Source: a virus. From it: a DNA stretch of 27,399 nucleotides. The position numbers and the translations under genes are program-made. Shown in pieces: positions 1 through 27,399 of this stretch. Where the stretch lies: positions 1-27,399 of the IMG/VR virus record IMGVR_UViG_3300045911_000012; one strand, given 5' to 3'. The notes beneath the pieces are model-generated. The model saw nothing but the letters and a program-made list of their open reading frames with translations, had not been told where the DNA came from and searched no databases. Position 1 is the first letter of the stretch; the number at the start of each line of letters is the position of its first letter.

Positions 1-661
1 TTTCTTCCAACGCTATAATCTTGCCTTCAATCTCACGGATCGTCTTGGCGTCCTCTGCCTTCTCCAACTCCGTAGTGAGGGTTGCAAGTTCAGCCTGTGC
101 TTCCTCAACGCTACTGCTGCGCTCGGTGTAGCCGTAGCGCAGCCATGCAAGGTTGTGCAACTCCGCAGCCACAATAGCCTGCTTGGCATGAATCTTGAGG
201 TTGATGCCAGGTGCCACATCAGATGCAGCCAACGTGTTGATCAAGTCCTCCATGAGACGCACATAGTCCTTGTATGCCTCATCGGTGCAGGTCATCTCTG
301 CTGTGGGGTTCTTGGCATACACCGCAGGAATGATAGCACGCACGTTGGCATAGACAATGTTCTCTGTCTCCGACCACTGCGCGTTGCGTCGTGCAGACAA
401 GTAGCGGTTGCCGCTGCGGTTGTCGCCCCGTTGGCGATACTCCCACTGATTGTGGTTGTAGTATCGCGTCGCTTCGTCCCACCCGTCCTCAAACACCTGT
501 CGCGCGCGTCGCGCACTGCTGATGCGGCCCTTCCACAAGCCGCCATAGTGCTTGCTGACAAGCACTTTGGTAGTCGGATCAACACGATACACTGGTCCGG
601 CGTCAGCCTCCGCACCAATCGGGGCTTCTTCGTCCAGCATACGGGTCAGGTTGTCACTCAT
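1..661 (-). CDS. Portal protein, N-terminal part (runs off the window)
   Basis: An open frame starts with ATG at 661 and runs without a stop to base 1, giving 220 codons with the C-terminus outside the window. The start overlaps the large terminase stop as ATGA, the usual packaging order TerL then portal. The segment YANVRAIIPAVYAKNP (about residues 83-98), preceded by an Arg/Asn/Gln-rich helical stretch, resembles the early part of phage portal proteins, where N-terminal helices lead to an 'IxPxxYxxNP' segment. The last 40 residues seen are Glu/Lys/Ala-rich and probably form a coiled coil. The portal would be the dodecameric ring that docks terminase and the tail. The call rests on position plus this motif; a head-tail connector of another type is the main alternative. 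Confidence 0.72.
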   Translation of the reverse strand, partial: MSDNLTRMLDEEAPIGAEADAGPVYRVDPTTKVLVSKHYGGLWKGRISSARRARQVFEDGWDEATRYYNHNQWEYRQRGDNRSGNRYLSARRNAQWSETENIVYANVRAIIPAVYAKNPTAEMTCTDEAYKDYVRLMEDLINTLAASDVAPGINLKIHAKQAIVAAELHNLAWLRYGYTERSSSVEEAQAELATLTTELEKAEDAKTIREIEGKIIALEE

Positions 662-2211
662 GATGCATACCTATGTTGGCGGCTGCGCGTAGCGGGATCG
701 TCCATAGGCACTTCGCCCCAACGCAGCACCTGCGGAGGCACCTTGATGGGCCTGCGGTGTAGCAGGCGTGCCACAGGGATTGGACCATTCAACATGTAGC
801 GCAGGCTGTCCATGCTGTGGTTGTCCTTGTCAACAGGCTCATCCCGCTGCTCATCACCATCCTTGCGCTGCTTCCAGCGATACTTCACCATTTCATCAGT
901 GATGAACCGCAGATGGTCAGCAACATACAGCCGTGGCGCGCCGCGCTGTTGTGTGAATGGGCACACCACGTTGTTACGCCGTTGAAGCGCCTGCTTCACA
1001 ACCACAATGCCTTCAATGATGGCATTCGATGCCGGACGCATCAACACACCGTGGTCAGCAAACATGGCAGCCACGGAGCGGGCACCGCCCCGCATGGCGG
1101 CATTGCTGCGACGGAAGCATGAAGGGTCTGCACGAATGTCGTCAGTAGGGGTCAGGCCGTTAGCCTCGCGTATCTTGTTGATGCGGTTAGCCTGTTCCTC
1201 AATGGACAAGCCTGCCTCGTAGAAGCCATCCACAATCATGACCTGCTGCTTGTCATCTGTGCCAGCCAGCAGGTAACATGACGGCTCTGCAATGCCAAAG
1301 TCGTATGCTTCCAGCACACCTGGGGCGTAGCCCATTGTCTGCATGTCGGCTAGATGGTCCAACAACCATTGACGCGGCTGCACATGCACTGTTGGGTCAA
1401 ACTCGTCATACACTGTGCCTTCAAACGCAACCCACTTGCCAAAGATGTAGCGGTCACGGAAGCGCCCAGTGTAGGTAGCAAGCAGTGTGCGCACATAGTC
1501 CACTGGCACATTCTGTGCGTTGTCTAGTGTGCTAGCCTCAAACACATCCACAATAGGCACCTTCTTGCCATTGACCAACAACGGCTTGCCTTCAAGGTCT
1601 GTCTCGCACAGCAACTTGGGGTTGTCAACGCCTCGGCGGAAGTCATGCAGCGGCTTCACAATCTCATCATAGACCCAACCAAGGGCAGGGTTGCATGTGA
1701 GGATCATGTGCCTAGGCCCAGTGCTAGGCATTGTGGGGTCATCACCTGCATACTTAGTGCTGCCGCGCAGACGGCCGAACAACTGTAGGAAGTCAGTGTG
1801 TTCGATCTCTGGATCTTCAATCTGGTCAACAATGATCCAATCATATGACGCCGACAGCAAGTTGCTGCTGCTGTCACCATTGTTGACAAGCTTCTGTGCG
1901 ATGTAGCGGAAGTCAACAGTAGTGCCGTTGACCATCTGCCAGGTGTTGTCGTTCTTGTTGCCGCCCTTCACCCATGTCGGCGGGCACCACTTGAAGAACT
2001 CTCTGCGAAGTGTGCTGTTCAACTTTGGATATGTGGCGCGCGCCAACAAGCCGTTGCTGCCTGGATAGTCACGGATCAACTTCAATGCCTCTGCCACTGC
2101 TGCAGTTGTCTTGCCGTTGCCAAAGCCACCACCATACAGCCGTATCTTCTTACGGCTGTTGTGGAATGCTTCTGCTGCGGACCCTGCAACAATGACGTAT
2201 GGCCGGTCCAC
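658..2211 (-). CDS. terL: Terminase large subunit (packaging ATPase and nuclease)
   Basis: This is the DNA-packaging motor that translocates DNA into the prohead and cuts it at headful or unit length. The N-terminal ATPase has Walker A GGGFGNGKT near residues 28-35 and a Walker B-like segment WIIVDQIEDPEI near 125-136. The C-terminal RNase H-like nuclease shows acidic clusters at EAYDFGIAEP (about 300), DIRADPSC (about 350) and DKDNHSMDSLRYM (about 460). About 517 residues is normal for the family. The frame is open to GTG 2232, but GTG 2211 has a GGAGG Shine-Dalgarno nine bases upstream and is preferred; no ATG is available at the N-terminus. It follows the lysis genes and overlaps the portal start by four bases, so the two are probably translationally coupled. 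Confidence 0.93.
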   Translation of the reverse strand: MDRPYVIVAGSAAEAFHNSRKKIRLYGGGFGNGKTTAAVAEALKLIRDYPGSNGLLARATYPKLNSTLRREFFKWCPPTWVKGGNKNDNTWQMVNGTTVDFRYIAQKLVNNGDSSSNLLSASYDWIIVDQIEDPEIEHTDFLQLFGRLRGSTKYAGDDPTMPSTGPRHMILTCNPALGWVYDEIVKPLHDFRRGVDNPKLLCETDLEGKPLLVNGKKVPIVDVFEASTLDNAQNVPVDYVRTLLATYTGRFRDRYIFGKWVAFEGTVYDEFDPTVHVQPRQWLLDHLADMQTMGYAPGVLEAYDFGIAEPSCYLLAGTDDKQQVMIVDGFYEAGLSIEEQANRINKIREANGLTPTDDIRADPSCFRRSNAAMRGGARSVAAMFADHGVLMRPASNAIIEGIVVVKQALQRRNNVVCPFTQQRGAPRLYVADHLRFITDEMVKYRWKQRKDGDEQRDEPVDKDNHSMDSLRYMLNGPIPVARLLHRRPIKVPPQVLRWGEVPMDDPATRSRQHRYAS

Positions 2212-2275
2212 TACTGCACACCCTCCCACCACTGCCGCACATCAGGCATGGCGCTGCAATGCACAACGATGTGGG

Positions 2276-2476
2276 TTATCCTGCGCATGACGTTTCTACC
2301 AACACACGCGCCGCTGCTGCGGCAATGGCCTCATTCTTGGTCGGCACACGCTCAGCCGCAACATTGACCGCATCATAAGCAGCCAACACATTGCGAGCAG
2401 TAGTGCATCGGTCCTGCACTTGGTCAGTCGTAGCACAACCTGTCAGCAGTAGGGCAACCACAATGATACGCCACAT
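2276..2476 (-). CDS. Small phage lipoprotein, candidate outer-membrane spanin
   Basis: The 66-residue product begins MWRIIVVALLLTGC: a short positive N-end, a hydrophobic core and a lipobox LLTGC whose Cys14 should be lipidated. The mature part is short, helical and Ala-rich, with two more Cys residues (CTTARN and near the C-terminus). ATG 2476 overlaps the stop of the holin-like gene as TGATG and has AAGGTG upstream; a GTG one codon earlier is possible. With the membrane/coiled-coil protein at 2680-2979 it could form a two-component spanin that fuses inner and outer membranes at lysis. Similar Cys-containing lipoproteins are common in proteobacterial phages but are mostly annotated only as hypothetical, so the spanin role is inference from the lysis context. 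Confidence 0.7.
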   Translation of the reverse strand: MWRIIVVALLLTGCATTDQVQDRCTTARNVLAAYDAVNVAAERVPTKNEAIAAAAARVLVETSCAG

Positions 2477-2664
2477 CACTTGCGCACCTTGTCATACACA
2501 CCCCACACGATGCCAACAAGCACTGCTACAGCGCCGACAATCTCTGCCAGCGCAGCACCACCGCGGGCTACGTCCTCTGGCGTGGCAAGCCCTAGCGACA
2601 CAAGGATGCCGCCTCCCGCAGTGAGCACATGACGGACAATGCTTTCAATGACTGCACGGTTCAT
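2476..2664 (-). CDS. Holin-like small membrane protein
   Basis: The 62-residue protein has two hydrophobic segments, roughly residues 14-27 (HVLTAGGGILVSLG) and 38-56 (LAEIVGAVAVLVGIVWGVY), separated by a short charged loop (TPEDVARGG) and ending in a basic tail (DKVRK). This size and topology fit a small two-segment holin that permeabilises the inner membrane at lysis. It lies between the spanin-like gene and the lipoprotein, and its TGA overlaps the lipoprotein ATG. No endolysin is recognisable in the window, so the lysis module is incomplete here. Another small membrane protein cannot be excluded because holins share little sequence. Confidence 0.68.
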   Translation of the reverse strand: MNRAVIESIVRHVLTAGGGILVSLGLATPEDVARGGAALAEIVGAVAVLVGIVWGVYDKVRK

Positions 2665-2679
2665 GTTCTACACGCCTTG

Positions 2680-2979
2680 TCAGTTGTCACTGGGCCTAGA
2701 GCGGCGGAGCAGACGCAATTCCTCTTGCATCAACGCCACCTCACGACGCAGCACTGCGATTGCTTCACGTGTTAGCGTCATGTGGTCCCCAACTGCTTCT
2801 TGTCGCGTTTCCAACGACGTAATACGTCTCTCGAATACTGGGATTACATGCGCTAGAGTGGACAGCAACGATGCCATCCACAGAAGCAGTGCTAACGTGA
2901 TGCCACCAATCACTGTGGTCAGCACTGCGCGGATTGGAGAGTTGGCAGCGGCCACGAGCCCTTTGCTCAACTCATTCAT
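2680..2979 (-). CDS. Membrane-anchored coiled-coil protein, candidate inner-membrane spanin or second holin
   Basis: The 99-residue product has one long hydrophobic segment around residues 18-47 (VLTTVIGGITLALLLWMASL and following). A charged, heptad-like helix follows (RRITSLETRQEAV... REAIAVLRREVALMQEELRLLRR), ending in a short polar tail. A single N-terminal membrane anchor plus a periplasmic coiled coil is the architecture of Rz-type inner spanins, and the matching lipoprotein lies two genes downstream. The gene sits 16 bases before the holin-like gene in the same direction. An alternative is a class of phage holin-superfamily proteins with cytoplasmic coiled coils; topology is not decided by sequence alone. 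Confidence 0.6.
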   Translation of the reverse strand: MNELSKGLVAAANSPIRAVLTTVIGGITLALLLWMASLLSTLAHVIPVFERRITSLETRQEAVGDHMTLTREAIAVLRREVALMQEELRLLRRSRPSDN

Positions 2980-3006
2980 TGCGATTGTCCTTCATCGGAA
3001 CGTCAT

Positions 3007-3348
3007 TCATAGCTGCGACGCCTCCAAAAACAGATTGTCCACCTGTTCCGTGGTTAGACCGAGCGACACTGAAAACGAGGCGATGAGCGGATCATCGCGC
3101 CACCACTCAGTCGCGTCCTCGTAGGTGATCCGGACGGCAGGAGGAGCCTTGGCGATGGCAGCCTCAACGGCGTCGAGAAGTCCGGCGTTGAGCAGCGCAA
3201 GGCGTGCTTGGCGGCGCGTCACGCGGCGAGGAACAGGTGACGGAGCGTTGCGCTGCGCCTCGATCTCAGCGATCTCGTCGGGGGTTGCGTTGCGAACGAC
3301 GGTCTCGCCAGTCGCCGCGTTGATCGACTGGATTTGGATCGCGCTCAT
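3007..3348 (-). CDS. Small tail-fibre-associated protein of a widespread phage type
   Basis: The 113-residue protein has an N-terminal beta-like piece (IQIQSINAATGETVVRNATP) and a basic helix (RRVTRRQARLALLNAGLLDAVEAAIAK). Its C-terminal half holds YEDATEWWRDDPLIASFSVS and ends in a helix with LGLTTEQVDNLF. The combination 'RxARLALLxAGLLDxVEAAIA ... W xxxxWxRDxPLIxxxxxxLGLxxxxxDxLF' is familiar in small proteins encoded beside tail fibres of many proteobacterial phages and prophages, whose role is unassigned but may be fibre assembly. Its ATG overlaps the tail-fibre stop as ATGA, consistent with coupled expression. Codon choice resembles the tail fibre rather than the neighbouring lysis genes. 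Confidence 0.7.
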   Translation of the reverse strand: MSAIQIQSINAATGETVVRNATPDEIAEIEAQRNAPSPVPRRVTRRQARLALLNAGLLDAVEAAIAKAPPAVRITYEDATEWWRDDPLIASFSVSLGLTTEQVDNLFLEASQL

Positions 3349-4271
3349 GGCTTGAGCCCCATCACGACAACACGCCCGATGTTGTTCTGAAACGCGACGG
3401 GCGCGGTGATCCGGAATCCGTCGGTCCAGCTACTACCACCGGCTGCACGGCCGGACACAATATTAACATAAGCAGTAGAGGTTGTGCTATAAAACACTTC
3501 CGCATAAAACAGCGGGTTGTCGGTGCTTGTTGGTTGTAAGATATCGACGCGCGCGAAAAACGGGGCGGCGACGATCCCGCTAAACGTCATCTCAATGTTA
3601 GCCACACTAACGGCAACAGCCGCACTTGCTGTCGAGCCCGAACCAGTTAATCTTTGCCACTCGTAGCCTGTTGTTACCAACGTGCCATTGCGGTATAGTT
3701 GCAGCGTAGTGCTACCAGACCCCACTGTCGATGACGGGCGGGCACCAAGCAGCAGCAACCTCACTTGTCTGTAGTCCTGTAAGCTGAACCCTGTAACATC
3801 TATTATCGTGCTGTTGGTAACAGCCGTATCAGCAATCTTTACCCACACATCTCCGGCATCCACATACGTCTTGCGCGCGGCATGGTTGGGGTCGGTTGGG
3901 TTGGAGGCTGGCAGCGTTAGTGGCCCGGTCACCGTGACGGCACCGCTGTCGGTGATGGTAAAGATTTGTGCAGGCGTGCCAAACGCTTTGACCACCCGGA
4001 ACACCGGCGTGCTGCCTGATCCGAACGTCTGCCAGAAGTAGCCATCGGCGTTGTCGCTTGCGCGGCTCAAAATCAGCCGCCCGCCTTCGCTGATGTTGTC
4101 AACGCGACTAACGCGGAGTTCGCCATTTGCGGTGATACTGTTCTCCACTAACAGCGCAATGTCGTTGATATTTGTGCGTTTGGTGATGCCTCCTTGCACT
4201 GTAGGCAACTGTTCTGTGCCGGTGAGTGTCGCAGCGGCAGGAAGTTGAGTAATCTTGATGCTGCCAGTCAT
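3345..4271 (-). CDS. Tail fibre / receptor-binding protein
   Basis: The 308-residue protein begins with a short fibre-like repeat (KITQLPAAATLTGTEQLPTVQGG) that recurs in phage fibre proteins. The segment LTLPASNPTDPNHAARKTYVDA around residues 117-138 is a classic tail-fibre signature. The C-terminal 160 residues are Ser/Thr/Gly-rich with alternating beta pattern (LLLLGARPSSTVGSGSTTLQ, YFYSTTSTAYVN-type strands), as expected of a trimeric beta-structured tip that contacts the host receptor. The start ATG has AGGAG eight bases upstream, inside the end of the preceding reading frame. Base and codon use differ from the flanking late genes (more GATC and mixed A/T-ending codons), consistent with modular acquisition. 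Host receptor cannot be told. Confidence 0.85.
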   Translation of the reverse strand: MTGSIKITQLPAAATLTGTEQLPTVQGGITKRTNINDIALLVENSITANGELRVSRVDNISEGGRLILSRASDNADGYFWQTFGSGSTPVFRVVKAFGTPAQIFTITDSGAVTVTGPLTLPASNPTDPNHAARKTYVDAGDVWVKIADTAVTNSTIIDVTGFSLQDYRQVRLLLLGARPSSTVGSGSTTLQLYRNGTLVTTGYEWQRLTGSGSTASAAVAVSVANIEMTFSGIVAAPFFARVDILQPTSTDNPLFYAEVFYSTTSTAYVNIVSGRAAGGSSWTDGFRITAPVAFQNNIGRVVVMGLKP

Positions 4272-4281
4272 GCTAGCACTC

Positions 4282-4500
4282 CTATGATATGATCAGCAGC
4301 CCAAGCGGCGCGCCAGTCAGCGCGTGATCAAAGCGTGGGACATTTGTTGCCACCTCGATCAGCGCGCTGCTGCTGTCAAAATACGTCCCGCCGCTCGCGC
4401 GTGTCACCGTCACGCCAGGCAGCAGCACATTGTTGCGGAAGTCTGCACTAGCAAGTGCTGCAGGACTATGCAGTCCTAGTTGGCCTGGAAGCTAACGCAT
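4282..4500 (-). pseudogene. Small tail/structural protein frame interrupted by an amber codon at codon 3
   Basis: An ATG at 4500 overlaps the preceding stop as TGATG, exactly where a coupled start is expected. It reads Met-Arg and then TAG (4494-4492) before a 70-codon open frame ending at 4282. That frame contains VTVTRASGGTYFD and NVPRFDHALTGAPLGLLI, which match the conserved 'TFTRAS.aTYfd...nvpRfd.dp.tGaPlGLLIe' segment of phage tail and head-fibre proteins, so it is under protein-like constraint. Downstream in-frame start options are weak (a GTG near 4436 lacks a clear ribosome site). It may be a sequencing error, a nonsense mutation, a suppressor-dependent gene or a gene with a non-canonical start. 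TAG ends several other genes in the window, so global amber recoding is unlikely. Confidence 0.6.
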
Positions 4501-4706
4501 CACGTCACCAACGACACAATAGCCCAACTGGTGTTGGCAGTGCCAAGTGCCACATACATGGTGCCATTAGCACTTGACACAACCAACTCTCCACGATACT
4601 GCGGCGTTTCCCCACCAAGCGGTGATGCAGCAATTGTGCGGTTGGGCGACGACAGTGGACGGTCGAGTGGTGTTGACGGTCGCGCTAGATCAGGGACAGT
4701 CGCCAT
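4500..4706 (-). CDS. Small tail-associated protein
   Basis: The 68-residue product starts MATVPDLARPSTPLDRPL and ends with a beta-rich piece, TPQYRGELVVSSANGTMYVALG...TSWAIVSL. The pattern 'P.y.Gelvv...ngt.YvAlGt...W..v' resembles short beta modules that occur in phage tail fibres and their adaptor proteins, describing a displayed domain rather than an enzyme. ATG 4706 was chosen over an ATG six codons upstream because GGAGAAG lies eight bases before it and the gene then begins two bases after the small-terminase stop. It is followed by the amber-interrupted tail frame and the tail fibre, so a role in the fibre or its base is likely but unproven. Confidence 0.65.
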   Translation of the reverse strand: MATVPDLARPSTPLDRPLSSPNRTIAASPLGGETPQYRGELVVSSANGTMYVALGTANTSWAIVSLVT

Positions 4707-4707
4707 G

Positions 4708-5286
4708 TCACTTCTCCATGTCAATGATGTTGTGCAACTCTGGGATGTTGCGGCGGTCCTCTACCACAATGCGGAATGTGGACTCCATCTGTTGACGCAC
4801 GTTTACTTTCTCTGTTGGCTTGTGGCCCCGACGGTCAAGCACATCACGCGCAGCCGTTAGTGCAACCTTCTCGTCCACACTCTCCACCAACTCTGTCAGT
4901 CGTGTGGCGGCCTTTGTCTCTTTGCTTGCCAGTATTTGCTGCACCTCGTGCTCAGCAACTTGGCGTGCCGCTTCAATGACTGAATGCTCCATTGACTGAT
5001 ACGCCGCAGTGCTCTTGATTTGTGCAACCTGTTCTGCACTAATGCCAAGCGCCACACCAATCTCTGCGTCAGAGATGCCACTCGCGGTGTATGCAATGAT
5101 GGCCCCATATGCTGTCAACTGTTGTGGTGTGCCAGGCAAGTCAATCAACTTGCGGCGAGTGCTAGCAACTAGCCGTTGCGCCTCACGCATCGAAGGCACA
5201 TTGATGCGCTCAAACGTAGCAACTGCGGACGGCTGCACGGTGCGGCCGTCCACAGTCAGTGGTGTGCCAGGAAGTGGAAGCGTCAA
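4708..5286 (-). CDS. terS: Probable terminase small subunit (DNA-recognition), TTG start
   Basis: The 192-residue protein has a predicted helix-turn-helix around residues 70-95 (GISDAEIGVALGISAEQVAQIK). Long charged helices follow (EVQQILASKETKAATRLTELVESVDEKVALTAARDVLDRRGHKP). The last motif, AARDVLDRRGHKP, is common in DNA-packaging proteins that pair with large terminases. TerS oligomers bind the packaging site and hand DNA to TerL. Here TerS and TerL are separated by about 2.5 kb of tail and lysis genes, which is unusual though not unknown. Only a TTG codon (5286) is available as start: an in-frame TGA lies three codons upstream and the first ATG is 32 codons in. AAGGTG sits seven bases before the TTG. 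Another HTH regulator is the alternative. Confidence 0.68.
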   Translation of the reverse strand: MTLPLPGTPLTVDGRTVQPSAVATFERINVPSMREAQRLVASTRRKLIDLPGTPQQLTAYGAIIAYTASGISDAEIGVALGISAEQVAQIKSTAAYQSMEHSVIEAARQVAEHEVQQILASKETKAATRLTELVESVDEKVALTAARDVLDRRGHKPTEKVNVRQQMESTFRIVVEDRRNIPELHNIIDMEK

Positions 5287-5315
5287 GTGTATTCACCTTA
5301 TCGCTGCTGACGTTC

Positions 5316-6308
5316 TCACCGCTGTTGCCGTTCTCGCTCAGTCATAGCCCGACGGTTCTGATACCCTGTCGCCTCCGTTGGCGGTCGTCGCGGCAGTACC
5401 GGCACTGGCACTTGCAATGGCGGATAAAGGTCTCGCATCCGTTGCGCTGCAAGTTGGCCAGGATTGCCCCGCGCACGCTGCGAAGCAGCCTGCCTGCGCT
5501 GTTCAGCAGCAATGCGGCGTGCCTCTTGTGCTTCAATACGCGCACGCGCAGTGTTCTCACGCACTTCTTGGCGATGCTGACGTGCTGTATCACTGACTTG
5601 TCTGCGCGGCGCGGCAGCCGGAGCAGGAAGTTGTGCAGCCGGAGCAGGCAATGCAGCCTGCCCGCCACCCGCACCGCCACCACCACTCGGCCCATCAATA
5701 CGTGGCACACCTGCGCCAGCAGTAGGCGGCGGCAACATGTCATTGCCTCCGCGCGTTGCTTGCTGCAACGCACGACGTTGCAGCGTCACACCAAGACGCG
5801 GAGCCATCATGGCGGGCACTATTGCAAGTGGCGCAGGCAGTGGCAACACCGCAGCAGATGCTGGATCATTCAACTCCGGTGTGGCTTCCATCAATGCCTG
5901 ACGTGCGGTGCGACGCGGAGGCGGCACAACATCAATAGTCTGTGGCGCTTCCACAAACTGCGCCATCTCTGCATCGTTGTGCTCAATGTCCTCACCAGGG
6001 CCTGCCATAGTCTGCGGCATCTCCTGCGGGACAGCCTCACCAACAGTGATGCCATCACTAGGCCGCGGTGTTGCGGGCGCTGGCATAGGCAGTGCAGCAC
6101 GAGGCTGTGCTGCTCGACGCGGTGCGGTGCGCTCAGCAAGACGGTCAATGGCATTGTCCATGCTGAACTGCACGTTCTGCTCACCACGGCTGATGGCGAG
6201 CATCGCACGGTTCAGGTTCTCTGCGTTCACTGGCGCACCTTGTGCGCGCACCATCTGCGCAGCCAAGGCAGCAATCTGTTGTGGAGTCTGTTGGAGAACG
6301 TCACTCAC
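5316..6308 (-). CDS. Ala/Pro/Arg-rich low-complexity protein, probable virion component
   Basis: The 330-residue product has a helical N-terminal 80 residues (QQIAALAAQMVRAQGAPV... AIDRLAERTAP). A long disordered middle follows, rich in Ala, Pro, Gly and Arg (for example DGPSGGGGAGGGQAALPAPA). The C-terminus is a highly charged helix (ARARIEAQEARRIAAEQRRQ). No enzyme motif is visible. Composition like this occurs in internal head, scaffolding or ejected proteins, and the gene lies in the late operon upstream of the terminase. Its ATG overlaps the stop of the 135-residue protein as ATGA. Function is not recognised; a structural or assembly role is inference from context. Confidence 0.7.
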   Translation of the reverse strand: MSDVLQQTPQQIAALAAQMVRAQGAPVNAENLNRAMLAISRGEQNVQFSMDNAIDRLAERTAPRRAAQPRAALPMPAPATPRPSDGITVGEAVPQEMPQTMAGPGEDIEHNDAEMAQFVEAPQTIDVVPPPRRTARQALMEATPELNDPASAAVLPLPAPLAIVPAMMAPRLGVTLQRRALQQATRGGNDMLPPPTAGAGVPRIDGPSGGGGAGGGQAALPAPAAQLPAPAAAPRRQVSDTARQHRQEVRENTARARIEAQEARRIAAEQRRQAASQRARGNPGQLAAQRMRDLYPPLQVPVPVLPRRPPTEATGYQNRRAMTERERQQR

Positions 6309-6712
6309 AGCGGCGCTCTCCGCGCATTGACGTTGCCACCAAGGTTGACAGGGTAGGTGGCCGGTGCTGCATTGAACAACTGGTCGTAGATGCGAGCATT
6401 GATGGTGGACTGGTCAGTGGATGTGGTGTTTGCGTTGTAGTCAACACGTGTCTCTACAACACGCGCACCACCATTCTGCTGTGTCAGTGGGCTGCCTGCT
6501 TGCACACGCGCATACTGCGCAGTTGCATTGCTGCCAGGAGCAGCACCATTGAGCGCACGCATCACAGCACGAATAGTGCGATTGCCCTTGGTGGCAAGTT
6601 GCAGAGACAGCATACGCTCTGTGCTGCTACGTGCAAACCGTGGTTGGTATGCGTTGGATGTGTTGCCCCAGAAGTTGGACCAACCACTTACAGTGGGAAT
6701 GATGAAGGACAT
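6305..6712 (-). CDS. First gene of the late operon, unknown probable virion protein
   Basis: The 135-residue protein begins MSFIIPTVSGWSNFWGNTSN and is polar, rich in Asn, Thr, Ala and Arg, with no membrane segment or known motif. Its C-terminal half contains VETRVDYNANTTSTDQSTIN and DQLFNAAPATYPVNLGGNVN. An AGGAG sequence seven bases before ATG 6712 gives a strong start. It is the promoter-proximal gene of the leftward unit, with the promoter near 6767-6795 and a short unstructured leader. The next gene overlaps it by four bases. I do not recognise the family; a minor structural role is likely given its neighbours. Confidence 0.72.
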   Translation of the reverse strand: MSFIIPTVSGWSNFWGNTSNAYQPRFARSSTERMLSLQLATKGNRTIRAVMRALNGAAPGSNATAQYARVQAGSPLTQQNGGARVVETRVDYNANTTSTDQSTINARIYDQLFNAAPATYPVNLGGNVNARRAPL

Positions 6713-6766
6713 GTTGTGCTCCTATGCTGTAGTGGTGGCTTGTATATGTGACTTGACCCGTTCTGT

Positions 6767-6795
6767 GAAATACCACACATTCACACTACTGTCAA
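6767..6795 (-). promoter_or_regulatory. Leftward sigma70-like promoter for the late-gene unit
   Basis: On the minus strand TTGACA (6795-6790) and TATTTC (6772-6767) are separated by 17 bases. The -35 is perfect and preceded by C, and the sequence CTTGACAGTA followed by GTGTGG before the -10 is shared with the rightward promoter at 9285-9313. The -10 is weak (TAT plus mismatches), as might suit a late promoter that needs activation. Transcription would start near 6760, about 48 bases before the ATG at 6712. Confidence 0.6.
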
Positions 6796-6812
6796 GTGCT
6801 GCGCGCTGCGCG

Positions 6813-6857
6813 TTGTGTGGTGTTGTTGTATTGTGTGGTGTTGTGTTGTTGTATTGT
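6813..6857. repeat. G/T-rich direct repeats
   Basis: TTGTGTGGTGTTG occurs at 6813-6825 and again at 6831-6843, an 18-base period. TGTTGTTGTATTGT occurs at 6821-6834 and 6844-6857. The tract is almost free of C on the plus strand and leads straight into the AT-only repeat. Iteron-like repeats next to an AT-rich block are typical of replication origins, but no initiator-binding motif is recognised. Confidence 0.6.
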
Positions 6858-6883
6858 ATATATTATATATTATATATTATATA
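6857..6883. repeat. AT-only heptamer tandem repeat, candidate DNA-unwinding element
   Basis: Twenty-seven consecutive A/T bases are built from the heptamer TATATAT repeated almost four times. It stands out in a genome of otherwise high GC and lies between the divergent late and early units beside G/T-rich repeats. Such easily melted blocks occur in origins; strong promoter melting regions are the alternative. Confidence 0.65.
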
Positions 6884-7544
6884 CTGTAGTGGTGTGTTGT
6901 GGTGTTGTATGTGGGGGTTGTTGTGTTGTGTTATTAGTTATATGACACCCCCACGACCCCCTGTCAAGGGGTATAGTTGCTAAGGGCGGCCCGAAGGGGC
7001 GCCCCCCATCACATTCCCTCCACCCCCGCAAATAACTCCACACTACAACAACACAACAATGCGCAATACACAACAACAACGCAACAACACACAACACAAT
7101 TACACACTACTACAACACACCACACTACAACACGCAACTCAACACACGTCACACTACCACAACACACAACAACACGGCAAGGCGTGGGGTGTTGCAGTGA
7201 GCACGTGTATGCGAGTGGTGGTGTGAGGGATGAAAGAGTGGATGGTTGAAAAGAGGGGAGTGGTTGATATGCGGCGGCACGCACAACCCCAACACAACAC
7301 CCCTATTTGGGATTCACGGACTAGGGGGGGCTATGTTTCTAGCGTAGGATCATATTCCGTTGCGTGGTTGGTTGTGTGGTGAGTGTGGGGGTCGGGGGCG
7401 CCTGGCGTATTGTGCAGTGCAGCATTGATTTTGTGAATGGTGAAGGTGCGCCGTTGGCCTCTGTAGCCCCTTGTGAACCGTTGACTTCTGCAACCCTTGC
7501 TCGGCAAGCCACCATGCACAATGTGTGCATCGTTGATGGGGCGC
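6884..7544. other. Divergent low-complexity intergenic region, no convincing gene
   Basis: This 660-base stretch separates the leftward and rightward units. From about 6884 to 6935 the plus strand stays G/T-rich. A GC-rich patch follows (6950-7010) with CCCCT..AGGGG arms and a GGGGCGCCCC palindrome. From about 7025 to 7175 it switches to an A/C-rich tract of CAACA-type units that mirrors the earlier G/T tract. GGGGTGTTG at 7186-7194 has an exact inverted partner CAACACCCC at 7295-7303, and CCCCTA near 7300 pairs with TAGGGG near 7322. Short open frames exist on both strands from 7331 to 7609 but have low-complexity products and no good ribosome sites. Confidence 0.6.
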
Positions 7545-7573
7545 TTGACGCTGTGCGTGATGCGTGCTATGTT
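7545..7573 (+). promoter_or_regulatory. Rightward sigma70-like promoter upstream of the first early gene
   Basis: TTGACG (7545-7550) and TATGTT (7568-7573) have a 17-base spacer. The promoter closely matches the next one at 7905-7933: both carry GCGCTTGAC, the same TATGTT -10 preceded by GC, and a CATA shortly after. Transcription should start near 7580, about 40 bases before the ATG at 7621. Confidence 0.72.
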
Positions 7574-7620
7574 GTGCATAGCCTAGCAATGGTGTTGGGC
7601 GAGCGATAGGAGGTTCCGCT

Positions 7621-7839
7621 ATGATTGTTGTAGCATACAGTGGCGCTACCGGGTTGAAGGTATTTGAAGCCGAGTCGTTTGAAGCGGCTGATCGCATACT
7701 CAAGTATGCAAACCACTACGTTCCCGCCGATTGGGTGGAACGCATTCCGGAACGTGCGTATGGCAAAGCCTGGATGCTGCAACGTCTGGGCTGGCGCGGC
7801 AGCCGCGATGCATTCATCCGGGAGATGCGTCAAGCGTAG
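7621..7839 (+). CDS. Small early protein of unknown function
   Basis: The 72-residue product (begins MIVVAYSGATGLKVFEAES, ends SRDAFIREMRQA) is a soluble mixed alpha/beta protein with no motif I recognise. The ribosome site is excellent: AGGAGGT seven bases before the ATG. It is a self-contained single-gene unit with its own promoter at 7545-7573 and an intrinsic terminator at 7864-7894. As the first rightward gene after the divergent region it may act immediately after infection, for example in host takeover; this is inference from position. Codon use is more GC-balanced than in the small genes further downstream. Confidence 0.8.
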   Translation: MIVVAYSGATGLKVFEAESFEAADRILKYANHYVPADWVERIPERAYGKAWMLQRLGWRGSRDAFIREMRQA

Positions 7840-7863
7840 CAGTAGACGCATCTCCCACAATCG

Positions 7864-7894
7864 CCGCCGCCCCATGTGGGCGGCGGTTTTTTTT
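7864..7894 (+). terminator. Strong intrinsic terminator
   Basis: CCGCCGCCC (7864-7872) pairs perfectly with GGGCGGCGG (7878-7886) across a five-base loop, followed by eight T residues (7887-7894). It ends the 7621-7839 transcript just before the next promoter. Confidence 0.95.
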
Positions 7895-7904
7895 GTCTGC
7901 GCGC

Positions 7905-7933
7905 TTGACACTAGGTGCGCACCATGCTATGTT
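7905..7933 (+). promoter_or_regulatory. Rightward sigma70-like promoter with structured leader
   Basis: A perfect TTGACA (7905-7910) and TATGTT (7928-7933) are 17 bases apart, eleven bases beyond the preceding terminator. The predicted start near 7938-7940 coincides with the first helix of the leader RNA at 7938-8049. Confidence 0.85.
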
Positions 7934-7937
7934 CACC

Positions 7938-8049
7938 ATACGTTGATTGACATTGTAAATCGGGTAGAACGTATCGGGCAGCGCGCGCTACCCGGTGCGA
8001 CACTCGCGCATGAGCGCACAACGTGTCGCATGTCAGCCGCGCGCTGCCC
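7938..8049 (+). ncRNA. Highly structured mRNA leader with interlocking helices, candidate cis-regulatory RNA
   Basis: Four exact inverted repeats lie between the promoter and the ribosome site. ATACGTT (7938-7944) pairs with AACGTAT (7968-7974). CGGGTAG (7961-7967) pairs with CTACCCG (7988-7994). GGGCAGCGCGCG (7976-7987) pairs with CGCGCGCTGCCC (8038-8049). TGCGACAC (7996-8003) pairs with GTGTCGCA (8023-8030), with an inner GCGC-ATGA-GCGC. The CGGGTAG arm lies in the loop of the first helix while its partner lies inside the long third helix, so the pairing would form a pseudoknot or compete with the others. No known riboswitch class is recognised. It ends 13 bases before the AAAGGAA ribosome site. 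Confidence 0.65.
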
Positions 8050-8076
8050 ACACACTCAACAGAAAGGAACAAGTCT

Positions 8077-8976
8077 ATGGCTACTATCTCCAATGATCCG
8101 GTCTCGCTCGCTGTTCGTGCCTATCAGGCGAGCGAAGGCCATGCGCTGAAGGCGGAAGCCGCGTTCGCGGCCTTCGTCTATCACTGCCAAGCGATTGTCA
8201 GTGATCCGGAACGCGGCGCGTTCGCACCGTCGGCCGAATGGTCCCCATGGGAACACTCTGACCGCCGGAAAGATGTCGCCAACGGGCTTCGCAAGGTTCT
8301 GTTTGGCAGTGATGAACTGCCGAGCAAGGCCAAGGTTGGCGCAACGCTGCACAACAAGGCCCGCGCCGAGCGTGCCAAGCAGCAGCGCGCCTGCCAGCAG
8401 GCCATCAACGCGCTTGCTGGCATCTACCGTGGCATGTCCACCACTGGCGCCGTTCCCATGTGGAGCGGCACGGACTGGGCATTGCCTCTCGACTACTTCC
8501 TTCCTGCCGATGTTGTCGCCAGGGTGGACAAGGTGTTTATCCTCAGCGACAAGATCGCCAAGCCTACCGGGCCGGATGGGCGGTATATGTTGCCCATGAC
8601 TTCCACCACCAGCGAACACACTGCGCGATATGTGGAGGAAGACGCGGAAGGGAACGAAGTTGAAGCTTTCGCCAAGGTCAAGGTTACGCGTGACAGCATC
8701 GCCAAGATTGGCGCGCCGCCCCGTGAGGAACGCGAGACGGAGGAAGGCGAGAGGAACGAGGCGGACGCGCCTACCAGCGTTCCGCTTCCTCAGGCGGCGT
8801 CGGCGCTGCATTCGGCGCTTGCTGCCGCAGACTACATCGTGTCTGGGGACGCTGCGGATGCATTCCTTGACCTGATCCGCGCATGGCGTGATGCCAGCCC
8901 TGCCAATCGCAAGGCGCTGCTGGATATCGCCACGGAACAGCCCACGACCGAAGCCGCCTTGCCGAGCATGGCGTGA
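8077..8976 (+). CDS. Early protein of unknown function, single-gene unit
   Basis: The 299-residue protein starts MATISNDPVSLAVRAYQAS; ATG 8077 follows AAAGGAA by eight bases and is preferred over an ATG 18 codons earlier that falls inside the structured leader. Residues 1-120 are mostly helical and basic (for example HNKARAERAKQQRACQQAIN). The middle (about 125-185) is mixed, with ALPLDYFLPADVVARVDKVF. Around 205-245 is an acidic low-complexity linker (EERETEEGERNEADAP). The C-terminus is helical. No catalytic motif is visible. It has its own promoter, an unusually structured leader and a strong terminator at 9021-9058, so it is probably made in large amounts and regulated separately. Codon use is GC-rich compared with the downstream small genes. 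Confidence 0.85.
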   Translation: MATISNDPVSLAVRAYQASEGHALKAEAAFAAFVYHCQAIVSDPERGAFAPSAEWSPWEHSDRRKDVANGLRKVLFGSDELPSKAKVGATLHNKARAERAKQQRACQQAINALAGIYRGMSTTGAVPMWSGTDWALPLDYFLPADVVARVDKVFILSDKIAKPTGPDGRYMLPMTSTTSEHTARYVEEDAEGNEVEAFAKVKVTRDSIAKIGAPPREERETEEGERNEADAPTSVPLPQAASALHSALAAADYIVSGDAADAFLDLIRAWRDASPANRKALLDIATEQPTTEAALPSMA

Positions 8977-9020
8977 CGCTCGACCAGCCTAGGCCAGCAA
9001 TGGCCTAGGCCACCCCTACC

Positions 9021-9058
9021 AGCCCCGCACGGTTGATCCCGTGCGGGGCTTTTTTTTT
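9021..9058 (+). terminator. Strong intrinsic terminator
   Basis: AGCCCCGCACGG (9021-9032) pairs with CCGTGCGGGGCT (9039-9050) across a six-base loop, followed by a run of T to 9058. It closes the 8077-8976 unit. Confidence 0.95.
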
Positions 9059-9284
9059 GTCCTACGCCTGGGCATTTCTGCCTATCCCGCCAGACTGTAT
9101 GCCTATCCACCTACCACTCCCCAACACAAGTAATGCGTGACGCCAGGCCTTGGATCGCCTAGCATGTCCTGCCATGCAGACAGGCAGGCAGACAGGCAGA
9201 CAGGCAAGCAGGCATGCAAGTTGTGGGTGCCGCGTGGTGTCGTGACGCAAGTAACTGGGCACACTGCGCACAACTGGTGCAGAC
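9059..9284. other. Intergenic spacer with no gene
   Basis: Between the terminator and the next promoter there is no frame with a ribosome site. It contains the tetranucleotide repeat at 9176-9220 and a near-copy (GCACAACTGGTGC, 9268-9280) of the 13-bp palindrome that recurs downstream, placed just before the -35 of the next promoter. Confidence 0.6.
9176..9220. repeat. Tetranucleotide repeat tract (AGGC/AGAC units)
   Basis: About ten imperfect four-base units (CAGG, CAGA) follow each other on the plus strand, flanked on both sides by ATGCA. A related GCAG repeat lies inside the coding region at 10973-10992. Both look like slippage-generated simple repeats. Confidence 0.7.
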
Positions 9285-9313
9285 TTGACAGTAATGCGTT
9301 TGTGTGGTATATA
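9285..9313 (+). promoter_or_regulatory. Rightward sigma70-like promoter
   Basis: TTGACA (9285-9290) and TATATA (9308-9313) have a 17-base spacer ending in GTGTGG. It is the best consensus match in the window and shares CTTGACAGTA with the leftward late promoter. The transcript should start near 9320, at the base of the cloverleaf-like leader. Confidence 0.88.
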
Positions 9314-9322
9314 TACAAACAG

Positions 9323-9413
9323 GTGGTGAGTGTGAGATTTGATCTACAGGCTGTGCTGTTGGCACAACTTGTGCGCACTCACCACACACAACCTGCCGCA
9401 ATGGTGCGGCAGG
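9323..9413 (+). ncRNA. Cloverleaf-like leader plus GC hairpin before the 108-residue early gene
   Basis: GTGGTGAGTG (9323-9332) pairs perfectly with CACTCACCAC (9376-9385). Inside lie three short hairpins almost back to back: AGAT/ATCT (9335-9338, 9342-9345), ACAG/CTGT (9346-9349, 9356-9359) and GCACA/TGTGC (9362-9366, 9370-9374). A separate perfect hairpin, CCTGCCGCA/TGCGGCAGG (9392-9400, 9405-9413, loop ATGG), precedes the ribosome site. Together they occupy almost the whole leader. It is too small for a tRNA and lacks tRNA consensus bases. It could stabilise the mRNA, bind a protein or control translation. Confidence 0.55.
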
Positions 9414-9433
9414 TAGCCAGAAAGGAGCACAAC

Positions 9434-9760
9434 ATGCACAATGAGAAGGAGTTGCGGGCCGACATCTCGCAGAATGCGAAGGTTCTGCCGAGCCCGCACG
9501 TGAAGCAGATCGTGATCCGGGAGTATCACGGACGCATCAGCGCGCATATCGTGACCAACGATGGCGAGACGCTCTACCTGTGCGACTTCAGCCCTGACGA
9601 CGTGCAGGCTGTCGTCAATCACGCGCAGCGCAACATTGCTGCGATGGATGCGCTGCGCAATGCGCGCAACAACAAGATTGCGGCGGTGCAGGCTGTCCGT
9701 GTGCTCACTGACTGCGGCATCAAGACCGCCAAGGACATCGTGGATGCCCTGATGCAGTGA
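9434..9760 (+). CDS. Small early protein with an L7/L12-C-terminal-like motif, unknown function
   Basis: The 108-residue product starts at ATG 9434, seven bases after AAAGGAG; longer upstream frames would run through the leader structure. The N-terminal half is beta-rich (VKQIVIREYHGRISAHIVTN, GETLYLCDFSPDDV). A helical stretch follows with many Ala and Asn residues. The C-terminal AVRVLTDCGIKTAKDIVDAL resembles the helix-turn-helix-like piece 'AIKxLRxxTGLGLKEAKDxVD' of ribosomal protein L7/L12 C-domains, which recurs in small phage proteins of unknown role. It has its own promoter and a structured leader, suggesting high early expression. Hairpins at 9767-9835 follow. Confidence 0.8.
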   Translation: MHNEKELRADISQNAKVLPSPHVKQIVIREYHGRISAHIVTNDGETLYLCDFSPDDVQAVVNHAQRNIAAMDALRNARNNKIAAVQAVRVLTDCGIKTAKDIVDALMQ

Positions 9761-9766
9761 CGCTTT

Positions 9767-9795
9767 GGGAGCGGGCACAACTTGTGCTCGCTCCC
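9767..9795 (+). terminator. Hairpin containing the 13-bp palindrome, possible weak terminator
   Basis: GGGAGCGGGCACA pairs with TGTGCTCGCTCCC (one G-T pair) around an ACT loop, only seven bases after the stop codon. The following TCTC is a poor U-tract, so it may attenuate rather than stop transcription. The core GCACAACTTGTGC (9775-9787) is repeated exactly at 9362-9374 and 10704-10716. Confidence 0.5.
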
Positions 9796-9835
9796 TCTCA
9801 AAGAACCGCTGCATGGTGCGGCGGCTCTTTGTGAG
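9795..9835 (+). promoter_or_regulatory. Long leader hairpin at the ribosome site of the next gene
   Basis: A 19-position stem (17 pairs, one of them G-T) joins 9795-9813 to 9817-9835 with the loop TGG. Its 3' arm ends in GAG, which is also the start of the AGGGAG ribosome site for the GTG at 9849. Folding could therefore limit translation initiation, or shield the mRNA 5' side after processing. Confidence 0.55.
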
Positions 9836-9848
9836 GGAGACACAACAA

Positions 9849-10292
9849 GTGCGCAGGAACAGAGACAAACTACTTGCTGTCATGCAGCAGGTAGTCGACA
9901 ACGGTGAACAGTTCGACGTGTGCGACTGTGGGCGGTGCGCAATGGCGCACTACCGTGCCAACAACCCTGAGATCGGCCCACTCGACCCAGTGTTCGACCC
10001 TGACTGGGTTGCACGTCACTTTATGATCACGCTCGCACTAGCGAACAACTTGTTCGCACTGTGCCCAGGCGCTGACTACGGTGATCCTGAGCAGGCAGGC
10101 AATGCAGCCTACCATCTAGAACGCATCAAGGCTGCGTTCGACAAGGCCAACCCCTGCGAGGCCGCGTTGTCGGTTGTCGCAGCACAACTTGGTAGCATCA
10201 TTTCTGCGCTAGAAGCAGAGCAGCACGAATACGTGTGGGAACTGATGCATGAGTTGCGCGGCGTGGTGCGCAGTGTGCAGATGGGAGGCTGA
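9849..10292 (+). CDS. Early protein with a Cys cluster, unknown function (GTG start)
   Basis: The 147-residue product starts at GTG 9849 after AGGGAGACACAACAA; an ATG 28 codons earlier lies within two hairpins and has no ribosome site. Residues about 23-30 read FDVCDCGRCA, a C-x-C-x2-C cluster that could bind a metal. The acidic loop DPVFDPDWVARHF and a helical second half (AAYHLERIKAAFDKANP, LGSIISALEAEQHEYVWELM) follow. No family is recognised. The next gene starts three bases after its stop, so it heads the small group 9849-10686, which ends at a terminator near 10697. Confidence 0.75.
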   Translation: MRRNRDKLLAVMQQVVDNGEQFDVCDCGRCAMAHYRANNPEIGPLDPVFDPDWVARHFMITLALANNLFALCPGADYGDPEQAGNAAYHLERIKAAFDKANPCEAALSVVAAQLGSIISALEAEQHEYVWELMHELRGVVRSVQMGG

Positions 10293-10294
10293 GC

Positions 10295-10519
10295 ATGACG
10301 TTCGATGAAGCATGCCGCGCCGTTGTGCGCGCAGCGAAAGGCGCAAAGCCTAGGCACTTGCTGCAATACGCAGCAGCCTATGCCCAAGCAGGCATCAGCA
10401 TGACAGGAGAGGAGCGCCGCGTGCAGGCGCTCTACATCCTGTCCAATCTCACCACCTGGCGTGGTGAGGAAGCACAGACTGTAAAGGCTGTGCTGCGTGA
10501 AGCCGGCAAGAAGGTGTGA
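10295..10519 (+). CDS. Small helical early protein, unknown
   Basis: The 74-residue product (MTFDEACRAVVRAAKGAKPR...) is almost wholly helical, basic and Ala-rich, with the pattern ALYILSNLTTWRGEEAQTVK in the second half. The ATG lies two bases after the preceding stop with GGGAGG upstream, and its own stop overlaps the start of the membrane protein. I do not recognise it. Tight coupling to a membrane microprotein suggests they belong to one process. Confidence 0.72.
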   Translation: MTFDEACRAVVRAAKGAKPRHLLQYAAAYAQAGISMTGEERRVQALYILSNLTTWRGEEAQTVKAVLREAGKKV

Positions 10520-10686
10520 TGATGCGTAATTGGAAACTGTGGCTGCACGCACTCGTTGACCTGATCGCTATGGTCGTCACACTGTGTATGCTGATCGTAG
10601 GCATGACGCTGCTGTTCGGTTCCGAACGGCAGGCCAATGATCTAGGTCTGTTCGTCATGTCCATACGCCGCAGCCTGGGACTGTAG
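10519..10686 (+). CDS. Single-pass membrane microprotein, unknown
   Basis: The 55-residue product starts MMRNWKLWLHALVDLIAMVV. It has one strong hydrophobic segment (about residues 10-33, DLIAMVVTLCMLIVGMTLLF) and a short polar C-terminal tail ending RRSLGL. The start ATG overlaps the preceding TGA (a second ATG follows directly), implying coupled translation. An early-expressed inner-membrane microprotein could affect the host envelope or superinfection; this is inference only. A terminator hairpin begins ten bases after the stop. Confidence 0.7.
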   Translation: MMRNWKLWLHALVDLIAMVVTLCMLIVGMTLLFGSERQANDLGLFVMSIRRSLGL

Positions 10687-10696
10687 TGCATGGGTG

Positions 10697-10727
10697 GGTG
10701 GCTGCACAACTTGTGCAGTCACCTTTT
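10697..10727 (+). terminator. Intrinsic terminator built on the repeated 13-bp palindrome
   Basis: GGTGGCTGCACA (10697-10708) pairs with TGTGCAGTCACC (10712-10723; one G-T pair) around the loop ACT and is followed by TTTT. The core GCACAACTTGTGC (10704-10716) is shared with the elements at 9362 and 9775. A smaller hairpin (ACGGC/GCCGT near 10736-10753) follows before the next gene. Confidence 0.7.
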
Positions 10728-10790
10728 CCTGATGAACGGCTGCATTGGGCCGTGACACCAACACATAACGCATGAAAGGAGACACAAGTA

Positions 10791-11168
10791 ATGCAGAACA
10801 ACGATCCTACGTTTGAACAGTTGAAGGTGCTGTTCGACGCTGTGATGCCGCACCTGCACGCCACGATGCAGGCACGCGATGACCTACAGGACGCATTCAA
10901 TGGAATGCGTGTCGTCTTGCAGCAGTTTGTTGTGTCGCAGGCATGCAGGCAGGCCGGTGAGCAGACAGTTGAGCAGGCAGGCAGGCAGGCAGTGCTGTCC
11001 AATGCTGCAACCACCCTGCTGCGCATGACCAACAAGTTGTTGGATGAGATGGGGTGGAGTTTGGCTGAATACGACGATGCATTTGCTGAGCAGTTGGACA
11101 AGTGGCATCGTAGCGTGAAACTGTCAGGCCTTGAGCACACAGGCCTTGAAGGTGATGGAGAGGAGTGA
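10791..11168 (+). CDS. Small early protein with an internal GCAG repeat, unknown
   Basis: The 125-residue product is helical, beginning MQNNDPTFEQLKVLFDAVMP; AAAGGAG precedes the ATG by ten bases. The middle, QACRQAGEQTVEQAGRQAVL, is encoded partly by five perfect GCAG units (10973-10992). Because the unit is four bases, gain or loss of one copy would shift the frame and truncate the protein, as in phase-variable bacterial genes. The C-terminus ends in an acidic tail (GLEGDGEE). No family is recognised. The next ATG overlaps the stop. Confidence 0.72.
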   Translation: MQNNDPTFEQLKVLFDAVMPHLHATMQARDDLQDAFNGMRVVLQQFVVSQACRQAGEQTVEQAGRQAVLSNAATTLLRMTNKLLDEMGWSLAEYDDAFAEQLDKWHRSVKLSGLEHTGLEGDGEE

Positions 11169-11356
11169 TGAACAAGACGTTCATCCGCTACTTCATCGCC
11201 ATCGAACAAGATGCGTACGATGGCGTGATCCTCAAGACGGATGGTAACGTGCCCGAGGACTGGCGTGGTTACGTGCTGCAAGTGAATGACCACGGCAACA
11301 TGACCATGTGCTTTGCAACACAGAAGGGAGTGGAAGTGCTATGGAACTGCGTGTGA
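11168..11356 (+). CDS. Small protein, unknown
   Basis: The 62-residue product (MNKTFIRYFIAIEQDAYDGV...) looks like a compact beta-rich domain: alternating strands IRYFIAIEQ, DGVILKTDG, RGYVLQVND, NMTMCFATQ, EVLWNC. ATG 11168 overlaps the previous TGA (TGATG) with GGAGAGGAG upstream; a GTG one codon earlier is possible. It overlaps the next gene by 16 bases. No function is recognised. Confidence 0.65.
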   Translation: MNKTFIRYFIAIEQDAYDGVILKTDGNVPEDWRGYVLQVNDHGNMTMCFATQKGVEVLWNCV

Positions 11357-11577
11357 CAGGTGGGGAACACTTGCACAACCGGCATGTTCGTTGGGACATG
11401 CTCAGCGCCAACCAGTATCGCAGTTGGTTATACATCCATGACTGCATGAAGGCAGCAGGCTTCAAGATTGCTGCTAACCACATGGCAGAGATTGTGCATG
11501 AGGTTCGCCACCCCAAGGCGCTGCGTGCATTGGCGCGCGCATGGCATGAATACACCACAAGCAGAAAGGAGCCATAA
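11341..11577 (+). CDS. Small protein, unknown
   Basis: The 78-residue product starts MELRVTGGEHLHNRHVRWDM, chosen because AGGGAGTGG lies just upstream of ATG 11341 and a start 11 codons earlier would overlap the preceding gene more. It is basic and His-rich in the first 30 residues, then helical (AAGFKIAANHMAEIVHEVR, LRALARAWHEY). No motif is recognised. It lies in the same run of short overlapping early genes. Confidence 0.62.
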   Translation: MELRVTGGEHLHNRHVRWDMLSANQYRSWLYIHDCMKAAGFKIAANHMAEIVHEVRHPKALRALARAWHEYTTSRKEP

Positions 11578-11578
11578 C

Positions 11579-11785
11579 ATGTTCCAGAAGCAGCACTTCA
11601 AGGCATTGGCTGAATGGGTATGCAGTCGTGCTGACGTACCAGAGGCGGCATGTTTGTCATTGGCAATCATGCTCAAGATGCACAGTCGGCACTTCAAGGC
11701 CGTACGCTTCTTCCAAGCGTGCGGCTACAGTAGAGACGACGCAAACAGGCTTGCAGAACGTGTGGACAAGGAGTGCGGGGTATGA
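11579..11785 (+). CDS. Small helical protein, unknown
   Basis: The 68-residue product starts MFQKQHFKALAEWVCSRADV, with AAAGGAG upstream of ATG 11579. It is three short helices with hydrophobic and basic faces (CLSLAIMLKMHSRHFKAVRFF, DDANRLAERVDKECG). No domain is recognised. Its TGA overlaps the next ATG as ATGA. Confidence 0.65.
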   Translation: MFQKQHFKALAEWVCSRADVPEAACLSLAIMLKMHSRHFKAVRFFQACGYSRDDANRLAERVDKECGV

Positions 11786-12204
11786 AGTTGAACCCAGAGT
11801 TCAAGGCTAAGTGGGTTGCCGCATTGCGTAGCGGCAATTACAAGCAGGCATACTATTCACTTGTTGATTGGGGTCCAACACCTGAACATGGCCCACGTGC
11901 CTTTTGCTGCCTCGGTGTTGGGTGTGTCGTGAGTGGCGTGGACCCGAAGGAACTTCGCAACCTCGACGTGCCTACGAGATCACACGTAGATGGCTGGTGG
12001 GACGGCGACGGTGGCCCTTATGCCTTACCGTATGACCCTTGTGTGCATGTGGATGACTGTTGGAAACTCAGCGATGACTCCAATACTTTACTATATAACC
12101 CTTTGGTGCATATGGGTTGTGTTGACTATCACTTATCCGAGGTGAACGACATGCTCAGGTTGAACTTCGCACAGATCGCAGATATCATCGAGCAACAACT
12201 GTGA
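11782..12204 (+). CDS. Conserved phage hypothetical protein with FCCLG motif
   Basis: The 140-residue protein opens MKLNPEFKAKWVAALRSGNYKQ and has RAFCCLGVGCVVSGV around residues 37-51. The combination 'W..ALRSG.Y.Q ... FCCLGVlc' recurs in many phage and some bacterial proteins of unknown function, probably a small domain held by its Cys pair. The second half is Asp/Tyr/Cys-rich (PYDPCVHVDDCWKLSDDS) and ends in a helix, LSEVNDMLRLNFAQIADIIE. ATGA overlap with the preceding gene. It closes the run of genes before the next promoter. Confidence 0.75.
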   Translation: MKLNPEFKAKWVAALRSGNYKQAYYSLVDWGPTPEHGPRAFCCLGVGCVVSGVDPKELRNLDVPTRSHVDGWWDGDGGPYALPYDPCVHVDDCWKLSDDSNTLLYNPLVHMGCVDYHLSEVNDMLRLNFAQIADIIEQQL

Positions 12205-12205
12205 C

Positions 12206-12424
12206 ATGCACACATTCCCAATGCAGCCGAGACGTTCACTTACTGTGCATCGCCTCGCTGACTGCTGGATTATCTGGTTGTCAGGGTCACACTTGACAGT
12301 AAACCAGACATACGCTATACTCTATGACAGTGGTCACATAGAGTATGTGAAGCAGACAAGTGACCACTACGACGTGGTGCGTATTGCACAACAAGAGCAA
12401 CAGAAGGAGCAGAACAATGAATGA
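12206..12424 (+). CDS. Possible small protein overlapping a promoter
   Basis: A 72-codon frame begins MHTFPMQPRRSLTVHRLADC. Its middle (HLTVNQTYAILYDSGHIEYVKQTSDHYDVV) looks protein-like, with alternating strands. It starts one base after the preceding stop but has no convincing ribosome site, and the promoter and operator-like repeat at 12293-12346 lie inside it. It ends inside the next gene. Either the promoter is embedded in a real gene or the frame is fortuitous; I lean only slightly toward real. Confidence 0.4.
   Translation: MHTFPMQPRRSLTVHRLADCWIIWLSGSHLTVNQTYAILYDSGHIEYVKQTSDHYDVVRIAQQEQQKEQNNE
12293..12321 (+). promoter_or_regulatory. Rightward sigma70-like promoter
   Basis: TTGACA (12293-12298) and TATACT (12316-12321) are separated by 17 bases. 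It shares CTTGACAGTA with the promoters at 6790 and 9285. Transcription should begin near 12328. Confidence 0.82.
12317..12368 (+). promoter_or_regulatory. Operator-like inverted repeat over the -10 box, with an overlapping leader hairpin
   Basis: ATACTCTATG (12317-12326) is an exact inverted repeat of CATAGAGTAT (12337-12346) and covers the -10 and the transcription start, a common place for repressor binding. A second exact repeat, AGTGGTCAC (12329-12337) and GTGACCACT (12360-12368), would form a nine-base-pair hairpin at the very 5' end of the transcript. The two repeats share one base, so the DNA element and the RNA element are interleaved. Confidence 0.6.
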
Positions 12425-12710
12425 TGTCGAGATGGAGCGTGCGCTCCGCACTGCCACTGCGTGGGCTAAGGACACGGTGGCAAAGACATGGCTCGAGTTT
12501 GAGCCGAACACATACAACCCACAGCCTGAGGTCCGCTACACCAACCGGAGTGTGTGGGAACTCACACTCTACAAGGATGGGCGTGCCTTCGTGTCCTGCG
12601 GTCCTATGCTGTCACAAGCAGTGGCAGACATGGTGTTGCAGATCAACAACCACTTCAACAACAAGAAGGAAGCAGTGCTGCTGCTTCAAGCCTCCACTGA
12701 GGAGGGCTAA
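12417..12710 (+). CDS. Small early protein, unknown
   Basis: The 97-residue product starts MNDVEMERALRTATAWAKDT; AAGGAG lies eight bases upstream of ATG 12417, which is preferred to an ATG 19 codons earlier inside the leader hairpin. The fold is likely alpha-beta: an N-terminal helix, strands RYTNRSVWELTLYKDGRAFV, and a helix AVADMVLQINNHFNNKKEAV. No family is recognised. It is the first gene after the promoter at 12293-12321, and the next ATG follows its stop directly. Confidence 0.75.
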   Translation: MNDVEMERALRTATAWAKDTVAKTWLEFEPNTYNPQPEVRYTNRSVWELTLYKDGRAFVSCGPMLSQAVADMVLQINNHFNNKKEAVLLLQASTEEG

Positions 12711-13124
12711 ATGACCACGTTCACAGACAGGCTAATCACGGCCTTCCGCAACCTTGGCGTCAAGAACGGCACCAAGCATCCTGCGGTCATCAACAGCCCA
12801 GACGTGCAGGCTGCTGTCGAGTATGCGATGGCATCCGCACTGGCAAAGGCCGCAGAGGAACGCAAGCAGGTGGCACGACTAGCACTGCTGCCTCTTGCCG
12901 AGAAGCACCACGCCGACCTTGGAACACACGTTGTTGTTGACTCGCCATTCGTCACTGCTACCGTACAGGTTGTGCGCGGTGCGCGGCGCTTGGACGAGAA
13001 GATGCTGCTGGACAACATCATGAAGCAGTGCAAACTTGACAAGTCCAGCGCACAACATCTGATTGACCAAAGCAAGGTCATTGGAGACAACCAGTTGCGG
13101 CTGACTGCCACGTTGGCAGAGTAG
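12711..13124 (+). CDS. Unknown phage protein
   Basis: The 137-residue protein begins MTTFTDRLITAFRNLGVKNG. It has a helical N-terminal half (VQAAVEYAMASALAKAAEER), a strand pair HVVVDSPFVTATVQVVRG, and a C-terminal helix-rich part, LDEKMLLDNIMKQCKLDKSS then LIDQSKVIGDNQLRLTATL. GGAGGG is seven bases upstream. No family or catalytic residues are recognised. A 128-base structured gap follows, making it the last gene before the replication block. Confidence 0.75.
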   Translation: MTTFTDRLITAFRNLGVKNGTKHPAVINSPDVQAAVEYAMASALAKAAEERKQVARLALLPLAEKHHADLGTHVVVDSPFVTATVQVVRGARRLDEKMLLDNIMKQCKLDKSSAQHLIDQSKVIGDNQLRLTATLAE

Positions 13125-13139
13125 CCCACTGCATCCAGG

Positions 13140-13217
13140 AGTGGGGAGTGTCCTCCTTTCCGCTAAGTCCCCTGATGGCAGCGTGACGCGCTGCGTGCTG
13201 TGAGGAATAACCCCACT
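13140..13217 (+). ncRNA. Candidate structured RNA in the longest gap of this operon
   Basis: Three nested helices can be drawn: AGTGGGG (13140-13146) with CCCCACT (13211-13217), TCCTC (13151-13155) with GAGGA (13202-13206), and GCAGCG (13178-13183) with CGCTGC (13189-13194). The helices are short, so chance is a real possibility. No U-tract suggests a terminator. It precedes the gene at 13253 by 35 bases. Confidence 0.35.
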
Positions 13218-13252
13218 GAGCGGCACACTTGTTTCAACCATTGGAGCCTTGC

Positions 13253-13471
13253 ATGAGCAATGTCGTATCCCTCGAACCCAAGTCTGTAAGCGGCCGGGCA
13301 CGCAACTGTGCATGGTCGTATAACTACAACCGCGATACCCGCACGTGGACATGGCGTGTTGAGGTGGCACTTGCTCCGCAAGTGTTCACTGGTAGTGCTG
13401 CATCTGAGCGTGAAGCCAAAGAAGCAATCCACGCAATCACTCACAGCAAGAAGGCGCCCAACCGGTCATGA
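13253..13471 (+). CDS. Small protein, unknown
   Basis: The 72-residue product starts MSNVVSLEPKSVSGRARNCA with GGAG seven bases upstream. The middle is a beta-hairpin-like stretch rich in Trp, Tyr and Arg (AWSYNYNRDTRTWTWRVEVA), and the end is a helix (EREAKEAIHAITHSKKAPN). The basic/aromatic surface could bind nucleic acid, but this is speculation. Its stop overlaps the next start as ATGA. Confidence 0.7.
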   Translation: MSNVVSLEPKSVSGRARNCAWSYNYNRDTRTWTWRVEVALAPQVFTGSAASEREAKEAIHAITHSKKAPNRS

Positions 13472-13800
13472 GCGACACGCCCTTTGACCGGCAACTATTT
13501 GTGGCCATGACCCCACAACAACAATTGGCCTGGCTCAATGGGCTGCGTGAACGCAGGCTGGCAACCGTCAGATTGTATCAGCAGAAGATGGCACAGATTG
13601 CTGCCGACAAGCGTGCTAAACTGACTGCCAAACTTGAACGTGCGTTTGTTGCAATGGAGAAGGCACATGCTAAGTTTGAGGAAGCATCAACCAAACTGGA
13701 TGTGCGCATCACTACAATGCACGCCCTGCTTGCAATGACAGAGGACACAGACGACGATGAAGAACAACGAGATACGGGAACTGCTGAGGGGGAAGATTGA
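13468..13800 (+). CDS. Coiled-coil protein with acidic tail, unknown
   Basis: The 110-residue protein starts MSDTPFDRQLFVAMTPQQQL, continues as one long basic helix with heptad character (LRERRLATVRLYQQKMAQIA, LTAKLERAFVAMEKAHAKFE), and ends in an acidic tail (EDTDDDEEQRDTGTAEGED). Acidic tails are common in proteins that engage SSB or DNA-mimic surfaces, but no homology is recognised. ATGA overlap with the preceding gene and a 44-base overlap with the next mark it as part of the replication/recombination operon. Confidence 0.72.
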   Translation: MSDTPFDRQLFVAMTPQQQLAWLNGLRERRLATVRLYQQKMAQIAADKRAKLTAKLERAFVAMEKAHAKFEEASTKLDVRITTMHALLAMTEDTDDDEEQRDTGTAEGED

Positions 13801-14020
13801 CCCCGCAGTGGGCAAGGTGCTCATTGCGCTCAATGAGCGCTTGGCTGCGCAGCATCAACAGATTATGGAGTTGGCGCGCATGCTTGACACCTTGGCCACA
13901 GCACTACATGTGCAAGCACAGACTGTGCAAACCATGCAGGGCATGATGCCAGCCGCACTGGCCGCTAAGAAGTTGTCTATCAAGGTGGGCAGTGAGGAGC
14001 ATGAAGATGTCCCGCGTTGA
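13757..14020 (+). CDS. Small helical protein, unknown
   Basis: The 87-residue product starts MKNNEIRELLRGKIDPAVGK and is nearly all helix (ALNERLAAQHQQIMELARML, then DTLATALHVQAQTVQTMQG), ending in a charged tail. It overlaps the acidic-tail gene by 44 bases and the nuclease gene by 14. Its position suggests a partner of the following recombination nuclease. No family is recognised. Confidence 0.66.
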   Translation: MKNNEIRELLRGKIDPAVGKVLIALNERLAAQHQQIMELARMLDTLATALHVQAQTVQTMQGMMPAALAAKKLSIKVGSEEHEDVPR

Positions 14021-15125
14021 AGTGCGCCTTGCCACGGCTGACGAGTATGCACAAGGCAAGCAGGGAACATTGCGGACATTTGACTACACCAAACTGACTG
14101 CCATTACCACTTGTCCTGTATGGGGGCTCTCACGCTACACGCACCACAAGACAACCAGCCAGACAAGTGACGATGTGGCCGCCCCACTGCGGGCAGGCAA
14201 GGTGCTGCATGAATGCTTCGCAGCCATCCGTCTGTGGACACTTGGCTATGTGCAACATGAGTGGGAACTGTATGAGACAGAAGGCGTCAGGCTGTTTGGT
14301 GCTGACCGCTTCCAGGCACTCAAGGATGTAGCACACCAAGGCATCAAGCAGAGCGACCTCAACGCTTCGCTGCGCAACACCGCAATGGAGTGCTTGGCAA
14401 CAGCAGACTATGTGGAGGATGCAGATGACAGACGACGTTCCTATTCTAATCTCGAAGGCAGCCTGCTCTATTATGTTCAACGATGGGACTACGCTCGATA
14501 TCCCGTCTGGGTCCCGAGTGCAAATAGTGCCTGTGGAACATTGGAGCATGGGCTGCAACGAGGAGGGCGTGTCTCCGGCATTGAGCGACCATTTGCTCTA
14601 CACATTAGTTGTGCCGATGGGGGCTTTGCGCCGTTCCTCTACACCGGACGCATTGACGGCATCCACTACGACCCACGAACACAACAAGCAATCGTGATGG
14701 AGAACAAGTCAGCAACTCGGCTCAACGATGCGTGGCGCTTGTCGTTCCACACGTCACCGCAGGTCACTGGTTACACTGTGGCAGGCTCACTGCTGATCGA
14801 ACAACCTGTGCAACGTGCGTGTGTTATTGGCCTTGCACTACCACTGCCACGTGTGTTGTCCGAAGGCCTTGCCATTGAGATGGTTGACCGTCACACTGAG
14901 CAGGTGAACTTGTGGATGGACTGGATGTTGAATACTGTCGAACTGCACGACAAGTGGCAGGACCGGCCTATGCAGGCACCCAGGCACTACCAGTCGTGCA
15001 ATCGCTACTTCCGCCCATGCCCGCTTGTGTTCTTGTGTGCATCGCCTGCCGATGAGCGTGAGGCTATGTGGGCAGGCATGCGCACTGATGTATGGAACCC
15101 CCTGCATGGAGACGACAACGAATGA
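14007..15125 (+). CDS. PD-(D/E)XK exonuclease, Cas4/RecB-like with a probable Fe-S cluster
   Basis: The 372-residue protein shows the nuclease core GRIDG (about residue 213-217) followed by IVMENKSA (about 230), matching the D...ExK pattern of RecB/Cas4-type nucleases. One Cys near residue 36 (AITTCPVWGLSRY) and a C-terminal triad (CNRYFRPCPLVFLC, about 331-344) give the one-plus-three arrangement that holds a 4Fe-4S cluster in Cas4 and AddB. It would resect DNA ends to single strands for annealing by the adjacent Sak4-like protein. ATG 14007 was chosen because GAGGAG lies seven bases upstream; nearer ATG and GTG codons are too close to it. Its stop overlaps the next start as ATGA. It is not a CRISPR gene here: no array is present. 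Confidence 0.85.
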   Translation: MSRVEVRLATADEYAQGKQGTLRTFDYTKLTAITTCPVWGLSRYTHHKTTSQTSDDVAAPLRAGKVLHECFAAIRLWTLGYVQHEWELYETEGVRLFGADRFQALKDVAHQGIKQSDLNASLRNTAMECLATADYVEDADDRRRSYSNLEGSLLYYVQRWDYARYPVWVPSANSACGTLEHGLQRGGRVSGIERPFALHISCADGGFAPFLYTGRIDGIHYDPRTQQAIVMENKSATRLNDAWRLSFHTSPQVTGYTVAGSLLIEQPVQRACVIGLALPLPRVLSEGLAIEMVDRHTEQVNLWMDWMLNTVELHDKWQDRPMQAPRHYQSCNRYFRPCPLVFLCASPADEREAMWAGMRTDVWNPLHGDDNE

Positions 15126-15997
15126 CAATCACCATTGGCTCATTCGACGTGCAACTTGGCACAGTCAAGCAACAACTGTTGACCATGCTGCTGTGGGGTA
15201 AGCCAGGCTGCGGCAAGACCGTGCTGGCAGGCACGGCACCAGGGAAGCGGTTGTGGTTGCAGTTTGATCCTGCAGGCACAGCATCGCTTACTCCTAGTGA
15301 CGACAACATGATCGTGGACTTGTCAGGTATTGATCCTAAGCGGCTTGATGCGCTCAAACAGGGCACAGCGTTTGAGGCTGATCTGGTCAAGTTGCTGCGT
15401 AACAACGACAACATCAAGACCGTTATTGTTGACAGCCTAACATCACTAGGACAGGCAGCCCTGACGTATGCTATCCTCAGTGGCAAGGCCAACAAGGGCG
15501 CATTCAAGGCCACACTAGAAGATCCTGGCCAAAGTGGCTTTGGTGTGCGTCTTGCAATCGTGCAGGACTTCGTGAAGTTGGCGCTGCGTGCGTGTGCTGA
15601 CTACAAGAAGCACTGCATCTTCATCTGCCACGAGAAGGATGCACGCGCTGAGAGTGTGAACGGCAAGAGCATGGTAGTAGAAATCACCATGAACCTTGGC
15701 GGTCAACTCAACAACAACGTTGGGCTGAGCATCAGTGAGTTGTGGTATGTAGAGGACACAGGCAAGCAACGCTTGATCTACCTGCGCAACCACGGTGTGA
15801 AGCGCCCAATGCGCACACGCATGTTCTTGGTTCCGCCAGACAAGCAGACGCTTGTGTGGGAGTATGACCAAGCAACTGACACTGGCGACACTATCGCCAG
15901 GTGGTATGCTGCATGGCAAGCCAATGGCTTCAACAAGTTGCCGCTTGGCGCAAAGGTCATAGACCGGCCCGCCGAGCCACCAACCACCGGGGGCTAG
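15122..15997 (+). CDS. Sak4-like RecA-fold ATPase (phage recombinase / annealing protein)
   Basis: The 291-residue protein has Walker A GKPGCGKT at residues 26-33, a Walker B-like TVIVDSLTSL near 101-110, and CIFICHEKDA near 180. This is the layout of the AAA_24/Sak4 group of RecA-core proteins that promote single-strand annealing in phages. The order nuclease, Sak4-like ATPase, SSB-like protein is a recognised phage recombination module. ATG 15122 overlaps the nuclease stop as ATGA. The C-terminal tail (VIDRPAEPPTTGG) is Pro-rich and flexible. A promoter with a palindrome follows the gene, so the next gene can be expressed separately. Confidence 0.82.
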   Translation: MTITIGSFDVQLGTVKQQLLTMLLWGKPGCGKTVLAGTAPGKRLWLQFDPAGTASLTPSDDNMIVDLSGIDPKRLDALKQGTAFEADLVKLLRNNDNIKTVIVDSLTSLGQAALTYAILSGKANKGAFKATLEDPGQSGFGVRLAIVQDFVKLALRACADYKKHCIFICHEKDARAESVNGKSMVVEITMNLGGQLNNNVGLSISELWYVEDTGKQRLIYLRNHGVKRPMRTRMFLVPPDKQTLVWEYDQATDTGDTIARWYAAWQANGFNKLPLGAKVIDRPAEPPTTGG

Positions 15998-16030
15998 TGT
16001 CCTCGGGGAGTAGTCCACACAACATGTAGT

Positions 16031-16068
16031 GGGTTGACGCTATGTGTGGACTGATCTATAGTCAACCC
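16031..16068 (+). promoter_or_regulatory. Promoter framed by a perfect 8-bp inverted repeat
   Basis: TTGACG (16034-16039) and TATAGT (16057-16062) are 17 bases apart. The arms GGGTTGAC (16031-16038) and GTCAACCC (16061-16068) are exact inverted copies, overlapping the -35 and the end of the -10. This suggests a dimeric regulator or a cruciform. Transcription would start near 16069, giving a leader of about 22 bases. Confidence 0.8.
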
Positions 16069-16090
16069 GCCCACAACAAGGAGCAAAGAT

Positions 16091-16510
16091 GTGAGCGAAC
16101 TTCCTAGCGTGATGGAACTTGACTTCGACCTCAACGATGCGAAGCCGCCGGTGCCGCTGCCGGAAGGCGAGTATCGTGCAACGGTGCGTGCGATTGAGCG
16201 TGCCATCTCCAAGAACAGCGGCAAGGACATGGCCGTTGTTGACTACTTCGTGTCGCCCGACCAGTTCCCGCCGGACTTCACGGACGGCAACCCGGATGGT
16301 GAAGTGTTGCGCACCTACATCAGCATGGACATGTCCGTGCCGCGCAACCGTTACCGGTGGAAGCAGTTGCACCAGATGCATGGGGTGCGCATCATCCCTG
16401 GTCGCCTCGACCTGACCGCCTTCATCGGTCGGGACGTGATCGTGCAGGTCACGCATGAGGACTACCAGGGCGAACCGCGCCCCCGTGTCAACCCGATCCG
16501 CGAGGCGTAA
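16091..16510 (+). CDS. SSB-like single-stranded DNA-binding protein (DUF669-type), GTG start
   Basis: The 139-residue protein has an OB-like strand pattern: EGEYRATVRAIERAISKNSG, MAVVDYFVSPDQF, EVLRTYISMDMSVPRNRYRW, DLTAFIGRDVIVQVTHEDYQ, ending PRVNPIREA. The motif GRDVIVQVTHEDYQGEPRPRV resembles the last strand of DUF669 and similar phage proteins that accompany Sak4 recombinases and act like SSB. GTG 16091 follows AAGGAG by eight bases. It has its own strong promoter, fitting the large amounts an SSB requires, and a GC-rich codon pattern unlike the neighbouring ATPase. A hairpin at 16531-16557 follows. Confidence 0.7.
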   Translation: MSELPSVMELDFDLNDAKPPVPLPEGEYRATVRAIERAISKNSGKDMAVVDYFVSPDQFPPDFTDGNPDGEVLRTYISMDMSVPRNRYRWKQLHQMHGVRIIPGRLDLTAFIGRDVIVQVTHEDYQGEPRPRVNPIREA

Positions 16511-16530
16511 AAAACCTCTTGCGGAGACTG

Positions 16531-16557
16531 CCACGGCACGCTATATGTGTGCCGTGG
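16531..16557 (+). promoter_or_regulatory. Perfect 9-bp hairpin between the SSB-like gene and the next gene
   Basis: CCACGGCAC (16531-16539) pairs with GTGCCGTGG (16549-16557) across the loop GCTATATGT. There is no T-run, so it is at best a weak terminator. The loop contains TATATG, which with TTGCGG (16519-16524) 17 bases upstream could be a seventh promoter buried in the palindrome. Confidence 0.5.
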
Positions 16558-16590
16558 TTCCTACCACAACAACCCTAGGAGACTGAAAGT

Positions 16591-16851
16591 ATGCCCAAGA
16601 CCACTGGTGAGAAGCGTCCCGCCGCCAAGCGCACGGCTCCGGTCGAGCGGACGCTGTATGTCGTGTTCCAGCCGGGCACCGACCCGGAGTTCATCAAGCA
16701 GGTGAAGGATAGCATCCGGACCCTGACTGGCAACGGGCGTGTTGTCATTGACGCGTTCCGCCAGGGGGATCAAATGCCGATCCTCCCGCTCACGGTGGAT
16801 GTCGAGCGTCGCCCGCGCGCTGCTGGTGCGCCGGAACTCCCGGCTGCTTGA
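16591..16851 (+). CDS. Small basic protein, unknown
   Basis: The 86-residue product has a Lys/Arg-rich, disordered N-terminus (MPKTTGEKRPAAKRTAPVER). A compact alpha/beta stretch follows (TLYVVFQPGTDPEFIKQVKD, then GNGRVVIDAFRQGDQMPIL) and an Arg/Pro/Ala tail. TAGGAG is ten bases before the ATG. The basic tail suggests nucleic-acid contact. Codon use is GC-rich like the SSB-like gene with which it shares a transcript. No family is recognised. Confidence 0.75.
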   Translation: MPKTTGEKRPAAKRTAPVERTLYVVFQPGTDPEFIKQVKDSIRTLTGNGRVVIDAFRQGDQMPILPLTVDVERRPRAAGAPELPAA

Positions 16852-16852
16852 T

Positions 16853-16947
16853 GCAGGTGTGCTAGTGCCCGTAGGGTGCTCGCAGCGGCCTGAGTAGCGA
16901 AGGCAGCACAACGAGGCGGCAGGCTGATCACCTGCCGCCTCACCTGC
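16853..16947 (+). ncRNA. Candidate structured RNA with a three-way junction
   Basis: GCAGG (16853-16857) can pair with CCTGC (16943-16947), closing the element. TGTGCT (16858-16863) pairs with AGCACA (16905-16910). GAGGCGGCAGG (16913-16923) pairs perfectly with CCTGCCGCCTC (16931-16941). The junction is compact, with zero, two and one unpaired bases between helices. Inside the second arm CCC-GTA-GGG and GCCT/AGGC (16888-16891, 16901-16904) can form. It fills nearly the whole gap between two genes and ends 21 bases before the RHH start. The 11-bp hairpin is solid; the rest is a by-eye model. Confidence 0.45.
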
Positions 16948-16967
16948 TACCACAAGGAGCACACACA

Positions 16968-17204
16968 ATGAGTAACAAACCAACTCGTGTTGCGGTGCGT
17001 GTGCCTACCACACCATCATTGCGTGGTGTAGGCATTGAGGCAAAGCGATACAAGTCCACAATACGGTTGACTGAGGACGACTACGTTGTATTGGTGGCTG
17101 CGGCTGAGAAGGCAGGCGTACCGCTGGCCACATTCATGCGCACAGTGATTGCTGATGCTGCGGCACTATATGTGTCAGGGGATCAGTCCAATGAAACTGA
17201 ATGA
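16968..17204 (+). CDS. Ribbon-helix-helix-like DNA-binding protein
   Basis: The 78-residue protein has a basic N-terminal arm (MSNKPTRVAVRVPTT). The segment KSTIRLTEDDYVVLVAAAEKAGVPLATFMRTVIADAAALY fits the RHH/CopG plan: a short strand followed by two helices, with 'pLatFmr..i.daa' typical of the second helix. Such dimers bind operators, and this one could act on the palindromic promoter sites nearby (inference). AAGGAG precedes the ATG by ten bases. It overlaps the helicase gene by 14 bases. No toxin partner is adjacent, so a toxin-antitoxin role is unlikely. Confidence 0.72.
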   Translation: MSNKPTRVAVRVPTTPSLRGVGIEAKRYKSTIRLTEDDYVVLVAAAEKAGVPLATFMRTVIADAAALYVSGDQSNETE

Positions 17205-18513
17205 ACAACAGCAACGCGCGGCTGATCGCTGCTTGGGGCTAGACCCCAACCACAAGTGGCGCGTTGTGGCTGTCACAGGACCGGCAGGCACCGGCAAAAC
17301 AACCATTATACGCACAGTGTATGAGCGGTTGGTTGATGCTGGCTACTCCCCTACTATCGCCGCACCGACTGGCAAGGCAGCACGTCGTGTGGTTGAAGCA
17401 ACCGGTTGTCCTGCCAAGACCATCCACATGTTGTTGGAGTTCCCTCGGCCAAACGAGATTGACCCAAAGACGGGCAAGTATCTCGACGTTACACTGCCTA
17501 AGCGCAACAAGAGCAACCCACTGGAACACGACACGGTTATCGTTGATGAGTATGCAATGGTGAACCGTGACCTACATCGCCAGTTGGTGGATGCCATGCC
17601 CACTGGCAGCCGGCTGTTAGTGTTCGGTGACAACCAACAACTGCCGCCCATCGAGCCTAGGCAGACAGGCAAGCCTCCCATCTTCAAGGAATTGCTTGAC
17701 AAGTGTAATGGCATTGTGCTTGACACAGTGATGCGGCAGGACGCTGACAGTGGTGTGCTAGCCAACGCTAGACGCATCCTGCAAGGTGTGGCACCTGTTG
17801 ACAATGATGACTTCTTGCGCATCATCACAGACAAGCCCATTGATGCACTGGTGGTTGAGACGCAACGCCATGACTTCCGCAAACTGCATAACCAGATCAT
17901 TGTGCCTGGCAACAATGGGTGGACTGGCACAGCCAAGTTGAACATCCTGTTGCAGATGTTGTTGTGGCCAGAACAACGTCCAATGCTGGCCTTGCCTCGT
18001 CATCCGTGGAGCCGATACAAGGACTTCGTTGCTGTTGTTGGCAATCAACGCATCCCGTTCAAGGCAGGACTGTCTGTTGGTGTTGGCGACAAGGTGATGA
18101 TGACCAGCAACTGGTATGACTTGGAGTGTGCTGACGGCACGTATGGAGTGATGAATGGCGAAGTGGGCATTGTCATTGACATTGACGAGGAACTCGGCGA
18201 GGTGGTTGTTGACTTCGACAACCGCGTATGCCGCATCCCACCGATCGTGCAGACAGTGCATGAAGGCCGCGTGCGGACAGGCTATCCACAGAAGGACTTG
18301 GAACTAGCGTATGCTGTAACGACGCACAAGATGCAAGGCAGTGAGTGTCAGCACGTCTGCTATGTGCTCAACAAGTCAGCCATCAGCATGTGCAACCGCC
18401 GCAACTTCTACACCGCTGTCACACGAGCACGCCGCTCTGTGACACTCATCACCGACACCAAGGCGTTGTCCATGTCTGTGACACGCAAGGAGCCAATGGA
18501 GTTCGCACAATGA
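17191..18513 (+). CDS. RecD/Dda-like superfamily 1B DNA helicase
   Basis: The 440-residue protein has Walker A GPAGTGKT at residues 30-37, motif Ia-like AAPTGKAARR near 54-63, Walker B VIVDEYAM near 116-123, motif III FGDNQQLPPI near 145-154, and the C-terminal UvrD-like signature AYAVTTHKMQGSE followed by FYTAVTRARRSV. This is the complete motif set of 5'-to-3' RecD2/Dda-type helicases, which unwind DNA during phage replication and recombination-dependent restart. ATG 17191 was chosen (AGGGGAT upstream) over an ATG 14 codons earlier. No nuclease domain is fused. The next gene starts as ATGA over its stop. Confidence 0.93.
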   Translation: MKLNEQQQRAADRCLGLDPNHKWRVVAVTGPAGTGKTTIIRTVYERLVDAGYSPTIAAPTGKAARRVVEATGCPAKTIHMLLEFPRPNEIDPKTGKYLDVTLPKRNKSNPLEHDTVIVDEYAMVNRDLHRQLVDAMPTGSRLLVFGDNQQLPPIEPRQTGKPPIFKELLDKCNGIVLDTVMRQDADSGVLANARRILQGVAPVDNDDFLRIITDKPIDALVVETQRHDFRKLHNQIIVPGNNGWTGTAKLNILLQMLLWPEQRPMLALPRHPWSRYKDFVAVVGNQRIPFKAGLSVGVGDKVMMTSNWYDLECADGTYGVMNGEVGIVIDIDEELGEVVVDFDNRVCRIPPIVQTVHEGRVRTGYPQKDLELAYAVTTHKMQGSECQHVCYVLNKSAISMCNRRNFYTAVTRARRSVTLITDTKALSMSVTRKEPMEFAQ

Positions 18514-19082
18514 AGTTCATCTTCCTCAATGGTCCTCCCCGCAGCGGCAAGGACACAGCGTGCAATGCCATCTTGGCAATGCAACATCCATCAACACGAG
18601 TGATGCGGCGCATGTCTGCACCCCTCAAGGCGGGCATTGCTGGTATCTTTGGCTGGACGGATGAACAGCAGCGCCGCTTCGAGGAACACAAAGACACGCG
18701 AGAGGTTGCAGACACCAACAAGACCTACCGTGAGTGGCAGATCACACTGTCTGAGGACTTCCTCAAGCCCAAGGCAGGACATGACGTGTTTGGGCGGCTG
18801 TTCCTGCAATACTGCTTGCAGAACGGATCGCCAAACCATGTGTGGGTGTGCCCAGATGCAGGCTTCAAGGCTGAGATCATGCCACTTCTGCGCGTGTTCA
18901 AGCCGCAGAACATGTTCCTCATACATGTTGTGCGTCCTGGCACTGACTTCAGTAAGGACAGCCGCAGTTACTTTGAGTTGGAAGGTGTGGCCACCATGCA
19001 ACTGCACAACTTTGGTGAGCGTCATGAGTTGGAAGCGAATGCTGCACGGTTTGCACGTCTATGGCTGGACATGCCTGCATGA
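18510..19082 (+). CDS. Deoxynucleoside monophosphate kinase-like P-loop protein
   Basis: The 190-residue protein begins MKFIFLNGPPRSGKDTACNA: the P-loop GPPRSGKDT sits at residues 8-16, as in phage dNMP kinases of the adenylate-kinase-like fold. KAGIAGIFGWTDEQQRRFEEHK and a conserved-looking helix with FLKPKAGHDVFGRLFLQYCL follow, consistent with a lid and substrate helices. The enzyme would convert dNMPs from degraded host DNA to dNDPs for replication. Start overlaps the helicase stop and its own stop overlaps the polymerase start, both ATGA. Substrate specificity cannot be read from sequence. Confidence 0.85.
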   Translation: MKFIFLNGPPRSGKDTACNAILAMQHPSTRVMRRMSAPLKAGIAGIFGWTDEQQRRFEEHKDTREVADTNKTYREWQITLSEDFLKPKAGHDVFGRLFLQYCLQNGSPNHVWVCPDAGFKAEIMPLLRVFKPQNMFLIHVVRPGTDFSKDSRSYFELEGVATMQLHNFGERHELEANAARFARLWLDMPA

Positions 19083-21502
19083 CTGTTGGCCACATCAATC
19101 GTCAACTAGTTGAGAAGTGCCAGCAACTAGGGCTAGAGTATGACTGTCTAGCAGATGGCACTAGTGAGGCGGAACTCGCTATCGTAGCCGAAGCGCCTGG
19201 TGAACGTGAAAGTGAGATGAAGTTGCCGCTTGTTGGTAAGTCAGGACAGATTGTGTGGCGCACGCTGGACAAGATCGGCATCCGGCGTCATCAGTGCTAC
19301 ATAACCAATGTTGTCAAGCGCCAACTTGTTGCACTGTCTGGCCCCAAGTCAGGCATCAGCAAGAACGAGGAACAACACTGGCATGGCCTTGTGCGTTGGG
19401 AGTTGAAGCAACTGCCCAACGTCAAGTATGTGCTAGTGATGGGCAACAAGGCGTTGGAGGCGCTGGTTGGTATTACCGGCATTGACGCTTGGCGAGGCAC
19501 AGTCAAGTTGGTGGATGGCATCTACTACTGCATGACCTACAATGCAGCACACGTCATCCACAAGCCTTCACTAGAACGTGTGCTTGCACTCGACGTGGCC
19601 AAGTTGGACCTTGTGCGGCAGGGTAGGTGGCAAGATCATGAAATCACCACACTCATCAACCCCGCGCCGGATGAGGCCATTGCGTGGTGTGAGAAAATGA
19701 TACAGGAGGCCAAGCCTGTTGCCTTCGACATTGAGACCATGAGTGGAGAGACTGCATGTGTAGGGCTCGCCAATGACCCACACATAGGCATGTGCATCAA
19801 CTTCCGCACACGGGACACGCACACATATAGTGACCGTGACGAACAACGTGTGCGTGTCGCTATCCAGCGTGTGCTCCGTCATCCTCGTGTGCAACTCATA
19901 GCACAGAACGGCGCATTTGACTGTGCCTGGTTATGGTATAAGGACCGCATCAAGGTTGATCCATTGTATATGGACACCCTGCTTGCACATCATACGCTGT
20001 ATCCTATTTGGCCGCACAGTTTGGCCTTTCTGACTTCGCAATACACCACGCACCCCTACTACAAGGACGAGAAGGACGCATGGCGAGAAGGCGGCAACAT
20101 CAACCAGTTCTGGGAATACAATGTGCGTGACTGCTGCATCACGTTGGCTGCTGCTACTGCTATGGAACAGGAGTTGAAGCAGCAGAACCTGTGGGACTTC
20201 TTCACTGGTCACGTGATGCGGCTACAGCCAGTGCTGGTCAGCATGACTGTGCTTGGCAACCGCATTGACTTGCAGATGAAGGCAGAGTTGGCCGCCAAGT
20301 TCGAGGCTGAGGTGGAGCAGTTGCGTTTGCAGTTTGAGCGGGAAGCAGCCGAAGCTGTAAGTGATCCTGACTACAAGGTCAACCCGTTGTCATGGCAACA
20401 ACTAGGTGACTGGATGTTCCGCAAGTTGCGGTTGGTAGGACGTTCCACGTCCACTGACGACAGCAACAGACAATACATCATCAACTCTCCACGCACACCA
20501 GAAAAGGCTCGCCAAGCACTCGTCACACTCAACCGCTTCAAGGAGCAGCACAAGTTGCTTAGCACATACATCAACGCCAAGGTGGACGAGGACGGCCGGA
20601 TGCGCAGTGACTACAAGCAGTTTGGCGTGGTCACTGCACCGGGCAGGCTGTCTAGCAGCAAGACACTGTGGGATAGTGGCATGAACCTACAGAACCAACC
20701 TGAAAGTTTGCGTGGCCAGTTCATTGCCGATGATGGTTGCTGCTTCGTCTATTATGACGGTGCACAAGCAGAAGCACGCATCGTGGCGTGGGAGGTGCCC
20801 ATCCCCAAGTGGCAACATCAGTTCGAGATGGCACGGCTGAACCCTGGCACTTACGACGCACACCGGGCCTTGGCTGCGGAGATGTGGCACATTTCATACG
20901 ACGATGTGCCCAAGAAGGACTGGGATGAAGCAACCAACAAGCACACACTGCGCTACATCGCCAAGCGTTGTCGGCACGGGCTCAACTATCGTATGCAGGC
21001 TGCACGTCTGGCAGAGGTGACCGGTCTAACGCTAGTCGAAGCAACAGAAGCATACAATGCATACCACAACGCCACACCGGAGTTGCGTAAGTGGTGGCAA
21101 GACGTGATTGATGAAGCACGCAAGAACCGCATGGTGTTCAACTGCTATGGGCGTAGGCTTGTGTTCCTGGGCAGCACGCTTGACGAGGAGTTGCTCGACG
21201 CCCTGATTGCGTTCAAGCCGCAGTCAGGACTTGGTGACCACGTGACGCGCACCATGTATCTATGCCATGATGACCCTAAGTGGCCAGCCTACGCAAGGAT
21301 AGTGTTCAACAACCACGACAGCATCACAGCCATGTGCCGCATTCAAGACAAGGAGCGTGTTGCAGTCATTATGAAGAAGTATGCAGAAGCGCCGTTGCTC
21401 ATCAAGGGGCAACAACTTATCATCCCTGCGGATGTCAAGGCTAGTGTGCCAGATGCGCAGGGTGTGCATCGTTGGAGCAACCTGAAACCGTTGGAGGTGT
21501 GA
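19079..21502 (+). CDS. DNA polymerase I-family replicase with an N-terminal uracil-DNA-glycosylase-like domain
   Basis: The 807-residue protein has three parts. Residues 1-180 resemble family 4/5 uracil-DNA glycosylases: IVAEAPGERE (35-44), LPLVGKSGQIV (49-59), YITNVVK (74-80) and TYNAAHVIHKPSL (153-165). Residues about 210-360 are a 3'-5' proofreading exonuclease: FDIET (216-220), IAQNGAFDCAW (Exo II) and YNVRD (Exo III). The remainder is a PolA polymerase: motif A YYDGAQAEARIVAW (about 559), motif B RYIAKRCRHGLNYRMQ (about 625), motif C FNNHDSI (about 744). No 5' nuclease domain is present. In the UDG part the usual His-Pro of the TYHPA motif is Asn-Ala, and the Fe-S cysteines look incomplete, so glycosylase activity may be lost. 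Motif C has HDS instead of HDE. ATG 19079 overlaps the kinase stop. Confidence 0.93.
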   Translation: MTVGHINRQLVEKCQQLGLEYDCLADGTSEAELAIVAEAPGERESEMKLPLVGKSGQIVWRTLDKIGIRRHQCYITNVVKRQLVALSGPKSGISKNEEQHWHGLVRWELKQLPNVKYVLVMGNKALEALVGITGIDAWRGTVKLVDGIYYCMTYNAAHVIHKPSLERVLALDVAKLDLVRQGRWQDHEITTLINPAPDEAIAWCEKMIQEAKPVAFDIETMSGETACVGLANDPHIGMCINFRTRDTHTYSDRDEQRVRVAIQRVLRHPRVQLIAQNGAFDCAWLWYKDRIKVDPLYMDTLLAHHTLYPIWPHSLAFLTSQYTTHPYYKDEKDAWREGGNINQFWEYNVRDCCITLAAATAMEQELKQQNLWDFFTGHVMRLQPVLVSMTVLGNRIDLQMKAELAAKFEAEVEQLRLQFEREAAEAVSDPDYKVNPLSWQQLGDWMFRKLRLVGRSTSTDDSNRQYIINSPRTPEKARQALVTLNRFKEQHKLLSTYINAKVDEDGRMRSDYKQFGVVTAPGRLSSSKTLWDSGMNLQNQPESLRGQFIADDGCCFVYYDGAQAEARIVAWEVPIPKWQHQFEMARLNPGTYDAHRALAAEMWHISYDDVPKKDWDEATNKHTLRYIAKRCRHGLNYRMQAARLAEVTGLTLVEATEAYNAYHNATPELRKWWQDVIDEARKNRMVFNCYGRRLVFLGSTLDEELLDALIAFKPQSGLGDHVTRTMYLCHDDPKWPAYARIVFNNHDSITAMCRIQDKERVAVIMKKYAEAPLLIKGQQLIIPADVKASVPDAQGVHRWSNLKPLEV

Positions 21503-21504
21503 CT

Positions 21505-21744
21505 ATGGTTGATGCTAAGAACCCCAACAACCGGTCCGATGCGCTCGCCGCCGCCTACCGCGCCGGGGCGGAGGCGATGCGGGAGGCGTGTGCGACTGTC
21601 GCTGATCATCAAGGATGGGGCTTCAATAACCGGGCGAAGTTCCGTTTTTCAGACTACGAGGAGGGAACTTACGACAAAGCCGACGATATTGCCGCTGCCA
21701 TCCGCAAACTGCCAATCCCAAACCCGAAGGACGCCGCGCCGTGA
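21505..21744 (+). CDS. Small phage protein, unknown, compositionally distinct
   Basis: The 79-residue product starts at ATG 21505 with GGAGGT seven bases upstream; a start 11 codons earlier lies inside the polymerase gene. Residues about 17-32 (AYRAGAEAMREACATV) form a helix seen in many small phage proteins of the type 'AYRAGAEAMRExaA...', and the end, YDKADDIAAAIRKLPIPNP, matches their usual close. The role of these proteins is unknown. Its codons are much richer in GCC, CCG and CGC than those of the flanking polymerase and HTH genes, suggesting recent acquisition. Its stop overlaps the next GTG start. Confidence 0.72.
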   Translation: MVDAKNPNNRSDALAAAYRAGAEAMREACATVADHQGWGFNNRAKFRFSDYEEGTYDKADDIAAAIRKLPIPNPKDAAP

Positions 21745-22097
21745 AAAACACACTATCACTAATCGCACAGGAGTTGCGACGGCTCAAGCCTGAACAACTC
21801 ACGCAACTGTGCGCGATGCTTGGCTATCGGCCTGCACCAAAGCCACGCCAGCCCAAGCGCAAGCCTACTGTTGACATGGTAGAACAAGTAAGGCTTGGAC
21901 GGGAACAAGGGCTGTCACAAAAAGAGATTGGCGAGTTGCTAGGTCGTGATGAGACATGGGTTCGTAATGTGATCTATACCTACAAGTTGTCGCAGGGCTC
22001 TCCTGCATCTATGCGCGCAATAAAGGCTGCTGCCACGCGACAAGCACAAGTAGTGCATAGCGGCTACGAGAACAAGAGCACAAGCAAGGAGGACTAA
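21741..22097 (+). CDS. Helix-turn-helix DNA-binding protein (GTG start)
   Basis: The 118-residue protein has a helical N-terminus (LIAQELRRLKPEQLTQLCAM), a basic linker (APKPRQPKRKPTVDMVEQVR), and a homeodomain-like/sigma-region-4-like HTH at about residues 58-82, EQGLSQKEIGELLGRDETWVRNVI. This could be a transcription regulator or an origin-binding replication factor, since it sits between the polymerase and the helicase-like gene. GTG 21741 overlaps the preceding TGA as GTGA. The Lys/Ser-rich tail is probably disordered. No ligand domain is visible. Confidence 0.75.
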   Translation: MKNTLSLIAQELRRLKPEQLTQLCAMLGYRPAPKPRQPKRKPTVDMVEQVRLGREQGLSQKEIGELLGRDETWVRNVIYTYKLSQGSPASMRAIKAAATRQAQVVHSGYENKSTSKED

Positions 22098-23336
22098 ATG
22101 TTCCGTCCTAAGGAGTCCACCTTCCTGCATCACTACATGCAGTGGTGCAGTGGGCTAGAAACCAATCGCAACTATGACCTGTGGGGAGGACTGTGGGTCC
22201 TCTCCAACGCAGTCAGCCGTGTAGCAGTGGTTGACCGTCCAGGCATCCCCGTGTTCCTCAACCAATACATCATCTTCGTTGCAGAGAGTGGCATCACACG
22301 CAAGTCAACAGCAGTCAGCAAGGCAGAACAGTTGTTGTCACAGTTCCAAGACCCCTACCGCATTGACATTGCTGGCAGGGTGACGGCCGCACAGTTGCAG
22401 AACGCACTCTCCAAACTGCCTGAGGACGTTCCCCACAGCCACATTGCCATCACTGCTAGTGAGTTGGTGACTGTGTTGGGCAGGGATGGTGGCACCTACA
22501 ACATTCCAGGACTGCTGACTGACTTGTATGACTGCCCCAACCTCCGCACACGCATCATTGGCGAGGTGCGACTAGTCATTGAGCGTGTGTATCCCACACT
22601 GTTGGGCGCATCCACACCCACATGGCTAGCACAAGCAGTGAACCCTGCCGTCATTGAGGGAGGGTTCACAAGTCGTTGCCTGTTTGTGTATGAGGAACGG
22701 CCAAAGAAGATGGTCCCGTGGCCTGATCCCATGCCCAAACTCGAGATGCTTATGCTGGAACAGTTACGGGATGCACGCACAAAGGCAGAGAAGGTGCAAC
22801 GTATTCAGTTGAACGAGAAGGCCAAGGCGTTCTTCACGTTGTGGTATGTCAATCGGCCAACACCACCTGCATCTGATGCGTTTGCGATGTCATTCTTTGC
22901 TCGTGAGGATCATCACGTTCTACGTGCGGCAGGGCTGTTGGCAATCAACGACGGCAGCTTTGAGGTGCAACTGTCACAGATGAAGTCTGCCGTGGCATTG
23001 ATAGAAAGCGTAAAGCGCGGTGCTGGAGACCTGTTCTCTATCAGCCTGCATGAACGTCGCATATTGGCAGGGGTGGACCGCCTGCTAGCGGTGCTCATCA
23101 AAGCAGGCAGTCATGGAATCACCAAGTCTGAGCTTGTGTTCAAGCTGCGTGAATACATGAACGTCACGGAGCGCGACATGCTGCTAGACCTGCTACACGA
23201 GTTGGACATGGTGCAGAAGTTTGAGTTGCGTGGTGCCCCTGGCAGGCCGACCTTCCTCTACCGGGGCACCACGCTACTGCTAGACAACGAGGCGCGCGAA
23301 CAGTTCACTGACCGCGTGAAGGCTGTGTTGGCGTAA
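22098..23336 (+). CDS. P-loop helicase/primase-like replication protein (DUF3987-like)
   Basis: The 412-residue protein has a variant P-loop, IIFVAESGITRKSTAVSKAE, near residues 58-77. A Walker B-like hydrophobic strand follows (SHIAITASELVTVLG, about 115), then TLLGASTPTWLAQAV (about 173) and VIEGGFTSRCLFVYEE (about 188), the sensor and Arg-finger arrangement of DUF3987/D5-like phage ATPases. The C-terminal 100 residues form a winged-helix-like domain (GSHGITKSELVFKLREYMNV). No primase active site is visible, so it is probably the replicative helicase or its loader. AAGGAGG lies eight bases before the ATG. Its 3' end overlaps the convergent giant virion gene by 32 bases with no terminator between them. 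Confidence 0.72.
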   Translation: MFRPKESTFLHHYMQWCSGLETNRNYDLWGGLWVLSNAVSRVAVVDRPGIPVFLNQYIIFVAESGITRKSTAVSKAEQLLSQFQDPYRIDIAGRVTAAQLQNALSKLPEDVPHSHIAITASELVTVLGRDGGTYNIPGLLTDLYDCPNLRTRIIGEVRLVIERVYPTLLGASTPTWLAQAVNPAVIEGGFTSRCLFVYEERPKKMVPWPDPMPKLEMLMLEQLRDARTKAEKVQRIQLNEKAKAFFTLWYVNRPTPPASDAFAMSFFAREDHHVLRAAGLLAINDGSFEVQLSQMKSAVALIESVKRGAGDLFSISLHERRILAGVDRLLAVLIKAGSHGITKSELVFKLREYMNVTERDMLLDLLHELDMVQKFELRGAPGRPTFLYRGTTLLLDNEAREQFTDRVKAVLA

Positions 23337-26300
23337 ACTGTCTCATACCGCGTGCCGGGTTGAAGTTCTCTATGCGGAACTGTATGCCGAACTCGTTGCT
23401 GATGTGCTGTTCCAAGTTCACAATGCTCTCAACTATGCGAACGTTGACATCACGAATACGGTTGGCTATCCAGTTCTGGCCGTAACGCAGCGCTATTGGA
23501 TCACGACGCAGTATAGAATCACTGTTGAGTGCAATCATTGCTGAGTATAGGCTGTTGCGTTCATCCCGCAGTGACTGCATGTTGTTGAACCCACGCACTA
23601 CTTGTTGCACAATAGCACGCATTGGTGCCTGATCTTGTGGTGGCAGGCGATCCAACCAGTCATACTGCGTTTCAACAAACCGTTCACGGCCACTTCCCAA
23701 CACGCCAGGACGTGTCACGTCGCGGCTGCCTTGCTGCAACTCACGCATCTTACGCTCGATGTCTCGCACGTACTCTGACGTGATGTCAAACGATGGCTGA
23801 CTGCGTGGACCAGACAGCAGAGGTGCAGCAATAGTTACACGGTCACCAAACCGTTGCCCAATGATGTCACCTAATGCTGACAGCATGGGTCGTGCATCTT
23901 GCTGCAACCTGCGCTGCGCAGCCTCTAGGTCCTCTTGGTCCATAAACATTGGCATCATGCGCGCGACAAACTGTCCAACACTGCCCCAACTGTTCAACAC
24001 GTTGACAAACCAGTTGGGCATAGTGTCAGTGTATGTCTGACCCTCGAAGTATCCTCCTGCACCACGTCGTTCTGTTGGTTGCAGTGATGGCCGGATGCTG
24101 ATAAAGTCACGCATGTCATAGCCTGCGGCACCAACTGCACTAGCAATGAGTGGAGGCGGTGCCAACTCACCCATACCGCGTTGCAGTGCTTCCCACATGG
24201 CATAGGTGTGACGCTCCTCAATCAGCCGACGCAGCAACTCACGGTTCTGCCGCATGCCTTCGGAGTAGAACCTTGGGTCATCTGCTCCCAACGTTGACAG
24301 CAGAATGGCCTGTGCAGCGGCAACAAGCGGACCCAATGGTTGGTCATAAGGCACACGCAGCGCCTGCTCGATAGGCAGTCCAGGCAGGTAGAATGGCAGT
24401 GTGCCTGCTACACGGTTAGGGGCATTGAACACCAAGTCCCGCACACGTGTAGGCTCTAGGCCATTTGCAATATCCTCCTCGTCTTGCACCATGGCATTGT
24501 AGAGGGATAGCGTGGTTGGTATAATCACGCTAGTGACCATAGCCATTGTCGTGCGCACTGGGTTCTCACGGAACATCTTGCCGTACTGTGCCAACCCCTG
24601 CTTCATGATGGTAGCATACATGAAGGTAGATTCTATGCCCTGCATAGTGCGATTAGCAGGACGCAGTGCAGGGTCGCCAGTAACACGGCGCACATGGCTG
24701 GTCAGCACACTAAGTGCTTGTTCACGTTCTGGCGAAGCCGTTCTCCGTGTAGTCGTAACACCACGGTCCTCAGGCTGCACATTGTACATGCGCATGTAGT
24801 CGTCACGGTTGAGACGATACACCATAGACTGTGGCGACGACGCTATAATATCGAACGCTTCACGTGCAAGCTGCCACGTCTCCACAACCTTTGCACTAAG
24901 GGGGCTGCGGATGAGTGCATCACCAACCAACTCACGCAGTTCACGTATGTTGGTGGGGAAGTACCAGTCACGTGGGCGCACTGCTTGATACGAAGGAGAC
25001 AACGCCGACACCGATGGAGGCGCACCACCTGTGAAGTCAGCACCAGTGATGGGGTTGTTGCCGATAGCACCCATACGCCGCATCTCGGCATAGATGCTGT
25101 TCTCGTATATGTCATCAAGACGGCGTAGCAGTGCTGCCAGTCGCTCACCACCAACCATCTTACGAACGAGGCTGCGACTAGATAGCAACTCACGGCGGGT
25201 GACATCAGACAACACCCGCACACTCATTGCTGCAAAGTCTTGCGCCATCGCCCATGCGATGCCGGGATACATTGTGGGATCAAGCATACCGAGGGTAAGG
25301 CGGTCATTGGTAACACGGCGCAGCAGACGGTCCAACCTGCCAGTGGGCAGTCGGTTCATTGGTGCTGCGGTCATCAACCACGTGGTGTAGATGGCTGACA
25401 TGGGTGCTTGCACGGGACCAGTCAGCGCTGCCAGCACACCAGTCGTCAACTCCTGGCCCCACAGACGTGTGGTATTGAGGATGCCTCCTGTCATAGAAGG
25501 TGCACTGCGCAGTGCCTGATACACTTCAGGCACATATATCTGCGTACTGTACTGCTCACCGTTCTCCCACCACCTAATGGTGTTGGCACGGTCATCAGGA
25601 TTAGGCACGTCGCCGCGTTGCACAGTGCCAATGATGTTCTTGGACAGTCGAGGGTTCTGTGTAGGGTTCTGCCGTGCGGCAGCCTGGATGCGCTCCAAGC
25701 CACGAATGACGTTGCCGCGTGCGCGGTTCAACTCTGTTTCAGTAATCATGCGGATGTCGTAGTCCAACCGAGCGTCCACATATGATTGTGGACGGTCGCT
25801 CAGACCGCCTTCCTGCACACGGCGCAGCGACATGTAGCCGGTGTTCACATCGTATGGGTTGTAGTCTGGCACATAGTGGACATTCGCGTTGCGCCACTTA
25901 GCAGCCATAGCAGGCGTGATGCGTCCAGCACGCACAAGATACTGGCGTCGGCTCTCTGCCCATGCAGCGTGTTCGTTGATGTATTCCCGCACCTGTGGCG
26001 ACCGGCGCATGATCGCTGCCAAGTCTGCCTCAATGGATGCCAACGAACGGTCGGTCATGCCTACACGCGCAGGCTCGTTGGGGGCAATGCGCGACATAGT
26101 GCCAGCTTGCAACGCACGCATGCGGTTAGACAACTCATCCAGCAGTGCCTGCACCTGCACAACGTCGGCATGTAGTGTGGGCTGCTCACGGATGAGCATC
26201 TCCATACGATCCTGCAACTCACGCTGTGAGAACACCGTGCGCTGTGTGCCATCAGGCATGCGGACCGTGCGCAGGTCATAGCCGTCTGGAGCAACCCCAC

Positions 26301-27399
26301 GCTGCAATGCAGCGTGCGCACGGCTCTCACGCACTGCTCGTGCAATAGTCGTCTGCAAGTCAGCATCCAATGCAGCACGATCATTGGGTGTAATAATGCC
26401 AGCCCGCTCCGCTTCTCGCACAAAGCCCCGAGCCGCTGCACTCTCATCTACAACTTGTGTAGCCAACCGCTCACCAATCGTAGGCTGTGCAATGTCAGCA
26501 GGTGGCGGGCTGCCGATAGCAACAGTGTCACGGCCACGCAACTCCTCGCGTGCTAGGCGTGATGCCTGCTGACGGCGAAAGCCTGCAATGCCTGCGCCTA
26601 CAGCACCAGCCGCAACCAACGCAGGCAACGCATTGTCACGTGCAACCTGCAACCATGTGCGGTCATCTGGCACAGGTTGTGCAGGTGTTGTGCTGTAGAA
26701 TATTAGCCGACCGTCTGTTGTTTCAGCCCAATACCCGTCAGGTCCACGCAATGGGTCCGCCGAAGGCGTCGGCGAGGCATCGCTACTACCCACACCAACA
26801 GCATTAGCGCCAGCACCACCACCACCACTTGCTGCTGCTGCCATCGGCGCAGCAGTTGGTGTTTGTGGTGTGGGTGTTTGCGTTGGTTGTGTAGGTGTTG
26901 GTTGTGTTGTTGGTTGTGTTGTTGGTTGTGTACTTGCCTGCCCGTGTCCGGGCCGCACCAACTGCAATGTGCCATCTGGCAACTCAATCCAGTAGTCATT
27001 GTCACTGGGTTGTCCTGCCAACGCATCAAGGCCGCTGAATGCCAAGTCAACTGCAGCACCACCTGCAATGTTTGCACCAATGCGTCCCGCAGTGAGGGGT
27101 ATTGTGACGGGTGTCAATGCTTCTGCAACATTGACTGCCGCACGCACTGGGCGTGGTGCCCGTGCAATCGCTGCTCCAATCTGTGCTGCGCGAGGAATGA
27201 GGCTAGCAGGCACACCTACCACACTGCCACCAATAATCTGCGCAAGCGCAGCGCGTGGATCCTCCGTCAACGACACGTCTTGTGTGCCAAGCAGGTTGTT
27301 GAAGAAGTCCCCCATGCGCATTGATACGTCAGCAGCACGTTCGTTGCCGAACATGCCTGCAATGGCAAATGGTGCCTGTGGAACTTGCGTCACACCTCG
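23305..27399 (-). CDS. Giant virion protein resembling injected 'polyvalent' proteins (N-terminus may lie outside)
   Basis: At least 1364 residues are encoded and the frame stays open to the window edge; a GTG at 27393 is possible but not needed. N-terminal Ala/Gly-rich hydrophobic stretches (IIGGSVVGVPASLIP, LVAAGAVGAGIAGF) flank a Thr/Gln/Pro linker with repeated TQPT units. Around residues 480-690 are ITPAMAAKWRNANVHYVPDY, then YVPEVYQALRSAP and a helical block, resembling the large polyvalent-protein-associated domain found in phage proteins thought to be injected with DNA. A membrane-like helix occurs near 945-960 (MVTSVIIPTTLSLYNAM). The C-terminus is Arg/Gln-rich. No protease, lysozyme or RNA polymerase motif was seen. 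A podovirus internal/ejection protein is the most likely role. Confidence 0.7.
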   Translation of the reverse strand, partial: RGVTQVPQAPFAIAGMFGNERAADVSMRMGDFFNNLLGTQDVSLTEDPRAALAQIIGGSVVGVPASLIPRAAQIGAAIARAPRPVRAAVNVAEALTPVTIPLTAGRIGANIAGGAAVDLAFSGLDALAGQPSDNDYWIELPDGTLQLVRPGHGQASTQPTTQPTTQPTPTQPTQTPTPQTPTAAPMAAAASGGGGAGANAVGVGSSDASPTPSADPLRGPDGYWAETTDGRLIFYSTTPAQPVPDDRTWLQVARDNALPALVAAGAVGAGIAGFRRQQASRLAREELRGRDTVAIGSPPPADIAQPTIGERLATQVVDESAAARGFVREAERAGIITPNDRAALDADLQTTIARAVRESRAHAALQRGVAPDGYDLRTVRMPDGTQRTVFSQRELQDRMEMLIREQPTLHADVVQVQALLDELSNRMRALQAGTMSRIAPNEPARVGMTDRSLASIEADLAAIMRRSPQVREYINEHAAWAESRRQYLVRAGRITPAMAAKWRNANVHYVPDYNPYDVNTGYMSLRRVQEGGLSDRPQSYVDARLDYDIRMITETELNRARGNVIRGLERIQAAARQNPTQNPRLSKNIIGTVQRGDVPNPDDRANTIRWWENGEQYSTQIYVPEVYQALRSAPSMTGGILNTTRLWGQELTTGVLAALTGPVQAPMSAIYTTWLMTAAPMNRLPTGRLDRLLRRVTNDRLTLGMLDPTMYPGIAWAMAQDFAAMSVRVLSDVTRRELLSSRSLVRKMVGGERLAALLRRLDDIYENSIYAEMRRMGAIGNNPITGADFTGGAPPSVSALSPSYQAVRPRDWYFPTNIRELRELVGDALIRSPLSAKVVETWQLAREAFDIIASSPQSMVYRLNRDDYMRMYNVQPEDRGVTTTRRTASPEREQALSVLTSHVRRVTGDPALRPANRTMQGIESTFMYATIMKQGLAQYGKMFRENPVRTTMAMVTSVIIPTTLSLYNAMVQDEEDIANGLEPTRVRDLVFNAPNRVAGTLPFYLPGLPIEQALRVPYDQPLGPLVAAAQAILLSTLGADDPRFYSEGMRQNRELLRRLIEERHTYAMWEALQRGMGELAPPPLIASAVGAAGYDMRDFISIRPSLQPTERRGAGGYFEGQTYTDTMPNWFVNVLNSWGSVGQFVARMMPMFMDQEDLEAAQRRLQQDARPMLSALGDIIGQRFGDRVTIAAPLLSGPRSQPSFDITSEYVRDIERKMRELQQGSRDVTRPGVLGSGRERFVETQYDWLDRLPPQDQAPMRAIVQQVVRGFNNMQSLRDERNSLYSAMIALNSDSILRRDPIALRYGQNWIANRIRDVNVRIVESIVNLEQHISNEFGIQFRIENFNPARGMRQFTPTQPSRGQ

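Follow-up and report, generated by a model that had tools for sequence, protein, structure and literature searches.

Sequence evidence for a conserved pseudoknotted leader RNA upstream of a single phage gene

Most accounts of phage regulation concern proteins and DNA, and to our knowledge covariation-supported pseudoknots have been recognized in few phage mRNA leaders. The window analyzed here, the whole of a 27.4-kb virus record from IMG/VR (IMGVR_UViG_3300045911_000012, positions 1 to 27,399), carries a cluster of inverted repeats between a predicted promoter and a gene of unassigned family. It thus raises the question of whether the first transcribed nucleotides of this gene form a functional RNA and, if so, what kind of function such an RNA may have.

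The cassette and its conservation

The window encodes terminase, DNA polymerase, primase, helicase and recombination genes. The region of the cassette consists of short rightward units, each with its own promoter, that are presumably expressed early. To the left of the cassette is a non-coding, repeat-rich stretch (about 6750-7400), in which AT repeats alternate with GT/CA repeats and which precedes the first of the short rightward units; it is a possible replication origin.

The promoter, ribosome site, open reading frame and strong terminator that had been claimed in an earlier note on this DNA are all present in the window (Table 1). The second promoter hexamer, TATGTT at 7928-7933, is preceded by TG, the promoter matches the consensus at 10 of 12 positions, and it ends 4 bases 5' of the first inverted repeat. 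The leader extends from the predicted transcription start to 11 nt 5' of the ribosome site. Two further candidates were rejected, namely a promoter inside the leader (a second TTGACA at 7947, with no good -10 by eye) and a leader peptide or upstream start (GTG 8023), since the respective reading frames are not conserved among all relatives.

Table 1. Positions of the predicted elements of the cassette and its leader within the window
Feature	Position	Strand	Remarks
Promoter, sigma-70-like, extended -10	7905..7933	+	TTGACA at 7905, 17-nt spacer, TGCTATGTT
P1 5' strand (ATACGTT/AACGTAT helix)	7938..7944	+	pairs with 7968-7974; exact in the window
P6 5' strand, UGACA	7948..7952	+	pairs with 8031-8035
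Segment A, pseudoknot stem 1 5' strand, AUCGGGUAG	7959..7967	+	9 pairs with 7988-7996
P1 3' strand; alternatively part of pseudoknot loop 1 (7968-7975)	7968..7974	+	
Near-copy of segment A, AUCGGGCAG	7973..7981	+	overlaps B, can pair with C
Segment B, pseudoknot stem 2 5' strand, GGGCAGCGCGCG	7976..7987	+	12 pairs with 8038-8049
Segment C, pseudoknot stem 1 3' strand, CUACCCGGU	7988..7996	+	pairs with A
P4 (7997-8003/8023-8029) and apical P5 (8006-8009/8014-8017)	7997..8029	+	pseudoknot loop 3
P6 3' strand, UGUCA	8031..8035	+	pairs with 7948-7952
Segment D, pseudoknot stem 2 3' strand, CGCGCGCUGCCC	8038..8049	+	pairs with B
Shine-Dalgarno-like ribosome-binding site, AGAAAGGAA	8061..8069	+	in a linker with little structure
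ORF of a 299-residue protein, family unassigned	8077..8976	+	dN/dS 0.05-0.24
Intrinsic terminator, closing the cassette	9021..9058	+	12-bp stem and U-tract

Four true relatives of the 299-residue protein were found in IMG/VR (70-90% identity), and in each of them the gene is directly preceded by the same promoter and leader. Protein searches of viral and genome contigs returned no true homologues beyond these four, and DNA pattern searches recovered the same four phages only. L126 was rejected as a homologue, its hit being a chance match to an unrelated protein. The more distant polymerase relatives L135-L139, some of whose records are fragments, gave no match to the leader model; no similar sequence was present in named phages and plasmids, nor any related protein in the named-phage collection. 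The dN/dS of the gene against the four relatives (first 200 codons; Table 1) indicates that it is a real gene. Its product yielded no Pfam, PHROG or PDB match of weight and no recognizable RNA-binding domain, and a fold search with its structure model gave no significant match but was uninformative owing to the poor quality of the model (mean pLDDT 50). A weak SSB-like match was observed for another gene of the window, at 16091-16510.

The proposal of a bounded cassette comprising promoter, leader, one gene and terminator holds in all five phages, and the position of the leader, from the first transcribed base to just 5' of the ribosome site, is conserved along with it. Both promoter hexamers are identical in the five phages, and the stem and U-tract of the terminator are retained in all of them despite differing stem sequence. 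Furthermore, the relatives' leaders are 80-90% identical to that of the window, whereas identity at 4-fold degenerate sites of the gene is only 37-74%, and the leader is therefore under strong constraint.

Helices of the leader and their covariation

The four perfect inverted repeats (7, 7, 12 and 8 bp) described previously were confirmed at 7938-7944/7968-7974, 7961-7967/7988-7994, 7976-7987/8038-8049 and 7996-8003/8023-8030, respectively. Chance levels were estimated from 3,000 dinucleotide shuffles of the segment and from the 1,950 overlapping 112-nt stretches of the window. The same number of inverted repeats of at least 7 was reached in 19 of the 3,000 shuffles, an equally long repeat in 3, and an interlocking pair as long as the 7-bp and 12-bp repeats in 2. 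Only 2 of the 1,950 stretches attained the interlocking score, both covering the leader site and none lying elsewhere in the window. Comparison of folding energy with dinucleotide-shuffled controls and a search for covariation in homologues, the two checks proposed in the earlier note, both gave positive results. The leader with its linker has a minimum free energy of -55.4 kcal/mol (z -3.4; z -3.7 without the linker) and thus folds better than the controls, while the leaders of the four relatives gave z values from -2.7 to -3.6.

Covariation across the five leaders was detected in the A:C and B:D helices. The CGGGTAG/CTACCCG repeat, previously suggested to imply a pseudoknot or a switch between folds, extends to the 9-bp helix A:C, in which 45 of 45 cells of the five-leader alignment are paired, three pairs are changed on both sides and none is broken; the pseudoknot is thus borne out. 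The first of these double changes is A-U versus C-G and divides the phages two to three, and the other two (U-A to C-G and G-C to A-U) occur in L005. In helix B:D all 60 cells are paired, with one pair changed on both sides and six showing one-sided wobble changes. The P4/P5 hairpin is paired in all five leaders and nearly invariant. P6, a 5-bp closing helix absent from the earlier note, is also paired in all five, with a single U-A to U-G change in L002. P1 is the weakest of the set. It is exact in the window, as had been noted, but it loses its two outer pairs in L002, is bulged in L004 and has no pair changed on both sides. It is therefore weakly supported, and its 3' strand may instead serve as pseudoknot loop 1.

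For the whole structure (A:C, B:D, P4, P5 and P6), 185 of 185 cells are paired without mismatch. This was matched by none of 500 column shuffles, and pairing falls to at most 50% when partners are slid by 1-3 columns. When 2,000 alignments were simulated along the leader tree with the structure unconstrained, the observed result was reached in no run for A:C and in one for B:D; these figures refer to five sequences from one narrow phage group, in which independent changes are few (four doubly changed pairs, two of them seen only in L005).

The strand on which this structure acts can be read from the wobble pairs. The core pairs include 16 G.U cells and no A.C, a pattern that argues for plus-strand RNA and not for the minus strand or duplex DNA. 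Judging from these substitutions, the leader is under selection as plus-strand RNA. The same observation bears on a DNA element, such as a cruciform, a replication origin or an inverted-repeat operator, which the perfect inverted repeats near the odd repeat-rich non-coding stretch at 6750-7400 might suggest. However, the sixteen G.U cells would be mismatches in duplex DNA, the wobble direction fits the plus strand only, and the repeats are located between the predicted transcription start and the ribosome site. A DNA element is thus almost certainly not the explanation, and a DNA cruciform or operator was rejected on the wobble asymmetry. We consider it very likely that the five phages share a conserved leader RNA with a pseudoknot.

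The structure that best fits the alignment is a long H-type pseudoknot with stems of 9 and 12 bp. Its strands follow each other in the order A, loop 1, B, C, P4/P5 and D (Table 1). B and C adjoin, with zero nucleotides between the two stems on the central strand; the third loop holds the P4/P5 hairpin, and P6 closes the A:C/P4 junction. The support for the pseudoknot comes from pair counting on the alignment, and the fold energies were calculated with nested (pseudoknot-free) rules. These rules favor B:D and place C largely unpaired in an internal loop beside it, and A:C and B:D could therefore in principle coexist.

Competing folds, known systems and possible function

An additional feature of the leader is the near-copy of segment A that overlaps B. 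It can form 8 of 9 pairs with C in the window, L002 and L003, and 9 of 9 in L004 and L005. In predicted folds this competing hairpin is favored in several 5' fragments; as the fragments grow, either A:C or the near-copy hairpin appears first and B:D forms near nucleotide 110. Since C can be claimed by either of two near-copies of the 5' strand, a switch between alternative folds, or a strand exchange, is possible according to these models. Leader positions 29, 43, 52 and 108 change jointly, being either A,A,U,U or C,C,G,G. A requirement that A and B each match both partners would predict such a joint change, which may also be a coincidence. The competing hairpin (7973-7981/7988-7996) was also considered as the source of the covariation and rejected, as it has three mismatched cells versus none for A:C. 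One of its pairs is changed on both sides between well-paired states and a second only via mismatches, whereas A:C has three compensated pairs and no mismatch; we thus regard it as secondary. A self-timed RNA switch, in which A and the start of B compete for C during transcription until D resolves the contest into the pseudoknot and so sets the time of gene expression or its dependence on a bound factor, seems unlikely.

It had also been suggested that the leader might be a riboswitch-like element; a ligand-binding riboswitch is not supported, as an expression platform was not found. In predicted folds the unpaired probability from -22 to +3 is about equal with and without the leader, leaving the ribosome site unmasked, and no terminator with a U-tract lies between leader and gene. 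The free ribosome site and the lack of an intervening terminator argue against a classical riboswitch platform. Searches against Rfam 15 gave no match across the whole window, and on 7880-8090 the sub-threshold matches were at chance level (lowest E 0.23), with none at the gathering threshold. The leader is an RNA of no known family. The preQ1, SAM-II and fluoride riboswitches are likewise pseudoknots in mRNA leaders, but the present leader differs from them in having no Rfam match, no sequestered ribosome site and no terminator, and in preceding a phage gene. A small-molecule riboswitch working through exchange among A:C, the competing hairpin and B:D could draw on the two near-identical strands competing for one partner and on the different hairpins through which the predicted folds of growing 5' fragments pass. 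Nevertheless, this exchange is uncoupled from a terminator or from ribosome-site sequestration in the predicted folds, and the leader, without an Rfam match, occurs in one phage group only, so that we rate such a riboswitch as very unlikely. The leader might also be the body of a small RNA that is processed from the mRNA 5' end and acts in trans, a reading compatible with the compact stable fold and with the conserved 5' stretch CGUUGnUUGACA.GUgAAUC, which could pair elsewhere. This reading is very improbable indeed, given that no terminator follows the leader and that the leader is always found with the same gene.

Pseudoknots in mRNA leaders can also be bound by proteins. Ribosomal-protein leaders (S4/alpha operon, S15) are protein-bound pseudoknots for autogenous control, whose folds include or abut the ribosome site; in the present leader, in contrast, the ribosome site lies outside the fold. 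A further likeness is offered by the gene 32 operator of phages T4 and RB69, in which a 5' pseudoknot bound by gp32 is followed by a less structured ribosome site (PMC535899). The leader shares this layout, i.e. an H-type pseudoknot in a phage mRNA located 5' of a less structured ribosome site. However, the T4 pseudoknot spans about 28 nt and is followed by more than 40 nt with UUAAA/UAAA repeats before the start codon (PMC535899), whereas the leader studied here is about 112 nt long, has stems of 9 and 12 bp with a hairpin inserted, and is separated from the ribosome site by a linker of 6-11 nt, ACACACUCAACAGAAAGGAACAAGUCU, which has no UUAAA/UAAA repeats. In addition, the T4 operator is bound by gp32, a single-strand binding protein encoded by the gene that follows it, while the 299-residue protein is without a recognizable RNA-binding domain.

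The second precedent is the put RNA of phage HK022, which measures about 70 nt, has two stem-loops and is located 3' of an early promoter (PMC9378689). Its target is RNA polymerase, where it suppresses termination via the zinc-binding domain of the beta' subunit. Compared by layout, both are structured RNAs immediately 3' of a phage early promoter (PMC9378689); the position of the leader fits, but its length and its pseudoknot differ. The leader could be a processive antitermination RNA that binds RNA polymerase directly and allows read-through of the terminator at 9021-9058. With putL the leader shares its place just 3' of an early sigma-70 promoter and the two large structural domains (PMC9378689), and a strong terminator does lie downstream. 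On the other hand, put RNAs are about 70 nt long with two stem-loops, and the structure paper mentions no pseudoknot (PMC9378689); moreover, a conserved strong promoter at 9285 serves the next gene, and read-through would therefore be unneeded. We thus find antitermination quite unlikely. We claim membership neither in the gene 32 operators nor in the put RNAs, and both serve here as precedents by analogy.

By analogy with T4 gene 32, protein binding would be the simplest reason for such a fold at this place. In the mechanism that we propose, the first approximately 112 nt of an early phage mRNA would act as a conserved cis-acting regulatory RNA. During transcription C would pair first with A or with its near-copy; once D emerges, it would take B into the very stable 12-bp stem, so that C is left to pair with A and the pseudoknot is locked. 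The finished knot, 11 nt 5' of an exposed ribosome site, could be recognized by a protein, in the simplest case the 299-residue gene product itself, which when bound would limit its own translation or the life of the mRNA, as gp32 does on T4 gene 32. A cis-regulatory role of some kind appears rather probable, and we see about an even chance that the leader is a protein-bound or otherwise regulatory cis-acting element. Autogenous repression by the 299-residue product specifically is a tentative suggestion on our part.

The main competing view is that the leader serves as a 5' stability and insulation element, shielding the early mRNA from 5'-end RNases and keeping the ribosome site free, with no sensing involved. 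In its favor, the fold at the predicted first base of the transcript is very stable in all five phages, the ribosome site is unmasked, and at least one further transcript of the same phages starts with strong hairpins. However, a plain hairpin would suffice for this purpose, and the double stem, the compensated pseudoknot pairs and the almost invariant 5' stretch demand more; we therefore consider it somewhat unlikely. Compared with simple protection, a regulatory leader remains our preferred reading. The conservation pattern makes it a good candidate for a new gene-control RNA; it matches no catalogued family, and its simple one-gene cassette could be moved to a reporter plasmid.

A second leader element and neighboring hairpins

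Just 3' of the cassette there is another family of leaders that likewise looks regulatory. Its two-hairpin plan recurs in three leaders or intercistronic regions (9314-9433, 9762-9850 and 10690-10795): the first hairpin carries the cap GCACAACUUGUGC, the second reads CCGCUGCAUGGUGCGGCGG or similar, and the ribosome site and ACACAA(C) come next. When up to 2 mismatches are allowed, the dyad occurs 21 times in the window versus 3.1 expected (both strands, perfect dyads counting twice), and copies of the plan are present in all four relatives (copies in L148, L150, L151 and L152). Complementarity between the ribosome site and the 3' strand of the first hairpin is seen in most copies, for example CUCCCUC with GAGGGAG at 9775; the window copy at 9362 departs from this, having only 3 pairs to the ribosome site. 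Paired and free states of the ribosome site lie about 0 to 6 kcal/mol apart, and in these models the element looks like a ribosome-site sequestering switch reused at several genes. The pseudoknotted leader has as its neighbor a second type of leader, which is repeated and may switch its ribosome site. Taken together, the two types suggest that RNA structure runs part of the early program in this phage group.

The same kind of dyad (GCACAACTGGTGC, ATGCACAATGTGTGCAT) was also observed immediately 5' of promoters, at 9268-9280 and 7516-7528 of the window, and just 5' of the leader promoter in L002 (693-710). Because of this location upstream of promoters, the promoter-adjacent dyads, and thus part of the two-hairpin dyad, may serve a phage regulator as a DNA operator.

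Between the stop codon of the 299-residue gene and the terminator there is a perfect hairpin at 8988-9013, CCTAGGCC-AGCAAT-GGCCTAGG, which is compensated in L003 (GGCCTAGGGC/GCCCTAGGCC) and missing in L002. The heptamer GCAATGG recurs at or near the loop of strong hairpins at 7577-7602, 8990-9010, 9390-9412 and 9930-9955, with a register that varies between hairpins, and its sharing may be due to chance. Finally, the C-terminus (residues 74-105) of a 108-residue protein encoded at 9434-9760 resembles part of the C-terminal domain of ribosomal protein L7/L12, with a match just below the Pfam cut-off.
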